Shown: positions 1 to 64,000 of the stretch, piece after piece | Layout: each line of letters opens with the position of its first letter | Position numbering within the stretch: the stretch's first letter is position 1 | The notes under the pieces: generated by a model | What the model was told of the DNA's origin: nothing | Database searches by the model: none | Seen by the model: the letters and a program-made list of their open reading frames with translations, nothing else | From: Peribacillus simplex | GTDB taxonomy: Bacteria; Bacillota; Bacilli; Bacillales; DSM-1321 | Length of the DNA: 64,000 nt | Reading direction: 5' to 3' | Assembly: GCF_001578185.1 (NCBI RefSeq) | Contig: NZ_CP011008.1 | Coordinates: 2,570,001 to 2,634,000 of the forward strand | Translations under genes and position numbers: made by a program

Positions 1-59
1 ATAAATGTGATTTTGTTGTTTATTAAATTCAAATCGATTGGTAGCTCTATTATCTTCAT
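1..59 (-). CDS. 5' end of an unidentified gene (partial)
   Basis: An ATG at 59 reads leftwards off the window edge and begins MKIIELPIDLNLINNKITF. A GGAGG lies seven bases upstream of it, which is well placed for translation start. Only 19 codons are visible, so no family can be assigned. The call rests on the ribosome binding site and the open frame alone. Confidence 0.45.
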   Translation of the reverse strand, partial: MKIIELPIDLNLINNKITF

Positions 60-280
60 TTTTCTTCCTCCATACTGCAAGTGTATAAAAATATTCCATG
101 GTTTATTATACATGATATGGAAAAGAGGGCATAAAAAAAGCCCCGATTTTTAAACAAGCATCATGTTTTTTTAACGACTTTATTATTTATCACACAACTT
201 TAGTATCCGTGAACATTACATGGTAGTTTATTAGTTTTATTGTTTAATTTTATTTATGCTCCAGTTTTTGATAATTGGAA

Positions 281-1198
281 CTACTTGCTTTTTGCTATCG
301 ATAAAATCGTAATGGTGCTTATAATGCAAAGTGTGCCAAGCCATTCGGCAAAACCGAATGTTACATTCAGCCAGATAACGGATATAATGGTTGCGGATAA
401 TGGCTCAACCGAAGCAAATAAACTTACCTCCGAAGCTGTGATGTATTTCGTACTTTCCAAATAAAAATAAAAGGCAATGATCGTACCGAAAATGATGATG
501 AACAAAACCGCTGAAAAAGAAGGTAAAGTCCAATTGCCTTCAAATGCCCAAGGAGGATGGACCATACTAAAACAAATGCCTCCAATCAACATGCCCCATC
601 CCACAACAATCTTTGAACCCCATCTTGAAAGGAGTTCATAAGGTTGCAAAGTATAAAAAGCCAATGCAAAGGCTGATGTTACTCCCCAAAATACTGCCCA
701 ACCGGATATGGAAAGTGTACGTATGCTTCCCCCCGTCACAAGCAAAAAAGTGCCAAAAATCGCTATGATCACAGCTACACTCACAGTAATGGTCGGAAAA
801 CGTTTGGAACGAATGGCTAAATAACAAGTGATCAGGGCCGGCGCTAAGTATTGAAGGACAGTGGCAGTGGCTGCGTTGCCATATTCAATTGCTGCAAAAT
901 ATGTGTATTGAACGGCGAGCATTCCCAGAATGGCAAAAAGGATAATTTGAAGCGCATCTTTTTTAGTTTTCCAAATGCCAAAAACCTGTTTTCTTTCATT
1001 TTTAAAAGCAATCCCCAATAAGATTACGCCTGAAAGCAATAAGCGTACCACCGTGAGCCACTCAGGACTGAAACCTTGCCGTTGAAATAGATATTGGGCT
1101 GCCGTTCCTGATACTCCCCATAATGCAGCGCCGGTAAGTACTAGAGCGATCCCTTTATTTCTTGAAGGTGATACATCGGCTAAAGTATCATTACTCAT
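281..1198 (-). CDS. EamA/DMT-family drug or metabolite exporter
   Basis: A membrane protein of about 305 residues with some ten hydrophobic segments arranged as two EamA repeats (roughly residues 15-145 and 160-295), the usual architecture of RhaT/YdcZ-like drug/metabolite transporters in the cytoplasmic membrane. The substrate cannot be read from sequence. I place the start at the ATG at 1198 (MSNDTLADV), because AAAGGTGGGG lies just upstream; a start at 1213 would lack such a site. The first eight bases (ATGAGTAA) overlap the end of the upstream GntR gene, so the two are translationally coupled and probably one operon, with the regulator controlling its own exporter. Confidence 0.85.
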   Translation of the reverse strand: MSNDTLADVSPSRNKGIALVLTGAALWGVSGTAAQYLFQRQGFSPEWLTVVRLLLSGVILLGIAFKNERKQVFGIWKTKKDALQIILFAILGMLAVQYTYFAAIEYGNAATATVLQYLAPALITCYLAIRSKRFPTITVSVAVIIAIFGTFLLVTGGSIRTLSISGWAVFWGVTSAFALAFYTLQPYELLSRWGSKIVVGWGMLIGGICFSMVHPPWAFEGNWTLPSFSAVLFIIIFGTIIAFYFYLESTKYITASEVSLFASVEPLSATIISVIWLNVTFGFAEWLGTLCIISTITILSIAKSK

Positions 1199-1886
1199 CT
1201 TTTTCTTCCCCACCTTTTACACGATCCATATGGGCTTGAATCCTAAAATAACTTTCTTTCCAATTCTTTTCTATCATTTCAAGCACCATCGAGAGATTTC
1301 TTTGTCTTAATGCCTGTATGATTAGATCATGCTCATTACCGGAAAGATGTACACCAATTACCTGATTGAAGTAATACAGTTCTATTCGTAATAGTTTTTG
1401 TTTTAGACCAGATAGAATCCGCTTCAATTCATCATTTGCTGGAAGATTGATGTAAATGGAGTGAAAGTCATTATCCTTCTGGACGGCAGCTAATTGATTT
1501 CCTTCGACAATTGCTTTTTTCACTTCCTGATTGATGACTTCCATCTCATTTAAGTGTTTTTCTTCTAAGATATCAAAAGCCTGTGCCATAGCTAACTTTT
1601 CCAGTGTCCAAACAATAGAATATATATTTAATACTCCATCGAACCGAATAGGGGAAACAATAGTTGAACGGCTCGGCTTTGTCTCCACAAACCCCTCATC
1701 CTCGAGCCTTAATAGTGCTTCTCTTATAGGAGTACGGCTTACTCCTAATTGTTCGGCTAATTCTTTGTCACGTAATTGTTGGCTTGGAGAAAGTGTTCCC
1801 TGGACAATCCAATCCCGCAAGATTATGTACGCTTCTTCACGTACAGAAGTACGTTTGATTTTTTGAGTTGAATCTGAATGTACCAA
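1191..1886 (-). CDS. GntR-family regulator, FadR/FCD subfamily
   Basis: This 231-residue regulator has an N-terminal winged helix-turn-helix (about residues 14-75, with the typical REALLRLEDEGFVETKPSR stretch) and a C-terminal all-helical FCD ligand domain (about 90-220). Members usually bind small organic acids and repress adjacent transport or catabolic genes. It starts at a TTG nine bases after AGGAGG and overlaps the EamA exporter by eight bases. A 9-bp inverted repeat 35 bases upstream of the start (1921-1943) is a likely operator. The effector is unknown. Confidence 0.88.
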   Translation of the reverse strand: MVHSDSTQKIKRTSVREEAYIILRDWIVQGTLSPSQQLRDKELAEQLGVSRTPIREALLRLEDEGFVETKPSRSTIVSPIRFDGVLNIYSIVWTLEKLAMAQAFDILEEKHLNEMEVINQEVKKAIVEGNQLAAVQKDNDFHSIYINLPANDELKRILSGLKQKLLRIELYYFNQVIGVHLSGNEHDLIIQALRQRNLSMVLEMIEKNWKESYFRIQAHMDRVKGGEEKDE

Positions 1887-1920
1887 CGGCTATTTCCTCC
1901 TCAAAATACCAATATGTAGT

Positions 1921-1943
1921 ATGCAATATATCACATATTGCAT
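1921..1943. promoter_or_regulatory. Probable GntR operator (inverted repeat)
   Basis: Perfect arms ATGCAATAT and ATATTGCAT are separated by five bases, directly upstream of the GntR/EamA operon. The position and symmetry suit autoregulation by the FCD-type GntR protein. This is inferred from position only. Confidence 0.55.
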
Positions 1944-2387
1944 GCCGTTGAAATGAATTTTAGAAATTTACCTATGTTCAGTTTTTAAATGATTGTCTAA
2001 ATGGGTCCTTAGATAAAACGTGCACAAAGCTTATTTCGCATGATAAAGTGACCCCATCCAAAGAAACGCCATTCCTTTTCTTTGGATGTTATCCCGCTTT
2101 TCCCATCAATCGCTGAAAAATCGCTGAAACCTTGTGCTCTACAACGATTCCCTGTATAAACTAAACTTTTCGTTTATAGTGGTAGATGGAATGAATGCCT
2201 CTTAATTTGTTTTGTTTCCAAAGTCTTAGAACCTATCTGAAATAAGTCCTGCGCCATTTGTGATACCATTTTTTCCAAATGTTAAAACTTGGCTGGCATT
2301 GTTTTCCTGGGTCCTTCATAATTTTAAAACTTTCCACCAATGGGATCAATGAATGATTTAAACTCCCTTCAAATTAATTGAATATCA
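1944..2387. other. Non-coding stretch
   Basis: No convincing gene on either strand. It holds a 10-bp inverted repeat (ATCCAAAGAA at 2056-2065 and TTCTTTGGAT at 2078-2087) with no T-run, so a hairpin of unknown role rather than a terminator. Confidence 0.5.
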
Positions 2388-2528
2388 TTAAAAAAATGTT
2401 TTGTAAATCTCCTGGTGCCGATTGCATTCATTACATGAATATTCTATTTCTAATGCATCTTCCCTTACTGTGTGCACTGTCTCCTTTTTACATGTTTCAC
2501 AAAATCTCTTTTCGGATATTTCTTTCAT
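2388..2528 (-). CDS. Small zinc-ribbon protein, 46 residues
   Basis: A short frame starts at the ATG at 2528 ten bases after GGAGAG and encodes 46 residues. It contains two CxxC pairs (RFCETCKKE near residues 9-16 and YSCNECNRH near 30-38), about twenty residues apart, the layout of a zinc ribbon. The protein is highly charged and has no membrane segment. Similar tiny CxxC/CxxC proteins are common and uncharacterised in Bacillaceae. A frame on the opposite strand is only a shadow. The function is unknown; binding of zinc and nucleic acid or protein is a guess from the fold. Confidence 0.7.
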   Translation of the reverse strand: MKEISEKRFCETCKKETVHTVREDALEIEYSCNECNRHQEIYKTFF

Positions 2529-2658
2529 TTATCAATCACTCTCCGAATTTCTTTGGTTTTTTTGGGGCATGTTCAGTATATTTTGCGAATATTAACAAAA
2601 AAATACCTTTTTTCCTGAAGGTCCCCAAAAAGAGAAAAAAACAATGATACTGGATTAC

Positions 2659-3480
2659 TCAAAATTCCTTAGGATTCCAATACATCAAAGCTGCATGAAA
2701 CGGATATTCGTATTCAAAAACGCCTTCTTTTTCCACAACATATTTATTAAGGATTGTTTTTACTTCATCATAGGAAAATTGTTCATCGAGAATTTTTGTC
2801 GTATTATCACGAATCATTTCTTCATATGTAGAATAGATTTTTTTACTTTTCAATTTCACGATCTTGCAGTCCGCCAGTATTCCTAGTTGATACAATACAT
2901 TCAAGATGTGTATGTAATCCCGTTTTCTTAAATTGATTGTATATCCTCGTTTCTCCAATTCCATATAATGAGGTTTTTCTGGTCCTGTCGTCATACCGAC
3001 TATCACTAAACGGGTTGCTGACTCATTCATTTTTAATAAGGTGTGACCGATATCGATCATACGGTAATAACAATTAAAACCAAATACTACATCATATTTA
3101 TCCCTTTTCGTCTCACTTTCCCACTTATCATGAATCAAATCCATGTTCTCGGTACCTTTTTCGTACGCCTGAGATGCCAAAAAACTGATAATGCTTTTAG
3201 AACTATCAATACAAGTTAGCTTCCTGACCTCTTTTGCAATATCAAAGGTGTAATTGCCCCAGCCAGGACCAATTTCCAATACATGGTCTTCGCGATTTAA
3301 TAATGGCAGTAACTCTTGGTGCACTTGTTTAGTATAAGGGTCCGCTTTATGTTGTTTTTTCCTTTCAACCATGGATGACCAAAAAGCTTCTTCTGCTGCA
3401 TCATCTTTTAGTCGATTCGGGACTTTACCATTATGATCTACCATGGATTGTCTCCAAAATTCAATATAATTAGTCTTCAT
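2659..3480 (-). CDS. Class I SAM-dependent methyltransferase
   Basis: A soluble protein of about 273 residues. The SAM-binding motif I is clear at residues 67-76 (VLEIGPGWGN), followed by a motif II-like acidic turn (LTCIDSSKS) and a DVVFGFN strand, so it has the Rossmann methyltransferase fold. The substrate cannot be told. I place the start at the ATG at 3480, which follows GAGGAGA at good spacing; a TTG at 3495 would begin before that site. It appears monocistronic. The first 60 residues have no recognised domain. Confidence 0.8.
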   Translation of the reverse strand: MKTNYIEFWRQSMVDHNGKVPNRLKDDAAEEAFWSSMVERKKQHKADPYTKQVHQELLPLLNREDHVLEIGPGWGNYTFDIAKEVRKLTCIDSSKSIISFLASQAYEKGTENMDLIHDKWESETKRDKYDVVFGFNCYYRMIDIGHTLLKMNESATRLVIVGMTTGPEKPHYMELEKRGYTINLRKRDYIHILNVLYQLGILADCKIVKLKSKKIYSTYEEMIRDNTTKILDEQFSYDEVKTILNKYVVEKEGVFEYEYPFHAALMYWNPKEF

Positions 3481-3558
3481 CTTTTCTCTCCTCAAATTAT
3501 ATAATTTATGTATAATAATTTTCTTAAACTATTCTACCCCATAGTTGCAAAAGAAAAA

Positions 3559-3575
3559 GAGCTGCAAACCAGCTC
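3559..3575 (-). terminator. Hairpin terminator
   Basis: GAGCTG and CAGCTC form a stem around CAAAC, followed on the minus strand by TTTTTCTTTT. It lies about 230 bases downstream of the hydrolase gene and would also insulate the methyltransferase gene. Confidence 0.5.
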
Positions 3576-3746
3576 CTGATAATGCACAAAGCCTTTTTCT
3601 ATTATTATCTCTCAACATATTAGCATTGGTCATACTTAACTTCTCGCAGCGTTAATGTGAAAGACTCACTACTTTATTTCCCTATTTTATAGGTACTTAT
3701 TTTAATAATACAATAAGATTATCCATAAAGTATTGTTACGTTCGAA

Positions 3747-3782
3747 AAGGGGAATGATGATGTTTCATCCGCTTCTCCCCTT
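3747..3782 (-). terminator. Terminator after the alpha/beta hydrolase gene
   Basis: Arms AAGGGGA and TCCCCTT enclose a 22-base loop, followed by TTTTC on the minus strand, 21 bases beyond the stop codon of the hydrolase gene. Confidence 0.5.
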
Positions 3783-3802
3783 CTATATATCTTATAAAAG
3801 GT

Positions 3803-4624
3803 TTACACGTTTTTAAAATGCTGTTGGATATAAGAATTCACTTTATCAGGCACTTCGATTTGGATAAAATGCCCGGCATTTTGAATGATGTGAACCTGTG
3901 CATGTGGGAAACCTTCTTTCTGGAGCTTATAGGCAAATTCAAACGGTATATAAGGATCCTTCTCTCCCCAAATTATTGTGACAGGTATTTTGATCTGATT
4001 TAGTTTTTGATTGTACGATTTTACCTTTTCTATATTTCCTGAACGGTATAGATCTAAGATGACTTTACAAGATTCGGGTGTTCTAAAGACATGAAAGAAA
4101 TCTTCCAGAATTCCGTCAACTATGTTCGGAATCGTTTTCTTCAATTCAGTTTGAGCTTGGGCATCATCTGACATTCGCTTCATTATTTTCTCTCCGACAT
4201 TTGGTGTTCTCCAAATCTGAGCAAGTGAGTGCCACTTATAATCTACTGATATGGTTGTATTTGAAACAAAGAGACTTAGTATTCTTTCTGGATGATCACA
4301 TGCCCATTTCAGTCCAATAAGTCCGCCCCAGTCATGTACAATAAGGTGGAATTTATCTAGTTTTAGTTCCCTTGTAAAATCCGATACAAACTGTTCATAT
4401 CTTTCCCATGTTGAGGATTCATCAAACTGTTCACTTTGGCCGAATCCTGGGAGATCAGGTGCAATGGTTCTAAATCCACAAGACACAATGCATGGAATCA
4501 TTTCCTTCCACAAAAGGCTGGACTCAGGTACCCCGTGCAATAAAAGAACTGGGGGATCATTAACGTTGCCTTTCTCAATATAAGATATCTTCTTTCCATC
4601 TATTATCATCTTTTTCTTTTCCAC
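3803..4624 (-). CDS. Alpha/beta hydrolase, epoxide hydrolase/haloalkane dehalogenase type
   Basis: This 273-residue protein has the alpha/beta-hydrolase signature: the oxyanion HGVPES at 30-35, an aspartate nucleophile elbow VHDWGG with Asp98, a WGEKDP acid motif near 220, and a late GHF histidine. An Asp in the nucleophile position is typical of epoxide hydrolases and haloalkane dehalogenases rather than esterases (Ser). The substrate is unknown. There is no signal peptide, so it is cytoplasmic. It starts at a GTG nine bases after AGGAGG; the ATG six codons later is too far from that site. Confidence 0.8.
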   Translation of the reverse strand: MEKKKMIIDGKKISYIEKGNVNDPPVLLLHGVPESSLLWKEMIPCIVSCGFRTIAPDLPGFGQSEQFDESSTWERYEQFVSDFTRELKLDKFHLIVHDWGGLIGLKWACDHPERILSLFVSNTTISVDYKWHSLAQIWRTPNVGEKIMKRMSDDAQAQTELKKTIPNIVDGILEDFFHVFRTPESCKVILDLYRSGNIEKVKSYNQKLNQIKIPVTIIWGEKDPYIPFEFAYKLQKEGFPHAQVHIIQNAGHFIQIEVPDKVNSYIQQHFKNV

Positions 4625-5131
4625 TTTTATCTACCTCCTGAATAAAGTATTTTGAAACCTTTTTGCATTCAGCCAGGTCATAGTTCCAGGCTTGAAAGGG
4701 GATTTCTTCGGGAATAGACGATTGTTAAAATAAAACTAATAGAGAGTTTATATGGAATTACTATCAAATTCCCTCTCTCATTTCTATGTTAGTTCGCTAT
4801 TTAATGCTTGTGTTTTTAGGTTTTTATCCAAAGTTTATTCAAAATGGAGATTTCGTGGATATGGACTCCTTCAATTCTTTGTCCGAAATTTATTTGCTTC
4901 CATCTCTACCCTATATAACATCAAAAAGCACAACAAAAAAAGGTAAAGCTATAAAAAGGCCTCACCTCTGAAATGATAAAAACCTTTATTACTCTAAAAG
5001 TATCAAAGTTTTTAGACATCTGTGGACTTTTGCTGAGTGAAGAAAAATATGAAGATGATAATGGGAATGGCTATTAGAAAAGCATTGTTTCTCGAACTTT
5101 TAATTGTAGGAATATCTGTTAGTGACATTTT
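4625..5131. other. AT-rich intergenic region
   Basis: No gene supported. Several short frames exist on the plus strand but lack ribosome binding sites or family resemblance. This stretch is the 3' end of the xanthine dehydrogenase operon and the 5' region of the hydrolase gene. Confidence 0.4.
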
Positions 5132-5581
5132 TTACTCATTCCCTTTTAATGTAGTTAATAACTCTGATGGAACATTATAATGCTTCTTTACAATCGAATT
5201 AAAAAAATTATAATCTTCAATTGGCAATGCCGGAACAACTTCAGGATAACCAAAAATAGGACCGGAAACATTAATTGTGAAATCACCAGACGAAATAAAT
5301 ATTCCTGTCACATGTATGGCATCATTGATTAATAATATAGCAATAATGATGTCCAATATATCGATAAAAAGATTTCCCGCTTGCGAGTGGTCCCTCCCTT
5401 CTAAACGATGCCCTCCAAAAAGAGGCCCACCTAATGAGAGACTAAATCTGCTTGGTCTTACAAAAACGCCAATGATTGTGATTTGTCCAGTTAATAATAG
5501 GATGGCTGTTGTAATTTCGAGATTACGCTGAAAGGAGTGAATTACTTTTTTTTCTGAATTAACTACACAGGTTTCAATCAA
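5132..5581 (-). CDS. Unrecognised protein with internal duplication, last gene of the xanthine dehydrogenase operon
   Basis: I do not recognise this protein of about 149 residues. Two 33-residue units align with each other with a 55-residue period: TTAILLLTGQITIIGVFV...GGPLFGG (bases 5512-5414) and IIIAILLINDAIHVTGIFI...SGPIFGY (5347-5249). Each is a run of beta-type hydrophobic residues ending in GP(L/I)FG. There is no signal peptide or metal motif. It follows the Fe-S subunit gene closely, so it is co-transcribed with the hydroxylase. The start is uncertain: a TTG at 5581 has GGAG eight bases upstream; the frame is open back to a TTG at 5626 with ATGs at 5614 and 5605, none with a good site. 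Confidence 0.6.
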   Translation of the reverse strand: MIETCVVNSEKKVIHSFQRNLEITTAILLLTGQITIIGVFVRPSRFSLSLGGPLFGGHRLEGRDHSQAGNLFIDILDIIIAILLINDAIHVTGIFISSGDFTINVSGPIFGYPEVVPALPIEDYNFFNSIVKKHYNVPSELLTTLKGNE

Positions 5582-5629
5582 TATCACCACTCCCCATGTA
5601 GGCATTTTATTCATATTAACGGGCAAACG

Positions 5630-6127
5630 TCACTGATTTGTTTGATTTTTTATATTTAAAAGTTCTATTACTGAATATATTGCTTTTTCAATTTCTTTAT
5701 ATCCGGTACACCGACAAATATTCGAAGAAAGCCATGTTTCAATCTTTTCAGGACTTGGGTTCCTGTCATTAAGGAGTAAAGCCTGGCAAATCATTATAAA
5801 TCCTGATGTACAATACCCACATTGAAAAGCAAAATGTTCCACAAAGGCTCTCTGAATCGGGGTATTCTTGAGGCCTTCAATTGTAAGGATTTCTGAATCG
5901 ATTGCTTCAATGGCTAACATTAAACAGGATTTCATTGGCTGTTTATTCATTATCACCGTACAAGCGCCGCAATCTCCATTTAAACATCCAGGTTTAGCTC
6001 CTGTAAGTCCAATTTTATCTCGGAGAACATCTAGCAATATATCCGATGCCAATATATCCCTCTCATACTGTTCTTTATTTATTTCTAATTGAATGGTAAC
6101 TTTACGATCCGCCGAATGGCTATTCAT
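5630..6127 (-). CDS. pucE: Xanthine dehydrogenase-type [2Fe-2S] subunit
   Basis: The small iron-sulfur subunit (about 165 residues) of a molybdenum hydroxylase. It carries the plant-ferredoxin-type cluster cysteines (C48, C53, C56, C68 in CLNGDCGACT...C) and the second, C-terminal cluster motif (C103xxC106 ... C138xC140 in CRCTG). It passes electrons from the Mo site to FAD. The start is taken at the ATG at 6127, overlapping the end of the FAD-subunit gene by eight bases. The gene order A-B-D-C-E differs from A-B-C-D-E in B. subtilis. The substrate is assumed to be a purine from the family and context; it could be another N-heterocycle. Confidence 0.88.
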   Translation of the reverse strand: MNSHSADRKVTIQLEINKEQYERDILASDILLDVLRDKIGLTGAKPGCLNGDCGACTVIMNKQPMKSCLMLAIEAIDSEILTIEGLKNTPIQRAFVEHFAFQCGYCTSGFIMICQALLLNDRNPSPEKIETWLSSNICRCTGYKEIEKAIYSVIELLNIKNQTNQ

Positions 6128-6962
6128 GTTCCTCACCACCTATATATGACAAAATGTATGAAAGGGTATTTTCTAAAACAAATAATCTATATTCATTGGA
6201 TCCTTCTATATCGTTTAAAACCGGAGTTGGTAAATACTCAAAGGAGGTTAAAATTCGATCTTTAAAAGATAAACTCTTATCATTTAGTTTGTTTTCCATT
6301 TGAATTGACCGAAAAGGATATGGACAAACCCCGCTGAATGCAAATCGAATAAATCCTTCTTTTTTTAATGAGGCAACTGTTAAAAGCGGATATCCCGTTT
6401 TCCATTGCTGCCTCTTCTTTACACTAATGTGTTTAGCTTTCAGATATTCTTTTTCTGTTACAATTTGAACGAGAAATTCACCTTCGTCAAGTCGTAGCTC
6501 TTTATGGAAAACTTCATTAATAAATTCTTTCCTCGTTCCTTTTGGTCCTGCAATAATGACAGTACTATTTGATAATAAAAATGGAAGAACTGACTCTCTA
6601 TAAAAAATTTGACCACATATGTTTCCACCTATAGTGATTTTATTTCTTGATGTATAATCAGCAACTTCTTTTGAAGTATCCGATAATAGCGGAAATAGCT
6701 TATTTTCTTCGATTGCACGTAAACTCAATGTTGAGCCAATGATCAGTTCTTGGTGTTGAAACCCGAATGCATTGCATTCGGGAATCCCTTTTAAATCGAT
6801 AATCGCATCGGTGTATATAAAATTTAAACGTCCTAATGTTAAAATTTCAGTCCCACCACCATAATACATAGGTTTTTTTTCTTGTAATTTTAATAGTTGA
6901 TAAAGTTCAATCGCTTCTTTTATCGATTGAGGTTTATAATAATCAAAATTATAAGGTAACAT
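6120..6962 (-). CDS. pucC: Xanthine dehydrogenase-type FAD-binding subunit
   Basis: The 280-residue medium subunit (CoxM/XdhB family, FAD-binding PCMH plus CO dehydrogenase flavoprotein C-terminal domain). YYGGGTE at 33-39 and TIGGNICGQI near 115 are the FAD pyrophosphate-binding loops. It accepts electrons from the Fe-S subunit and reduces the final acceptor. The ATG at 6962 shares a base with the stop of the upstream Mo-subunit gene (TAATG), which indicates coupled translation. It is at the usual length for the family. Start codons further upstream would only extend into the preceding gene. Confidence 0.88.
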   Translation of the reverse strand: MLPYNFDYYKPQSIKEAIELYQLLKLQEKKPMYYGGGTEILTLGRLNFIYTDAIIDLKGIPECNAFGFQHQELIIGSTLSLRAIEENKLFPLLSDTSKEVADYTSRNKITIGGNICGQIFYRESVLPFLLSNSTVIIAGPKGTRKEFINEVFHKELRLDEGEFLVQIVTEKEYLKAKHISVKKRQQWKTGYPLLTVASLKKEGFIRFAFSGVCPYPFRSIQMENKLNDKSLSFKDRILTSFEYLPTPVLNDIEGSNEYRLFVLENTLSYILSYIGGEEHE

Positions 6963-9283
6963 TAATCTCTTCTCCCTCGCTTCCCCCTCCAAATGAGTTC
7001 AGGAAGTAATGGCAACTGGTTCAAAGGAATCCCCGCAGCCAAAGATAAACTGTTACCTAAAGCAGCTGGCATACCTAGAAGCCCATGTTCTCCAAGGCCC
7101 CTTGCACCATATGGGGCTTCTAAATGTGGTGTTTCTACAAATTCACAAATATATTCAGGGTTTTCTCCATATCTTAACGGTCTATAGGTTCTGAGTTGAG
7201 GGTTTAATACTCTGCCAAGGTGATCGAAATAGAATGTTTCACGCCCGCCGAATGCTATGCCCATGCTCATTGCACCCATTATTTGTCCTTCTGCAGTTTT
7301 TTGATTCAAAACCTTTCCTGCATCAATGACAGATATTGCCCTTACTATCCTGTAAGTATACTCATTTATGTCATACTCTACTTCTACCCCTTGTGCGCCA
7401 ACAGTCCATTCAGGACCTGGTCTGCCAGCACCTGTATCGGGATCTAAATTTGTTATATGTGGAATGGTATATTGCCCTCTACCGATGATTTGTCCTCCAA
7501 TCGTGCTTCCGTCAGGATATGTATACCCATACACTAGCCGTTTGAAAGGAATTTCGATATTCGGTTCCCCTCTCATAAAGACCCTTTCCTTGCCAAGGAC
7601 GATGTCTTCAATTGGAGCTCGTAATACACAAGAAGCAAGTTTCTTTATTTGTGAAAGAGCATCTTCCGCAGCTTGAATCGCAGCCCTTCCTGCCATTAAT
7701 GTTCCGCGGCTTGCTACCGTTTTCCAATGTTCTGGAGTATTTTGTGTATTTACCTTCATCTGAACGTTTACACGATCAATTGAGACCTTTAATTTATCTG
7801 ATACAATCTGTGCTAATATCGTTTTTGTTCCTGTACCGATTTCTACTACTCCTGAAATAAGGTTTACACTGCCATCAGGGTTAAAGGTTAATATGACACC
7901 AGATCCAGCGTTGGTATCGATCGTTGACGTTTTCCAAATACAAGCGATTCCTTTTGCCCTTAACATATTGTCGTTCATTTTAACTAACTGGCCCTCTTCC
8001 CAGTTCATTTTTTTCTTAAGCACCTGTATGCATTTAGGGAGATTACCTACCGTGCTCGAATTCAATTTAACTTGTGTTGGGGTGGAGTTCCCTGGGAGTA
8101 TCGCATTCATTTCACGAAGTTCAAGTGGATCCATTCCAAGCTTTTTTGAAAGAGAATCCATGGCCCGCTCAAAAGCAAACAGAACTTCTGAATGGGCAAA
8201 ACCTCGATAAGGCGAGGCATATGGATGATTTGTATACATACAGAGAGAGTCGCACCAAATATTTTCTATATTGTAAGGTCCGGTACAATCTACAGCTCCA
8301 GCACGGCTTAGATCTGTAGCTTTGTCGGCATATGCTCCCCCGTCCCATAAATACGTCAGCTCTGCCATCTTTAGCAAACCAGATTTTGTACAACCTAATT
8401 TAATGGTAGCGTCTAATCCAATATGACAAGGTGATGTCAGAATATCCTCTTCACGACTATTTTCAACTTTTACTAGCCTGCCATTAACGGCCTTTGACGC
8501 GATATAAGCTAATAGTTCAAGTTGGACCGAGGCTTTACCACCATATGCCCCTCCAACAAGTGGAGTGTTTACTATGACTTTTCCGATTTCAACATCAAAG
8601 TAATCACTTATCAAACGCTTGATCATGAAGGGCGCTTGAGAAGAAGAAGTGATAATGACCTTATCATCTGAGTGAATTTCCGCTAAAGAACATCTTGTTT
8701 CCATGGCTGCATGGTCGGAGGGGGAAAAAGAAAACTTTTCCTCAATTATGATTTCGCTCTCTTGCCAACCTGTTTTTCTATCACCTTTTCTGATTTTGGT
8801 TCGGTTTGCTATATTTGTGCCTGGCTCGGGATATACCTCGGATATTTTTTTATAAGTATCTAAATTTGGGTGGAGTAGGGGGGAATTGGGATTTAAGGCT
8901 TCCGTTGGTGAATTGACAACGGCTAAAGGTTCATAGATAACTTGAATATTGTCAGCTGCAATTTTTGCTTGTTTTGATGTATCAGCTACAACTAGTGCAA
9001 CTACTTCTCCATGATAGCGGACTTTGTCTAAAGCTATGGGGTACCGATCCCTGATTTCTTCTCCCGTTAGCGGTAAATTCCCACCTGTAATGATTGCACG
9101 AACGCCTGAAACTTTTTCAGCTTTGGTTAGATTAATATTTTTAATAAGGGCATGTGCATAAGGACTAATTACCTTTTTAACATGGAGTGTTTTTACTTCT
9201 TCGCGGTCTCCTGTGTAAATCGCCTGCCCTGTCACCTTTTCCCAGGCATCTTTTCGAGTTACCCCTTTTCCGATAATATCCAT
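6962..9283 (-). CDS. pucD: Xanthine dehydrogenase-type molybdenum-binding subunit
   Basis: The 773-residue catalytic subunit of a molybdenum hydroxylase. Visible cofactor motifs are GGAYGGK (244-250), PYRGFAHSE (358-366), an EIGTGTKT loop near 480, and the catalytic glutamate region LGEHGLLG near 735. It hydroxylates a purine-like heterocycle at the Mo-MCD centre using water. It starts at an ATG after GGAGA, 31 bases downstream of the MobA-like gene. It is full length with no sign of decay. The family also contains nicotinate, purine and aldehyde hydroxylases; the puc-like neighbours favour xanthine or hypoxanthine. Confidence 0.88.
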   Translation of the reverse strand: MDIIGKGVTRKDAWEKVTGQAIYTGDREEVKTLHVKKVISPYAHALIKNINLTKAEKVSGVRAIITGGNLPLTGEEIRDRYPIALDKVRYHGEVVALVVADTSKQAKIAADNIQVIYEPLAVVNSPTEALNPNSPLLHPNLDTYKKISEVYPEPGTNIANRTKIRKGDRKTGWQESEIIIEEKFSFSPSDHAAMETRCSLAEIHSDDKVIITSSSQAPFMIKRLISDYFDVEIGKVIVNTPLVGGAYGGKASVQLELLAYIASKAVNGRLVKVENSREEDILTSPCHIGLDATIKLGCTKSGLLKMAELTYLWDGGAYADKATDLSRAGAVDCTGPYNIENIWCDSLCMYTNHPYASPYRGFAHSEVLFAFERAMDSLSKKLGMDPLELREMNAILPGNSTPTQVKLNSSTVGNLPKCIQVLKKKMNWEEGQLVKMNDNMLRAKGIACIWKTSTIDTNAGSGVILTFNPDGSVNLISGVVEIGTGTKTILAQIVSDKLKVSIDRVNVQMKVNTQNTPEHWKTVASRGTLMAGRAAIQAAEDALSQIKKLASCVLRAPIEDIVLGKERVFMRGEPNIEIPFKRLVYGYTYPDGSTIGGQIIGRGQYTIPHITNLDPDTGAGRPGPEWTVGAQGVEVEYDINEYTYRIVRAISVIDAGKVLNQKTAEGQIMGAMSMGIAFGGRETFYFDHLGRVLNPQLRTYRPLRYGENPEYICEFVETPHLEAPYGARGLGEHGLLGMPAALGNSLSLAAGIPLNQLPLLPELIWRGKRGRRD

Positions 9284-9314
9284 ATAGTCTCCTCATTTTC
9301 ATTATTATTCTTAT

Positions 9315-9917
9315 TTAATTGTTATCTATTTTGTTTTTCCAAAAAAGGTATTCTTTCATATTATCAATATCAACAAACCATTTTTCCTCATAAAAAGGAA
9401 CAAGTATCCCCTGTTCTTTCTTCGCCATTAGAATCTGTCTTGCTCCTCGGTCTCCTCGTAAAAGGTGAATGTCGGAAAAGAGGTCTTTGTCAATAAGTAT
9501 GGGAGGTCGTATACAACCATGAAAACTAGAGGCAACAAAGGCGTAATTAGGGTTTCCTTTGTATATTTCGATGAGTTTGTTTATCATATTTGTTGTTATA
9601 AAGGGCTGATCAGCAAGTAAAATTATTACGGCGTCCGAATGTATGTTGTTTGCTGATCGTATACCTGTTTGGAGTGAATGGGATTGACCTGCTCCAGGTT
9701 CTTTAGTTTCGACCGTAATTATTTTTTCAGAACAAAAACCTGATAAATCCAGGTGGTTTAAATGATTTGAAATTATGATAATATCGTTAAGTTCAGATAG
9801 AACCGCTTTTTCTAATCCCCATCTTCCCATTTCTTTATTTCCTAATGGCAATGTTAATTTATTTGTACCCATTCGATAACTATTTCCAGCGGCCAAGTAT
9901 ACCCCAGTTATTTTCAT
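9315..9917 (-). CDS. pucB: MobA-like nucleotidyltransferase for molybdenum cofactor maturation
   Basis: A 200-residue NTP-transferase (MocA/PucB family). The N-terminal LAAGNSYRMG motif (8-17) is the variant of LAAGxSxRMG that binds the nucleotide, and ILLADQPF near 100 is the metal-binding aspartate strand. MocA-type enzymes attach CMP to Mo-molybdopterin to give the MCD cofactor used by xanthine dehydrogenase. The gene overlaps the XdhC-like gene by ATGA and is followed by the Mo subunit, which supports a dedicated maturation role. Confidence 0.82.
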   Translation of the reverse strand: MKITGVYLAAGNSYRMGTNKLTLPLGNKEMGRWGLEKAVLSELNDIIIISNHLNHLDLSGFCSEKIITVETKEPGAGQSHSLQTGIRSANNIHSDAVIILLADQPFITTNMINKLIEIYKGNPNYAFVASSFHGCIRPPILIDKDLFSDIHLLRGDRGARQILMAKKEQGILVPFYEEKWFVDIDNMKEYLFWKNKIDNN

Positions 9918-10864
9918 TCCGGATGTTCCTTCATTCTTTTATGCTGAATTAATTCAGCTATAATGCTAACAGCAATCTCGAATGGGCCGTTCGCTCCAAT
10001 TGATAAACCGATAGGTGAGTGTATATTATTAGGGATTTTCGTGCCAAATAAACTGGCTGTACGTTTTTTGGAACCTAAAATGCCTATATAGGATAATGAC
10101 TGATCCATCATTAGTGAAAGTATTTCTTTATCTCTTTGAAAGTTATGAGTCATGATGATAACATAATCATCTTTTTTAAAAGATAATTGTTCCATAATTT
10201 CAGTTGGGAATCCTACAATATGGCTAACTGCGTCGGGTATATTATTTTCGTTACAAAGCTCGGACCTCCAATCGCAAACAGTAACTAAAAACCCTATTGA
10301 GGCAGCCATTGTGACAACTGGATATACATCACATCCAGCTCCAAAAATGATTAAACGAGGTTTAGGTATAATCTTTTGCATATAAATAAAGCTAACATCT
10401 TTATCTTTGGGTGCATTGTGATTCTCATCCTCTGGTCGGAAAGAATACCCCAATAAGTTCCAATCACCATCTAGCTCAATTTGATGAACGATTACCTTAG
10501 CTTCTTTAATGGAAGCCAAGACATATGAAAGATGTTCTTTTAATTTATGGTCAACATACTCCAGTAATATATATATAGTGCCGTTACAACCTGTTCCAAT
10601 ACCCCATTCTAGATCTTCATCACTTTCCATGTGATATACAAAGGTCTCTGTATTTTTCCTTTCGAAAACTCTGCAAGAATGAAGAATAAGGTCTTCCTCG
10701 ATACAACCAACACTAATTATGCCTAGAGATGAACCATCTTTTTTTATAAGCATGGAGGTACCTTCACGCAAGTATGCTGAACCTTCCACATGAATGATGG
10801 TAGCCAATACACACTCCATAGAGGTCGATTGAACCTCTTCAAGGATCGTATACATTTGATTCAA
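9914..10864 (-). CDS. pucA: XdhC/CoxI-family molybdenum cofactor insertion protein
   Basis: A 316-residue protein with the two XdhC domains: an N-terminal XdhC_CoxI domain (about 10-80, containing SVGCIEEDL) and a C-terminal Rossmann domain (about 165-300, LIIFGAGCD and GILGSKKR). The family binds and sulfurates Mo cofactor and delivers it to the hydroxylase. The start is a TTG seven bases after AGGAGG. It is the first gene of the six-gene operon running to 5132. I found no clear PucR-type box upstream, so its regulation is not visible. Confidence 0.85.
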   Translation of the reverse strand: MNQMYTILEEVQSTSMECVLATIIHVEGSAYLREGTSMLIKKDGSSLGIISVGCIEEDLILHSCRVFERKNTETFVYHMESDEDLEWGIGTGCNGTIYILLEYVDHKLKEHLSYVLASIKEAKVIVHQIELDGDWNLLGYSFRPEDENHNAPKDKDVSFIYMQKIIPKPRLIIFGAGCDVYPVVTMAASIGFLVTVCDWRSELCNENNIPDAVSHIVGFPTEIMEQLSFKKDDYVIIMTHNFQRDKEILSLMMDQSLSYIGILGSKKRTASLFGTKIPNNIHSPIGLSIGANGPFEIAVSIIAELIQHKRMKEHPE

Positions 10865-11125
10865 TTGTCTTCCTCCTGGTCTCCTATGAGTTCATTCATT
10901 CTATTAATAACATTATGTTGATTTATAAAAAAAATGTGTTTATATAGGGAATAAATAGAATAGAATTATTCTAGCGCGGGCTGAGCACATGGGAAATGTG
11001 GTTTTTCCTGATTTATGCTTTAAAGACTCACAGTCATTTAATCTTTGTATGTAGAGAGTGTATCATTCGATGTTTAAATTAAAGGGGAGGGATATAAGTG
11101 TATACCTATTTTATTGGTAAACAAA
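10865..11125. other. Upstream region of the xanthine dehydrogenase operon
   Basis: AT-rich; it must contain the operon promoter on the minus strand, but I could not pick a convincing -35/-10 pair. A GTG near 11100 after AGGGGAGG opens a short plus-strand frame that runs antisense into the next gene and is not believed. Confidence 0.35.
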
Positions 11126-11148
11126 AAGGAGCAAAAATTTTGCTCCTT
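11126..11148. terminator. Bidirectional hairpin terminator
   Basis: AAGGAGCAAAA and TTTTGCTCCTT form a near-perfect palindrome followed by TTTTTGTTT on the minus strand, 36 bases downstream of the HEAT-repeat gene. Confidence 0.65.
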
Positions 11149-11183
11149 CATCCAATCTTATTTGTTTTCCTTTTGAATAAATT

Positions 11184-11639
11184 TTATCTTTTCGATAAAG
11201 CAGACCAAGTATTTTCAAGCCACTTATCAAAGTCTGCCCCTTTTTCACCCTCATAGGTGTCATATATATCCATTCTCATTTTCTGAAGCTTCTCTTTGAA
11301 TTCAGCATATGAGTGATTTTCTGGTAAACTCTTCTTGATCCTAACTAAGATTTTGGTTAATCCTTTAACCAATTCGCCCTTTTTCCTTGGTGGCAATTGA
11401 ACATCTTCGCCTAATCTTTTCAGTTGACGGTATGCGGACTCTTGAACTTTATATACAGAATCACTATTCATGATATGTTTGAGAATATCGATTACTTGAT
11501 TATTTTTTGACTGGCCTAACTCTTCGATCGCATCTAAACGTTCTCTCCAATTAGATTTGCGATTGGCAGATTTTTTTAATTCCTCATAGTTGGCAGGTAA
11601 CTCGATACCTTTTATTTCTTTGTTATTCAAATGAATCAT
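11184..11639 (-). CDS. HEAT-repeat-like protein
   Basis: A 151-residue, soluble, highly charged protein. Residues 30-75 (WRERLDAIEELG...VIDILKHIM...VQESAYRQLKRLG) look like two HEAT-type helical repeats of the kind found in phycobilisome lyase/PBS repeats; the rest is helical and charged. Such proteins act as scaffolds; no enzymatic motif is present. It starts at an ATG right after AGAAGGAGAA and ends before a strong hairpin, so it is its own transcription unit. Its partner is unknown. Confidence 0.72.
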   Translation of the reverse strand: MIHLNNKEIKGIELPANYEELKKSANRKSNWRERLDAIEELGQSKNNQVIDILKHIMNSDSVYKVQESAYRQLKRLGEDVQLPPRKKGELVKGLTKILVRIKKSLPENHSYAEFKEKLQKMRMDIYDTYEGEKGADFDKWLENTWSALSKR

Positions 11640-11891
11640 TTCTCCTTCTGTCTTTATGTAAATATCGGATATAGTAAAATGTAAATCCGATACTACAATA
11701 ATCCATTACCAAGAATGGTTTATTACATTACTTATTATACCCTTTTCCATATCTTAATATAGTTAAATTTCTTACCGGTCTACTGTATTTTCAATTTAAT
11801 GAACATAAATCGCTATTTTCATCCGCAGATATCCTCTGTATCATTGATCTACAAAGATATTTTCGCCTTCATCTTTAATGGAGAAAAATTA

Positions 11892-11932
11892 AAACATCAG
11901 TAATTTCCAATGAATCAGGAAATACTGACGTT
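11892..11932 (-). terminator. Terminator of the glcDF operon
   Basis: AAACATCAGTAATTTCC pairs imperfectly with GGAAATACTGACGTTT around a 9-base loop, followed by TTTTAATTTTT on the minus strand, 33 bases beyond glcF. Confidence 0.65.
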
Positions 11933-11964
11933 TAATATTCTATAAAGTTTCAGTTTCTCTTTGG

Positions 11965-13296
11965 TCAATCCAAGCCGCAAGCCTTGGCAAGTATTTCAAC
12001 AAGATGCATACTTTTGATTTGGTTTGCTGCTCCCTCCCTTTGAATGCCAATGCTCATTTGCATTTGACAGCCAGGGTTAACGGTCACTACTGCAGTGGCT
12101 TTTGTATCTTTTAGGTTCTTCATTTTTTCATCCAGTATCTTCATGGATTCATTAAAGTGAATGAGATTGTAAATGCCTCCAGATGCACAGCAACGGTCAA
12201 ACCCTTCCATTTCCACATAGGAAACACCTGGTATGGATTGCAATAATAAACGAGGTTCCTTTTGGACCTTTTGAACATTGCGTAAATGACATGAATCTTG
12301 ATAGGAAACGATGCCTTGCCATTCTTCAGTAAAGGGAAGTGGCCCCAATTGATGAAGAATTTGACTGATATCTTTTGATTTTTCCGAGAATGCCCTTGCC
12401 GCCCCAGCCCATTCGTGATCATCAGCCAATAGATGTCCATATTCAAGAAGCGAAGCACCGCAACCTCCTGCGTTATTTACGATTATCTCAGCATCTGATT
12501 GCATGAAGGCTTGGATATTCCTCTTCGCCAATGCTTTTGCTTGTTTTATTTCGCCTTGATGGGAATGCAGTGCACCGCAGCAATTCTGATTTTCAGGGAG
12601 AATGACCTCACAGCCCACAATGGTGAGCAGCTCAATAGTTAAACGATTTATTCGTGACATCATGGAATCCATGATGCACCCAGCAAAAAATGCCACTTTT
12701 AATTTCGTTTCCCCTTTTGCCGGCATTATCGTACCTGTCCGGATTCGTTTGGAGGACGACTCGATGGCTGGAAGTGCTTGCTCTAAATGTGCGAGGGCTG
12801 GGGAAACCTTTTGCAGTACATTCGATGAACGGATAATCTTGGATAATCCTGTTTTTTGATAGAATTGTACTGCACTTCCAATCCTGTTCATCCGTTTTGG
12901 ATATGGAAAAAGATGAACCAATGCCAGCTTTTTGATTTTGTTCATTTTATTTTTTTGGTTGGCTGACGGGGAGTTTTCAATCGCTTCTTTTGCCGCTTCC
13001 AGTATATGTCCGTATGGCACACCGACAGGACATGCGGTTTCACAAGCACGGCAGCCTAAACATAGGTCGATCGGTTCAGCTAAATCTTTTTGGAAATCTA
13101 TTTTCCCTTCGGCTGCCATTTTCACTAGATTGATTCGACCGCGTGGAGAGGCGGATTCAACTCCCATTGATTCATATGTAGGACAAGCTGGTAAACAGTA
13201 ACCGCATTTTACGCATTGGTTTGTCCAATCATAGGCATCAGAATATAAATTATGGGCCACTGCATTTGTCTCGTTCGGTTTGACGGGTAGATTCAT
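11965..13296 (-). CDS. glcF: Glycolate oxidase iron-sulfur subunit
   Basis: A 443-residue protein with two N-terminal [4Fe-4S] motifs (CVKCGYCLPACP near 35 and CLGCRACETACPVG near 80) and two CCG domains (NQNCCGALHSHQGE and FDRCCASGG), the GlcF/LutA-like architecture. It carries electrons from the flavin subunit GlcD to the respiratory chain at the membrane. Its start overlaps the glcD stop (ATGA). As in B. subtilis (ysfC-ysfD), no separate glcE is present. Glycolate is the usual substrate, but D-lactate or other 2-hydroxy acids are possible. Confidence 0.88.
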   Translation of the reverse strand: MNLPVKPNETNAVAHNLYSDAYDWTNQCVKCGYCLPACPTYESMGVESASPRGRINLVKMAAEGKIDFQKDLAEPIDLCLGCRACETACPVGVPYGHILEAAKEAIENSPSANQKNKMNKIKKLALVHLFPYPKRMNRIGSAVQFYQKTGLSKIIRSSNVLQKVSPALAHLEQALPAIESSSKRIRTGTIMPAKGETKLKVAFFAGCIMDSMMSRINRLTIELLTIVGCEVILPENQNCCGALHSHQGEIKQAKALAKRNIQAFMQSDAEIIVNNAGGCGASLLEYGHLLADDHEWAGAARAFSEKSKDISQILHQLGPLPFTEEWQGIVSYQDSCHLRNVQKVQKEPRLLLQSIPGVSYVEMEGFDRCCASGGIYNLIHFNESMKILDEKMKNLKDTKATAVVTVNPGCQMQMSIGIQREGAANQIKSMHLVEILAKACGLD

Positions 13297-14699
13297 GTAA
13301 CCAACACGACCCTTGTCTGGCCTTTATCAGGAAAAATCTTTCCTGGATTCATGATATTATTGGGATCCCATGCTTCTTTAATTTTTTTCATCATATTCAC
13401 CCCTGTTATTCCTAATTCCATTTCCATATATGGTGACTTTAAAGTACCAATACCATGTTCCCCGGAAAGTGTTCCGCCTAGTTCGATTGCGGCTTCAAAA
13501 ATTTCACTGACTGCAAGCTCCACTTTTTTCATTTCCGTAATATTTCGTTTATCGGTAATGATGTTCGGATGTAAATTGCCATCCCCTGCATGACCGAATA
13601 CAACCAAGTTCAACCCATATTTCTCCCGGATTTGGTTTAATCTCTCCATCATCGCCGGTATTTGACTGCGCGGAACAGTTGCGTCTTCAGAAATTTTTGT
13701 AGGACCCATTTGTGTAATGGCCGGGGAAACCGATTTACGCGCACTCCAAATCGTTTGGCGTTCTTCCTCTGTCTCCGCAATCTTGACGTAGGAAGCACCC
13801 TCAGCCCGGCATATATCGGCGCATTTATTGATTTCCTCCTCAATCGCCAAAGGGTGACCATCTATTTCTATGATCAGAATGGCCTCTGCCTGTAGAGGCA
13901 ATCCTGAAGGCCGATAGCTTTCGACAGCACGGATACACGCATTATCCATTAACTCCATGGCTGATGGTAGGATTCCTGACGATAAAATGCTGGTAATGGC
14001 ATGACCGGAGTCGATCAAATGATTGAAGTGGGCGACAAATGTATGTTTTGATTGCGGTTTTGGAATTAAGCGAATGATTGCCTCTGTAACGATGCCCAAG
14101 GTACCTTCCGATCCTACAATCAATCGTGTCAAATCATACCCTGTTACATTCTTTACGGTCTTTCCGCCAGTACGAATGATTTCTCCCGTCGGGGTGACCA
14201 CCTCCAGGCCTATCACATATTCTTTTGTCGTTCCGTATTTCAATCCCTTTGGACCGCTGGAGTTTTCCAATAGATTTCCGCCAATTGTGGCAACATTGGA
14301 ACTGCTTGGATCAGGCGGATAGAACAAGCCGGCGTCTTCAGCCTTTTTATGGATATTTGCCGTTATCACACCTGGAGAGACAATGGCAAGCATATTTTCC
14401 CGATCAATGATCAATTTATCCCGTAAAAGGGTCATATCAAGAACCATCCCCCCTTTAACAGGTAATGGGCCGCCACTTAGCGAAGTTCCGGATCCTCTAG
14501 GGTAAACAGGTATTTTGTGAGTATTAGCCAATTTAACCACCTCACTGATTTCCTCCGCATTTTTTGGCTGTATAACGATTTCAGGTAAATATTCCCCAAA
14601 AGAAGCGTCATAGCTATAACAATACCTTTCTGCCAAATCAAGGTACATTCTATCACTTGGAATTACCTGACTAAGATCGTCCAGGGCTTCTTTCTCCAT
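13293..14699 (-). CDS. glcD: Glycolate oxidase FAD subunit
   Basis: A 468-residue FAD-linked oxidase (FAD_binding_4 about 35-175, FAD-oxidase C-terminal domain about 215-455). The PRGSGTSLSGG loop and ATIGGNLLENSSGPKGLKYG are FAD-binding motifs; HAGDGNLHPN and GEHGIG near the C-terminus are conserved in GlcD and D-lactate dehydrogenases. It oxidises 2-hydroxy acids, most likely glycolate to glyoxylate. The ATG at 14699 lies eight bases after AAAGGAAG and is preferred over a GTG three codons earlier. It is divergent from the racemase-like gene, sharing an 84-base promoter region. Confidence 0.88.
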   Translation of the reverse strand: MEKEALDDLSQVIPSDRMYLDLAERYCYSYDASFGEYLPEIVIQPKNAEEISEVVKLANTHKIPVYPRGSGTSLSGGPLPVKGGMVLDMTLLRDKLIIDRENMLAIVSPGVITANIHKKAEDAGLFYPPDPSSSNVATIGGNLLENSSGPKGLKYGTTKEYVIGLEVVTPTGEIIRTGGKTVKNVTGYDLTRLIVGSEGTLGIVTEAIIRLIPKPQSKHTFVAHFNHLIDSGHAITSILSSGILPSAMELMDNACIRAVESYRPSGLPLQAEAILIIEIDGHPLAIEEEINKCADICRAEGASYVKIAETEEERQTIWSARKSVSPAITQMGPTKISEDATVPRSQIPAMMERLNQIREKYGLNLVVFGHAGDGNLHPNIITDKRNITEMKKVELAVSEIFEAAIELGGTLSGEHGIGTLKSPYMEMELGITGVNMMKKIKEAWDPNNIMNPGKIFPDKGQTRVVLVT

Positions 14700-14783
14700 A
14701 ATTCTCACTTCCTTTCTTTGATGTAATATAATGGTATTCTATTATCCTGCTAGATATAATGAAATAAAAAAGGAGGGTTTTTA

Positions 14784-15425
14784 TTGAAAATAGCACTTAT
14801 TCACGCAACCACAACTGCACTAAAACCAATTGAAATGGCATTTCAGACAGTTGCTCCAAACATTGAACTCCTTCATTTCATGGACACAGGTCTTCTCGCC
14901 TTGATGGAAAAGAGCGGCAAGTTGACTCCGGAAATCATCCGCCGCTTTTCTGCATTAGTGAATATAGCGCATGATTCTGATGTTTCATGCATCCAACTTA
15001 CTTGCTCTGCTTTTAATGACATCACTTCAATCTTGCAACCTTTATACCCCGTTAAGTTATTTCGTTCAGATGAGGCCATGCTTGATGAAGCACTTAGCTA
15101 TGCTAGCATCGGCCTGGTTTCAACCGTAAAAGAAACGCCGATCGCCCTTCAAAATTATTTATTGAATAAGAATCCGGACTGTTTTATCGAATCATTGGTG
15201 GATCCTGGGATCATCCATTTATTATCACAAGGAAAAAGAAAGGAACATGACGATCGGGTTAAAAAGATGGTGGAACAATTGGACGGAAAGACAGAAGTGA
15301 TTTTGCTTTCACAATATAGCATGGAACATATCGCAAAGCAGGTTAATCCCTCTGTGCCAGTCCTAACGGCTCCACTATTGGCCGCCAAAAGGTGTTTGGC
15401 TCATTTGAATGGAACGTTTGGATGA
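14784..15425 (+). CDS. Asp/Glu/hydantoin racemase-family protein
   Basis: A 213-residue member of the Asp/Glu racemase superfamily: KIALIHAT at the N-terminus, the first catalytic cysteine in QLTCSAFND (Cys74), and SIGLVSTV near 108. The second catalytic Cys expected late in the sequence is replaced by LLSQYSM (Ser176/Ser179), so a two-base racemase mechanism is doubtful; maleate-isomerase-like or decarboxylase-like chemistry, or a binding role, is possible. It starts at a TTG seven bases after AGGAGG. It is divergent from glcD and convergent with the ABC importer, which suggests a shared substrate pathway. Confidence 0.78.
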   Translation: MKIALIHATTTALKPIEMAFQTVAPNIELLHFMDTGLLALMEKSGKLTPEIIRRFSALVNIAHDSDVSCIQLTCSAFNDITSILQPLYPVKLFRSDEAMLDEALSYASIGLVSTVKETPIALQNYLLNKNPDCFIESLVDPGIIHLLSQGKRKEHDDRVKKMVEQLDGKTEVILLSQYSMEHIAKQVNPSVPVLTAPLLAAKRCLAHLNGTFG

Positions 15426-15454
15426 GTTTTAGAACTAAGTCTGCATGATCGTGT

Positions 15455-16264
15455 TTAACCGTTTGTATGATGGGAACCACCAAAAACTTTTCCAACACCC
15501 TGAATTTTTTCAAGTATGACGATCAGCAGGACTGATATGAAAATAACCACGCTTGACACGGATGCAACGATTGGATTGTAGGCATCCTGCATTTGCGAGA
15601 AAATCTCGATCGGCAGCGTTCTCATCTCAGGTGATACCATAAAGAGCGAGACCGTTACATTATCAAATGATGTCAAAAATGCGAATAATCCCCCTGAGAT
15701 GGCCGCGGATCCAATTAGCGGCAGTGTCACTTTCATGAATACTGTTAGTGGATTCGCTCCAAGTATGGCCGCGGCCCGTTCGAGATTATAATCAAATCCA
15801 CTTAAACCGGTTAATACGAGCCGCATAACATATGGTATGCAAATGACGATATGGGCAATTAAAAATCCTGTAGATGTACCGGCAAGCATCATTGGTGTAA
15901 AGTACATTAAAAGTGCAATCCCTAAGACTAATTGCGGCACACTTAATGGAGAAGTTAAAAGGGCCGTAATATACGATTTTCCTGGTATATCATACTTTGC
16001 GATGCCAAGGGCTCCCAAAGTTCCGAATATGACGGAGAAAAGGGCAGCTAATGCTGCGAACTTCGCACTATTCAAAAATGCTTCCAAAAATTCAGGTCGC
16101 TCCAGGATCTTGGCATACCATTGCAGCGAGAAGCCTTCAGCCGGAAAACTTGGATAATTGGCACTTGTAAAAGAAGCGGGAATTACGACAATGAGCGGTA
16201 TCAAGATATAGATAATGGCCAACACGGCTACGGCAATCCGAAGGCCGCCAAACGTTTTCATCAT
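15455..16264 (-). CDS. ABC importer permease, PotC-like
   Basis: A 269-residue binding-protein-dependent permease with six predicted membrane segments and the EAA loop (GFDYNLERAAAILGANPLTVFMKVTLPLIGSA). It belongs to the type I family that includes PotC (spermidine/putrescine). Its ATG overlaps the end of the upstream permease gene (CGATGATG), after GGAGGTATTC. It is the last gene of a unit running from the TAXI lipoprotein at 20473, and forms a heterodimer with the next permease. The substrate is unknown; PotABCD-like systems also carry 2-aminoethylphosphonate and opine-type compounds. Confidence 0.87.
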   Translation of the reverse strand: MMKTFGGLRIAVAVLAIIYILIPLIVVIPASFTSANYPSFPAEGFSLQWYAKILERPEFLEAFLNSAKFAALAALFSVIFGTLGALGIAKYDIPGKSYITALLTSPLSVPQLVLGIALLMYFTPMMLAGTSTGFLIAHIVICIPYVMRLVLTGLSGFDYNLERAAAILGANPLTVFMKVTLPLIGSAAISGGLFAFLTSFDNVTVSLFMVSPEMRTLPIEIFSQMQDAYNPIVASVSSVVIFISVLLIVILEKIQGVGKVFGGSHHTNG

Positions 16265-17205
16265 CGGAATACCTCCTTGAATTTCCCTTTTTCAAACGCT
16301 CTGGTAAAGACAGCTACTGATATGACAGTGGTTGCTAATAGAATATAAGAAAGAGCAGATCCGAATGTCCAATGCAGCAAATTATTTATTTGATCATAGA
16401 TGACAACAGGCATCACGGGCACATTGGCTCCCCCCATTAATGCAGGCGTAACATAAGCACTCATTGACAAACTGAATACGAGAATGCAGCCAGATACGAT
16501 ACCAGGGATACTTAACGGCAATGTAATCGAAAAGAACCTTCTGAATGGACTTGCCCCAAGTATCGCTCCTGCCTTATCCAGAGAAGGATCAATATTATAT
16601 AAACTGGCAACGATGGATAAGATCATGAAAGGAAGATATGCATTGGATAGTCCGATCACAACTCCGATTTCCGAAAACAATAGTTTCAATGGTGCATCTA
16701 TTATGCCAAGGGCCATCAAGGTTTGATTAATCGTTCCGTTAGGCAATAGCAAGAGGTACCAGCCAAAATTACGGACGACTATACTTACCAAAAGCGGTGA
16801 TACGATCAAGAGCGTGATATACCCTCTGATCCGCGCCGAGCTTTTGGCCATCGTCAAAGCTACAGGATATCCAAGAAATAAAGCAACCAGGACCGAATAT
16901 AAACTGATTTTGACAGTCAGCCATAAAGAAGATAAATAGTAGCTATCGGAAAAGATTTGTGTATAGTTTTTTAGGCTATATACTGCATCAGCAGCTCCAA
17001 GATTATCAGTGGATATGAAGCTTAAATATAAAATGTATAACATCGGTATGACGAAGAAACCAAATATGAATAGCAGAATCGGCGTTAAAAGGAGTAATCC
17101 AGGCAGCCAGACTTTCCTTTTCTTGAATTTAGGTTCCTTTTGCGGCTCAATAGGATTCGTTTCCTGTTCTATTTCTTGACTAGCATAACTTCTGATGGGC
17201 TCCAT
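16261..17205 (-). CDS. ABC importer permease, PotB-like
   Basis: A 314-residue permease with six membrane segments preceded by a 30-residue charged N-terminal tail. The EAA loop reads NIDPSLDKAGAILGASPFRRFFSITLPLS. Together with the PotC-like protein it forms the channel. Its start at 17205 overlaps the ATPase gene by 37 bases, which indicates tight coupling; GAGGTG lies upstream. Confidence 0.87.
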   Translation of the reverse strand: MEPIRSYASQEIEQETNPIEPQKEPKFKKRKVWLPGLLLLTPILLFIFGFFVIPMLYILYLSFISTDNLGAADAVYSLKNYTQIFSDSYYLSSLWLTVKISLYSVLVALFLGYPVALTMAKSSARIRGYITLLIVSPLLVSIVVRNFGWYLLLLPNGTINQTLMALGIIDAPLKLLFSEIGVVIGLSNAYLPFMILSIVASLYNIDPSLDKAGAILGASPFRRFFSITLPLSIPGIVSGCILVFSLSMSAYVTPALMGGANVPVMPVVIYDQINNLLHWTFGSALSYILLATTVISVAVFTRAFEKGKFKEVFR

Positions 17206-18329
17206 CCAATCAACACCTCACTTCCATTTTGCCATGATGAATCGAAAGCAGAAGTCAATACTTGAATACTTTTCCCCTGTAATAGAACATTGATTTCCCA
17301 TGAGGTACCAAGATAGTTAATTTGGCTAATCCTGGCACGATGGTAATCCAAAGGAGATAAGGAAGTTTCATCAATAGAAAGAATGCGCAGTTTTTCTGGT
17401 CTAATATAAATCTTCACCTCATCTCCGGTTTTCAAATCACTATCATTTCCCATGATATTATCTGCGTCGACATGAGTAATATCAGAACCGATCTTGACTG
17501 ATACTTTCCGCTTGTCCACGGCAGACACTTTCCCTTCAAAACAATTCGATTTTCCGATGAATTGAAAGACGAATTCTGTCTTGGGATGATTGTAAATCTC
17601 AGTTGGGGTACTTATTTGTTCAATTTTCCCTGCATTCATGACCACGACTCGATCTGACATGGAAAGAGCTTCTTCTTGATCATGGGTCACAAAAATGGTC
17701 GTTACGCCAATTTCCTTTTGTAAACGCTTTATTTCGGCCCTTAGTTCATGGCGCAACTTTGCATCAAGGTTTGAAAGCGGTTCGTCAAGCAAAAGGAGCT
17801 CCGGTTCCACTACAAGTGCCCTGGAAATCGCAACACGCTGACGCTGACCTCCTGATAATTCCCTTGGATAACGATTTTCCAATCCTGACATTTTCACTAA
17901 TTCAAGCGCTTTACTTATCTTCTTTTTTTGCTCAGCTTTACCGACCTTGCGTAATTTCAAGCCAAAACTGAGATTTTCATAGACTGTCATATGAGGAAAA
18001 AGCGAATAAGTTTGAAAAACCATTCCTAAATCTCGTTTATAAGGCGGAACCTTCGTAACATTATTGCCCTTAATATGGACCTCACCCCGATCTGCATCAA
18101 GGAACCCCGCAATGAGGTTCAAGGTCGTGGATTTTCCGCACCCCGAAGGCCCAAGAAGAGTGAGTAACTCTCCTTGTTTCACCTCCAAATCGATACCATT
18201 CAGGACAACATTCGCTCCAAATTGTTTAAAAGCGCCTTTTATCTCTACATCATTTTTATTTGACCCAACCCCCTGAACTGCCTCCAGGTGTTGCCTATTC
18301 ATTTCCACATCTTTTTTTAATAATTCCAT
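17169..18329 (-). CDS. ABC importer ATPase, PotA-like
   Basis: A 386-residue ATPase with Walker A GPSGCGKST (60-68), Q-loop MVFQTYSLFP, signature LSGGQRQR, Walker B LLLLDEPLSNLD and H-loop FVTHDQEEA, then a C-terminal TOBE domain (about 290-380), the MalK/PotA subtype. It powers the two permeases encoded just downstream. A 25-residue N-terminal extension before the nucleotide-binding domain is a little longer than usual, so an internal start cannot be excluded. The gene follows the binding protein by 19 bases. Confidence 0.88.
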   Translation of the reverse strand: MELLKKDVEMNRQHLEAVQGVGSNKNDVEIKGAFKQFGANVVLNGIDLEVKQGELLTLLGPSGCGKSTTLNLIAGFLDADRGEVHIKGNNVTKVPPYKRDLGMVFQTYSLFPHMTVYENLSFGLKLRKVGKAEQKKKISKALELVKMSGLENRYPRELSGGQRQRVAISRALVVEPELLLLDEPLSNLDAKLRHELRAEIKRLQKEIGVTTIFVTHDQEEALSMSDRVVVMNAGKIEQISTPTEIYNHPKTEFVFQFIGKSNCFEGKVSAVDKRKVSVKIGSDITHVDADNIMGNDSDLKTGDEVKIYIRPEKLRILSIDETSLSPLDYHRARISQINYLGTSWEINVLLQGKSIQVLTSAFDSSWQNGSEVLIGWSPSEVMLVKK

Positions 18330-18348
18330 GTGATCAACACGCTCCTTT

Positions 18349-19449
18349 TTATTTGAGTTTTTTGCCTAATTCAGGAGTAACCTCTTTCGCCCATCTGTCT
18401 GACACCTCTGCGCGGATTTCGGCAAACTTGGCGAAATCTGGTTTGAATGTTTTATCACTTTCTTTAAGTCCGATTGACTCTTCGAACTTCTCTGGAATTT
18501 TCATGCCTTCTACCGTCGGATAAAATCCTTTTTCGGAAATTAATGCTTGCGCTTCTTCACTGATTACATAGTTGATGAATTCAAGGGCTTCTTTGCTATT
18601 AGGCGTATTTTTCACTAGACCAGCGCTGAAAGCTTGAAGCGGTACACCTTCTTTAGGCACGGCCATCTTAATGGGAATACCTGAAACGGCTAGTTCACCA
18701 ATGGAGTAACTTCCCATGACCGTTACGTCAGCAGCTCCTTGTTGGACAGCTGGCATCATTTGCGTTGAGTTTTTATAAAAGGTATTGGAATAAGCTGCAA
18801 GATCTTTTGCCTTTTCAAGACCTGGTTCCATGTCTTCCGTACTGCCGCCGTTTGACATCGCCAGTCCATTAAGTGTATTGAAACCCCAGTCATTCGTAAT
18901 ATCTGAAAATGCCGTTTTACCCTCGTAATCAGGTGAGACAAGATCATTCCATGATTCAATTGATTTTAACCCTTTCTTTTTAAAGGTTTCCGTATTATAA
19001 GCTGGTGCAATGACTAAACCGAATGCTGGCGCGGCAGCCTTTTCAACCGGAATGAAACGTGGATCCACCGATTTCATATTGGGAACATTGGACTCATCAA
19101 TTGGTACGATCAGTTCCTTCTCCTTAGCGCGAATTACATCAACCGGTACAAACAGGGCAACATCTATTTGCGGAGCGTTCTTCTGTAATTCCACTTTAGA
19201 AAGGATTTCACCAGATAAACCGGAAATGTAATTTACGGTTATTCCCGTTTTTTCTTTGAACTTTGGAGCGATCACATCTCGGATGGCACTTTCGATGACT
19301 CCGCCATTCCCTGCTATCGTTATTTTTTTCTCTCCATTTTCACCTGCACCCGTTTGTACCGATTCTCCTGGCTTTTGCGGAGTTGGATTACCACACCCTG
19401 CAAGAGCGATCAATGCGATTATCAATAAAAGACTTAATATTTTCTTCAT
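18349..19449 (-). CDS. ABC importer solute-binding lipoprotein, PotD-like
   Basis: A 366-residue extracellular solute-binding protein (SBP_bac family 1/PotD-like). The ATG at 19449 (MKKILSLLLIIALIALAGC) is eight bases after GGAGG and gives a classical lipoprotein signal with lipobox LAGC, Cys19. The mature part (GVIESAIRDVIAPKFKEKTG...) has the two-lobe fold typical of polyamine and phosphonate-type binders. It captures the ligand outside the membrane and hands it to the two permeases. The gene begins 20 bases after the TAXI gene. Confidence 0.87.
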   Translation of the reverse strand: MKKILSLLLIIALIALAGCGNPTPQKPGESVQTGAGENGEKKITIAGNGGVIESAIRDVIAPKFKEKTGITVNYISGLSGEILSKVELQKNAPQIDVALFVPVDVIRAKEKELIVPIDESNVPNMKSVDPRFIPVEKAAAPAFGLVIAPAYNTETFKKKGLKSIESWNDLVSPDYEGKTAFSDITNDWGFNTLNGLAMSNGGSTEDMEPGLEKAKDLAAYSNTFYKNSTQMMPAVQQGAADVTVMGSYSIGELAVSGIPIKMAVPKEGVPLQAFSAGLVKNTPNSKEALEFINYVISEEAQALISEKGFYPTVEGMKIPEKFEESIGLKESDKTFKPDFAKFAEIRAEVSDRWAKEVTPELGKKLK

Positions 19450-19468
19450 ATTCATTACCTCCCATTTT

Positions 19469-20473
19469 TCATTGATTTTCAATAATTCCTTGTTCGCTAA
19501 AATATTTCATGGCTCCTGAATGAAATTCGAGTGGAACTTGTTTGGTTGCTTCCTCTATTGAAATATCAGAAGCGGCCGGATGTGTATGCTGCAGCTCAGG
19601 CAGATGTTCATATAGTGTTTTCACCAGATTGTAAGCATGCTGGTCAGACATTTCATCATAGGTTACCAAAACATTTTTAATAGAAATCGTTTGGACACTT
19701 TTTTTCATTCCCTTATATGTATCACTAGGAATTTCATTGGCAGTATAAACACCATATTGTTCCTGAAGGTGTTCAATAATATCTTTCGGGATTGGGATGA
19801 AGGAGAGTTCCGTTTGCCCGGATATGAAAGCGATTTCATTATTCGGAATTCCCGAAGAAAAGAAAGCGGCATCAATGGTACCATTTTGCAAGGCTTCTGC
19901 AGATTGAGAAAAAGATAGATAGGATAAATTCAATTGATCAAGCGGTAAATCCGTTTCTAATAGGATTCGTTCTGCCATTAGCCTTGTACCACTTCCGGTC
20001 GTACCAACATTAATGCGTTTACCAACTAAATCTTCCAAGGAATCAATATCATTTTGTTTCGTTGTAACAATTTGAACATAGTTGGAATATAGGGCCGTTA
20101 AAGCTCTTAACTTGGATTTATCCGTTTCAGGCAAATCAAGTACATCTACTGAGGTAAAACCAATTTCTGCGCGATGGCGGCTAACCAATTCAGTATTTTC
20201 GATGGAAGCATGGGTTACCTGGGTTCCTGAAACAGCTCCATTATATTTTTCAAGCATGTTTGACAATCTTTGTCCTAATGAATAATAAACCCCTGACATA
20301 TCTCCGGTTGCAATGATTAGGAGCCTATTTTTTAAATCCTGTCCTTCAGAAACTAATTGCCTCTGGATCAAGGTAGCAGGTTTTGAAATTTCCTGCTGCT
20401 CATTCATAAAAGAACATCCTGCCATGAAACAAAATAACACAGCGACTTTTATAAAGAGTGCTCCATTTTTCAT
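19469..20473 (-). CDS. TAXI-family solute-binding lipoprotein (orphan, no TRAP permease)
   Basis: A 334-residue protein with a lipoprotein signal (lipobox FMAGC, Cys20) and a TAXI domain (LLIATGDMSGVYYSLGQRLSNML, then VGKRINVGTTGSGTRLMAE). TAXI proteins normally feed a fused DctQM TRAP permease; none lies in this window. Instead it heads an operon for a complete PotABCD-like ABC importer. It may be a second receptor for that importer, a sensor partner of the adjacent histidine kinase, or serve a TRAP permease elsewhere. It starts at an ATG after GGAGG and has a sigma-54 promoter 29-45 bases upstream. Confidence 0.85.
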   Translation of the reverse strand: MKNGALFIKVAVLFCFMAGCSFMNEQQEISKPATLIQRQLVSEGQDLKNRLLIIATGDMSGVYYSLGQRLSNMLEKYNGAVSGTQVTHASIENTELVSRHRAEIGFTSVDVLDLPETDKSKLRALTALYSNYVQIVTTKQNDIDSLEDLVGKRINVGTTGSGTRLMAERILLETDLPLDQLNLSYLSFSQSAEALQNGTIDAAFFSSGIPNNEIAFISGQTELSFIPIPKDIIEHLQEQYGVYTANEIPSDTYKGMKKSVQTISIKNVLVTYDEMSDQHAYNLVKTLYEHLPELQHTHPAASDISIEEATKQVPLEFHSGAMKYFSEQGIIENQ

Positions 20474-20501
20474 AGTGGCCCTCCTTTCTTAATGAAAATA
20501 G

Positions 20502-20518
20502 ATGCAAGTACTATGCCA
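20502..20518 (-). promoter_or_regulatory. Sigma-54 (SigL) -24/-12 promoter
   Basis: TGGCATAGTACTTGCAT matches the -24/-12 consensus TGGCAC-N5-TTGCA with one substitution and exact spacing, 29 bases upstream of the TAXI start. The adjacent gene encodes an NtrC-type sigma-54 activator, which makes this a functional promoter by strong inference. Confidence 0.82.
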
Positions 20519-20529
20519 AGTCGATTAAT

Positions 20530-20563
20530 TGCTCTAAAACGCAAAGTTTGCCGATTTAGAGCA
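20530..20563. promoter_or_regulatory. Probable binding site for the NtrC-type activator (34-bp palindrome)
   Basis: Outer arms TGCTCTAAA and TTTAGAGCA enclose an inner dyad GCAAA-G-TTTGC, giving a near-symmetric 34-bp palindrome. It lies 12 bases upstream of the -24 element, about -55 from the inferred start of transcription, closer than typical enhancer sites. It is followed by the terminator of the regulator gene and is separate from it. Confidence 0.6.
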
Positions 20564-20577
20564 TGATTCACCATCAT

Positions 20578-20621
20578 AAACCGGCATTTTTTGCCGGGTA
20601 CCCAGAAAAAAATGCCGGTTT
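20578..20621 (-). terminator. Terminator of the two-component operon
   Basis: AAACCGGCATTTTTT and AAAAAAATGCCGGTTT form a 15-bp stem just downstream of the response regulator stop codon. Confidence 0.75.
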
Positions 20622-20635
20622 AGACTATTAGCCTT

Positions 20636-22012
20636 TTATTCTTCTTTTGAAATGAGCTTGATTTTATCACGAAGGCTCCTTTCAGAAATCTTTAGGATTT
20701 GGGCTGTTTTTTGCCGATGGTTTTTACAATATTGAAGAGTGGCCGTTATGACTTTTTCCTCTATTTCTTTCATGGATATGCCAATCGGGATTCTGAAACT
20801 GTTAAAATCATCGTCAATGCCATTCGGCTGGAGAATGAACTTCTGTTCTTGAACATATTGTGGCAAGTCGGTATCTTCCATTCTTTTCGAGTTTGATAGG
20901 GCAACAGCATATTCTATAATATTACCAAGCTCACGGACATTCCCTGGGTAATGATAATCCAGCAAAATCCGACGTGCGGTTGCCGAGAAAGCCTTGTCTT
21001 CCCGGTTCATATCGGTAGAGTGCTTTTTTATAAAATAATCCATAAGGATGGGTAAATCTTCTTTTCTATCCCTTAACGGCGGCATCGAAATGGGAATGAC
21101 ATTTAACCTGAAATACAAATCCTCCCTAAATTCACCTTCCATTACCATTTGCTCCAGGTTTTTATTGGCTGCACTTATAATACGGACATCCAGGGATATT
21201 TTTGTATTGGAACCTAGAGGCGTCACCTCTCGTTCCTGCAACACCCGTAATAATTTGACCTGAAGAGGAAGGGGCATTTCACTAATCTCATCCAGAAAAA
21301 GGATGCCTTCATTAGCAGCAACGAATTTCCCTTCCTTCCTCTGAGTTGCACCGGAAAAAGCGCCTTTTTCATAACCGAACAATTCAGATTCCAGCAGCAT
21401 CTCAGGAATTGCAGCACAATTGACAATCTGCATGGGTTTGTTTTTCCTTCTTCCCAGAGTATGGATGTTTCGGGCTACAAGCTCTTTTCCAGTTCCACTT
21501 TCACCTGTGATAAGAACACTTGAATCAATATCTTTCACTCTTTCGATCATTGAAAAAATACGCTGCATCGCTTTGCTATTACCAAGGAAGTTCCCAAATC
21601 CTTTTTGCATCTCTAATTCTTCATGTAATGTCTCCAATTTATTGGACATCTGTTTGAATTCGGCTGCCCTCATCAAGAGCAAAGAAAGTTCTTCTATATT
21701 AATGGGCTTTTCAATATAGTAGTAGGCCCCTTTTTTTATGGCATCGATGGAAGTTTCAATAGATGAATAGGCAGTCATCATGATGACTGTTACGTTAGGT
21801 GCTATTTGTTTGATTTTCTGCAGGACATCAAGTCCACTTTTATTTCCTATCCTCAAATCAAGTAACACAATATCAAAAGGCTGATCGTCGATCTTCCGAA
21901 GACCCTCATCCGGGTCCGTAGTTGTCACTACTTGATAAGAATCTTCCAATGCAAAGCTAAGAGCGGTGCAAATAGCAGGTTCATCGTCAATCACCAATAC
22001 ATTCATTTTCAT
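20636..22012 (-). CDS. NtrC-family sigma-54-dependent response regulator
   Basis: A 458-residue regulator with a receiver domain (1-120, phospho-acceptor Asp52 in IVLLDLR), an AAA+ sigma-54 activation domain (about 145-380: Walker A GESGTGKE, Walker B ILFLDEISEMP) and a Fis-type helix-turn-helix (about 415-455, KTAQILKISERSLRDKI). The sigma-54-contacting GAFTGA loop reads GAFSGA, a conservative Thr-to-Ser change. It is partnered with the histidine kinase upstream (24 bases apart) and very probably activates the sigma-54 promoter at 20502. The ATG at 22012 follows AGGAGG. Confidence 0.9.
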   Translation of the reverse strand: MKMNVLVIDDEPAICTALSFALEDSYQVVTTTDPDEGLRKIDDQPFDIVLLDLRIGNKSGLDVLQKIKQIAPNVTVIMMTAYSSIETSIDAIKKGAYYYIEKPINIEELSLLLMRAAEFKQMSNKLETLHEELEMQKGFGNFLGNSKAMQRIFSMIERVKDIDSSVLITGESGTGKELVARNIHTLGRRKNKPMQIVNCAAIPEMLLESELFGYEKGAFSGATQRKEGKFVAANEGILFLDEISEMPLPLQVKLLRVLQEREVTPLGSNTKISLDVRIISAANKNLEQMVMEGEFREDLYFRLNVIPISMPPLRDRKEDLPILMDYFIKKHSTDMNREDKAFSATARRILLDYHYPGNVRELGNIIEYAVALSNSKRMEDTDLPQYVQEQKFILQPNGIDDDFNSFRIPIGISMKEIEEKVITATLQYCKNHRQKTAQILKISERSLRDKIKLISKEE

Positions 22013-22036
22013 ATTACTCCTCCTCATTCCAGGCTT

Positions 22037-24046
22037 TTATTCGATATATAAAGGTAGTAAAATGGTGAATTTCGTTCCTGAATTAGGATAACTTTTCACA
22101 TGGATATCTCCGTTATTTTCTTTAATTAACCTATACGATAACGTAAGTCCCAAACCGACGCCCTTTTCTTTATTTGTGAAAAAAGGCTCGAAAATATGGT
22201 TCAGTTCCTCCCGTTTCATCCCCTTTCCTGTATCGGATATGGCAATCCGCCCTGTTTTTTCGTTTTCTTTATCAATGGTGATTTTAATGGTCTTTTCCTT
22301 TGTTTCTTCAACGGCATGAATCGAATTCAACACCAAGTTAAGAAGTACCTGTTGAATTTGTTGTAAATCTATATAAAAAATAAGGTCCTCCTCAATCGTT
22401 TGCTCGAAATTTATTTGTTTTTTTTCCATTGTCACCTTATGAAAAGCAAGTAATGATATAAGGTCATTAGCGTGGCAATTTGTAATATTTGGCGGTCGCG
22501 GACGAGCATATTCAATTAAATCGGTAACAATCGCATTCAGCCGGTTTACTTCAGTAGGCAAGTGTTCCATTAGAACTTGTCGGAATTGAGGATTATCATA
22601 TTTACTCGGCAGTAAATCAATGAATGCTTTAATCGATGTTAAAGGATTCCTGATTTCATGTGCGACACCTGCAACTAGTTGGCCAAGAGCGTGCAGTTTT
22701 TCTTGTGTGACCAATTTTTTCTCCAATGTTTTCTTTTCCGTCTCATCATTCATGGAAAGTAAGTATCCAGTTTGTATTTCTTCAGAATTGAACATCTTAT
22801 GCATCGAATATGAAATGACCTTCTGTTCATTTTCTTCGTTTATTACCAAGATCCGAAAAGAACCCGTACGATTTTTCGTATTTTGTTCTTGATGGGAAGC
22901 TTCGAAATTCCCCATTAATTTCGAATGATTCGAAAAATTCAGAATCATTTCCTTGGAAATGTTTAGAATGTCCGATGCCTTTGCATTGCAGCTGGTAATC
23001 ATGAAATCGAGATCAAATGTTATGATGCCAGTATTGATATTGTTTAAGATTTGTTCTTTGAACGCTTTGCCATTAGCGATGTTTTGCCGTTGTTTCTCTA
23101 AATCCTTATTTAATAAATGTAATTTCAACGTCTGGTTATGAACGGATTTTTTCAGCTTTTGATTCCATATATAAATAACTAGAAGGACAAGGGCTACTAC
23201 AGTTAAGATTATGATTAGCCAAAATATGAATTGCTCCAACCTGGCAATTTTTTGATTGGACTGTGGCATGATCCATTTGTCAATTATCCCGTTGATATTC
23301 CGGTTCGCTTTAAGTTCTGTAAGTGTATTGTCCATCATGAAAAGAAGCGTTTGATTCCCTTTTTTTACTGCAATCGTATAATCCGCGGGTTCAATAACTT
23401 CATCGAGAATGATGTAATTCTTTTCCTGGCGGAACTTTCTCAAATAGAAGTCTGCAGTCCATTTGTTTCCAATGAACACATCTGCACGATTGTTCAATAA
23501 TGTTAAAATGCCCGAGTATTGATTTGAAACGGTCGTTAAGTTTGTATTCCTCATATTGAGAAATGTACTGATTACAGGTGTGTTATAGTCAAGGACAACA
23601 TGTGAATAACGTAAATCCGTTAACGTATGAATATCCTGTTTCCTTTTACTAGGGATGATAATTGATTGGGACATGGTAAAATAAGATTGAGTGAAATCAA
23701 GTTGATTATCTTTTTCAGTATTATAGGTACTTCCAACAATTGCATCAATTGTTCCGTTCATTAAGGCTTTTTCCGCTTCTTGCATCCCCATCGGAATATA
23801 TTCGAAATCAACCCCATTATATTTTGCTATTTCCTCCATTAAATCAATATTGATCCCTGTCAGCTCACCAGCTTCATTTTCAAATGAAAATGGAGGAAGG
23901 GCACTTTCTTCAGCAATTTTAAAAGTTCTTTGTTCAGCAAAAATAGCGGGAGACCATAATGTTTGAACAAAGAATACAAAACAAAATATACATAGTTTAA
24001 ACATCCGCTTTTTAATTAAGAACCCTCCTTTTATGTCGATATTCAT
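22037..24046 (-). CDS. Histidine kinase with extracellular solute-binding domain
   Basis: A sensor kinase: signal sequence (about 12-37), SBP_bac_3 ligand domain (40-262), one transmembrane helix (273-294), short coiled coil, PAS domain (about 330-435), HisKA with His463 in VAHEIRNPL, and HATPase_c (N box LNLVLNSIHA, G boxes DTGKGM and GVGLGL). The external domain probably binds an amino- or organic-acid ligand and reports through the NtrC-type partner. The start is uncertain: the ATG at 24046 has only a weak site, while a perfect AAAGGAGG lies within the frame, seven bases before an ATT at 24016 that would begin right at the signal sequence. Confidence 0.88.
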   Translation of the reverse strand: MNIDIKGGFLIKKRMFKLCIFCFVFFVQTLWSPAIFAEQRTFKIAEESALPPFSFENEAGELTGINIDLMEEIAKYNGVDFEYIPMGMQEAEKALMNGTIDAIVGSTYNTEKDNQLDFTQSYFTMSQSIIIPSKRKQDIHTLTDLRYSHVVLDYNTPVISTFLNMRNTNLTTVSNQYSGILTLLNNRADVFIGNKWTADFYLRKFRQEKNYIILDEVIEPADYTIAVKKGNQTLLFMMDNTLTELKANRNINGIIDKWIMPQSNQKIARLEQFIFWLIIILTVVALVLLVIYIWNQKLKKSVHNQTLKLHLLNKDLEKQRQNIANGKAFKEQILNNINTGIITFDLDFMITSCNAKASDILNISKEMILNFSNHSKLMGNFEASHQEQNTKNRTGSFRILVINEENEQKVISYSMHKMFNSEEIQTGYLLSMNDETEKKTLEKKLVTQEKLHALGQLVAGVAHEIRNPLTSIKAFIDLLPSKYDNPQFRQVLMEHLPTEVNRLNAIVTDLIEYARPRPPNITNCHANDLISLLAFHKVTMEKKQINFEQTIEEDLIFYIDLQQIQQVLLNLVLNSIHAVEETKEKTIKITIDKENEKTGRIAISDTGKGMKREELNHIFEPFFTNKEKGVGLGLTLSYRLIKENNGDIHVKSYPNSGTKFTILLPLYIE

Positions 24047-24261
24047 GCAGTCAATAACCCTCGGCTAAAAAACATCCTGTAATAATACTTCTCCAATTAG
24101 GACTTGAACCCTTTAAAATGTAAAAGATTCTTAGTATAATCTGACACAATCCAACAATTACCTACAAAATGGTGTGTTTCTGAATTTTATCCTGTCCTAA
24201 CCTAGCTAAGGTGTTTAGCAAAATTAAAGTAGAAGAAGAGCCAGTTTACTAAAAAGATCCA
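24047..24261. other. Upstream region of the sensor kinase gene
   Basis: AT-rich and without genes. A TATACT element lies near 24135 on the minus strand but no matching -35 could be paired with it. The gene-free zone continues to 24992 and holds the repeats and remnant listed separately. Confidence 0.35.
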
Positions 24262-24355
24262 GATATTTCAGAAATCCGCTCCCTTTCCGCCAACTGTCTG
24301 CCAAGCCTCATCAAAGCAAGCGTCTGGGGTCTCTTCTAGCCCGTTATTCGGCAGG
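24262..24355 (-). repeat. Dispersed GC-rich repeat, copy 1
   Basis: On the minus strand this reads GCGACACTCCTGCC...GAAGAGACCCC...CTTGCTTTGATGAGGCTTGGCAG...GGAAAGGGAGCGGA. The segment TGCCAAGCCTCATCAAAGCA (24298-24317) recurs in copy 2 near 27059. It resembles a family of GC-rich intergenic repeats seen in Bacillaceae genomes. Confidence 0.55.
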
Positions 24356-24474
24356 AGTGTCGCAAATTTCTTCATTCTAATGAGGGTTTCATCTTAAAAA
24401 CATCAAGGATAACCAAGTTTTCCTTAAAATCATGGTTTGTAATTAGACCCTTCGGAGCATCCAGACATTGACAA

Positions 24475-24580
24475 AATTATGTTAAAGTATTTTCAATTTA
24501 AAGACTTATTAACATTTTCCATAATGCTCCAAGATGATAAGCCAAGTGGGCAATGATCACATTTACATTTGTCAGCCATT
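24475..24580 (-). pseudogene. DinB-like C-terminal remnant, copy 1
   Basis: The minus strand reads KWLTNVNVIIAHLAYHLGALWKM, which matches the metal-histidine C-terminal helix of DinB/YfiT-like proteins and closely resembles the second remnant at 27225-27683. No start or N-terminal domain is left. Confidence 0.5.
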
Positions 24581-24604
24581 TTCCTAAATAGAAATTTCAG
24601 AATT

Positions 24605-24648
24605 AAAAGCCCAATTTCTCAGTATTAAAATTGAGAAATTGGGCTTTT
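24605..24648. terminator. Bidirectional terminator
   Basis: AAAAGCCCAATTTCTCA and TGAGAAATTGGGCTTTT form a perfect 17-bp stem followed by T-rich sequence. Confidence 0.7.
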
Positions 24649-24723
24649 TGTTACTCCATATAAGTGCCTTATAATGGAATAACACATTATTTTTATTAGG
24701 TGGTTTCGTTGAAAATCATTACT

Positions 24724-24790
24724 TAAACCTTATTCAAGATAAGCACCCGTTAGTTCAAGAAAAGCGTACTTTTCAGCAAAAGCCAAAGGA
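24724..24790 (-). repeat. Intergenic repeat containing TTATCTTGAATAA, copy 1
   Basis: On the minus strand GCTTATCTTGAATAAGGTTTAA and ACGCTTTTCTTGAACTAACG are seen. The first block recurs almost exactly on the plus strand at 55284-55306, where a similar CGCTTTTCTTGAG block follows it. Confidence 0.45.
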
Positions 24791-24992
24791 TACACTTTTG
24801 TGCGCAGTATTTTTCTTTTGTTAGGTGGAATGCGTAAAACTGTTACATGGTAGTTTGCTTTCACTCTACGGATCACTTTTTGTTTTTCCCCTTATTTGAT
24901 TGAGTGGCTACCTGCGAACCAAAAGGAGTTCGAATTATCGCAAAGTAAGGTAATATCTTAGGACTTGATTAATTATTTTCTCATCGAATATA

Positions 24993-25586
24993 CTAATCCT
25001 TTAATCCCTTTCCATCGAGAATTTGCTGCATATATTTTTCAACCCTTGATACTCGAGTTTTGGATTGTTTGGGTTGTGAAAAATAAAGAATGTATGCTCT
25101 TTGCCTTCCTGGGGTCAATGCTTCAAAAGCAGTTTTCAAGGCAGGGATTTCATCGAATTTATTTTGAAGTTCTTCAGGAATTATGAATTCTGTATTACTT
25201 TTAAAATTCACTTCCAAACCGGCTTTTTCAACTTCAATGGCTTCATGAATATAGGCTTTCAAGATGGTTTCCATTGCAACTATTTCTTGAACATTGGTGA
25301 ACCGAATCTGGCGCGCCCCCTGTACATTCTCCGTTTGTTGGATTAGAATTCCATGGGTATCCTTTAACAAGGCACCTTTGTGAAACAAAAGCGCACAATA
25401 TTCTTTAAATCCATGTATTAAAACTATGTTTTTTTTCTCAAACGTGTAACAAGGATGCATCCATTTAAATTCTTCGGTCAGTTCACAGTCAAGAACGATA
25501 TTTCTTAACATCTCATATTCTTCTTTCCACTTTTTAGCTTTATCTAAAAATTCATCAACCTTAGGATTCGTTCTACTTTTTGTCAT
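24993..25586 (-). CDS. YdeI/OmpD-associated family protein (DUF1801-like)
   Basis: A 197-residue soluble protein with an N-terminal DUF1801-type domain (about 5-115: EEYEMLRNIVLDCELTEEFKW, YCALLFHKGALL) and a C-terminal OmdA/YdeI-type tail (ALTPGRQRAYILYFSQPKQSKTRVSRVEK), the usual arrangement of B. subtilis YdeI. The function of the family is not established; DUF1801 proteins have a frataxin-like fold. I prefer the ATG at 25586, nine bases after GAGGAG, to a GTG one codon earlier. Confidence 0.8.
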   Translation of the reverse strand: MTKSRTNPKVDEFLDKAKKWKEEYEMLRNIVLDCELTEEFKWMHPCYTFEKKNIVLIHGFKEYCALLFHKGALLKDTHGILIQQTENVQGARQIRFTNVQEIVAMETILKAYIHEAIEVEKAGLEVNFKSNTEFIIPEELQNKFDEIPALKTAFEALTPGRQRAYILYFSQPKQSKTRVSRVEKYMQQILDGKGLKD

Positions 25587-25668
25587 CACGGAACACTCCT
25601 CTTTCCGAGCAGTTTGCTTTTTTCTTATACGTTAGCTAAATACTAAAAAACAAGGCAGAGGTTTGGTC

Positions 25669-26061
25669 TTATAATACCTCCAACACGTTATTAAGTTCTT
25701 CGCCCATTTTGGCCCAACCATATTTCGCACCATTGAACGCTTGATCTTCTTTTTCGAATCCTGTTTGTTCGAGATGTAAGTGGGTTGTTCCATCCTCGTG
25801 CTTTAATGTCCATGTGACTGTAGTGTTTATACCGCCACCTACCCAGGTGTAAGATAACTTATGAGGCTCCTCGACTTCAAGAACTTCGGAATCAATAATT
25901 AAATTCCACTGTTCATTCCGAAACTGGAATTTATGTCCGACGACAGGTTTAATATCATTAGCCATTACCCATTTCCCAAGAGTATTTGCATCCGTTAAGG
26001 CAAGCCATACCTTTTCGATCGGGCTCTTAAAATTAAAATCTTGTAATACTGTTAAACTCAT
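25669..26061 (-). CDS. SRPBCC/AHSA1-family protein
   Basis: A 130-residue START-like domain protein: FNFKSPIEKVWLALTDANTLGKWVM at the N-terminus and the C-terminal GWAKMGEELNNVLEVL helix are typical of the AHSA1 (activator of Hsp90 homologue) subgroup, which binds hydrophobic ligands in a helix-grip cavity. The stop of the ArsR gene and its ATG are two bases apart, so they form an operon. ArsR-SRPBCC pairs are common in Gram-positive genomes; the ligand is unknown. Confidence 0.85.
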   Translation of the reverse strand: MSLTVLQDFNFKSPIEKVWLALTDANTLGKWVMANDIKPVVGHKFQFRNEQWNLIIDSEVLEVEEPHKLSYTWVGGGINTTVTWTLKHEDGTTHLHLEQTGFEKEDQAFNGAKYGWAKMGEELNNVLEVL

Positions 26062-26063
26062 TT

Positions 26064-26387
26064 TTATTCCTCCTCTAATATTTGATTTAAAAGTGATATC
26101 CTTTCACTCCAGAATTTTTTGTAAAACGATACCCAATCCTCAATTTCTCTCAATGGGGCAGCATTCAGCCGATAACGCGTTTCCCTGCCGACCTTTCTGC
26201 TGATCACGAGACCAGCCTCTTTAAGGATTGCCAAATGCTTTGAAACCGCAGTACGACCCATTTCAAAATGAACGGTTAACTCATTGAGTGGCAATTCTTC
26301 CACGTCCGCCAACAAACGTAGCAATTTGCGTCTTGTTGGATCAGCGATGCCTACATAAATATCACGCTCTTGATTTTTCTCGTTCAA
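26064..26387 (-). CDS. ArsR-family transcriptional repressor
   Basis: A regulator of about 107 residues with a winged helix (ADPTRRKLLRLLADVEELPLNELTVHFEMGRTAVSKHLAILKEAGLV) and a short C-terminal helix. It lacks the cysteine pairs of metal-sensing ArsR proteins and belongs to the metal-independent group that controls an adjacent SRPBCC gene. The start is probably the TTG at 26387 after AAAGGGGGGG; a GTG at 26393 lies inside that site. Two operator palindromes overlap its promoter, so it autorepresses. Confidence 0.87.
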   Translation of the reverse strand: MNEKNQERDIYVGIADPTRRKLLRLLADVEELPLNELTVHFEMGRTAVSKHLAILKEAGLVISRKVGRETRYRLNAAPLREIEDWVSFYKKFWSERISLLNQILEEE

Positions 26388-26408
26388 AATCACCCCCCCT
26401 TTTAATTG

Positions 26409-26457
26409 GACACCATTTGGTGTCTTTACTATATGACACCAAATGGTGTCCTGTCAA
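26409..26457 (-). promoter_or_regulatory. Promoter with two operators for the ArsR-SRPBCC operon
   Basis: TTGACA (26452-26457) and TATAGT (26428-26433) are 18 bases apart on the minus strand. The spacer contains GACACCAAATGGTGTC (26435-26450) and a second copy GACACCATTTGGTGTC (26409-26424) covers the transcription start. Both have arms GACACCA/TGGTGTC. Bound repressor would block polymerase at both points. Confidence 0.82.
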
Positions 26458-26649
26458 TTTTATTATTGCCATCACGGTATTCGTTTTATTCTCCTATCAT
26501 CAAGTCTATAGGTTCCTTCTTTATTATTTGTTCAATAGATTAAGCTTCAAACTTATTAAATCCTTTTACAACTAAATTTCCCTGTTAGTTAAATTAACCT
26601 TGTGACACAAGTGATGACCAATATTGTCAGTTTCCTTTTTCTGAAAATT

Positions 26650-26997
26650 GGATATGCTCGTGTTTCAGCAAAAGATCAAAACTTGGAATTGAAGACCGAT
26701 ATATCTTCATTAATAAGCAAAGTGGAAAAGATTTTAACCGGCCTCTATATCAAGAGATTTCACGATTTGATAGTAGGAAATCTAGAGGTGTGGGTAATGC
26801 TGGAAAATTAATAGAGGCCCAATTATAAAAATTCTGCTTTCATATGTGGCTTAGCAAGAACGTAGAAAAAATAAGCAAACGATAGACTGAAGGAATTGAA
26901 GTGGAAAAGAATAACGGCGTAAGATTTTGGACGACGTAAGTTGAAATTAATAATGACTTCATTCAAGTATATGATAATGGAATCAACGATTAGATTT
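26650..26997 (+). pseudogene. Decayed serine recombinase (Tn3-type resolvase)
   Basis: The start KIGYARVSAKDQNLELKTDI is the resolvase N-terminal catalytic motif. After frame changes, KQSGKDFNRPLYQEI, ERRKNKQTI, GIEVEKNNGVRFGRRKL and EINNDFIQVYDNGIND follow in the order found in intact resolvases. The central catalytic part is deleted and several frameshifts and stops are present, so it is inactive. No inverted repeats of a parent transposon were seen. Confidence 0.75.
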
Positions 26998-26999
26998 TA

Positions 27000-27210
27000 C
27001 AAACCCTAAAAAAGTTCCAGTTTGTTTTTAGGAATCCACTCCCTTTTTTCCGACTGGCTGCCAAGCCTCATCAAAGCAAGCGACTGTGGGTTACGAAAGG
27101 TACGAGTCTCGTGAGGGAAAAACGAGAACCCCGCCCACAGGCGCAAAGAGCGCCGCTGGCGGACCGTCCGCGGCAAGCGAATGCCTGAAGAGGAAATCAT
27201 TTTACAAACC
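27000..27210 (-). repeat. Dispersed GC-rich repeat, copy 2
   Basis: A GC-rich block in AT-rich surroundings, flanked by TTTACAAACCCT at 26998-27009 and TTTACAAACCCT near 27201. It shares TGCCAAGCCTCATCAAAGCA with copy 1 and GCGCCTGTGGG-type core sequence with copy 3 at 31320. Confidence 0.55.
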
Positions 27211-27224
27211 CTCAATATCTTAAA

Positions 27225-27683
27225 TTATTTTTTTATTTCAAGGCTTTTTAACATTTGCCTAACGCTCCAAGATGATAAGCTGAGTGGGCAATGGTCGCGT
27301 TTAGATTTGTCAGCCATTTTACTAAATCGATTGTTTCGATTTCAGTGAAAAGAGTTACATATTCTTTTTGTAATCCCTCCCTGATTTCCGCCCATTTCAC
27401 CTCATCAACATGAGTAATGGTCCAACTTGCGTCCGATCTTTTTCAAAGTCTGTGCCACTGATCATTGTTCGGATCACCCATAAATAATACCGTATGTGGT
27501 CAGAATGAGCAGCAATGGTTGATCCTTTTATGGACCATGAAGCGTCTTCTGCTGTTAAACCATCGAGTGTCCCGAAAACCCCTGTATTCGGTTTTGAATC
27601 AGTATAATAGCTTCCTTCATTTCCAGGCCCTCAAACGTTTCTTTCAAAAGCGTTTTTATCGAACTTGCCAACGTCTCGCTCAT
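27225..27683 (-). pseudogene. DinB-family protein, frameshifted
   Basis: An ATG at 27683 after GGGAGG opens MSETLASSIKTLLKETFEG; after a frameshift GNEGSYYTDSKPNTGVFG, TAEDASWSIKGSTIAAHSDHIRYYLW follows, then WTITHVDEVKWAEIREGL and IAHSAYHLGA with RQMLKSLEIKK in a third frame. These are the segments of an intact DinB/DUF1572-type protein with its histidine-rich helices. At least three frame changes make it a pseudogene. Confidence 0.7.
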
Positions 27684-27904
27684 TTCAATTCCTCCCAAAT
27701 GTTTTAATCGACTTCATTACTTTATAAAACACTAAGAAAAATCAATAATCGTTTATTTTTTGTTAAATTAATCCAAAAAACGGGAGTTTAAAGAATTACT
27801 CGATCACCTGGCATATGGTAAGGGTTTTCTTAACTTTCGAGTACAGTTAACAACCTTATATGGTATTGACGCTGCTCTAAACGTGAAAAAAATAAAAACA
27901 CCTT
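27684..27904. other. Intergenic stretch with an unidentified reading frame
   Basis: A plus-strand frame without a start (about 27790-27905) reads ELLDHLAYGKGFLNFRVQLT and ends in KKIKTP; it has the look of protein sequence but matches nothing I recognise, probably another remnant. Confidence 0.3.
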
Positions 27905-27938
27905 AAAAAGACCGTTCCTTAAATAAACAGGAACGGCC
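27905..27938 (-). terminator. Terminator
   Basis: GACCGTTCCT and AGGAACGGCC pair around a 9-base loop with TTTTT following on the minus strand, 49 bases downstream of the hypothetical gene. Confidence 0.7.
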
Positions 27939-27986
27939 TTAATTATTTATTTGAAAATATGATTCAGTCTGAAATGTTAAAAGTTT

Positions 27987-28307
27987 TTAATAGCTTTTCA
28001 AACGCTCCTCCAGGGACACAATTCTAAACTTTAACTCTTGATTCGTGTCTAAGCCTCCTATTACAATTTGATTATCTTCCGTAATGGTGACATATCTGAA
28101 GGTTTCATCTCCATGGATCTTTATTTTTGTCTCCAATGTCGTTTCCATTTTTGCAAAAACTTGATCTGTGTATTTTAGCGGAAGTAGATCATCTAATCCC
28201 TCATCGGGGCTACCAAGCCACTTAAACATGAAATCCTTCAATGAATATTGTTCAATCATCGATAAATGATCTTTAAATGCTAATTTGTCTATTGTAATCT
28301 CTTTCAA
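27987..28307 (-). CDS. Hypothetical protein
   Basis: A soluble, acidic protein of about 106 residues that I do not recognise. It shows alternating charged helices and a C-terminal beta-rich half (FRYVTITEDNQIVIGGLD), no signal peptide, no cysteines and no membrane segment. A TTG at 28307 lies eight bases after GAGGAG and is preferred to the GTG at 28316 that would sit on top of that site. It has its own terminator, so it is likely expressed. Confidence 0.6.
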   Translation of the reverse strand: MKEITIDKLAFKDHLSMIEQYSLKDFMFKWLGSPDEGLDDLLPLKYTDQVFAKMETTLETKIKIHGDETFRYVTITEDNQIVIGGLDTNQELKFRIVSLEERLKSY

Positions 28308-28683
28308 CTTAACCACTCCTCAATCGTATTTAAAGTTTATCTCGATAAACTCTTAACATCAAGGGCATTCCAATGACAAACGATTACATTTTGATTACTT
28401 GCTGTCTAAATAAACCCATCCATACCAATAAACGGTACAGGACAATGACAGGTGAGCTTTCTTGAAATACAAATTAGGAATGAATTTTTTCACTTGTGTA
28501 GATAATTAATGGCCTGGAGAAATACGCCTTTCATAAATATTCAGAGGAAATTCTTCCTGCGGTTTTCAAGCGGGGCACAAATTTTATATACTTTATGCAC
28601 CATTTTATTTATATTTTTTGACCTCTTTACGAAAATCTGGCACCAAGATTCATTCTGTTAATCAGGATGTTCATTCCAGCCTC
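28308..28683. other. Intergenic region, nothing recognised
   Basis: No gene or strong repeat seen; contains the promoter region of the hypothetical gene on the minus strand. Confidence 0.4.
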
Positions 28684-28725
28684 AAAAACAGCCTCCATTT
28701 CTTTAAGGAAATGGAGGCTGTTTTT
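28684..28725. terminator. Bidirectional terminator after osmC-like gene
   Basis: AAAAACAGCCTCCATTTC and GAAATGGAGGCTGTTTTT form a perfect 18-bp stem with a 6-base loop. Confidence 0.85.
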
Positions 28726-28781
28726 CTTAAATGATAAATGTAAAAACAACTTTCTGGTTTATGATAGCCCTTAAATTAACA

Positions 28782-29207
28782 TTATAATTCTTGGTTTCCT
28801 TTAACGCCATTTATCGAATAGCTCATTTTTATGTTGGCATTTAATGAGTGATATACTGAACAGTACGTATTTTTCGATAGTTGAATCGCACGCACCACTT
28901 TATCTTCAGGCAGATCACCCTCCAATAAATAGTGGATATGAAAATCGGTAAACCGCTTAGGGTGGTTTTCTGATCGTTCCCCTTCTATCTCTATTTGAAA
29001 GGCCTTTGTTTCAAATCGCATTTTTTTTAAAATCATTACAATATCAATACCTGTGCACCCTGCAAGAGAATGCAAAAGTAACTCAGTGGGTCTTGCTCCA
29101 CTATTTTTCCCTCCTACGTCTTCGGCAGCATCCATCTTTATTTCATGTCCCGACGGAGTTGTGCCAGAAAAGGCCATTTCCCCTGTCCATGTAATCATTG
29201 ACTTCAT
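28782..29207 (-). CDS. OsmC/Ohr-family protein
   Basis: A 141-residue OsmC-like protein. The two redox cysteines are in place: one in HSLAGCTGID (about 51) and one in KNTYCSVYHSL (about 116). OsmC and Ohr proteins reduce organic hydroperoxides in the cytoplasm; the YhfA-like subgroup to which this seems closer has no proven substrate. The gene stands alone, starting at an ATG after GGGAGG and ending with a strong terminator. Confidence 0.87.
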   Translation of the reverse strand: MKSMITWTGEMAFSGTTPSGHEIKMDAAEDVGGKNSGARPTELLLHSLAGCTGIDIVMILKKMRFETKAFQIEIEGERSENHPKRFTDFHIHYLLEGDLPEDKVVRAIQLSKNTYCSVYHSLNANIKMSYSINGVKGNQEL

Positions 29208-29435
29208 TTAATTCAATTCCTCCCTTTCTTGATGTTTTGTTCTAAAAATAGGCCACATGTCTATTTAATGTAAGTACAGGTCATTTAAGTCTTAAAATAA
29301 TACTTCCCCAATATTGCGGTCAGTCCGTATATTAAAGGTCCTTGGCTTCAGGATTGTATTTTGACCTTAATTTGTGATGAACTTTCAATAATATTATTTC
29401 CAAAAGACTTGCCCAGATAGTCATACTTACATAAC

Positions 29436-31052
29436 CTACCATGAAGTTTTATAGTTTCCTTTACCATTTAAAGGAGTTTTATAATTATTATTTTCCCCTT
29501 TTTGCCAAGTAATATTGCCATTTTCATCTTTCATGACGAACTTGAATTCATAGAGTCGATCTGCTGCTAAACGGAAAGTTCCACTCCAGCTCCCTTCTTT
29601 GTTTTGCGTGAGTTTATATTCGTAATCTTCAACATTCCATCTGCCGATTTCCCCTCTATCCCCTATTAAGTAAACTCCCTGTGTGACAGGTACATTTTCA
29701 ACTGTGAATATAACTGGAATCGACTTGCCTTCCAATTTATCCTTCATCATCCTGAACTCATTTGTAGGGTTTCCTTCATCGTCGAATAAATAGGACATCC
29801 TCAGCAAGGTAAATCCCTCAAAACCATGGTTAAAAACCATTTCTGCTATATTGTCAAAGCCCCATTCATTATTGATCAGCGGGAGTGCGTTTTCTCCGTT
29901 TAAAGAAATTCCTTTTTCATTAGCTAAAGAGGCAATATGTGTCACCAACGTTTTAGGAGCGCTATATGATGGTGCAATATGTGCGTCTTGGTCTCCCATT
30001 TCCAAACAGGTGAACGTGAGGGCCATATTCGATTTCTTAAATTGATTCAATAATTGGGAGTAGTTATAGTACCCGGCACTATACTCTGCTGAATGCGGTA
30101 GTACTGGATCATTCATTTTCCAATGGACTCCTGAGATTTTAGCTCCAATTGGCACGCCAAAGACTTTATCAAAATGTTTATGGGCAAATTTAGAGATCTT
30201 TGCAAGATGTTTTTCGAGTGCTCCTTGATACCATTGCATAAAGTCGTATCCAAATTGTGTATCGATTGCTCCGCCCTTGGTGAAAAATTCATCCCCGTTT
30301 CCAGGTGGCTGAATCTCATTCCAGTTTTTATACGTTTCACCCCAGGCAGCATTTAATTTTTTTATCGTTGAATATTTTTCTCTCAAGGTAAGCCTGAAAT
30401 CCCGTTTCGCTCCTTCTGTATAAACTTGAAGCTGGCCCCTTTCAGGATAATCCCAGCCATCAGCATTTTGATAGGAGGGATATCTTAGCTCCCCAGCTGG
30501 TCCTGCACTTAGATATATTTTGGCTATTAGGTCCTTCTTATCAGCAAAGTTCTCTGCAAAGGATTTATACAATTCGTTGTACTGATTTGCTGTACCTTCC
30601 CACCAAGGAGCAAGTACTTCTTTATTCCAGAAACCACTTTCACTCTTGAATACCATGTTATCTAGAGTGTCCTTATTCCAGAGCCAACTCGGGATAGGAT
30701 AGTTACAATCATCCCCCACATTACCGCCGCATTGATGTGTAGACAGAATGGGCACCCATTTTAAACCGGATGCTTCCACTGTTTCCGCATATTTTTTATA
30801 ATAGGACCAATCAAACTGATTATCTTTTTTACTCTCGACTAACCCCCACCAGATATCTGTCGTTATTGCATATACTCCATTTTCCTTCAACTGAGTTAAC
30901 TGTGCTTCAAATGCCTCCCAATCTGTTATTTCACCCAATGGGGCCATTACATAAAGCTTGTAATCTGGTTTTACTTCTGCTATTCCAGGTGAAGTACTTA
31001 AAGGAACAAAACACAGCATAAAGGTAAAAACGCCAACAGATAATTTGTTCAT
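29436..31052 (-). CDS. Secreted beta-amylase (GH14) with CBM20 starch-binding domain
   Basis: A 538-residue enzyme with an N-terminal signal peptide (to about residue 25), a GH14 barrel and a C-terminal CBM20 domain (about 440-538, GVYLIGDRGEIGRWN...YEFKFVMKD). The family motifs STHQCGGNVGDDCNYPIP and GPAGELRYPSY are intact, giving catalytic acid Glu188 and base Glu387 (LNGENALPL). It releases maltose from non-reducing ends of starch outside the cell. The length equals that of Bacillus beta-amylases. It is a single-gene unit with a sigma-A promoter and a catabolite-repression site upstream. Confidence 0.93.
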   Translation of the reverse strand: MNKLSVGVFTFMLCFVPLSTSPGIAEVKPDYKLYVMAPLGEITDWEAFEAQLTQLKENGVYAITTDIWWGLVESKKDNQFDWSYYKKYAETVEASGLKWVPILSTHQCGGNVGDDCNYPIPSWLWNKDTLDNMVFKSESGFWNKEVLAPWWEGTANQYNELYKSFAENFADKKDLIAKIYLSAGPAGELRYPSYQNADGWDYPERGQLQVYTEGAKRDFRLTLREKYSTIKKLNAAWGETYKNWNEIQPPGNGDEFFTKGGAIDTQFGYDFMQWYQGALEKHLAKISKFAHKHFDKVFGVPIGAKISGVHWKMNDPVLPHSAEYSAGYYNYSQLLNQFKKSNMALTFTCLEMGDQDAHIAPSYSAPKTLVTHIASLANEKGISLNGENALPLINNEWGFDNIAEMVFNHGFEGFTLLRMSYLFDDEGNPTNEFRMMKDKLEGKSIPVIFTVENVPVTQGVYLIGDRGEIGRWNVEDYEYKLTQNKEGSWSGTFRLAADRLYEFKFVMKDENGNITWQKGENNNYKTPLNGKGNYKTSW

Positions 31053-31096
31053 AAAAACGCCAACCTTTCCCCTATTTATTCATAAAAATCCCTGGT

Positions 31097-31111
31097 TGAG
31101 ATCGCTTACAT
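31097..31111 (-). promoter_or_regulatory. CcpA site (cre) for beta-amylase
   Basis: ATGTAAGCGATCTCA on the minus strand fits the cre consensus WTGNAANCGNWNNCW at every position. It lies about 27-41 bases downstream of the inferred transcription start, a position where CcpA acts as a roadblock; glucose repression of amylase is expected. Confidence 0.7.
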
Positions 31112-31144
31112 CCATTCGTTAAATAAAGTCACTCCTTTACTAGA

Positions 31145-31173
31145 AATTATATTTGTTTTGGTAATATTTATCA
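31145..31173 (-). promoter_or_regulatory. Sigma-A promoter of beta-amylase
   Basis: TTGATA (31168-31173) and TATAAT (31145-31150) are 17 bases apart on the minus strand, about 95 bases upstream of the start codon. Confidence 0.75.
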
Positions 31174-31221
31174 ATTTAATTCGTCGGGGGAATATGTTCA
31201 TAGCTCCTCAAAGAAAAAAAT

Positions 31222-31245
31222 GGATAGTCCTATAAGAGACTATCC
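31222..31245 (-). terminator. Hairpin insulating the beta-amylase gene
   Basis: GGATAGTC and GACTATCC with an 8-base loop, followed by TTTTTTT on the minus strand. Confidence 0.6.
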
Positions 31246-31248
31246 AGC

Positions 31249-31293
31249 AGACTATAGACAAACTCGATAAATAATTGAGTTTGTCTATAGTCT
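31249..31293 (+). terminator. 17-bp perfect hairpin at an IS boundary
   Basis: AGACTATAGACAAACTC and GAGTTTGTCTATAGTCT enclose an 11-base loop and are followed by TTTTT on the plus strand. It abuts IS1182-like sequence and may be an IS end that blocks read-through transcription. Confidence 0.6.
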
Positions 31294-31319
31294 TTTTAAG
31301 GGTTTGTAAATTTTTGAAC

Positions 31320-31442
31320 GTTGATTGGAACGTAGGGCACTCGTTTTCCGCGGGCGCTCCACTCTTGGCGCCCTTTGTGCCTGTGGGGCCTCCCGTGGGC
31401 ACGCTTTTCCCGCAAGAGTCCCGCACACCCGTTCCAATCAAC
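31320..31442. repeat. GC-rich 123-bp element with 13-bp inverted ends (dispersed repeat, copy 3)
   Basis: Perfect inverted ends GTTGATTGGAACG (31320-31332) and CGTTCCAATCAAC (31430-31442) bound a GC-rich core (CCGCGGGCG...GGCGCCCTTTGTGCCTGTGGGG) related to the repeat at 27000-27210. It lies between the hairpin and the transposase start, so it may be the untranslated region of an IS or a small element of its own. Confidence 0.6.
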
Positions 31443-31483
31443 TTTGTTTTAAAATAGAAGGATAAAAACATGGAGTGATAAGG

Positions 31484-31643
31484 ATGGCTTCTAAACATTA
31501 TTCTATTCAGCAAGATCAACTTGAAATGATTACGATAGATCAATTGGTGCCCGCAAACCATTTGGTTCGTAAAATGGAGGCCGTCATTAATTTTTTCTAA
31601 CATTTATGACTTGGTGAAAGACATGTATTCCGAAAAAGTAAAC
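31484..31643 (+). pseudogene. IS1182-family transposase, N-terminal fragment
   Basis: An ATG after GGAG encodes MASKHYSIQQDQLEMITIDQ, then LVPANHLVRKMEAVIN, the start of IS1182-type transposases. An extra T in a T6 run near 31593 shifts the frame; the expected NIYDLVKDMYSEK continues in the other frame. Sequence similarity then stops abruptly at about 31643, where another remnant begins. Inactive. Confidence 0.78.
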
Positions 31644-31869
31644 ATAGTTTTAATTCTTTCCAAGTACCCAGTTTTTCTCCATGAAGCTGAGCTAGAACCA
31701 GAATCAGGAACGCTACGATTCTAATTGCGGAAAATACTAAATATCCTGTAACATATGTTATCTGTTTTAGCGTTCCGAGTATATTTGGAACCAAGAATCC
31801 GCCAACCTCAGACAGCTCCCGCAATTCCTGTAATGAAACCAATTTCTTACTAACTGAAAGACAGCCCAT
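31644..31869 (-). pseudogene. C-terminal remnant of an MFS transporter (nitrate/nitrite type)
   Basis: The frame VGGFLVPNILGTLKQIT followed by GYLVFSAIRIVAFLILVLAQL resembles the last two helices of NarK/NasA-type transporters (GGLGGFxxPNxLG). There is no N-terminal part, and the end is fused to the IS1182 fragment. The family call is by eye and moderate. Confidence 0.45.
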
Positions 31870-32130
31870 TTGCCCATTCCGAGAAATAGCATAATGTATA
31901 AGGTATCAATAAGTTTGAAGAGAAGTTCTATCAAGTTTTATTTTTTCATTTTCATAAGCATAATAATAAGTGTTGATTCTTGATTTACCTTCAGACGATT
32001 ACTATTCTTCATTAGAGGGCGTAATCTTCCCGCGGCACGAAACGAAGAACTCCTTCATAAGATGTGTTATGAGCGGCATGTAGTGATTTAATAATCAGAT
32101 TATAGCCGGGGAAAGGTTGGGTGCAATAAT

Positions 32131-32673
32131 ATGAGGCAATATCCAATTCGTAATAATCCATTTCAAAATCTTCAGGAAAAAGACATGTCTTTTGAAGAGG
32201 TATTCGTTCATATTGTAGAATTCATGAAATTAAATCCTTCCGGTGACTATCGATTAATGGTCGGTACAGATTCGCAAGTACATAAAAAACATACAGTGTT
32301 CATTACAGGCATCGTGATACGTCAGGTCGGGAATGGTGTATGGGGTTGTATTAGAAAAGTGATGATTCCTAGAAGGATGATGCAATTACATGAACGTATT
32401 TCCCATGAATTGTCGTTAACTGAAGAGATCGTATCCATGTTTACGGAAGAAAGAAAAAATCAGTTAATCGATATTGTCCTGCCTGCTGTATATCAAGGGG
32501 CAACGTTCATCATGGAAGGGCATATTGATATCGGGATTGGAAAGCGGAACAAAACCAGTGAGTTTGTTAAAGAAATGGTAGCCAGGATGGAATCCATGGG
32601 AGTGGAACCTAAAATTAAACCCAATGCTTTCGTTGCTTCAAGCTATGCCAACCGGTATACAAAGCAAGAGTAA
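32131..32673 (+). CDS. ykuK: YkuK-like RNase H-fold protein (DUF458)
   Basis: A 180-residue protein of the DUF458/YkuK family: YRLMVGTDSQVHKKHTVFITGIVI carries the first acidic residue (Asp in GTDSQ) of an RNase H-like active site, and HIDIGIGKRNKTSEFVKEMV the second. The nuclease role is inferred from the fold and is not established for this family. No membrane or export signals. The start ATG follows AAAGG at a rather long distance. It stands alone. Confidence 0.82.
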   Translation: MRQYPIRNNPFQNLQEKDMSFEEVFVHIVEFMKLNPSGDYRLMVGTDSQVHKKHTVFITGIVIRQVGNGVWGCIRKVMIPRRMMQLHERISHELSLTEEIVSMFTEERKNQLIDIVLPAVYQGATFIMEGHIDIGIGKRNKTSEFVKEMVARMESMGVEPKIKPNAFVASSYANRYTKQE

Positions 32674-33205
32674 ATGACTCCAAAACATGCAAGAAGCCTA
32701 AACTGTGAGCAATGGAGCTTTTTTCAAAGTAGGTAAGATGGATGGTAATATATTATACTAGAACAATATAGGTTGGAAATTTCCTGTTCTTTTTTTCAAG
32801 CTAAAAGTTGTACATATATTCCTCTCGTACGTTGCTCTGAATAACGCAAAAAAACCGGCCTCAGACGAGACCGGTTTTAAAGATAGAAGCCGTTATTGCC
32901 GTATTCAGTAAGAAAGTTTTAAACCACCACTCCTTAAAGTGGGTGTTTGCAGAAACAATCCTGTTGTCCAAGTCAGTGACGAGGCATAACATTCCTGTTT
33001 CAATATAAAACTCCCTATTACAGCTTAAAGGTTAAAACTTAAATATCATTACGAACAGTACAGCTTGTATTGTTATATTACCTGAATTCCTTATATCTTA
33101 CAATGGTAATATTTGCTATAGCGATAACCAATCAAATTGGCTTTATCTTGGAATGGACGCCCTATTATCCCTTTATACTTAATAAGAGCATTCGTTAGGA
33201 TCAAA
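32674..33205. other. Non-coding stretch with two hairpins
   Basis: Contains the terminator at 32851-32878 and a hairpin ACCACTCCTTAAAGTGGGTG near 32922-32944 followed by structured-looking sequence to 33016 that is reminiscent of an IS200/IS605 right end. No transposase or TnpB reading frame remains. Confidence 0.35.
32851..32878 (+). terminator. Terminator downstream of ykuK
   Basis: AAAACCGG and CCGGTTTT around a 12-base loop; 180 bases beyond ykuK. Confidence 0.55.
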
Positions 33206-33559
33206 CTATTGATCAAAATAACTGATAATATCCACTTGGTCTTTATTTTGTAGATGATTGCTGGGATCTCCATAAAACCTTTTCGTGATTACACCTAATG
33301 CCTTTCTGCTGTTCTCCACTCGTAGATAAGGAACATCCAATCCCTTTATGTCGCGATCGCCAATCACAACCGAAGCCCCTTGACAAATTGCATCTTTAAT
33401 GTATTTATGGCCATCCTCCTTATATCCGTTTACGGCAACAAAAAGGTATCCATTTTTTATTTCTTTTGAGTTATCGGCGACACCTGTAATGGATATATCT
33501 TCAACGTCCTTCGGCAAATCCCAGTTTATTGCTTCATATATTACGTCTTTAAGGATCAT
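33206..33559 (-). pseudogene. MurE N-terminal domain fragment
   Basis: The 117-residue product (MILKDVIYEAINWDLPKD...) matches the N-terminal UDP-binding domain of MurE-type Mur ligases: DNSKEIKNGYLFVAVNGYKEDGHKYI and the YGDPSNHL that normally precedes the ATP-binding GTNGKTT. The sequence stops in unrelated residues just before that motif, so both the ATPase and the amino-acid-adding domains are missing. A good AAAGGAG precedes the ATG at 33559, so a short protein may still be made, but ligase activity is impossible. Confidence 0.7.
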
Positions 33560-33765
33560 TAACTTTTCTCCTTTTTCAATTAAGCTATTCACCTGTTTTT
33601 TGTAAAAAAAAACCTTCTTAATTCACATGCCATTATTAGTATTAACAAGTACTCTAAAAATAATTGTTAATATATAATTTGTTTGTTGGTAAAAAATGTT
33701 TTCAGGTTGAGTCCGCCAAAATAGATTATAGCCATTACCAAAAGCCCGTAAATTATGAAGAAAAA

Positions 33766-33789
33766 AAAGCAGCATGAATTGGCTGCTTT
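33766..33789 (-). terminator. Terminator of the MFS pump gene
   Basis: AAAGCAGC and GCTGCTTT with an 8-base loop, followed by TTTTTTTTC on the minus strand. Confidence 0.7.
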
Positions 33790-33906
33790 GCTTTAAAAGT
33801 AATATGGATATAACTAGTATATCTTCAAGTTAAATTGAGATTTTTTTCTCGTTTTCCCCAACCAAGTCAATCGCTAAGTTTACTATTCTTTTTCCATTAC
33901 CTACAC

Positions 33907-35160
33907 TTACGATTGAATTTCCAAGGGTTTTGTTTCGGCCTTTTGATTGTACAATGGCAAAATGAAAAACATCCCTAGGATAAAAAAGAAAGCCGCGGTT
34001 TCAAAAATGGAAACGAGTGAAAATTGCTCTTTCAACACCCCTGCAGCACTCATGGTCAAAACCATGGAGCCAGTGAACAATGGGCTTAAGATTCCATTGA
34101 CCCTTCCAATGAACTCGCCTTCGGTCCTCTGCAATATCAATGTATTGATCCCAATTTGAATACAAGGCAGCATCAGCCCATTAAAGAACTCGGCAGTAAG
34201 TGTAATCCAAAGGTTTGTTGACAGCCCCATTACCGCTATTCCAATGGCATTCACAAGCATTCCAAATGCTAATAATCTCTGAGGTGCCACCTTTTTGGCA
34301 AAAATCATCACTCCTGCTCCGCCTAAAATCATACCAATCCCATTCAACATAAATAACCATTGAAGATTTTCCTTAGGCAGACCCAGTTGTTCGGTAACAA
34401 GGAATATCGAGAGCGGCTGAATGAAACCCAGTCCGAGCCCGGCTGCCAGAAAACATAAACCAAGCAGACTCAGTTCTTTTTTTCGCAACACGTAGCTCAC
34501 TCCGCTTTTCATTTCCTGCCACAATGTTGTTTTGGCCTTTTGTTCATCAAGTTTGCGATCTTTTGGAAGGAAAGCTAGTGCACCAGCTGAAAATAAAAAC
34601 GCGAGGCCAGTTATAGCAATCGAGATATTGATCCCGAATGATTGGAAGGCAAATGTACCGAGAATCGGGCCTAAAACCATAAATACTGCGAAAACTGTCT
34701 GATAAACTGACATCCCTGTTTGAATTTGACTTTCTGGCAAATGCATTTTAAATAGCTTCATGCCTGATGGCTGAGAAAATTGAGAAAGTATCGCCGAAAT
34801 CAAAGTTGCAAAAAACACCATTTTCCAACTTCCGAAGATAAGCGTGATAAGCACAGCAAATACGGATATTGCACTTAAAATATCACACCAAACCATCGTT
34901 TTTTTCGGACTCCAGCGGTCAGCGAACGTCCCTCCAATAAATGAAAAAATAAAAATGGGTGCGAATTCCGCTACTGAAATCATTGAAATGGCAAAGGCAT
35001 CCCCATTTGTCTTTTCCATGACGAATAACAAAACTGCAAAATTCCGCACCCATATCCCTATTTGTAAAAACAAGCCTGAAAAGATGATGGCCCGAAATAC
35101 ACGATTTGTAAATAAGTTAGGTTCCTTATTACTCAATGTTACAGATGAGTTTTTTCCCAA
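33907..35160 (-). CDS. MFS efflux pump, DHA3/MefA-like
   Basis: A 417-residue, 12-helix major-facilitator protein; FVMEKTNGDAFAISMISVAEFAPIF and the GGTFADRWSPKKTM loop between helices 2 and 3 are typical of the DHA3 group that includes macrolide pumps of the MefA type. It probably exports a drug or small hydrophobic molecule. The start is a TTG at 35160, eight bases after AGGAGG; an upstream extension would run through that site. The ribosome binding site is enclosed in a hairpin and a long structured leader precedes it, which suggests inducible translation. Confidence 0.83.
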   Translation of the reverse strand: MGKNSSVTLSNKEPNLFTNRVFRAIIFSGLFLQIGIWVRNFAVLLFVMEKTNGDAFAISMISVAEFAPIFIFSFIGGTFADRWSPKKTMVWCDILSAISVFAVLITLIFGSWKMVFFATLISAILSQFSQPSGMKLFKMHLPESQIQTGMSVYQTVFAVFMVLGPILGTFAFQSFGINISIAITGLAFLFSAGALAFLPKDRKLDEQKAKTTLWQEMKSGVSYVLRKKELSLLGLCFLAAGLGLGFIQPLSIFLVTEQLGLPKENLQWLFMLNGIGMILGGAGVMIFAKKVAPQRLLAFGMLVNAIGIAVMGLSTNLWITLTAEFFNGLMLPCIQIGINTLILQRTEGEFIGRVNGILSPLFTGSMVLTMSAAGVLKEQFSLVSIFETAAFFFILGMFFILPLYNQKAETKPLEIQS

Positions 35161-35377
35161 TATAAAAACCTCCTGTGAAATATCTGGACAGGAGGCAGTA
35201 CAATACAAATTTAAAAAGGCATAATATCCCTAATTGAAGGAACACAATGATCTTTGTTTGTATTTTAATGTACAGACTAATCCTATCCAGAAAAAAAGAT
35301 CGTATTTAAAACGCATTTTTTCTTAAAGAATAGGATTAAATGATCATTGTTTAACCGTTCCCCTTCCATTTTATGCT
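35161..35377 (-). promoter_or_regulatory. Structured leader hiding the ribosome binding site of the MFS pump
   Basis: CCTCCTGT (35188-35195) pairs perfectly with ACAGGAGG (35169-35176), burying the Shine-Dalgarno sequence. Further upstream two nested inverted repeats occur: ACAATGATC/GATCATTGT (35342-35350 with 35244-35252) and AATCCTAT/ATAGGATT (35330-35337 with 35279-35286). The leader resembles attenuation leaders of antibiotic-resistance genes. Confidence 0.6.
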
Positions 35378-35383
35378 AAAATC

Positions 35384-35412
35384 ATAATAATCCATTTAAT
35401 CTGAAAAATCAA
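35384..35412 (-). promoter_or_regulatory. Sigma-A promoter of the MFS pump
   Basis: TTGATT (35407-35412) and TATTAT (35384-35389) with a 17-base spacer, giving a leader of about 217 bases. Confidence 0.6.
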
Positions 35413-35614
35413 GATAAAAATTCAATAATAATCCTTTTTTGGATCAGACTTGTTCATTTTCTTATTCAAAAAGAACTTCCTTTTAAAGAAAACCCTTTTA
35501 TATCGTAAGTTTTCAGGGTTATTGCTGATTGATGCTTCTGCACTTTGTTCCACTTTGCCACAATTTTTTTCATGACCTTTTCCCGGAATAGCTCGTGCGA
35601 GTGTATGCTTCTTA

Positions 35615-36496
35615 TCAGTTCTCTAGCATACGTTCATGATTCGGATTCGCCTGTACAAGTAAATGGGAAGATGGCATAAGAATTTGATGCTCATGTAAAG
35701 CAGCCATCATCTCAAACCTGACATTTCTTGCTGTTTCAAAGTAATGTTCAGGTTTTACAAGCCCCACTATGCATAGTTCATATCCCACATATTTAAGATT
35801 CGGATTTAAATCCGTAATGCCTATGTATCTAAAATCCTCTTCGGGTGTACCATCCTCTAGCCTTAGAAGGTTTTCACCATACTTATCATTACTGATAATA
35901 CATATATCCTCCAACAGCCGTTTTACCTTTTCAGGATTTTCCTGGTAACTTACTGTAATGCGTTCAATGATTCGCATTCTACCTTTATTGAAATTTTGAA
36001 TCGTCCTGATTTCACTGTGTGGGATGGTCAGCAATTTTCCTGACCATTCTCTGATCTGCATGAACCTGATACCGATTTCCTCTACGGTTCCGGAACTTGT
36101 CCCATTGAATGTCACAAAATTCCCTACACGAAATTCATTATCTGAAAGCCTTACAAATCCCAATAAAATATCCTTAAGCATTTGCTGAGCGGCAAATCCG
36201 ATAACGATTCCCACGATCCCCGCTCCTGCTAAAATTCCTTTTATATCAATGAACTGCCCAATCAGATAAATGAGGAAAATCAAAACTATGCCGTACCTGA
36301 GACTGGAACGAGTTACCCCCTGTATCGTTTTTTCCACTTCTTCCTCAAAAAAATCAGATCTTTTAAAGAACCATTCGACCATTTTATTCAAAATATAATA
36401 TACCGCCAATAACAGTAAAGTTAATATAAACAGCCTCATTAATAAGAATTCCTTCAAATAATCCAAAGCACGCTCAGTAAAATTCAAGATTTCCAT
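35615..36496 (-). CDS. MscS-family mechanosensitive channel
   Basis: A 293-residue membrane protein with two or three N-terminal helices, the pore-lining helix GILAGAGIVGIVIGFAAQQML (about 88-108) and the cytoplasmic beta and alpha/beta domains (NFVTFNGTSSGTVEEIGIRFMQIREWSGKLLTIPHSEI), as in YkuT-like small-conductance channels. It releases ions and solutes on membrane tension. The ATG at 36496 follows GAGGTG. It lies 21 bases behind the Spo0M-like gene, and both are downstream of the yybP-ykoY riboswitch, suggesting Mn2+-dependent expression. Confidence 0.9.
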   Translation of the reverse strand: MEILNFTERALDYLKEFLLMRLFILTLLLLAVYYILNKMVEWFFKRSDFFEEEVEKTIQGVTRSSLRYGIVLIFLIYLIGQFIDIKGILAGAGIVGIVIGFAAQQMLKDILLGFVRLSDNEFRVGNFVTFNGTSSGTVEEIGIRFMQIREWSGKLLTIPHSEIRTIQNFNKGRMRIIERITVSYQENPEKVKRLLEDICIISNDKYGENLLRLEDGTPEEDFRYIGITDLNPNLKYVGYELCIVGLVKPEHYFETARNVRFEMMAALHEHQILMPSSHLLVQANPNHERMLEN

Positions 36497-36517
36497 GTTC
36501 ACACCTCTATTTCAACT

Positions 36518-36910
36518 TTATTCAGAATCGATTAAGATCCAATCATCATCCTTTCCTATTATACCTTCATCCAATATAAGTCTTGTTTTAAGGCGATAGG
36601 AAACCCCTCGCTTATAAGGCTCCTTCAATATAGGAAGACTAAAGTTAAAAGGAATTTCATTGCTTTCCCCTGACTCAATCTCACTTGAAGCTAAAATGGT
36701 GCTCGTCTTAAGGGTATTTTCCATTCCCGTAGAATGAGTATCCATAATTAAATCACATTCGATCCTCCTTATTCTTTGCTCCTGGGTACCACCCTTAATC
36801 AAGAAATAGCCGTTTATTAATTCACCTGATTTATACGTATTTTTTGGAAGGATTAAATCTATTTGTGCAGAACCTATCCCTAAAAGTAACAAAGATTTTC
36901 TAAGTATCAA
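36518..36910 (-). CDS. Spo0M-like (arrestin-fold) protein, short form
   Basis: A protein of about 130 residues resembling the first half of sporulation-control protein Spo0M: GIGSAQIDLILPKNTYKSGELINGYFLIKGGTQEQRIRRIECDL is the conserved beginning. Spo0M is usually about 250 residues with two arrestin-like domains; here only the N-terminal domain is present and no obvious frameshift follows, so it is a genuine short relative or a truncated copy. The TTG at 36910 lies eight bases after GGAG. It is the first gene behind the Mn2+ riboswitch and precedes mscS. Confidence 0.75.
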   Translation of the reverse strand: MILRKSLLLLGIGSAQIDLILPKNTYKSGELINGYFLIKGGTQEQRIRRIECDLIMDTHSTGMENTLKTSTILASSEIESGESNEIPFNFSLPILKEPYKRGVSYRLKTRLILDEGIIGKDDDWILIDSE

Positions 36911-36995
36911 AGAATACACTCCATTTATATTTATTTGTTTTTCTATTAAACCACATATTTATACATTTCCTTTAGCGCTGCATCATCCGGACTAC

Positions 36996-37026
36996 AAAAA
37001 AACCTTTACCATTTTGGTAAAGGTTT
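36996..37026 (-). terminator. Second hairpin terminator behind the riboswitch
   Basis: AAACCTTTACC and GGTAAAGGTTT with an ATTTT loop, followed by a run of seven T on the minus strand. It lies between the aptamer and the Spo0M-like gene, so read-through must be conditional. Confidence 0.75.
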
Positions 37027-37038
37027 ATATTAGAAAAT

Positions 37039-37146
37039 AGACCTTTACCAATAGGTAAGGTCTGGCTAACAACAATATGCTGCCAACAACACCGAGAGCA
37101 AAGAGCTCCGTAATGACGACATTGTTGTAAAAGCTACTCCCCTTAG
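37039..37146 (-). ncRNA. yybP-ykoY (manganese) riboswitch
   Basis: The minus strand shows the conserved elements in order: AAGGGGAGTAGC, an ACAACAATGTCGTCATTACGG segment with its GGTGTTGT partner, a second hairpin, and GCCAGACCTTACC closing the first helix, then AGACCTTACC/GGTAAAGGTCT as a downstream hairpin (37039-37063). These are the signature parts of RF00080, which senses Mn2+ and usually turns on exporters. Here the genes behind it encode a Spo0M-like protein and an MscS channel. Confidence 0.88.
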
Positions 37147-37171
37147 GAGAAAGTATTCAAGTATATTATTT

Positions 37172-37201
37172 ATCATACGTTAAGATTAGAAAGTTTGTCA
37201 A
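37172..37201 (-). promoter_or_regulatory. Sigma-A promoter of the riboswitch transcript
   Basis: TTGACA (37196-37201) and TATGAT (37172-37177) with an 18-base spacer on the minus strand, about 30 bases upstream of the aptamer. Confidence 0.7.
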
Positions 37202-37495
37202 ACCTTTATATTTTATTTTTTTCGGGTTCTGCCTGGGTAATTCGAGTTCTTTGTACATATATTGGTAATAATAAAAAGATAATGAATTAAATTGTCCTGT
37301 AATTGCAAAAGAATTAACTGCTAGGTTTTAAATAGGCCAGTTGGTGGAATATGAAGTATGTAACAGCTAGTGTCCTTCTATTTACAACTCGGTGAACGCT
37401 CAAAAAGTAAAGTGAACAAACTATGTATATTTAATAAAATCTATAATTATATTTAAAAATTAACAAGATTTCTCTTTTACTTTCGCCGATCATGT
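37202..37495. other. Intergenic region between the riboswitch promoter and iseA
   Basis: AT-rich, no gene recognised. It forms the divergent control region of the Mn2+-riboswitch operon and iseA. Confidence 0.4.
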
Positions 37496-37521
37496 TGTAA
37501 TATAAATGTAACAATTGTAAT
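37496..37521 (+). promoter_or_regulatory. WalR-type operator of iseA
   Basis: TGTAAT-ATAAA-TGTAAC (37496-37512) fits the WalR box TGTWAH-N5-TGTWAH exactly, and a third TGTAAT follows at 37516. TTTACT and TAATAT with a 16-base spacer could form a promoter overlapped by the box. WalR represses iseA in B. subtilis, so repression is expected here. Confidence 0.75.
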
Positions 37522-37575
37522 ATTAATTAAACTTTCGTTACATAAGTATCCTATTAGGGATTGGGGAGATAAAAT

Positions 37576-38109
37576 ATGAAAAAAATTTCAGGTGTGCTAT
37601 TATCCATTATCATTTTATTTTTCACATTAAGTGGTCAGGTTACCGCCAAAACGTCATCACAGAATTTATCTGATGCAAATGCATTAAAGATAGCCGATAA
37701 TGCCAGCAAACATTTTTGGAATGCTTTACATGGGTACAAAACCCGATCATGTTCACAAAAAACTTTCAATTATAAAGGGACAGAGTATTCATACATTTGC
37801 CAAGAGTTTAATACAAAAGATAAATTGACTGCCTACCTGGCAGAGACATTTACTAATAATGCAGTTGAAAAAGGACTGACTAAATATAATTACATTACCT
37901 ATAAAGGGAAATTAGCACGTCCAGTCGGAGATGGCTTTAGCATGTTAGAGTGGAAAAAAGCCAAAATTAAATTGGTCTATCAAAAACAAAACGTTAGGTC
38001 ATACAATTTAACTGTACCTACAGTCGACGGTGAGTCAGTAAAAAGAACGGTTACCTTTTATAAGTCCGGTTCCGCTTGGAAAGTCAATCAGTTCGATGCA
38101 GTTCAATAA
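37576..38109 (+). CDS. iseA: IseA-like inhibitor of cell-wall DL-endopeptidases
   Basis: A 177-residue secreted protein with a signal peptide (cleavage after about VTA at 24) and an IseA/YoeB domain; B. subtilis IseA has 181 residues. IseA binds and inhibits D,L-endopeptidases such as LytE and CwlO at the cell surface. Two cysteines (SCSQKT and YICQEF) could form a disulfide. The start ATG follows a GGGGAG motif. It has a WalR-type operator upstream and a strong terminator after it. Confidence 0.87.
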   Translation: MKKISGVLLSIIILFFTLSGQVTAKTSSQNLSDANALKIADNASKHFWNALHGYKTRSCSQKTFNYKGTEYSYICQEFNTKDKLTAYLAETFTNNAVEKGLTKYNYITYKGKLARPVGDGFSMLEWKKAKIKLVYQKQNVRSYNLTVPTVDGESVKRTVTFYKSGSAWKVNQFDAVQ

Positions 38110-38126
38110 AACATTGGTTTAAATGT

Positions 38127-38184
38127 AACGCCTCATATGCTGTATAGTTAGTTAAAAACTATATGTCATATGAGGTGTTTTTTT
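38127..38184 (+). terminator. Terminator of iseA
   Basis: AACGCCTCATATG pairs with CATATGAGGTGTT (one G-U) with an inner ATAGTT/AACTAT helix, followed by seven T. Confidence 0.85.
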
Positions 38185-38259
38185 GTTGTCCCTTGTATCG
38201 TGAGAAATAATCTTTCAGACTTGTATCAGCTCACCTTTCACTTCACAAAATATTTAAAC

Positions 38260-38286
38260 AAAAAAAACACAGCTAAGATACTGTGC
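38260..38286 (-). terminator. Terminator of the PadR/HAAS operon
   Basis: CACAG and CTGTG around an 8-base loop, followed on the minus strand by TTTTTTT; it sits right at the stop codon of the HAAS gene. Confidence 0.65.
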
Positions 38287-38287
38287 A

Positions 38288-39277
38288 TTAACGGATTTTT
38301 GCCTTACGGAAGCCTTGATAGGTATCGTAGGCGGCAAAAATGATGAAGATGAGTATGAGACCCCAGTATATCGAGCTTTTCCATTCATCGATTGAGAATA
38401 GTGTTCTTTGGTATGCAAGGAATTCCGGGTTCAATAAATCAGGATTACTGATGATGATGATGAAAGCCAGAGTGTACAACAGCTGGTATATGGCATGAAA
38501 TAAAGCTAATTTCAGGGTCCATCGACCTAAAAATAATTTATAAATCGCCAAGAGCACCCCCATGATAATGACGCATGATACCAGCAGCCAATAGGAATTC
38601 AATACATCTTGATTGAAAGAAGGTGTCACGAAAATGAGACTGCCATTTCTTTTTTCATAGACTCCTAAGAGGTTTGCTGCATTGAAATAAAGGGCCGCGA
38701 AGACAGAAAGACCTAACAAACTCGCAAAAATCTCGATCATAGGAACCGCTTTTTTCTTTGAAATGTTCGGCATAACTTTTAAGTTTTCCGGTGTCCATGG
38801 TTTCAAGTCCTTTGTCAAAGGCGACTGGTCTTTTGAAGTATCCATGCGTTCTAAAATGGCAAATGAAAGCGTTAACCAGAAAAACACTTGGATACCTGTA
38901 CTGATGATACCGGTAATCCCTTTCCCGATTATTATTAAAATTGCGTCCACAACCGTATTCCCCATATCCCGAAAAGGATTATCCCCTACTAATCCGATCA
39001 GTGAAATGACTGCAGCTATTGGTAAAATCATTTTCAACAGACAGATATAAACATCAAAATAACGCGGTCCAATCAAATGCATCGGCCGATCGCGATAACG
39101 ACTTGCCAGTATAACCGGATCTCCTAATTTTAATAGGACGGCTTTCACGTCTTGCTCCGTATGATCCACCGGAAGCATATCTTCGATTGTAGATTGAAGC
39201 TCAAGCGCAATATCCCCCCGGTTTTTTTCTGGCAGCCTGCGGGTCACTTCCTGAATATAAAGTTCAATCAGCTCCAT
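38288..39277 (-). CDS. HAAS-domain membrane protein
   Basis: A 329-residue protein. Residues 1-70 (YIQEVTRRLPEKNRGDIALELQSTIEDML...LGDPVILASRYRDRP) form the HAAS cytoplasmic signalling domain usually found fused to or next to a PadR regulator and a membrane protein; five to seven membrane helices follow. HAAS-PadR pairs are thought to transmit membrane-stress information. The gene overlaps the PadR gene by 14 bases and starts at an ATG after GGAGAGGGAG. Confidence 0.82.
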   Translation of the reverse strand: MELIELYIQEVTRRLPEKNRGDIALELQSTIEDMLPVDHTEQDVKAVLLKLGDPVILASRYRDRPMHLIGPRYFDVYICLLKMILPIAAVISLIGLVGDNPFRDMGNTVVDAILIIIGKGITGIISTGIQVFFWLTLSFAILERMDTSKDQSPLTKDLKPWTPENLKVMPNISKKKAVPMIEIFASLLGLSVFAALYFNAANLLGVYEKRNGSLIFVTPSFNQDVLNSYWLLVSCVIIMGVLLAIYKLFLGRWTLKLALFHAIYQLLYTLAFIIIISNPDLLNPEFLAYQRTLFSIDEWKSSIYWGLILIFIIFAAYDTYQGFRKAKIR

Positions 39278-39611
39278 CTTCTCCCTCTCCTTTTAATAAT
39301 ATATAAAGCTCTTGAGAAGTTTTTTCCCATTCTTCCTTTAACTGAATGAATATTTCTCCACCATAATCGCTTAAAGAATAATACTTGCGCGGTCTACTTT
39401 CAGAAGTATCCCAGCTGCTGGTGACCAATTCTTGTTTTTCCAGGCGGCGAAGCAAAGGATATAAAGTACTTTGATCAATGGTAATTCCAGACTTCTCTAA
39501 ACGCTGGACAAGCGAGTACCCATACTGCGGAGTTTTGAGCTGACTTAAGACAGCTAACGTCAAAGTGCCCCTGCGCAGCTCAGTTGTTAATGAATTCAGT
39601 AAAGTGCTCAT
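39264..39611 (-). CDS. PadR-family transcriptional regulator
   Basis: A 115-residue regulator of the short PadR type: RGTLTLAVLSQLKTPQYGYSLVQRLEKSG and STLYPLLRRLEKQELVTSSWDTSESRPRKYY are the winged-helix motif. It is translationally coupled to the HAAS membrane protein, which it probably controls. It starts at an ATG after GAGGTG. Two direct copies of an 18-bp sequence lie just upstream (39629-39672) as candidate binding sites. Confidence 0.87.
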   Translation of the reverse strand: MSTLLNSLTTELRRGTLTLAVLSQLKTPQYGYSLVQRLEKSGITIDQSTLYPLLRRLEKQELVTSSWDTSESRPRKYYSLSDYGGEIFIQLKEEWEKTSQELYILLKGEGEDGAD

Positions 39612-39628
39612 CCAATCACCTCTTCTCT

Positions 39629-39672
39629 ATACTATGTGACGTACACCATACCTTATACTATGCATCATACAC
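39629..39672. promoter_or_regulatory. Tandem 18-bp repeats, candidate PadR sites
   Basis: ATACTATGTGACGTACAC (39629-39646) and ATACTATGCATCATACAC (39655-39672) differ at only four positions and are 26 bases apart, upstream of the PadR start codon. Confidence 0.5.
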
Positions 39673-39730
39673 TATTTTAGTTCTTACACCAATATAAAAA
39701 TGAAAATATATTTTATTTAACGCATAAAAA

Positions 39731-39753
39731 AGAGAAGCGTTTCACGCCTCTCC
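39731..39753. terminator. Terminator-like hairpin
   Basis: AGAGAAGCG and CGCCTCTC pair imperfectly, with T-runs on both sides (minus strand TTTTTTAT). Confidence 0.5.
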
Positions 39754-39773
39754 GTTTTTCCATTATTAATATC

Positions 39774-40115
39774 ATACAAGAATGACCCATAATATCATCG
39801 TCGTGATAATCGTGACTACCCCTTATAGTTTAGGACCGACAATCCTCAATACGACTTCGGTCATTCGTAAAGCGGCCCAACCTTTTCCAAAATGGTTCCG
39901 ATTATTGAACCGAAAACGATTAAAAGTCCAATGCTCGTCATCAGTCCGCCAAAACCCCCGTTAATATTCTCAACGATCTGATCCAGAGGCATTCCAGAAG
40001 CAAAACCCACAAATAAAGTACCTAATAGTAGCGATAAGAACGGATGCAACTTGATTTTAGTTGTCGCAAAAGAACACGCCAATGGCCAAAACAATAAATA
40101 ACACATATGATTACC
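39774..40115 (-). pseudogene. Truncated, frameshifted GntP-family permease
   Basis: VLFIVLAIGVFF, then ATTKIKLHPFLSLLLGTLFVG, SGMPLDQIVENINGGFGGLMTSIG and GSIIGTILEK are the N-terminal helices of GntP-type gluconate/glycerate permeases, read in two frames; ALRMTEVVLRIVGPK follows in a third frame before a stop. A full permease has about 430-450 residues. It lies directly behind glycerate kinase, where a glycerate permease is usual, so transport has been lost here. Confidence 0.72.
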
Positions 40116-41256
40116 GCCTATTTTTACTCGCTGCCAAAAAAGTCCGCATTACCTGTTCAGCTGCTAGTTCCAAAAATTCAGCCCCTCTTTCCATAGCTTC
40201 CTTTAAAGGCATAGGGGCGTTCACCAGACTATGGACACTAGTTATTCCATGGTCATATAAAGCTTCAATACCTGTTCCGATTGATCCAGCCAAGACAAAT
40301 ACGGGAATATCATGCTTCTTCGCTTCTTGTGCAACTCCCATTGGTGTTTTACCTGAAGCTGTTTGGTAATCGATTTGGCCCTCACCGGTAAAGACACAAT
40401 CAGCATTGTACAGTTTTTCACCCAGTTTCGTATATTCCATAACAATATCGACGCCCCTTTTCGTTTCCGCATGGAAAAAGGCTTGAAATGCACTTCCAAT
40501 TCCACCGGCAGCACCAGCACCAGCTTTATCATGCAAGTGAATGCCTGTCTTATTTTCCACCAAATCAGCCCATGTTGATAAAGCTTTATCAAGCATTTCA
40601 ATCATGGCAGGGGTGGCCCCTTTTTGGGGTCCGAATACACTTGATGCCCCATCCGGTCCGACTAACGGATTTTGAACATCCGAAGCAATCAAAAACTCGG
40701 AATCTGCAATTCTTGGATCAAAAGCCTCCGTATTTAGTTCAGATACACGCGATAATTCGGCACCCCCTAATCCCAAAGGACTCCCCTCATCATCAAACAC
40801 CTTCATTCCCAAAGCCTGAAGCATTCCAACTCCGGCATCATTGGTAGCGCTTCCACCAATCGCTAAAATGAACTTTCGACATCCATCATTCAATGCTTTT
40901 TGAATGAGCTGCCCTGTCCCGTATGTAGTTGTTATCAATGGGTTCAACTCACCTGGATCGATTAGACATAAACCGGATGCACTGGCCATTTCAATCACAC
41001 AAGTTTCCTGATCACCCAAAATTCCATATGCTGCCTGTACGTCTTCAAGTAAAGGCCCTTTAACGGTCACTTCAACTTTTCGCCCATTTGTAGCTGCCAC
41101 AAGACTATCCATCGTACCTTCACCGCCATCCGCTGCAGGAACCAATTCAGTCTCGGCATCCGGCAGCGCCTTCCTGACCCCTCGCTCGATTGCTTCCGAA
41201 GCTTCTAATGCTGACAAACTCCCTTTATAGGAATCTGGTGCAATAACAATTTTCAT
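40111..41256 (-). CDS. garK: Glycerate kinase, type GarK/GlxK
   Basis: A 381-residue enzyme of the bacterial glycerate kinase family 1 (MKIVIAPDSYKGSLSALEASEAI; PAADGGEGTMDSLVAA; IGGSATNDAGVGMLQALG; VFTGEGQIDYQTASGK). It phosphorylates D-glycerate to 2- or 3-phosphoglycerate, connecting glyoxylate/glycolate or glucarate catabolism to glycolysis. It is full length and appears intact, although the adjacent permease is broken. A GGGGACC precedes the ATG. It might process glycerate made from glyoxylate formed by GlcDF. Confidence 0.9.
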   Translation of the reverse strand: MKIVIAPDSYKGSLSALEASEAIERGVRKALPDAETELVPAADGGEGTMDSLVAATNGRKVEVTVKGPLLEDVQAAYGILGDQETCVIEMASASGLCLIDPGELNPLITTTYGTGQLIQKALNDGCRKFILAIGGSATNDAGVGMLQALGMKVFDDEGSPLGLGGAELSRVSELNTEAFDPRIADSEFLIASDVQNPLVGPDGASSVFGPQKGATPAMIEMLDKALSTWADLVENKTGIHLHDKAGAGAAGGIGSAFQAFFHAETKRGVDIVMEYTKLGEKLYNADCVFTGEGQIDYQTASGKTPMGVAQEAKKHDIPVFVLAGSIGTGIEALYDHGITSVHSLVNAPMPLKEAMERGAEFLELAAEQVMRTFLAASKNRR

Positions 41257-42485
41257 GCTCAGGTCCCCTTTGAATTTTTTTATATTAGGTTAATTATAAT
41301 CTTTGAAAATATTTTAATCATCGTTCAATCTATACGAGAATTAGTATGACATATTTATATTTTTTTAGCTATTCTGCTAAAGGGCTGCTGGATAAATCAG
41401 TTCAATGGCGTGGCGACAAAATTCCTAGACCATTATTTGAGTTGGTTTCAATTCCATGATTGCATCAGGCATCGAAATGATATATGCGTCGGTAAGCAAA
41501 ATGATTGTTGATAGCTGCCTGTTCTCAGCAGAAGCAACCTATGACAAACTTAAATTACTACAATTCTCCAAATGGTTGATAGAGGCAGGATTATTGATGC
41601 AACATTAATATTAGGGAGCTCAATATGAAAAAGATTATTTCCCTCGAATTCATCCAAATCTTTTATCTAGTGAAGGTCACAGGTATGGGCTACAAGCTGC
41701 TGGTAAAGAAATTACATTTGAATTACTAGATGACAGCACTTCTCTGTAAGCAAAAGTGAATCATGCTTAAGATCAAATGGTGAAAACTCTGATTTTGGTT
41801 TGTTCTGTGAGGTAACCATTTTTAACTCTTCCTTGATAAGTTGCTCTATACTTTACGAATCCTCTGACTTACTTCGTCCATAATAAAAGCGTCATCTAAT
41901 AATCCTTCAATTATCTGTTTTCTCACCTTTTCGTCAGAATGTGCAGGCTTAAATACAAGCTAAATATTTGGAAATTCAGCCATGAACTCTTTATGAATTT
42001 GGTAGTAATCGATAGGTTCACTAGCTCTCCTGTGCTCCTATTGTAAGTGTACCAGTTAGTTCTTCTTCTCAATTTGCCGCCATAATTGCTTTTTGACTTA
42101 GTCTGATCATCTTGTCAGCGTATTGTTTAAACTGGTGACTGCCCATGATTCAGCAGTTTAACTATATCTTTAATTTTATTGGAATGGACTTTGAGGGATA
42201 TATTATTCGAAAAGGAAACAAACATGAGGCCGTCCTTCGAGACAAAGAGACTCTTTTCGCTGTTTCCCAAATTCATAATAAGTTGAGATTCTAACCGAAG
42301 CAAATGAACTCAAAACATAAATGGGCTGCGTTCCACATCGAGTGCAGACCCTGTTTTTTCCACTGTGAAATAAAGTGTTAAGTTATATCATTAAAATTAA
42401 TTTGCTGAATTCTTTAAAGTTCACCTAATCTAAAGGGCCTTAACCAATGTCTAGAGGTATGGAAATAAAGCTCTAAACTTAAAAA
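41257..42485. other. Gene-poor stretch with scraps of a transposase and a LysR regulator
   Basis: No intact gene in 1.2 kb. Plus-strand sequence at 41391-41510 (NQFNGVATKFLDHYLSWFQF) resembles a transposase C-terminus; a minus-strand LysR remnant is listed separately. Another plus-strand frame at about 41637-41752 (YFPRIHPNLLSSEGHRYGLQ) is unidentified. Confidence 0.45.
41735..42136 (-). pseudogene. LysR-family regulator remnant
   Basis: In more than one frame the minus strand gives QFKQYADKMIRLSQKAIMAAN, ELTGTLTIGAQES, FKPAHSDEKVRKQIIEGLLD and EELKMVTSQNKPKSEFSPFD, the linker and effector-domain segments of LysR-type regulators. The DNA-binding domain is absent and stops and frameshifts are frequent. 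Confidence 0.6.
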
Positions 42486-42508
42486 ACCGCCATCAAATTG
42501 ATGGCGGT
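42486..42508 (-). terminator. Terminator of the hypothetical gene
   Basis: ACCGCCATCAA and TTGATGGCGGT with T6 after it on the minus strand, 11 bases beyond the stop codon. Confidence 0.75.
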
Positions 42509-42519
42509 GCCTCGTTTTT

Positions 42520-43113
42520 TTACATATCTTCCTCGATCGTTTCAACAAGGATAAAAAGAAAATGATAGATTAAATTAAAAGTTTCTTCTAATGATAGGTC
42601 TTCTCGAAACCCATTTACATTATCCAAGGCAAAATTCACATCCCATAGACCATCGCCCTGGTTAAACATCAAGCTGAATGATCCAATGCCTTCTTGAAGT
42701 TCCTTTGTTAAATACGTTTTTAAAGCTTCTCCCATTTTTTTCTGGAATTTCAATCCGAACATCGCGTTATAAGTACCGAAAACATCATCCATTTCCAATG
42801 AAAGTGCCTCAACACCGATTAATCCGAACCATTTGGATTCAAAGTAAAGGAATTCTTCTTTATTATTTTTCAAATACTCGATTGATTGTGATAAAAATGC
42901 AGAGTTCTCTTCAGAAATCAATTCTTCACTCTCTTTATTACTGCGCTCGATATATGCATCTGTAAATCTGGATGTATTTTCTTTTTCCACTATAGTGATA
43001 TCATCAGCGATTAATTTATGCTTTTCAACATAATCCCTTTCTTCTTTAAACAACTCAACTTTGTTTTCGATTATGGATTTTGATATGTATGATTCCATTT
43101 GTTTTTTTAACAT
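42520..43113 (-). CDS. Hypothetical acidic protein
   Basis: I do not recognise this protein of 197 residues. It is acidic and helical, without cysteines, signal peptide or membrane segments; the middle part (EFLYFESKWFGLIGVEALSLEMDDVFG...FQKKMGEALKTYL) is compact and hydrophobic enough to be a folded domain. The ATG at 43113 is seven bases after AGGAGG and is preferred over an upstream start at 43155. It has its own terminator, so it is a functional single-gene unit. Confidence 0.68.
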   Translation of the reverse strand: MLKKQMESYISKSIIENKVELFKEERDYVEKHKLIADDITIVEKENTSRFTDAYIERSNKESEELISEENSAFLSQSIEYLKNNKEEFLYFESKWFGLIGVEALSLEMDDVFGTYNAMFGLKFQKKMGEALKTYLTKELQEGIGSFSLMFNQGDGLWDVNFALDNVNGFREDLSLEETFNLIYHFLFILVETIEEDM

Positions 43114-43275
43114 GTTATGTCCTCCTAGTATCTTTTCAAGCTTTCGCAATTTCAATCATAGCATATTCACTGCAGATAAAATAACTTTGAGAATTAAATT
43201 ACAATATCGGTAGTGGCAATCGTTTCGTGACTTCGATATAGTAATGGTAGGTGTTATACATACGAGAGAAATGGG

Positions 43276-44403
43276 ATGTTAAATATGCAAAAAATCATTG
43301 TAGTTGGAGCGGGGATTTTAGGAGCTTCCACTGCCTATCAGCTGGCTAAAAATGGGGCTGAAGTGATCATTATCGACCGCCAAGATGAAGGACAGGCAAC
43401 ATCTGCAGCTGCAGGAATCGTATGCCCATGGATATCCCAAAGGCGCAATCAAGCTTGGTATCTCCTTGCTAAAAATGGAGCGGCTTTTTATCCCGGGTTA
43501 ATTGAAGAACTTGAACGGGATGGGGAAACTGAGACTGGTTATGCCCAAGTTGGGGCCATAAGTTTACATACAGATAAAGAAAAACTGATTGCCATGAAGA
43601 ACCGAGCAGCAAAACGGAAAGAAGATGCACCGGAGATCGGGACGGTCACATTCCTTACTCCAGAGGAAGCAAGTGCCTTATTCCCGCCACTTTCCAGTGA
43701 ATATGCAGCAGTGCACGTGAGTGGTGCAGCTCGGGTCGATGGTCGTGCGCTACGTGATTCCTTATTGCGGGCATCACAAAAAAACGGTGCGAAACTAATG
43801 TATGGTGAGGCTATACTTAAATATAATGGTGCACAAGTGACAGGTGTAATGGTTGAAGATGAATTCATACCTGCTGATAAAACGATTGTTTGTGCTGGAG
43901 CATGGGCACCAGAATTACTGAAACCTTTGGGTGTGAACTTTCAAGTCAGCTTCCAAAAGGCCCAAATCATTCATCTGAAAATACCAAATGCAAATACGAA
44001 TAACTGGCCTGTGGTCATGCCTCCAAGTGATCAATATCTTTTGGCTTTCGATAATAATAAAATCGTCGCTGGGGCGACTCATGAAAATACGAAAGTTTTC
44101 GATAACCGAATGACCGCAGGAGGATTGCAGGAAGTTTTCAATAAAGCATTAAATACCGCTCCCGGCTTGACAGACAGTACTTTTGTTGAAGCGAGGGTGG
44201 GCTTTCGTCCATTCACACCTGGATTCCTTCCGGTTATTGGTCCTTTGCCAGATTGGGAAGGAATAATCGTTGCCAATGGTCTTGGAGCATCTGGTTTAAC
44301 AATGGGCCCCTATATTGGCTCCCAATTGGCAAACCTCGCACTTGACAGAAAATTGGATATCGATTTAGAAAATTATGATGTAAGAGGTGCGATTTTAATA
44401 TAA
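43276..44403 (+). CDS. FAD-dependent amino acid oxidase/dehydrogenase (DAO family)
   Basis: A 375-residue flavoprotein with an N-terminal GxGxxG Rossmann motif (IIVVGAGILGASTAYQLA), the DAO glutamate (IIIDRQDE) and the late GFRPFTPGFLPVIGP and NGLGASGLTMGP motifs that close the FAD site. It is typical of D-amino acid dehydrogenase/glycine oxidase-like enzymes; the substrate is not evident and neither ThiO nor sarcosine oxidase partners are nearby. A second ATG at 43285 (MQKIIVVG) is an equally good start; neither has a strong ribosome binding site. Confidence 0.83.
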   Translation: MLNMQKIIVVGAGILGASTAYQLAKNGAEVIIIDRQDEGQATSAAAGIVCPWISQRRNQAWYLLAKNGAAFYPGLIEELERDGETETGYAQVGAISLHTDKEKLIAMKNRAAKRKEDAPEIGTVTFLTPEEASALFPPLSSEYAAVHVSGAARVDGRALRDSLLRASQKNGAKLMYGEAILKYNGAQVTGVMVEDEFIPADKTIVCAGAWAPELLKPLGVNFQVSFQKAQIIHLKIPNANTNNWPVVMPPSDQYLLAFDNNKIVAGATHENTKVFDNRMTAGGLQEVFNKALNTAPGLTDSTFVEARVGFRPFTPGFLPVIGPLPDWEGIIVANGLGASGLTMGPYIGSQLANLALDRKLDIDLENYDVRGAILI

Positions 44404-44420
44404 ATTTTATGCCTACACTC

Positions 44421-44454
44421 AACTGACCCTGGAACTTGCCTAGGTCAGTTTTTT
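44421..44454 (+). terminator. Terminator of the FAD oxidase gene
   Basis: AACTGACC and GGTCAGTT with a 14-base loop followed by TTTT, 18 bases after the stop codon. Confidence 0.75.
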
Positions 44455-44677
44455 AAAAAACAGTTCCTTTCATTTCAATAAACATCGTTGTTATAGTATG
44501 GTTTTTCTCTAAAGGAAATTATTGAAGCCGCAAATAACCATCATCACCATTACATACATTTTTACCGAGTATTTACTGTAAAAGGTGGTAGTTACTTTAA
44601 TTGTATTCAATACAGTTATATATCCATTGAACTTTTCTGTATAAGATAGGACAGAGTGCATTACCTTTTTATCTCAT

Positions 44678-45421
44678 TTATTTCGAAAAAAAATGATGTA
44701 ACATCATTTGCATTTGCTCTTTATTTTCTGCAAATTGCTTATGTCTATGACCATTTCCTCCAGATGGATGAGGAAACCCTAGAAGTATGTTGTTTGAATC
44801 TAAATAATCTTGACCCGCTAAATAGTTTAATACCTTGGAAACATTAACGCCTAAAGGAATAATGAGCGGGCGATCGATGGCACCTATTTCGGTAGCAAAG
44901 CCTTCCATTATATTTTTTTTTAGCAACTCGGTCTTTAATATGTCCGGAGTTGTTCCGTTGTAATTTTTCCCGTTATAAAAGACAGGATAGGTTAAAACAG
45001 AGGTGGTATGAACGATGTGACTAGCTTCTTTAAAAAGGTCCAGAGTGGACGATATGCCTAAGTATATGTGTAACCCAAGCTCATCTAACATTTGAATCAA
45101 ATTTTTTCTCATCGATCCTTCAAAGCTTGAATTCTTTTTTACTTCGTGTAGGATCTCTTCATCGCTATGTATGTCCTCTAAGTTAATTACGGTAGAATAC
45201 GATTTTTTCATTTGATGTAAACCAGGAGTGATTCCGACAATTACCACTTTGGCCAGTTCATTTACATATTCGAAAGGTGCGTAATAAATTTCGAGTTTTT
45301 TCTTTTCATCTCTTTCAAGCAAAAATTGCTCGCTTTGTATCATTTCATCTGTATAGGCAGCAGGTAAAGCATTAATTAAGTCCTTAAAGTGCGTAAAATT
45401 AGAAAAATTAGCGATCCCCAT
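44678..45421 (-). CDS. Uracil-DNA glycosylase-superfamily-like protein
   Basis: A 247-residue protein with the two hallmarks of the UDG fold: an early VVIVGITPGLHQM (motif I, GxxPG) near 80 and a late GFPHPSGGNGHR (motif II, HPS) near 215. The catalytic acid/aromatic residues of classical UDGs are not clear, so the base specificity is unknown; related proteins are annotated simply as UDG-like. It may act in DNA repair or as a non-enzymatic relative. The ATG follows AAAGGAGA at seven bases. It is a single-gene unit. Confidence 0.65.
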   Translation of the reverse strand: MGIANFSNFTHFKDLINALPAAYTDEMIQSEQFLLERDEKKKLEIYYAPFEYVNELAKVVIVGITPGLHQMKKSYSTVINLEDIHSDEEILHEVKKNSSFEGSMRKNLIQMLDELGLHIYLGISSTLDLFKEASHIVHTTSVLTYPVFYNGKNYNGTTPDILKTELLKKNIMEGFATEIGAIDRPLIIPLGVNVSKVLNYLAGQDYLDSNNILLGFPHPSGGNGHRHKQFAENKEQMQMMLHHFFSK

Positions 45422-45661
45422 AAACTATCTCCTTTTTTCATGAATTTTAATTTATATTATATCTCTCTTTGTTTAACTAACATACCTAACAACACCCTTT
45501 AGAAGAGTATTTTTAAAAGCATATTTTTGATGATGTTCAATTATTGTTGTTTTTTCCTTTACGGATGATTTTTCTTAGATATCCATCTATAGAAATCCTT
45601 TGAACTGACAAATGCTACTTCTTACGTTCCTCTACAACCTTAATAGTCGTTATGGACCCTG

Positions 45662-45934
45662 TTAAAAGGATAAGATATGTAAAGTAAAAGAAATAATTAA
45701 AAATAGAGCAATAGAGATGCCCGCTTTAATCCAAATTATTTTATTGCTTATTCCAGCTTTTTTTTCTAAGTAATTTATGTAACCGGTAGTAAATAAAAAA
45801 CCAGTATAGGCAATGATGTATCCTTCAAAATCATCCTCTACAACTTGATATTTCAAAGCACCTACACCCATTAGAACTATACCAATAGTTCCAAAAAACA
45901 TATTTAAATACAAACGATTTCTTAATTTATCCAT
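45662..45934 (-). CDS. Small membrane protein, unknown
   Basis: A 90-residue protein with three predicted membrane helices (NMFFGTIGIVLMGVGAL, YIIAYTGFLFTTGYI, WIKAGISIALFLIISF). I do not recognise a family. The ATG at 45934 lies six bases after GGAGAG and is preferred over a start 39 codons upstream, which would add a region without its own site. Confidence 0.6.
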   Translation of the reverse strand: MDKLRNRLYLNMFFGTIGIVLMGVGALKYQVVEDDFEGYIIAYTGFLFTTGYINYLEKKAGISNKIIWIKAGISIALFLIISFTLHILSF

Positions 45935-46235
45935 TTTTTTCTCTCCATAAAAATAGTTTAAAAGTTCATTAATCACCTTCCAATCTTGAACTACCTTTCC
46001 TAAAAATTCAAGTGAAACCATTGTGAGTTTAATAATGTTAATAACAGCCACCGTAAAAGAATTTTACGATAATAGAGCAACTTGCTATGGCGGAAGTCAT
46101 TTTTTATTTTAGAATTGTTCAATATTTTTTGTTGCTTTTTAGGAGGACTATACCATCTGATAGCAATAATTGTAAAATTTTAGTGTGTGGGCTATCCTTA
46201 AATTATCTCAAGGCGCAAAATTAGAGGAGAAAAGT

Positions 46236-47057
46236 ATGAGTTATCTTGGAAAGTACTTGAAAATGCCGCCAACCTTTGAAATGCTCCAGAATTTAGAGGA
46301 GGTTATTGAAAAAGAAGGATACTCATTAGGTGATTTAAGCCTTTGTTTACAAGTAGAATTCTCACCTTATGAAATGACTCCCTACGATGTCATTCAGTTT
46401 GCAAATATAGGTTGTGACGGCATTCATTATGGCTTCCTAACCGATTTTGGAATGGTATCTGATTTGGAGAATGCGTTTATTGTATGTATCAGTCCAATGG
46501 ACTTTGATGCACCTATAAAAATTGTAGCAAGGAATATAAGGGAGTTTGTTAGCTTAGTTTGTACGATGAAAGATGCCACTACAATTTCTAACATTAATTT
46601 AATTAAAGAAGAGGAACAGTATATTAGTTTGTTCAAAGAACTAAAAAAAGAAGTAGATGAGGAAAATGAAGAACAAGCAAACTATGTAGTAGAAAAGATA
46701 AGATCCACAATTGGATGCAAAATAATAGAGAATGTATATAATTATGTGGAAAAAGAAGTAATGACAGCAAGAGAGCAACAAACAATATTATCGACTCTTG
46801 ATGGTATAGGCATAGTATCTTTAGGCAGTATGAATAGGAAACATATCAAATACAAACTTGAAAAAGATATGGAGATTAAATTGGAAGACGTGAAATCTTT
46901 TTTTAATTCAGCAACAACGGAAAGCAAACTGGCTTTCATAAGAGATGCTCAATTTACTTACATAATTTCAGACAAGATAGAGTTAAAAGAATGGATCATT
47001 AATGAAATGGTTAAATTAGGTTTGAATGATGAAGCAGGAAGATTAATGAAAATATAG
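46236..47057 (+). CDS. Hypothetical protein, possibly SMI1/KNR4-like
   Basis: A 273-residue soluble protein. The stretch YDVIQFANIGCDGIHYGFLTDFG followed by NAFIVCISPMDFDAPIKIVARNIREFVSLVC resembles SMI1/KNR4 (SUKH) domains, which occur in immunity proteins and cell-wall regulators; the C-terminal half is helical and charged. The resemblance is weak and no toxin gene is next to it. The ATG at 46236 follows GAGGAG; an upstream ATG at 46185 would lack one. Confidence 0.6.
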   Translation: MSYLGKYLKMPPTFEMLQNLEEVIEKEGYSLGDLSLCLQVEFSPYEMTPYDVIQFANIGCDGIHYGFLTDFGMVSDLENAFIVCISPMDFDAPIKIVARNIREFVSLVCTMKDATTISNINLIKEEEQYISLFKELKKEVDEENEEQANYVVEKIRSTIGCKIIENVYNYVEKEVMTAREQQTILSTLDGIGIVSLGSMNRKHIKYKLEKDMEIKLEDVKSFFNSATTESKLAFIRDAQFTYIISDKIELKEWIINEMVKLGLNDEAGRLMKI

Positions 47058-47183
47058 AATAGATTAAACTTTGCACAAACTGGTAGCGTTAGTTCAAGAT
47101 GAATAACTAGAGAAACAATTGTTTAAGGTCCTCTTTTTTCAATTCAAATTAAAAACATTGATCTTTAATAGAACCTTGCAAAA

Positions 47184-47230
47184 AAAGATAAATTGCTTTC
47201 CAACCAAAGATTGGAAAAGAATTTATCTTT
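47184..47230. terminator. Terminator between convergent genes
   Basis: AAAGATAAATT and AATTTATCTTT with inner TTTCCAA/TTGGAAA arms; serves both the plus-strand hypothetical gene and csiD. Confidence 0.75.
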
Positions 47231-47272
47231 AAATGGTATTTGGGGAAAAACATTTGGGTTTACAAAATGAAA

Positions 47273-48211
47273 CTATTGATTAAATCTTCCGCGCTGACGT
47301 AGTAATTCACGGTTCAGGTTCGGATCTTTTTCAAATGCAGCGCGGCCGTGAAGCCAAAAAATATTGTTGACGACAACTAAATCCCCAACAGGCAGTTCCA
47401 GTTCAACTACACTTTCATCGTTTTCTAATGAATTTGAAAAATCCCGTAAGTATTTTGCTTGTTCAATTGATTCAGGATAAACAAATTGATCGATAAAACA
47501 TACACCAGGTTTGTTATTATGATTGAAGAAAGTCAATCTTTCAATCTCCTGATCAATGTTCTTGCTTTTTGGAGCCTTATACGTGAATTTTTGACTTGAT
47601 AATGGATGATTAACGTACATATCAAGCTCTTTCCAATCGTCTAGGTGCAATAAGCGTGATTCGCCACCGCGGGCATTTTGTTCGATCATCTTCATCATTA
47701 GTAACCAGTCCGTTGGTTCATCTACAAAAGTTCCGTCTGTATGAAGTGTAAATAAACGATAGGCTTGACGTAAATATGAATCGCTGCTATCCGTGTCTTG
47801 AACACTAAAACGTGCATAATATTTTCCTGACATCGCATCATGGTTAGGTGTTCCAAGCAAGTATGAAATGGCCGTTGCAAAAATGACATATTCATCTGTT
47901 TTTTCAGTGACACCTTCCAAGCCGAGGGTGAACCCGCCGGAATCCCGATCATGAACGATGTTCCTAAGCACTTCACCAAAGTCTTCTCCTACTTGATCCA
48001 ATAGATATGATGCAACGATGAGTCTTGCGTATGGTGTATATTCCAGATGTTGAACAGACTGAGAATCCTTCAATGCCGTTTCTAAAAATGCGGCAATTGC
48101 TTCTTTAGAAATTTCAATATGATACAATCGGCTGGTTTGAGGGTGGACTTTCACCTCATATTTTTCTGTTTTCCTTTCAAACTTAACTCTCTTTTTTTCT
48201 GCAATGCTCAT
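47273..48211 (-). CDS. glaH: Glutarate 2-hydroxylase CsiD/GlaH
   Basis: A 312-residue member of the CsiD family of non-heme Fe(II)/2-oxoglutarate dioxygenases. The iron-binding triad is visible as His157 and Asp159 in TLHTDGTFVDE and a distal His288 in WLHGRAAF, with an Arg in RELLRQR positioned for 2-oxoglutarate. It converts glutarate to L-2-hydroxyglutarate with succinate and CO2. The neighbouring lhgO gene supplies the next step. It starts at an ATG after AGGAGG and is preceded by a promoter and a structured leader (48222-48397). Confidence 0.92.
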   Translation of the reverse strand: MSIAEKKRVKFERKTEKYEVKVHPQTSRLYHIEISKEAIAAFLETALKDSQSVQHLEYTPYARLIVASYLLDQVGEDFGEVLRNIVHDRDSGGFTLGLEGVTEKTDEYVIFATAISYLLGTPNHDAMSGKYYARFSVQDTDSSDSYLRQAYRLFTLHTDGTFVDEPTDWLLMMKMIEQNARGGESRLLHLDDWKELDMYVNHPLSSQKFTYKAPKSKNIDQEIERLTFFNHNNKPGVCFIDQFVYPESIEQAKYLRDFSNSLENDESVVELELPVGDLVVVNNIFWLHGRAAFEKDPNLNRELLRQRGRFNQ

Positions 48212-48221
48212 GAATAATTCC

Positions 48222-48397
48222 TCCTGTTATTTGTTATATGGATGAAAAAATTAACAGGAAATATAAAAAAGCCAGTCGCACATGATCCCCAAATAAAATA
48301 GGAGTCCAACTGTACAACTGGCTTATATTCACTTCACTGCTCTATGCAAATAGAGTCACAGCGAATATGCAGTTATGTATGATTTATTTTTCCTGTT
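48222..48397 (-). ncRNA. Candidate cis-regulatory RNA of csiD/glaH
   Basis: Minus strand, in order: AACAGGAAA (48397-48389), hairpin P2 with ATATTC/GAATAT (48368-48325), immediately abutting hairpin P3 with a 13-bp stem AAGCCAGTTGTAC/GTGCGACTGGCTT (48324-48269) and a T-run, then TTTCCTGTTA (48261-48252), then TAACAGGAGG containing the ribosome binding site. TTTCCTGTT can pair with AACAGGAAA (9 bp), closing P2 and P3 into a domain, or with the ribosome binding site (8 bp plus two G-U). The two are mutually exclusive. Not a riboswitch class I recognise. Confidence 0.55.
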
Positions 48398-48476
48398 TCC
48401 AATCATTAAGATCTTTACACGATTCTGAAATGGTATTTTCCAAAAGGTGTTAATGTCATAATATTGGCTTAATTCC

Positions 48477-48505
48477 ATTTAAACGTTTTTCAGTAAAATT
48501 GTCAA
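48477..48505 (-). promoter_or_regulatory. Sigma-A promoter of csiD/glaH
   Basis: TTGACA (48500-48505) and TTAAAT (48477-48482) with a 17-base spacer, lying between the DUF3870 gene and csiD; it gives a leader of about 260 bases. Confidence 0.65.
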
Positions 48506-48539
48506 TGGTTTTTACAAATTATTCTGATAAATTATATTA

Positions 48540-48881
48540 CTAACTTGGTAGTTTCGTTTTTTCTCCTGCTTTAATTTGCTGAAAATGGATATCCAGGTCC
48601 TTTAAGGCAGCAATCAATGCATTAGCCGCTTTCCCCCTATAATACGTTTGAATCGATTCTATCGCGTCATCAACACCATCATTTAGACTGGTCCCTTTTA
48701 ACAAACGCCCAATGAATTCCCGGCCATGCTCTGTTGCCAATGTACAAGAGGCTTCCAGGACAACCCCATATTTAGCATCGATTTCTGCAGTGATGGTCAA
48801 TGTTTCAAAGACACTTTTCGCTGCCATTCCTTGAGGTAAACGTGCATGACCTGCTATGAAAATTGTTTTACCATTGAACAT
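48540..48881 (-). CDS. DUF3870 protein in the glutarate operon
   Basis: A 113-residue soluble protein of the DUF3870 family (MFNGKTIFIAGHARLPQGMAA; ITAEIDAKYGVVLEASCTLATEHGREF). Its function is unknown. It sits between lhgO and csiD, which suggests a role in glutarate or lysine-derived C5 acid metabolism. The conserved ASCTLATEHG contains a cysteine and a histidine that could be catalytic. The ATG follows GAGGAAG. Confidence 0.8.
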   Translation of the reverse strand: MFNGKTIFIAGHARLPQGMAAKSVFETLTITAEIDAKYGVVLEASCTLATEHGREFIGRLLKGTSLNDGVDDAIESIQTYYRGKAANALIAALKDLDIHFQQIKAGEKTKLPS

Positions 48882-48910
48882 GAGGCATCTTCCTCTCTCT
48901 TTAACGAATT

Positions 48911-50128
48911 TTATTTTGTCAATACAGCTTCCAATAAGTGTGATTGTTCCGGAATCCGGTTAACAACCTCTTTTCCAATTTCAATTGAGGCTGTTGCAGC
49001 AGGTGACGGTGCATTACATACATGAATGGTCCGTTTCCCCATTATAATATGAAAATCATCCACCATATTACCATCATCCTGTAACGCCTGGGCCCGCACT
49101 CCAGAAGGTGCAGGGATTAAATCATCTTCTTGAATTTCCGGAATTAATTCCTGCAGGCTTTTCGTAAATTGCTTTTTACTAAAAGAGCGGACATACTCAT
49201 CCATCCCTTCCTTCATGAATTTACTAGCCAGCTTCCAAAAACCTTTATAGCTTAAAACTTCAGTTAAATCTTTCGCATTGAAGTCGGTTTTTTTATAACC
49301 TTCCCGCTTGAAACTTAGTACAGCATTTGGTCCAGCATCTACTTCCCCGCTAATCATCCGTGTGAAATGAACCCCTAAAAATGGGAATTTCGGGTTAGGT
49401 ACCGGATAAATTAAATGATTGACAAGGAAGCGCTTTTCGGGCTTCAGTTTAAAATACTCACCGCGAAACGGGACAATTTTCATATCAGTTTTATACCCCG
49501 CAGCTGCTGCGATACGGTCACTGTGCAACCCTGCGCAATTAATGACTATCCTTGCCTTTATGGTACCATTGTTCGTTTCGATGATGACATCATCAAAATT
49601 CTCGTCAATCTTCTCCACCTTTGTATTCAGCATGATTTCACCGCCGTTGCCCCGGATGATATCCGCCATCTTTTCACTTACCTGACGATAATTGACGATG
49701 CCTGCTTGCGGGACGCGTATCGCACCAAGTCCATTGACATGTGGTTCGATTTCCTTTAACTCGTCCACACCGATTCGTTGTATAGCTAGCTCATTTTGCA
49801 AACCGCGTGAATATAAATCATCCAAAAGGGGCAACTCTTCTGGCTTTGTTGCAACAATGACCTTTCCGCAAATATCATGTTCAATTCCATGCATCCGGCA
49901 GAATTCCGTCATTGATTTGCTTCCTTGACGGGCAAACCGTGCCTTGAAACTGCCTGGTTTATAATAAATTCCTGAATGGATGACGCCGCTGTTATGCCCC
50001 GTTTGATGATCTGCAACAACGGCCTCTTTTTCAATGACTACCACTTTAGCATTAGGAAAACGCTGATAAAGTGCCATTCCCGTTGATAAACCTACTATTC
50101 CCCCACCAACAATTGCAAAATCATACAC
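48911..50128 (-). CDS. lhgO: L-2-hydroxyglutarate oxidase LhgO
   Basis: A flavoprotein of about 405 residues of the DAO superfamily with FAD-binding YDFAIVGGGIVGLSTGMAL at the N-terminus, HNSGVIHSGIYY (a hallmark of L-2-hydroxyglutarate oxidases) and the C-terminal VCNAPSPAATASIEIG. It oxidises L-2-hydroxyglutarate to 2-oxoglutarate, recycling the product of CsiD. The start is most likely the GTG at 50128, eight bases after AAAGGAG; the frame begins three codons earlier at another GTG. It is the first catalytic gene behind the GntR regulator. Confidence 0.9.
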   Translation of the reverse strand: MYDFAIVGGGIVGLSTGMALYQRFPNAKVVVIEKEAVVADHQTGHNSGVIHSGIYYKPGSFKARFARQGSKSMTEFCRMHGIEHDICGKVIVATKPEELPLLDDLYSRGLQNELAIQRIGVDELKEIEPHVNGLGAIRVPQAGIVNYRQVSEKMADIIRGNGGEIMLNTKVEKIDENFDDVIIETNNGTIKARIVINCAGLHSDRIAAAAGYKTDMKIVPFRGEYFKLKPEKRFLVNHLIYPVPNPKFPFLGVHFTRMISGEVDAGPNAVLSFKREGYKKTDFNAKDLTEVLSYKGFWKLASKFMKEGMDEYVRSFSKKQFTKSLQELIPEIQEDDLIPAPSGVRAQALQDDGNMVDDFHIIMGKRTIHVCNAPSPAATASIEIGKEVVNRIPEQSHLLEAVLTK

Positions 50129-50142
50129 AATTAACACTCCTT

Positions 50143-50817
50143 TTATTGATGATTTTTAGTATTCAGCAACTCCATATACGTAATTAAATTATTCTTAGTT
50201 CGTAAAATGTGAAACTCTACTGCTGCCCTTAGTTCTGCAGGATCCCCTCTTAATGCCGCTTCATATATCATCCGGTGTTCCCTTTGCGTTTCTGGGTAAT
50301 AATCAATCAGCAAATTCGGCGCAATGGGTGAGATACCGAGTGTCTCTACCATTTTTTGAACCCTTGGCCACGGACACCCTTTGCGTAGGGTTTCATGGAA
50401 AGCCGCATTTAAAAGGATATAATGCTCATTGGTTTCATCAGATAACTGAATTCCTTCCATTTCAATCAAAATACCTTTTAATTTTTCCTTATCCTCCTTT
50501 GTTAAATAAGGAAGCGATTTTTCCACGGCAAGGCCTTCAAGCAGGGACCTGGTATGATAAATTTCTTCAATATCATCCCGGGTAATAGGTGTGACGACTG
50601 CTCCTTTATGAGGAACCATTTCCACCAAGCCTTCCATTTGAAGCTGTGTAAGGGCTTCACGAATAGGCATTCTGCTAACTTCCAGGCGATCGGCCCACTC
50701 CTCTTGGATGAGTCGCTCCCCCTTTTTCAACGTTCCATTCAAAATCGCATTCCTAAGGCTTTTGGTTACATTTTTAACGATGGTTGATTTATCTCGATCG
50801 GAATTAACATTATCCAA
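50143..50817 (-). CDS. GntR-family regulator (FCD) of the glutarate operon
   Basis: A 224-residue regulator with a winged helix (LRNAILNGTLKKGERLIQEEWADRLEVSRMPIREALTQLQMEGLVEMVPHKG) and an FCD domain (about 85-215) with metal-liganding histidines (HETLRKG, HRMIYEA, FHILRTK). By position it is the counterpart of CsiR, the glutarate-responsive repressor. A TTG at 50817 is the start, after GGTGG. Its likely operators lie just upstream as TTGGATACAA motifs. Confidence 0.85.
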   Translation of the reverse strand: MDNVNSDRDKSTIVKNVTKSLRNAILNGTLKKGERLIQEEWADRLEVSRMPIREALTQLQMEGLVEMVPHKGAVVTPITRDDIEEIYHTRSLLEGLAVEKSLPYLTKEDKEKLKGILIEMEGIQLSDETNEHYILLNAAFHETLRKGCPWPRVQKMVETLGISPIAPNLLIDYYPETQREHRMIYEAALRGDPAELRAAVEFHILRTKNNLITYMELLNTKNHQ

Positions 50818-50837
50818 TTAAGCGTCCACCTTTCAAT

Positions 50838-50849
50838 ATTGGATACAAT
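50838..50849. promoter_or_regulatory. Single TTGGATACAA motif next to the GntR start
   Basis: ATTGGATACAAT occurs 21 bases upstream of the GntR start codon and repeats the half-sites of the inverted repeat at 50895-50937. Confidence 0.5.
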
Positions 50850-50894
50850 TTTAACTATATCAACTATATAAAGCGATTACAACACTAAAAATTA

Positions 50895-50937
50895 AATATA
50901 TTGTATCCAATTTAAAAAACACTGGATACAATATATT
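50895..50937. promoter_or_regulatory. Inverted-repeat operator of the glutarate GntR regulator
   Basis: Perfect 15-bp arms AATATATTGTATCCA (50895-50909) and TGGATACAATATATT (50923-50937) are separated by 13 bases, upstream of the GntR gene. With the copy at 50838 this gives three half-sites, suggesting cooperative binding by the adjacent GntR protein. Confidence 0.6.
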
Positions 50938-51281
50938 AGGTAAACATCTAATTCACATCTGATTATAATTTGTGGCACCTGTTTATATTTAACTATTTAA
51001 ATAAGATATCAGAGCATCCCTCACCCTCTTTAATTATGTTCGTGATTTTAAAGGATTATTTAATTGGTTACGTTTCAGAAGGATTAGTTTCTTGTTCCTC
51101 TATTAAAGAAATTCAACCAGAAGTCCTGGAACAGCTTGAATTAGTAGATGCTAGTAACTATTTTAAGTAATGACCACCGAAGCAGAATTAAGTAAGCATG
51201 AATCGTATTTCCATCGCAATGTGATACAAAAAATCGCGGTAAAATCTTAGATGTTACCTTTTATCCCTTTAAATAAAAACC
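50938..51281. other. Intergenic region
   Basis: A plus-strand frame at 50970-51170 (ending PEVLEQLELVDASNYFK) has no good ribosome binding site and no recognised relatives; I do not call it a gene. Confidence 0.35.
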
Positions 51282-51322
51282 AAAAGCACAAAAAGGAATT
51301 TGATCTTCCTTTTTGTGCTTTT
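51282..51322. terminator. Bidirectional terminator of the formamidase operon
   Basis: AAAAGCACAAAAAGGAA and TTCCTTTTTGTGCTTTT form a perfect 17-bp stem, 31 bases beyond fmdB. Confidence 0.82.
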
Positions 51323-51352
51323 TTAAGTGTTTATAGGAGAAATCGTCTTTGC

Positions 51353-51625
51353 TTACTGCCCAACTTGCCATGGACGACTGACTTGTGGTTTCCTTTTACT
51401 TTGTTTTGGCCCTAATTCTTCTTTTGTCATTCTACGAGGCTCCATCCCCCGTTCAATACGGGTGCGTATTTCCTTCGAATTAGAAAACAAATTGGGTGGT
51501 TGGTAGACACGGGAAGCCCCTTGATGGCAGCCCGGACATTGCGCTGTTCCTTTATTGCCTGCCATTGACTTAAAGAATAGTGTGAACTCACCGCATTGAC
51601 TGCAGTTAAAGGTGTAACTAGGCAA
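51353..51625 (-). CDS. fmdB: FmdB-family zinc-ribbon protein
   Basis: A 90-residue protein with an FmdB-type zinc ribbon (PSYTFNCSQCGEF...AQCPGCHQGASRVYQPP: CxxC ... CxxC) followed by a basic tail. FmdB is thought to regulate or accompany formamidase. The most likely start is the TTG at 51625, seven bases after AAGGGGG, giving MPSYTFNCSQCGEF as in relatives. It follows the fmdA gene by 28 bases. Confidence 0.8.
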   Translation of the reverse strand: MPSYTFNCSQCGEFTLFFKSMAGNKGTAQCPGCHQGASRVYQPPNLFSNSKEIRTRIERGMEPRRMTKEELGPKQSKRKPQVSRPWQVGQ

Positions 51626-51653
51626 GGAAATTCCCCCTTCATGCATCTATTTA

Positions 51654-52832
51654 TTACTTTGGATTAATATCTTTATCAAATATTTGGGTCGGAATGGCCA
51701 CGGTACAACACGCATTAGGGATGTCGACGATACCATTTATCCGGCCTTCAATAGGCGCTGTACCTAATATCATATATGCCTGCTCTCCTGTATAACCGAG
51801 TGTTTTCAAATATTCGATTGCATTCAGGCAAGCTCGGCGGTATGCAATATGTGCATCCAAATAATGTTGCTTTCCTGTAAACTCATCTACTGAAATGCCT
51901 TCAAACACTAAATAATCGGAATAATTTGGTTCAACCGGACCAGGTTTGAAGATAGGATTGTCTTTAATTTTATATTTCTCCATACCTCCCTTAATCACGT
52001 CGACACGAAGATCAATCCATCCCGCCATTTCAATCCCGCCGCAGAATGTAATTTCGCCATCCCCTTGTGAAAAATGGAGGTCACCTACCGAAAGTTTTGC
52101 TCCGTCCACAAATACTGGGAAGAAGACTCTTGAACCTTTTGATAAATTTTTAATGTCACAGTTTCCTCCATTTTCCCTTGGAGGCACGGTTCTCGCTCCC
52201 TCTTTGACAACCCGATCAAATTCTGCTCCTTTTAACGTGCCTAGCACTGCATGCTCTGCTTGAGGAGAAGTTGCTAGTTCAGGTACACGGTCGGGATCTG
52301 TCATCTTCAATTCATTTTCTCGTTTATTCCACTCTTGCAGAAGCTCCATTGAAGGCGCCACACCAATTAATCCAGGGTGGATAAGCCCGGCAAACTTAAC
52401 ACCTGGCACATGCCTTGAAGTCGTATAAATTCCTTCAAAGTCCCAGATAGATTTAGCTGCTTCCGGATAATGTTCTGTTAAAAAACTTCCTCCATTTTCT
52501 TTGGCGAAAATTCCATTAAAACCCCATTCAGACTCAGCAAACGCACCGATATCCAAAATATCAACAACTAATAAATCACCCGGTTCCACTCCATTTACAT
52601 AAACCGGTCCGCTTAATACATGAACTCGCGGCAAAATAACATCCCTAATGTCACGAGGATCGTCATTGTTGCTAATTTGTCCATCCGTCCAATCTTTACA
52701 CTCCATACGAAACGATTGGCCCAGCTCTACTGAAAAAGCAGCGGGAATATCCGGATGCCAACGATTATGCCCCGGGTGTGCTTGTTGCTCCATCGGTTTA
52801 CTAAGATCCAGTTTAAACAAAGTTTTAGGCAT
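51654..52832 (-). CDS. fmdA: Formamidase/acetamidase FmdA
   Basis: A 392-residue enzyme of the acetamidase/formamidase family. Family motifs include LSGPVYVNGVEPGDLLVVDILDI, HPGLIGVAPS, ENGGNCDIKNL and GDLHFSQGDGEITFCGGIEM. It hydrolyses formamide (or short aliphatic amides) to ammonia and formate in the cytoplasm, providing nitrogen. It starts at an ATG after AGGAGGAG. The gene order fmdA-fmdB is common. No amide transporter is adjacent. Confidence 0.9.
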   Translation of the reverse strand: MPKTLFKLDLSKPMEQQAHPGHNRWHPDIPAAFSVELGQSFRMECKDWTDGQISNNDDPRDIRDVILPRVHVLSGPVYVNGVEPGDLLVVDILDIGAFAESEWGFNGIFAKENGGSFLTEHYPEAAKSIWDFEGIYTTSRHVPGVKFAGLIHPGLIGVAPSMELLQEWNKRENELKMTDPDRVPELATSPQAEHAVLGTLKGAEFDRVVKEGARTVPPRENGGNCDIKNLSKGSRVFFPVFVDGAKLSVGDLHFSQGDGEITFCGGIEMAGWIDLRVDVIKGGMEKYKIKDNPIFKPGPVEPNYSDYLVFEGISVDEFTGKQHYLDAHIAYRRACLNAIEYLKTLGYTGEQAYMILGTAPIEGRINGIVDIPNACCTVAIPTQIFDKDINPK

Positions 52833-53213
52833 GTTACTCCTCCTTCAATCTATTAATCTATGAGGTTAAACTATGTATGCGTTTTCATATTAGTATTTTT
52901 AACAAATATAGTCAAATTATTAATATTATAACAGTTGGGTTTAATGAACTTAATCTTGATGAAGTGAGTAAAGCAATATTAAGAATCAATAGAACAACAA
53001 CCTTTTTTTAATATTTTAGTTGAGTTGACCGTTTTTACTTAGCTTTTAAAGGTGCACGCTCCATTTTGTACTTTGTTATTAATTCATATGAGATTAGAAC
53101 AACCTATTGATTCAATAGATAAATAGGTTTATTTTAAAATCCCCCTATTTATTTCCGTTGAGAAAAGGTTAATTTTTTAACTAATAACTTGAAAAATCCT
53201 GAATAATACTATA

Positions 53214-53245
53214 AAAAAGGCATTCCTCAACAGAATGCCTTTTTA
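53214..53245. terminator. Bidirectional terminator
   Basis: AAAAAGGCATTC and GAATGCCTTTTT around a 7-base loop; no gene ends directly before it. Confidence 0.65.
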
Positions 53246-53482
53246 TAAAATTGAATTTCCCCTGAGATTCTTCCTCCAAAATAAGAATTTTTCACGAAAT
53301 TTAGTTTTAAAAGACAGAGCATCCTCTCCTTCTTATACTTTGATAAATATTATTCAACATTGGCGTTGATTGCCAGAGTTCATTAAAAAAAGAAAAACCT
53401 TTCTTTAGTTGAAGATTATCTACAGTCTGGAACCCTATAATCATAGGTTTTTTTATGAATAGTAGAATAAATCAGGAATAGG

Positions 53483-53509
53483 AGTTACCATAATTATATT
53501 ATGGTAACT
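53483..53509. repeat. 12-bp perfect inverted repeat
   Basis: AGTTACCATAAT and ATTATGGTAACT flank three bases. There is no T-run, so a protein-binding site or an IS scar is more likely than a terminator. It lies about 400 bases upstream of the hydrolase/TetR pair. Confidence 0.45.
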
Positions 53510-53852
53510 ACTTAATGAGGCCTGTTTATTCATTTCTGAGATCAGCTAATTCATTAGTTGTTCAACAAGACTTAATGACATGGTTCTTGCTCTGGACCGC
53601 AAAGTAAATATGGAGACTAATAAAATACTCCTTATTCGTTTATTTCTTTCAGTTTTCATCGATTTATTGCCTAACATAGGGAACCATGAGATATTCCGGT
53701 TGCTGAGACTATCTCTTTAACAGAATTCTATACTGTCGATTCAGTAATCAAGTGTTACAAAAATACTGATTTTTGATAATGGTTTATAATAACATGGCAG
53801 TTATGTTATTTTAGAGAACGGGCGATTTTGCGAAATTAAATTGCATTTTCTA

Positions 53853-53898
53853 TTGACTAAATGTTCATTCAATAATAAAATAATACTGAAAATTCAGT
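53853..53898 (+). promoter_or_regulatory. Promoter and possible TetR site of the hydrolase operon
   Basis: TTGACT (53853-53858) and TAAAAT (53876-53881) with a 17-base spacer, followed by an inverted repeat ACTGAA-AA-TTCAGT at 53885-53898 where a repressor would block transcription. Confidence 0.6.
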
Positions 53899-53917
53899 AA
53901 AAATCGGAGGGGTTGAA

Positions 53918-54670
53918 TTGGATTTATATTTCGAGATTACTGGTAATGGTCATCCTGTTGTTCTTATTCATAGTGGTGGTGCTGATTTAAGGCAATGGAC
54001 ATTTTTGGCATCACTTTTATCTAAGGATTACAAAGTGATTGCTTTTGATGGTCGTGGTGCCGGTAAATCACCATCCCCAATAAAACATGCAAACTATGTT
54101 GACGATGTATTGGCATTAATGGATTACCTGGAACTTAATCAGGCAACGCTTATAGGCCATTCCATGGGCGGACAGATTGCAACCGATTTCGCTCTTAATT
54201 ACCCTGAAAGAGTATCGAAACTTGTATTAATCGCTCCTTCTTTAACAGGTTTTCCCTATTCAAAGGAGTTTGAACAATACCATGACAAGATATTAGAAAG
54301 TGCCCCGAATATAGATAAGATGTTGGATCTTGCCCTTCATTCACCAACTTACCAGGTTGTTATCGATAGTCCGCAAAAAGATCTCACTGTTCAAATGCTC
54401 AGGCATCATTTCGGGCGCATGCTTAAGTGGCCCGCTGATTTCTGCATGAAATGGCCTCAGCCGCCAGCAATGGAACGATTAGAAGAATTGAACCCCGAAA
54501 CTTTATTTTTTATCGGCAAAAAAGACTTGGCAGACAATTTTCGAGTTGCCGATTGTTTCCGTAAGGTTCCAAACCTCCGTTTCATCGAACTAGAGGATGC
54601 CGATCATATGCTGCCCCTCACCCATTCTGAATTTTTATATCAAGAATTCACTGCCTTTATGGAGGATTAA
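53918..54670 (+). CDS. Alpha/beta hydrolase (serine type)
   Basis: A 250-residue alpha/beta hydrolase: VVLIHSGGADLRQW forms the oxyanion loop, IGHSMGG carries the nucleophile Ser82, and the acid and base are likely in FIGKKDLADNF and EDADHMLPL. This is the esterase/dienelactone-hydrolase-like type without a lid domain of known specificity. The start is a TTG five bases after GGAGGGG. A TetR gene follows within eight bases, so the two form an operon that probably answers to the hyd substrate. Confidence 0.82.
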   Translation: MDLYFEITGNGHPVVLIHSGGADLRQWTFLASLLSKDYKVIAFDGRGAGKSPSPIKHANYVDDVLALMDYLELNQATLIGHSMGGQIATDFALNYPERVSKLVLIAPSLTGFPYSKEFEQYHDKILESAPNIDKMLDLALHSPTYQVVIDSPQKDLTVQMLRHHFGRMLKWPADFCMKWPQPPAMERLEELNPETLFFIGKKDLADNFRVADCFRKVPNLRFIELEDADHMLPLTHSEFLYQEFTAFMED

Positions 54671-54677
54671 AGTTAAA

Positions 54678-55274
54678 ATGCCACGTACACCCGAAGAGAA
54701 TGACCGTATTCGCCAAGCATCCAAAGAAAAAATTCGTGCTGCAGCCATGGAGTTATTTATGAAACAAGGATTTTACGCTACTTCTATAAGCGATATAGCC
54801 AAGAAGGCGGGTATTTCTAAAGGGTTACTTTATAACTATTACAAAGGAAAAGAAGAACTGCTTTCTGAAATGGTCGAGGCCAGAATCAGGGAAGTGGTTA
54901 AAGTCATGGAAGAAGCAGTCATCTTGGAGAAACCAAATGAGCAGCTTAAATATATAGTCAATGGTGCCATTGATAATATCCATAAAAACCCGGAAGTCCA
55001 TCGCTTCTATCTACACCTACAAACACAGCCAGAGGCTGATGAAGAGTTGATTAAATACACTCATCTCCTTATCGGGGAAAACACTAGGCAGTTTGAGTTT
55101 CAATGCAAAATATTTGAAATAATGGGAGAAAAGGAGCCAAGGAAACGATCGTTATATTTTTCATCTGTGCTCCAAGGTATTATGTTGATGATATCTACCT
55201 ACCCACAGAAGTTTCCGATAGAAGAAATAAAGAAGCAGATTATAAGGGAGTTTTGTAACAAGTCTATCGTTTAA
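54678..55274 (+). CDS. TetR/AcrR-family regulator
   Basis: A 198-residue regulator with a typical TetR helix-turn-helix (IRAAAMELFMKQGFYATSISDIAKKAGISKGLLYNYYKGKEELLSEMV) and a helical C-terminal ligand domain. The ATG at 54678 comes 12 bases after GGAGG, seven bases downstream of the hydrolase stop codon; the frame extending further upstream overlaps the hydrolase and is not the real start. It probably represses this operon through the palindrome at 53885-53898. Confidence 0.85.
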   Translation: MPRTPEENDRIRQASKEKIRAAAMELFMKQGFYATSISDIAKKAGISKGLLYNYYKGKEELLSEMVEARIREVVKVMEEAVILEKPNEQLKYIVNGAIDNIHKNPEVHRFYLHLQTQPEADEELIKYTHLLIGENTRQFEFQCKIFEIMGEKEPRKRSLYFSSVLQGIMLMISTYPQKFPIEEIKKQIIREFCNKSIV

Positions 55275-55283
55275 AAGCCGCTT

Positions 55284-55306
55284 ATCTTGAATAAAGTTTA
55301 AACAAG
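55284..55306 (+). repeat. Intergenic repeat containing TTATCTTGAATAA, copy 2
   Basis: GCTTATCTTGAATAAAGTTTAA matches copy 1 (minus strand, near 24724-24750) at all but one position; a CGCTTTTCTTGAG block follows at about 55325. Confidence 0.5.
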
Positions 55307-55378
55307 GATCCTTCAACAACTGGGCGCTTTTCTTGAGTGAAAAATTGCGCTCTTTTCACAGATAAGTGTTCATAACAA

Positions 55379-55418
55379 ATAACCAGCTAATATCTTGACC
55401 CGATATTGGCTGGTTATT
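55379..55418 (+). terminator. Terminator of the hydrolase/TetR operon
   Basis: AATAACCAGC and GCTGGTTATT with an inner AATATC/GATATT helix, 105 bases beyond tetR; the T-run is weak. Confidence 0.5.
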
Positions 55419-55868
55419 CTCCGATCAAAATGATAAAAACTATGACACTTTCGCTCCCCCGAGTATCAGTTACAATTTTCCCATTTGTTAATAATTTATT
55501 TTCCAAGTTCTTATTCCAATTGTATACAATTCCTTCACTTCCGTACGAAAAACAGCGTCCAATTTCATTACTGAATCCAAACTCTTGTAATTTTCAAAAC
55601 TCTCAGTGAGGTTTTTTCCCTTGTAAAAGGCGTATCCAACTCCTTTCTACATCAACTAAATGGAAAAATGTTTGGATTATGCCCCCACTCCGCTAGTTGT
55701 GGAACGGAGAAGCTCTTCCTCTTTCATCTCTCCGATTAAAGACCAGTCTTCTTTAACCATCCAGTTATATCGAAATAATGTTTGCGCTGGAATACCTCCC
55801 TATTATAGGAATGTGGTAACCAATAACAAACTGAGTAATACTGGTCGGCTATAAATCGGCCCGGTCAG
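55419..55868. other. Intergenic region, nothing recognised
   Basis: Low GC; short plus-strand frames at 55406 and 55660 have no ribosome binding site or relatives. Confidence 0.4.
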
Positions 55869-56441
55869 TTAATAATAGAAATCCATTAATGTTTCGTCCA
55901 TTAAATCTTGTGTAAGACCTATGTAAATCATCGTATCTTTTGGATTGGAGTGATTTAGGATTTGCTGCAGTAATGCGATATCCTTGAATTTTTGGTAATG
56001 CAAATAACCGAAAGTTTTTCTTAAGGTATGTGTACCTACATCCGGAATGTCTGCCATTTCAGCTGCTTTGTTCAAGACCCGGTAGGCTTGTACCCTAGTG
56101 ATCGGTCCATTCCCTTTTCGACTTGGAAATAAATATTGTTCATTATTCAGGTTCATTTTCCGGACATACTTCTTTACTTCCTTTCGAAGTTGAGGATTGA
56201 CAATGAACCGTTTAATTTTATCTGTCTTTTGCTCCACAATGACTATATGCGTGCCTTCTAGGATATCTTTCACTCGCAATTGTAAAAGATCCCCTATACG
56301 CAAACCAATATTTATCCCAATTGAAAACATCATATAATCCCTGTAGCTGCAATATTTTAATAGTGACTTTTTCATCTTTTCTATGTGATCGAGCCGGCGT
56401 ATCGGCTGGACATTCTTGATTCTTTGAGAGGTCGCTTGCAT
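55869..56441 (-). CDS. Tyrosine recombinase (core-only phage-integrase family)
   Basis: A 190-residue site-specific recombinase with all catalytic residues in place: Arg48 in GLRIGDLL, a Lys near 75-78 (KTDKIKR), His138 and Arg141 in THTLRKT, His164 in ILNHSN and Tyr173 in MIYIGL. Only about 15-30 residues precede the catalytic core, so the SAM-like N-terminal DNA-binding domain of XerC/D is very short or missing. No attachment sites, excisionase or mobile-element genes were seen nearby. The ATG at 56441 is preferred. Confidence 0.83.
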   Translation of the reverse strand: MQATSQRIKNVQPIRRLDHIEKMKKSLLKYCSYRDYMMFSIGINIGLRIGDLLQLRVKDILEGTHIVIVEQKTDKIKRFIVNPQLRKEVKKYVRKMNLNNEQYLFPSRKGNGPITRVQAYRVLNKAAEMADIPDVGTHTLRKTFGYLHYQKFKDIALLQQILNHSNPKDTMIYIGLTQDLMDETLMDFYY

Positions 56442-56922
56442 GAATGACTCATTCCCCTTTCCCCTTCTTTCATTGTACGTGAACAGGCGAAAAAAAGGCA
56501 AGTTTTTTTAATTTCAATACCCTTATAAACCTTGATTTAACGCGATTTCGAATGTATCAATAGAGGCCCTTTGTTACATTCGGAATATTCTTGCGAAATC
56601 ACCCAATAAGCCCTTAAAATCTGCCAACGTCCTTTAAACGTCTGTATAGAGCCATATAGCGTTTTTAAGACAGTTTTGATTAATGACTCTATGGATTTAA
56701 AACAACGGCTTTAAAAACTAAATATGAAGCTCATTTTTTTTAATATTTTTGTAAGTTAATGTATACTTTTGAATATTTCTATCATTTAATCATATTGTTC
56801 ATTTTTATAAAACCAATTCGATTGACCATAACTATGTTATGTAAACAGTGTCTTCAATTATTATTTATTACATTTGATAAAGAGAATCTTATGCACCCTC
56901 TTTATCAAATCACCTCAATTTA
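56442..56922. other. AT-rich region upstream of the recombinase gene
   Basis: No gene supported. It is the promoter region of the recombinase on the minus strand and the 3' side of uvsE. I saw no direct repeats that could be attachment sites. Confidence 0.4.
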
Positions 56923-57894
56923 TTAATGAATATAAAAACTGGCTCCATCAATGATCTCTATATCTTTGTATACTTGCAGCTGATCCATCAACTGGAAAAG
57001 TGCTCCATCCTTTTGTTTTGCTTCAATCATACAATCCAATTGTGGTAAACTCCCCTTAATTTGTTGCAAAAAATCCATGAAGATTCCTGTATCCACAAAG
57101 TCAGCATGTGCTCGAAATTCTTTATCGGACCTTGGACTTGAAATATGCATTTTAGGAGGCAGTTTGGAATTACTCCAGGTATTTAATATTCGGTCCCAAT
57201 GATCTTTCCAATTTTCACTTGGTAACCGATGTGCGAGGTAATGGTGATAATCAAAAACTATTGGAATCCCCAATTTCTCACATAAGTAAAGTGTTTCCGT
57301 CAAAGTAAAGGTAGTATCATCATTCTCGAGAATGACCATTCTTTGAATCGATTCAGGAATCAACCCCCAATTATGAATAAACTGCTCCAAAGCCTGTACA
57401 TGTTCGCCATAACCACCGCCAACATGCAGAACACAGCGATGCTCAGGGTTAATCCCCATTTTCTCCAATAAAGTATAATGCATCCTTAATGTTCTTAATG
57501 ATGTCTTCAGTATATCTATATTTGAACTATTCAAGATGACGTAATGATCTGGGTGAAAATCTATCCTTATTTTTGGATGATTTGTAATAAATGATTTTAA
57601 TTTGGCAAGTTCCTCCAAAAGAGGATCTATGTAATCCCACTCTGGCATTTCTGGATGATTGGCTAAAGGTATGAGTTTAGAAGAAAGTCTAAAGAATTGA
57701 ATATTATTAGCTTCGTTATGTATCAGTAAACGCCAACAATTATGAAGATTGGAAATCGAAATGCGTTCAAGTTTCCTTATCGCCGCATCTTTGTCCTTAA
57801 TTTTCGAAAACTGAGCAAAAGTCATCGTTTGCGATGGTGAACAGTTTGGCACATGAGTACTCATGGCTACATAACCTAGGCGGATTAATGTCAA
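56923..57894 (-). CDS. uvsE: UV DNA damage endonuclease UvsE/UvdE
   Basis: A 323-residue TIM-barrel nuclease of the UvsE family (IRLGYVAMSTHVPNCSPSQTMTF; FFRLSSKLIPLANHP; RIDFHPDHYVILNS; VLENDDTTFTLTE; PIVFDYHHYLAH; KMHISSPRSDKEFRAHADFVD). The conserved histidines and acids coordinate the metal ions. It nicks DNA 5' to cyclobutane dimers and 6-4 photoproducts. It starts at a TTG eight bases after AAAGGAG. No SOS box is visible upstream. Confidence 0.92.
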   Translation of the reverse strand: MTLIRLGYVAMSTHVPNCSPSQTMTFAQFSKIKDKDAAIRKLERISISNLHNCWRLLIHNEANNIQFFRLSSKLIPLANHPEMPEWDYIDPLLEELAKLKSFITNHPKIRIDFHPDHYVILNSSNIDILKTSLRTLRMHYTLLEKMGINPEHRCVLHVGGGYGEHVQALEQFIHNWGLIPESIQRMVILENDDTTFTLTETLYLCEKLGIPIVFDYHHYLAHRLPSENWKDHWDRILNTWSNSKLPPKMHISSPRSDKEFRAHADFVDTGIFMDFLQQIKGSLPQLDCMIEAKQKDGALFQLMDQLQVYKDIEIIDGASFYIH

Positions 57895-58091
57895 ATGGAT
57901 ATCTCCTTTACATTTTTTGTTTATTGGAAGTATCCCATTAAATCATTAATAAATCCATATGGGAAAAAATCCATCTCTAACAGCAATTATAAAAAATAGA
58001 TCGCATACACAAATGCCTGTTATACTTAAGTAATTCCCCATTCTAGTGTCAAAAGGATGATACATTTCAGGTTATCCTGCAAACAAAGATC

Positions 58092-59267
58092 TCATAAATC
58101 TAGTGCTTGTTCAAGATCTGCAATTAATTTTTCCGCTGGTTCCATTCCTACAGAGAGACGAATTAACCCAGGGCTTACATGTTCCTTGATTAGATTGTCA
58201 GCATTGTTACCTAAGTTTGGAGACATAATAAGACTCTCGAAAGAACCCCAGGACACACCAATTTTAAAGATCCTCACTTTGTTTATCACTTCCTTTACTG
58301 CTTCATAATTTGCACTTTTAAGTTCGAAAGTCAATAAACCCGAGAAGCCAGTTAGCTGTTGATTATTTATTTCTGTATTACGCGGCGAGCGAAGTCCAGG
58401 GTAATTTACCCTTGATACAACTGGATGGGAAGAAAGGAAACCTGCGATTTGCTTAGCGTTTTCTTGATGTACTTTCATACGTAATGGCAATGTTTGCAAT
58501 CCCCGCAACAATAGTGAGGCTTCGCGCGGCCCCATCGTTCCACCAAACAATAAATACTCCTTATTAAAAAGATCCTTCATTACTTCACCACTAGTAATTA
58601 ATGCACCGCCTAACAAGTCACTATGTCCTCCTAAGTATTTAGATGCGGAATGAACTACAATATCAATCCCATAAGTTAAAGGCTTTTGAAAGAGGGGGGT
58701 GGCCCATGTATTATCAATGATCGTACGAACACCACAAGACCTTGCCATATCACCAATAACCTTAAGATCGACAAGTTTGAGATTCAAATCTGTTGGATTT
58801 TCCAGGTATATTAATTTTGTATTTGGCATGATAGCTCTCTTGATATCTTTCTTCACAGTCGAGTAAACAACTGAATGGTTAATCCCAAACTTCTGCAAAT
58901 AAGTTAACAGATCCATTGTGGATTTATATATATTACTTATACATAACACATGGTCTCCGGCTTTTACACTGTTGAAAATTGCTGCAGTAATCGCAGCCAT
59001 TTCTGAAGCAAAACATTTACATTGCTCCCCCTGCTCCAATGCGGCTAATTTTTTTTCGGCGATTTCAACAGTTGGGTTAGTCCCTCGTGTATATACATAA
59101 TGATTTTGTTGATCATTTTCTGCTTTGACAAACTCTTCATGTGTAGGGTAGACAAATAAAGAATTCCCGAATATTGGAGGAATGATCGCTCCACCAAACA
59201 GATCGGACCCCGTATCAAAGTGCATACAAATTTCTTGATCACTAAAGAAGTTCTCAGGATTCTGCAT
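58092..59267 (-). CDS. PLP-dependent transsulfuration-family enzyme
   Basis: A 391-residue Cys/Met-metabolism PLP enzyme. The YVYTRGTNPTVEIAEKKLAALEQGE segment, the Asp of IIDNTWATP and the lysine Lys210 in VVHSASKYLGGHSDLLGG are the cofactor-binding features. The family includes cystathionine gamma-synthase, beta/gamma-lyases and methionine gamma-lyase; the exact reaction cannot be settled by eye, and no met or cys gene adjoins it. An ATG after GGAGG is the start. No SAM riboswitch is visible upstream. Confidence 0.85.
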   Translation of the reverse strand: MQNPENFFSDQEICMHFDTGSDLFGGAIIPPIFGNSLFVYPTHEEFVKAENDQQNHYVYTRGTNPTVEIAEKKLAALEQGEQCKCFASEMAAITAAIFNSVKAGDHVLCISNIYKSTMDLLTYLQKFGINHSVVYSTVKKDIKRAIMPNTKLIYLENPTDLNLKLVDLKVIGDMARSCGVRTIIDNTWATPLFQKPLTYGIDIVVHSASKYLGGHSDLLGGALITSGEVMKDLFNKEYLLFGGTMGPREASLLLRGLQTLPLRMKVHQENAKQIAGFLSSHPVVSRVNYPGLRSPRNTEINNQQLTGFSGLLTFELKSANYEAVKEVINKVRIFKIGVSWGSFESLIMSPNLGNNADNLIKEHVSPGLIRLSVGMEPAEKLIADLEQALDL

Positions 59268-59327
59268 GGTTTCCTCCTTCTATTTACCTTTTTATGAGTA
59301 GCTTTAAAAGTGATTACCCTTTTAGGA

Positions 59328-59573
59328 TCAAATCAAGCTCCCTGCTTTATCCAATTCTTTGATTTCTATAATATAAGAAGTTAATTGTATAGTGGCAATC
59401 CGGTTCACTTTAATGGATATTTGTATTTCGGGGTCCATATTAACGGGTATAGGAATGTAGGTAGTTGTGGGCTGCAAATGAACATCTTTTAGCGGTAATG
59501 GTTTTACACCTTCAATAAGAATAAAACAACTCTCTCCTGTATACTCCATATCCGTATATCCATTAACTCTCAT
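59328..59573 (-). CDS. Small hypothetical protein
   Basis: An 81-residue protein of unknown family: rich in Pro, Ile and Thr, beta-type pattern (YIPIPVNMDPEIQISIKVNRIATIQLTSYIIEI), no cysteine pairs, no signal peptide or membrane segment. It could be a small coat- or spore-type protein but nothing proves it. The ATG at 59573 has no strong ribosome binding site, so the gene is only moderately supported. Confidence 0.45.
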   Translation of the reverse strand: MRVNGYTDMEYTGESCFILIEGVKPLPLKDVHLQPTTTYIPIPVNMDPEIQISIKVNRIATIQLTSYIIEIKELDKAGSLI

Positions 59574-60210
59574 CTGGGCTATTAAAGTATGTCCCTATTC
59601 TATAAAATTTATCCGTACTTAATTTTATAAAACAGGTTCATGATTCACAACCACTCTATTTTTTCATACACCCATCCACTCGTTCTGAATGTGTTACTTG
59701 CACAATAAAAGAACATTTCCTTTCCCCTTTAAAAACTTGACCCTTAAGTCGTTTCTCTGCTATTTCTTACTACTATCACAAATACCATCTTTAAAATAGA
59801 AAATGCTCTGATGACACAACCCCAGAGCATTTTTTACTATTTTAGATATATATTAACATTTTCTGTTAATGGCTTTTACACGAACGTTCGTAAAGTGTTT
59901 TCTACCTTTTATAATGCATTATAATAATACATGGAATTATATAGATCTGTTCCTACATCATTATGATAACTTGCATTTCAGTATGGATTAGATGATGCAT
60001 TATACCTGTTAGAGAAATCCCCATAATCTTATTGATAGTTCACATAACAACTCCGTTTTATCTATTAGGGTTAGGGGTCCTGCCTTAACCATTATCACTT
60101 TTTTATTCTCTTCGTTTTCTTCAGAAGTCTTTGATTTTCTATATTCTCATACAACCTTTATAACGTGGTTGTATTCTATGCAAAGAGATGAAAATATCTC
60201 AACCATTCGT
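59574..60210. other. AT-rich intergenic region
   Basis: No gene supported. Holds the terminator-like hairpin at 59800-59835 and a perfect 12-bp palindrome ACGAACGTTCGT at 59880-59891 whose role is unknown. Confidence 0.45.
59800..59835. terminator. Terminator-like hairpin
   Basis: AAAATGCTCTG and CAGAGCATTTT with a 12-base loop and T6 on the plus strand; no plus-strand gene lies upstream, so it most likely ends minus-strand transcription from the ABC operon. Confidence 0.6.
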
Positions 60211-60903
60211 TTACTTCTCAATAAATTCAAGAAAAACATGATCATCAGCTATTAACTCAAGATTATTGGGTATTCGTAAATAAACGACTTGGTCGGTACT
60301 GAAAGATGGATTTATGATCGATTCACCTGTAAATTGTCGTATTGGAAAATCAGCTTTAGTTATTATAAGATTAATATCTTGTTGTTGAAGAAGATTAATG
60401 GTAAGGGTATCATCCGTTAACTCAAGATGATAAGGCTTCAGTTTTCTAGAAAAATCGTAACCGTCTATTATTAATCCATTGCCAAAAATGAAGGCTTCAA
60501 TCGTGTCATCGTTATTTGTCTTTCTTTCTACCAAAATTTGCGAACCGTCACTGTTACTAGATTTGACCTTTATTGTTTTATTTTGGTGATTACTAAAGTT
60601 CCTTTCTTTCATTAAATACTTTGCATCAACCTGGTCGATCTCTCCCTTATTAAGATTCGAATATAAATCACTTAATTCCCGGTCTGTATCCACCACTTTT
60701 TCCATTCCTTTCTGACTCATCGAATCATCAATGATGAAAGGGACAAAAGCCGTGCCTAGTAGTAGTACGCCAATATAGATGAAGAGAAGCCAGTGAGTTA
60801 CTTTGGGAGTTGCAAATTTTCCGGCAAACCTAACCATAAAAATGAAAACTCCAAATATAAGAATCAGAATGACTAACGGCAATATTGCTGTCATAACGGT
60901 CAT
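60211..60903 (-). CDS. Membrane-anchored protein of the YtrA-type operon, unknown function
   Basis: A 230-residue protein with two N-terminal membrane helices (TAILPLVILILIFGVFIFMV and WLLFIYIGVLLLGTAFVPFII) and a soluble C-terminal domain of about 160 residues, predicted to be beta-rich, that I do not recognise. Its ATG overlaps the stop of the permease gene (ATGA), so it is the last gene of the four-gene operon and may be a partner of the ABC exporter, perhaps an extracytoplasmic sensor or accessory domain. Confidence 0.7.
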   Translation of the reverse strand: MTVMTAILPLVILILIFGVFIFMVRFAGKFATPKVTHWLLFIYIGVLLLGTAFVPFIIDDSMSQKGMEKVVDTDRELSDLYSNLNKGEIDQVDAKYLMKERNFSNHQNKTIKVKSSNSDGSQILVERKTNNDDTIEAFIFGNGLIIDGYDFSRKLKPYHLELTDDTLTINLLQQQDINLIITKADFPIRQFTGESIINPSFSTDQVVYLRIPNNLELIADDHVFLEFIEK

Positions 60904-61640
60904 CGTCTTACCTCCATTCGATTCAAGATGCTTATAGCAACTGAAAAAAATACAGCAACCGTTACAATCACTTTGATAATAAATAGAGAAAGCGTCGATT
61001 CCATCGTATAAAATGTAAATACATTTACGAGAAAAGGCTCTTTTTGAATTGAGGCCTCAAGAAATAGCGTTCCAAATAACAAAACAGAAATAAGAATGAT
61101 AAACAATTTACTTACTTGGACTAGTGTCCCAATAAAGTAGCCAATGGAGCTAACTAAGAAAACATAAAAAATTGTTACACCTATACCCATAACAAGTTCT
61201 TGTAACCCAGAATGAACGCCATAAATCCGCTCATCAAGAAAAATAAAAGCTAAGACTTTCAACAAATTCCCAGCCAGAATGGCAGTGATGCCCCCAACGA
61301 TACTTGCCGTTAATAAAAAGAGAATATTCGATAGACTACTACTAAGGCGATTGGTTACGAAAGTAAAATCATGATTTCTGTATGGTTTCGTAGTTATTGT
61401 AATCGCTGTAACGAAAGCCCAAATGAGTGTGAAACCAATGACTAAATCTGCAGAATAGTATTCTATATTAACACTAATGTTACTTCCTCCCATTCCAGCT
61501 GAGCCAACACCACCAATTGAAAAGAGAAGTGCTAATAACTGGATTCCAATGAGTGAACTAAAAGCATCTATATTTGCTTTTAGCTTAAAAAAGTATTGTT
61601 TTTTTATCGTTTTCTTCAAATTAACTTTTGTTAAAGACAT
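60900..61640 (-). CDS. ABC exporter permease, YtrC/D-like
   Basis: A membrane protein of about 246 residues with six predicted helices and no binding-protein loop, typical of ABC-2-type exporter permeases co-encoded with YtrA-type regulators. The ATG at 61640 follows AGGAGG after a preceding ATG at 61643; the longer frame upstream would extend over that site. It overlaps the ATPase gene by 20 bases. The substrate is unknown; related YtrBCDEF systems respond to cell-wall antibiotics. Confidence 0.8.
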   Translation of the reverse strand: MSLTKVNLKKTIKKQYFFKLKANIDAFSSLIGIQLLALLFSIGGVGSAGMGGSNISVNIEYYSADLVIGFTLIWAFVTAITITTKPYRNHDFTFVTNRLSSSLSNILFLLTASIVGGITAILAGNLLKVLAFIFLDERIYGVHSGLQELVMGIGVTIFYVFLVSSIGYFIGTLVQVSKLFIILISVLLFGTLFLEASIQKEPFLVNVFTFYTMESTLSLFIIKVIVTVAVFFSVAISILNRMEVRR

Positions 61641-62523
61641 CATCAATTCCTCCTTTCGTTTCATTGGTTAAGTAAACACATAAATCACTTGATTGAACGG
61701 GTAAGATTTCCATTCCTACAATGCGAGCTTTATTAAGTAAGGACTCTGAAAAGTCATTTTTTACAACCGCATACATCGTATTCACACCTAAGTATTCCTT
61801 AAAAAGGATTTCCTTTCCACTCGTTAAATTAAGTACTTCTTCCGTTGTTCCTTTTAATCCGATTGCCCATTCCTTTAACTCAGAGATTGACATTTGGAAA
61901 TGTTTCTTCCCACCTTTAATGAGTAACACATCTTCCAGTAAATCCTCAATTTCATCCAAGTGATGGCTAGATAGAATAATAGTACGTGGATAAGCAATAT
62001 AATCCTTAAGCAATGCTCGATAGAAGTCTTTTCTTACTGCCACATCCATTCCTGTAGTTGGTTCATCAAAAATTGTTAATGGACAACGGGATGCTAAGCC
62101 GATAACCATATTAAAGGTACTTGTTTTTCCTTTCGAAAGCCGATTATGATAAGATTTTGAATCAAAAGAAAAATAGTCAAGTAAGCGCTTAGCTAATTTC
62201 CTATCCCAATTTGGATAGAAGTTCCCTGCCACTGTTAATATTTCACCAAGTGGTATGGCTGGTGGAAAACTCATTTGGTCGTCCACAAAGATGGAGTTTA
62301 TAGAGACGTTCAGGCTGTTATATGGTCTTTCAGAAAAAACCTTGACCTGTCCTGACGTTTCTTTGATGAACCCAGCAATAATTTTAAGTAAGGTCGTTTT
62401 TCCAACTCCATTTCGACCAATTAATCCCGTTATTTTATTTTCTTCAATTGAAAAAGAGAGCTTATCTAAAATATTTTTCCTTAAATAAGTTTTCGTTAAA
62501 TCCGTACATTCAATCACCCTCAT
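61621..62523 (-). CDS. ABC exporter ATPase, YtrB-like
   Basis: A 300-residue ATPase with Walker A GRNGVGKTT (36-44), an atypical signature LSKGKTSTF in place of LSGGQ (as in YtrB/YhcH relatives), Walker B LTIFDEPTTGMD and switch LSSHHLDE. A 90-residue C-terminal tail is typical of the group. It starts at an ATG that overlaps the GntR stop codon (ATGA). It drives the permease encoded just downstream. Confidence 0.88.
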   Translation of the reverse strand: MRVIECTDLTKTYLRKNILDKLSFSIEENKITGLIGRNGVGKTTLLKIIAGFIKETSGQVKVFSERPYNSLNVSINSIFVDDQMSFPPAIPLGEILTVAGNFYPNWDRKLAKRLLDYFSFDSKSYHNRLSKGKTSTFNMVIGLASRCPLTIFDEPTTGMDVAVRKDFYRALLKDYIAYPRTIILSSHHLDEIEDLLEDVLLIKGGKKHFQMSISELKEWAIGLKGTTEEVLNLTSGKEILFKEYLGVNTMYAVVKNDFSESLLNKARIVGMEILPVQSSDLCVYLTNETKGGIDDVFNKS

Positions 62524-62897
62524 TGTTCAGCCTCCTGATTATTTGCTACTTTTATCATTTTGATTAATTCTATTTTACTTATTTGTAATCGATTAGCTTC
62601 TAAAACCAACTCCCGTACTAATCGCTTCAATGTTTGGTTTTTTCGTTTATAGATGATGATTTCTTTTGCATCACCAGCGACAAACATACCAAGTCCTCGC
62701 TTTTTATACAGGATATTTTCGTCCACCAGAAGATTGAGGCCCTTTGCTGCAGTTGCAGGATTGATCGTATACATTTCAGCTAATTGGTATTGTGAGTACA
62801 CCTTTTCGTCACTTTTAAAATGACCATTTAAAATTTCCGATTCAATCCACTCTGCAATTTGCACATAAATAGGCTTAGTACTATCCGTATTTAGAAT
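62520..62897 (-). CDS. GntR-family regulator, YtrA subfamily
   Basis: A regulator of about 125 residues: IYVQIAEWIESEILNGHFKSDEKVYSQYQLAEMYTINPATAAKGLNLLVDENILYKKRGLGMFV is the winged helix of the YtrA subfamily, followed by a short dimerisation helix pair. YtrA repressors control the adjacent ABC transporter. The start is unusual: AAGGAGGAGG (62912-62903) lies inside the frame and is followed five bases later by an ATT at 62897; the only upstream codon is a TTG at 62915 with no site of its own. Confidence 0.82.
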   Translation of the reverse strand: MLNTDSTKPIYVQIAEWIESEILNGHFKSDEKVYSQYQLAEMYTINPATAAKGLNLLVDENILYKKRGLGMFVAGDAKEIIIYKRKNQTLKRLVRELVLEANRLQISKIELIKMIKVANNQEAEQ

Positions 62898-62921
62898 TGT
62901 TTCCTCCTCCTTCAAATGTAG

Positions 62922-62941
62922 TACATTACTGTTGTAATGTA
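62922..62941. promoter_or_regulatory. YtrA-type operator
   Basis: TACATTAC and GTAATGTA are perfect arms around TGTT, placed just upstream of the GntR start. The YtrA family binds such dyads near its own promoter. Confidence 0.65.
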
Positions 62942-63127
62942 GTATATATTAATTTGGAATATATTACAATAACTGTTTTTATTTGCTTTGTTAGGTTGGT
63001 ATCTCCAGTTTGTACTTTATTCCATACATAAACGACCGTTTTTTGGTTATAGAAAAGAGATTCTCTAAAAAATATCTGTCATAATTTGCGCTTATTTTAA
63101 ATGCTATTTTTTCACATTCAAGTTTAA

Positions 63128-63164
63128 AACCCAGCTACCTTCACATGAGAAGATTAGCTGGGTT
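63128..63164 (-). terminator. Terminator downstream of the transposition ATPase remnant
   Basis: AACCCAGCTA and TAGCTGGGTT around a 17-base loop, followed by TTTTA on the minus strand. Confidence 0.6.
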
Positions 63165-63187
63165 CCGTCATTATTTACCTCCAATTA

Positions 63188-63995
63188 CTAGCTAGCTAGT
63201 GCAGCTTCTACGACTTCTGTCGTAATGGAAGTCAGTTGATTGATTTCAAGAATACGTTCAATTTGAGTAAATAGCCGATGAATGAGTTTAAAATTGCCGT
63301 TGTGACTTTCATGATGTTAGTGAGTGCCTCATAATCGGAAAGGTCCTCTTTATTAATAGAGATCCCGAGTTCATCCAATTAGTATTCTAAGATATGGTGC
63401 ATCTCGTCTTTACTAAGCTTCTGAAATTCGTGTGCAAAACCGATACGGAAGTAAGGCTGAGGGTAACGCGCAAACCTTATTTCCTTCCCTGGCATCCCGA
63501 TGAATCATGGCTACGCCATGTTGAACATAAATATCACGAAGTTGTTCCTAATGTTTCAGTTTTAAACGATCGATTTCATGGACTATAATTAAGTGAATCT
63601 CCTCGAAAGCGTTAGAAGTGTTCTTTTCTTTCTCACTAATACGTACCCGATAGAAGTCCTTCACTTTATTGAATCTTATCCCCGATACATGAATGGCACT
63701 GGTTAATTTCGTTGCAATGACGGGTGGGGCAGTATAGAAAAGTGTATGACAATCTAAGATTTTTTCATCAGCATGAGCATCTATCCATTCAACTTTTTCA
63801 TAATTGATTTGCTTCTCGAGATATTCCCACTGGGCATACTGTCAGCTGACAGTGTTTTCCCGACACCTGGTAGACCATAACAAATGCCCATATATTGATA
63901 CTTGATATTGGCATCACAAAACTCGGCAAATCGCTTATATTCCTTCGTTTCAAAAAATGATTGATAATTTCTATAATATTAATAGGCAGCCTTAT
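63188..63995 (-). pseudogene. Decayed TniB/TnsC-like AAA ATPase of a transposon
   Basis: Read in several frames the minus strand gives FFETKEYKRFAEFCDANIKY, GICYGLPGVGKTLSA (Walker A), EWIDAHADEKILD, then EEIHLIIVHEIDRLKLKH (Walker B-like), EQLRDIYVQHGVAMI, PYFRIGFAHEFQKLSKDEMH and GNFKLIHRLFTQIERILE, the order of AAA transposition ATPases. In-frame stops and at least three frameshifts inactivate it. The transposase itself would lie beyond the right edge. Confidence 0.8.
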
Positions 63996-64000
63996 ATAAT

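Follow-up and report, generated by a model that had tools for sequence, protein, structure and literature searches.

The window analysed here, a stretch of 64,000 nucleotides from a Peribacillus chromosome, carries on its minus strand four genes and a leader RNA in the order GntR, lhgO, DUF3870, leader, csiD. The operon is headed by a regulator that family models place in the GntR/FCD family (50143-50817), followed by lhgO for L-2-hydroxyglutarate oxidase (48911-50137, NCBIfam NF008726) and by a gene for a DUF3870 protein (48540-48881, Pfam PF12986), a recurrent neighbour of the RNA. Downstream lies csiD/glaH (47273-48211, start codon at 48211), whose product is recognized as glutarate hydroxylase by NCBIfam NF002814 (427.8 bits, over the cut-off) and by the Pfam CsiD family. 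The leader occupies the interval between DUF3870 and csiD. A repeated element was considered for this interval and rejected, as the own genome gives one match to the leader DNA.

Read from its sequence, the csiD leader of Peribacillus is a structured RNA of about 200 nucleotides with its own promoter, and it lies within the 5′ leader, downstream of the promoter and ahead of the start codon, promoter-like sites being called by consensus. From 5′ to 3′ it consists of a hairpin P0, an AACUG segment, a hairpin P2/P2b and an intrinsic terminator P3, all on the minus strand. The good promoter that an earlier note on this DNA had placed at 48477-48505 is present as a sigma-A type TTGACA-17-TTAAAT. 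P0 (48417-48450), the 5′ part of the putative aptamer, was given by RNAalifold and covaries among divergent copies (alignment A6, below); with the promoter side, it extends the conserved element 5′ of the region outlined in that note. AACUG (48370-48374) is the 5′ strand of a helix, here called AT for aptamer/antiterminator, whose 3′ strand, CAGUU (48316-48320, placed by the A6 alignment), lies within the 5′ arm of P3. Between them stands P2 (48327-48366) with its inner hairpin P2b (48340-48355).

P3 (48269-48324) abuts P2 exactly at the junction 48325/48324, and its long stem with G-U pairs runs into six T (48265-48270), a terminator U-tract whose first two residues can pair with the base of P3; both features were correctly described before. 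The flanking segments AACAGGAAA (48389-48397) and TTTCCTGTT (48253-48261) are indeed complementary and form the 5′ and 3′ strands of a further helix, P1, assessed below by shuffling. Likewise, the csiD ribosome binding site lies in the segment described for it, TAACAGGAGG (48220-48229). Compared with dinucleotide shuffles, the fold of the whole leader has a z of -5.06 and that of P3 alone a z of -6.21, with 0/200 shuffles as stable in either case.

A CsiD protein search of genome contigs located 26 csiD loci, and the 400 nucleotides upstream were read in all 26. The leader, P0 included, is common to 22 of them (L023-L044), from Peribacillus, Priestia abyssalis, Neobacillus and other Bacillus-like organisms. 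A covariance model built from csiD leaders (R1) gave no match at E<=1 at the remaining loci (L045-L048), which come from Trinickia, two Paenibacillus species and a Pelagibacteraceae contig and encode CsiD proteins 43-53% identical. One Peribacillus genome (G006) has two csiD leaders (L013 and L022), 93% and 85% identical to that of the window. An 18-row MAFFT alignment, in which the window is joined by 17 of the 22 loci that have the leader, near-duplicates being left out, gave P0, P2, P2b and P3 by RNAalifold. In these close leaders 97.6% of cells pair, a figure for a structure partly derived from the same alignment and with P1 included manually; both-side changes occur at 11 pairs versus 3.0 in shuffles, a number reached in 0/500.

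Genome searches place the RNA well beyond the csiD leaders. In the order, R1 found it in 26/397 genomes and 17/135 genera, at 29 places with E<=1e-3, all full length. A second model (R2), built from 40 copies with the P1 pairs left out, found it in the class in 26/398 genomes and 16/146 genera, at 37 places. A phylum-wide search of 398 genomes from 267 genera detected it in three genomes, all of the window's own order, and it was not seen outside the class in that sample. The order, class and phylum searches used stricter filters that lose weak matches, so these presences are lower bounds. Together they yield 62 unique places at E<=1e-3, 29 from the order search and 33 further ones from the class search, with none added by the phylum search. 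The RNA is thus widespread but patchy in the class, which is Bacilli going by the named relatives.

Within the own genome, R2 placed a second copy upstream of a caprolactamase-like gene pair, at C1:4456085-4456269 with an E-value of 7.1e-9. A weak match directly before a gene for a succinate-glutarate CoA-transferase (SUGCT) (L089, C1:1317754-1317920, E 0.035) was accepted for its context, although another match that lacks pathway context (L088, E 0.0056) outscores it. L088, L090 and L091 were left uncounted, there being no pathway gene among the ORFs listed downstream of them, and so was a match (L050, E 0.93) whose position over the end of a DUF3870 gene suggests the terminator of that gene.

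Comparison with described RNAs gave no assignment. The library of 4227 Rfam families, which includes the described riboswitch classes, left the leader unmatched when the window was searched at the gathering threshold; the sole match lay elsewhere and was 6S RNA (RF00013, 80.1 bits, 32883-33069, minus strand). Nothing better than E 0.65 was returned for the leader alone at a relaxed threshold, and none of 39 further loci matched any of the 4227 families at the gathering threshold. The suggestion of a new cis-regulatory RNA before csiD is borne out, in that the RNA is conserved, its helices covary and no Rfam family matches it.

The strongest evidence for the structure comes from divergent copies. 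Alignments were narrowed in stages: 43 of 68 rows were inspected in A3, and 68 of 78 rows were used in A5, the other 10 being left out as antisense or chance matches. The final alignment, A6, holds 48 divergent copies from 47 of 67 sources, with near-duplicates reduced and the weak own-genome SUGCT copy L089 absent; its printed consensus drops columns filled in fewer than 24 of the 48 rows. P0, AT, P2 and P2b taken together are 93.5% paired, a percentage that leans toward P0, P2, P2b and P3 because A6 was fitted to these helices; AT was absent from that model. Changes on both sides occur at 25/28 pairs versus 20.6 in shuffles and in 276 cells versus 74.2, each reached in 0/500 shuffles, and the structure scores 0.625 against 0.219 when shuffled and at most 0.101 when slid along the alignment. 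Both-side changes affect 10/10 pairs of P0 and 13/13 of P2 and P2b, so that these three helices together covary at 23/23 pairs. P3 has 95.9% of its cells paired, with both-side changes at 10/14 pairs (6.6 in shuffles, reached by 3/500) and in 103 cells (26.3 in shuffles, reached by 0/500). Covariation, the check proposed at the outset for related csiD leaders, is therefore found for P2 and P3 and also for the newly recognized P0.

The AT helix links this structure to the terminator. The trinucleotide CUG stands directly 5′ of P2 in 47/48 rows of A6, usually as AACUG, the remaining row (L108) being gapped there, and AACUG is complementary to CAG or CAGUU in the 5′ arm of P3. The helix has 97.9% of its cells paired across the 48 copies. 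Both-side changes occur at 2/5 pairs and in 3/48 sequences, two of them from one genus: A-U gives way to a compensatory G-C in L109 and in the congeneric L067 and L070, and G-U occurs in other copies. Shuffled alignments reached the cell count in 5/500 cases, the pair count in 23/500 and the percentage paired in 17/500, a moderate result, given how little the helix varies. Its outer pair is mismatched in five copies. In L107 and L108 the helix is broken in the alignment, and L089, outside A6, likewise needs a shift of register; shifted pairings can be drawn by eye in all three (UUGAC:GUCAG, UGGC:GCCA and UUGAC:GUCGG, respectively).

AT and P3 share A6 columns 205-209 and are mutually exclusive. 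Thermodynamic folding of the nascent RNA, at the stage when P3 still lacks its 3′ arm, gives AT a mean probability of 0.64, above 0.5 in 34/48 copies, the gapped L108 being counted as 0. When the full RNA is folded, P3 displaces AT, whose probability exceeds 0.5 in 0/48. At least five T occur in the eight nucleotides after P3 in 48/48 copies, which upholds an earlier aside that termination is possible at the P3 T-run. Promoter-like sites scoring at least 9 of 12 lie within 110 nucleotides upstream in 42/48 copies, and the mean best score in that interval is 10.3 versus 8.4 in base-shuffled sequence. The arrangement of AT and P3, with a T-rich tail and a promoter-like site, is that of a terminator-type ON switch, and the terminator P3 looks like the main output of the leader. 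Since AACUG takes up part of the 5′ arm of P3, folding of the aptamer would keep the terminator from forming and thereby turn transcription on.

The earlier note had proposed control of translation instead: P1 and a helix between TTTCCTGTTA and the ribosome binding site would exclude each other. Either interaction is present in the window and only marginally beyond chance, P1 with a z of -2.0 (p 0.043) and pairing between the region of the P1 3′ strand and the ribosome binding site with a z of -2.4. Defined across the family as a helix between the sequence preceding AACUG and the U-tract with what lies beyond it, P1 exceeds shuffles at p<=0.05 in 17/48 copies, where about 2.4 are expected. These include 15/29 csiD copies and 2/19 others (L087 and L101), and by the same test P1 was found in none of the 10 SUGCT copies. 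Where it does occur it can be very strong, with z values of -6.6 (L058), -5.6 (L093), -5.5 (L055 and L061), -5.0 (L039) and -4.2 (L041). In these six copies an A-rich strand pairs with the terminator U-tract and beyond, although the sequences are quite different. P1 is a real but lineage-limited addition: as a helix enclosing P2 and P3 it stands for about half of the csiD leaders and fails for the SUGCT copies, and a part for it in the aptamer of all copies was rejected, 31/48 copies lacking it at p<=0.05.

Sequestration of the ribosome binding site, the core of that translational logic, did not hold up. Pairing of this site by the terminator-tail region has a mean z of -0.43 and falls below -1.64 in 5/47 loci, the site being taken as the first simple pattern of ribosome binding site plus start after P3, which may be the wrong one where starts are distant. 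The five are the window (-2.4), L036 (-3.8), L059 (-5.3), L062 (-1.8) and L068 (-1.7). The strong values in L036 and L059, together with the strong P1 helices just listed, speak for a translational switch. Against it stand the poor conservation of the ribosome-binding-site pairing, the 14/29 csiD copies and all 10 SUGCT copies in which P1 does not reach p<=0.05, the position of the 3′ strand of P1 after the terminator, and a start codon more than 100 nucleotides past the end of the match in L068, L075, L087, L095, L097 and L104. Such a switch is thus a very improbable account of the family; sequestration of the ribosome binding site is no family feature and may matter in single lineages. The competing pair is likely AACUG with the 5′ arm of P3 rather than P1 with the ribosome binding site.

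What the RNA controls can be judged from the genes that follow it. The first gene is csiD at 35 of the 62 places (30 confirmed by family scan, L051-L055 read from sequence), a context that is partly circular because R1 was built from csiD leaders. A SUGCT-type gene comes first at 10/62. Nine of these CoA-transferases were scanned and have succinate--glutarate CoA-transferase as their best model, at 449-490 bits against a cut-off of 750; the one in L070 was called from the start of its sequence. For the L076 enzyme, the closest solved structure by sequence is succinate--hydroxymethylglutarate CoA-transferase (SUGCT), at 388 bits. SUGCT operons go on with an acyl-CoA dehydrogenase and mostly DUF3870; the acyl-CoA dehydrogenase of the own genome is matched best by an acryloyl-CoA reductase model (377.9 bits) and second by glutaryl-CoA dehydrogenase (374.5), both below cut-off. 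Both of the alternative glutarate-consuming enzymes, CsiD and SUGCT, therefore have the RNA upstream.

Other contexts are less frequent. GabT, by model a 4-aminobutyrate transaminase, comes first at 3/62 places (L101, L105 and L119), and a dehydrogenase of the alpha-ketoglutaric semialdehyde type at 2/62, with 747.6 bits (just below) and 792.5 bits (above) against a cut-off of 770. A fused TRAP permease followed by SUGCT and DUF3870, the caprolactamase-like alpha/beta pair of the own genome (543.6 and 313 bits, cut-offs 1000) and a DUF3870 gene (L120) each account for 1/62. Altogether 53/62 places precede genes of glutarate metabolism or genes that can be linked to glutarate by inference. A small Cys-rich ORF is first at 7/62 (L069, L077, L116, L117, L118, L121 and L122, from several genera); the complete ones are about 23-50 amino acids long, those of the L118/L121/L122 type start with a CxxC motif, and to our knowledge they have no link to glutarate. 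The remaining 2/62, before serC (L112) and before a gene judged PadR-like by eye (L123), reach E<=1e-3 but do not have the core and were counted as probably false.

Two of these neighbourhoods suggest how glutarate might be supplied. In the own genome, the interval L124:7926-12270 (C1:4451925-4456269) holds an RNA copy and the caprolactamase-like alpha/beta pair, a family resemblance suggesting that lactam hydrolysis may feed the glutarate pathway in Peribacillus. OplAB is reported to act on delta-valerolactam (PMC11033972). In G077, four RNA copies fall within about 10 kb, before csiD, SUGCT and a dehydrogenase and, on the opposite strand, before a Rieske oxygenase with a BCCT transporter (L079:8376-11554). 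The families in this last cluster suggest, as a guess, that a betaine such as delta-valerobetaine may be converted to glutarate semialdehyde. The routes of the controlled genes would then start from a lactam or betaine and pass through 5-aminovalerate or glutarate semialdehyde to glutarate and from there into either drain, the lactamase and betaine steps being proposed from family resemblance.

A promoter-like site and a terminator could also be accounted for, with no need for sensing, if the element were an independent small RNA that stops at P3 or served the upstream operon as a constitutive terminator. Either would leave unexplained why the RNA immediately precedes genes that belong to different operons but to one pathway and why a helix competing with the terminator is conserved, and both are scarcely credible. 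The sequences contain a conserved structure that covaries, helices that exclude one another, promoter-like sites and a terminator, and the gene contexts recur. It is very likely, and well supported, that a conserved leader RNA unmatched in Rfam controls termination before glutarate-metabolism genes.

Antitermination might depend on a protein rather than on direct binding of a metabolite. An RNA-binding protein, perhaps DUF3870, would sense glutarate and bind P0/P2. DUF3870 is indeed a faithful companion, being present in 25/26 RNA-positive genomes of the class sample, where the exception (G677) is probably a false match; it adjoins csiD and SUGCT copies and follows directly behind the RNA in L120. 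Examples are found in the window (48540-48881), at L120:2344-2664 and at L125:8324-8689, and the own genome has three copies. However, DUF3870 occurs in 108/398 genomes of the class sample, and in 83 of these the RNA was not detected, so an enzyme or accessory protein suits it better. Moreover, Pfam names only DUF3870 in the protein and no RNA-binding domain. A protein-dependent antiterminator is accordingly improbable, and the leader RNA probably senses a small molecule directly.

Glutarate is the compound at which the routes of the controlled genes converge and which is common to most of them. It has precedents as a signal for the same genes. In E. coli, the csiD-lhgO-gabDTP operon is reported to be repressed by CsiR and released by glutarate (PMC6265302), and in P. 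putida both CsiR, acting on csiD and lhgO, and GcdR, acting on gcdH, are reported to respond to glutarate (PMC6667623). Direct binding of a ligand, its identity as glutarate and the direction of the switch are what we infer from the features of the RNA and its contexts.

The same RNA might sense another compound of the pathway, namely 5-aminovalerate, delta-valerolactam, L-2-hydroxyglutarate, 2-oxoglutarate or succinate. The aminotransferases behind the GabT copies (L101, L105 and L119) would use 5-aminovalerate, and the caprolactamase-like pair of the own genome (L087/L124) may make it; 5-aminovalerate fits these GabT and lactamase-like copies but not the majority, since 45/62 places stand before enzymes that have glutarate as a direct substrate (csiD 35, SUGCT 10). 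CsiD and GabT both use 2-oxoglutarate; 2-oxoglutarate and succinate are, on the other hand, central metabolites and would probably make poor specific signals. L-2-hydroxyglutarate is no intermediate of the SUGCT route. It has in its favour that lhgO adjoins SUGCT in G077 and G228, and that P. putida CsiR is reported to respond to this compound too (PMC6667623). Against this, no lhgO was present in the stretches around four SUGCT operons (L082, L083, L084 and L125). Glutarate, which also came first in the list of metabolites drawn up for the earlier note, fits the controlled genes better than L-2-hydroxyglutarate, which is disfavoured as the ligand. A ligand other than glutarate, whichever of these it might be, is unlikely but still worth keeping in mind.

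The reading preferred here, to which we give a probability of roughly 0.6, is that the leader is a transcription-terminating ON riboswitch with glutarate as its ligand. Transcription would start just upstream of P0, and P0, the AACUG:CAGUU helix, P2 and P2b would make up the aptamer. Glutarate binding would keep the 5′ arm of P3 engaged in the AACUG:CAGUU helix, the terminator would not form and csiD would be transcribed. When glutarate is absent, the arms of P3 would pair with each other and transcription would stop at the U-tract. The same RNA would govern several operons that lead to glutarate or consume it.

Riboswitches that turn genes on by controlling a terminator are familiar in Bacilli, examples being the adenine switch of pbuE and the glycine switch of gcvT. 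As in switches of this type, the 3′ strand of the helix closing the putative aptamer lies within the 5′ arm of the terminator, and the element has its own promoter and stands directly before pathway genes. The csiD leader differs from them in having different helices, no Rfam match and a putative ligand. It resembles the lysine riboswitch and other cis-regulatory families of Rfam in being a leader RNA in a context of amino-acid metabolism, but it matches none of the 4227 families. CsiR and GcdR of E. coli and Pseudomonas control csiD, lhgO, gab genes and gcdH in reported response to glutarate (PMC6265302, PMC6667623); these are DNA-binding proteins, whereas the control element in the present case is a leader RNA.

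The statement in the earlier note that no glutarate riboswitch was known agrees with the papers of the open PMC library, where none was found. We know of no natural riboswitch class for any simple C5 dicarboxylate. On balance, it is somewhat more likely than not that the leader RNA represents the first natural riboswitch class for glutarate: a transcriptional ON switch that in Bacilli would co-ordinate the supply of glutarate from lactam, 5-aminovalerate and possibly betaine precursors with its consumption by the CsiD/LhgO and SUGCT/acyl-CoA dehydrogenase routes, and so would fill the place of the CsiR and GcdR proteins of Proteobacteria.

The proposal is directly testable, since the leader RNA has a clear candidate ligand and occurs in several operon contexts. 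If it is true, a riboswitch class would be added for a plain dicarboxylate, and the RNA would offer a genetically encoded sensor for glutarate, a compound reported to accumulate in glutaric aciduria type I (PMC6667623). It would also point to genes of the same regulon that have no assigned function, namely those for DUF3870 and the small Cys-rich proteins. Glutarate catabolism would then be controlled by an RNA in Bacilli and by proteins in Proteobacteria.
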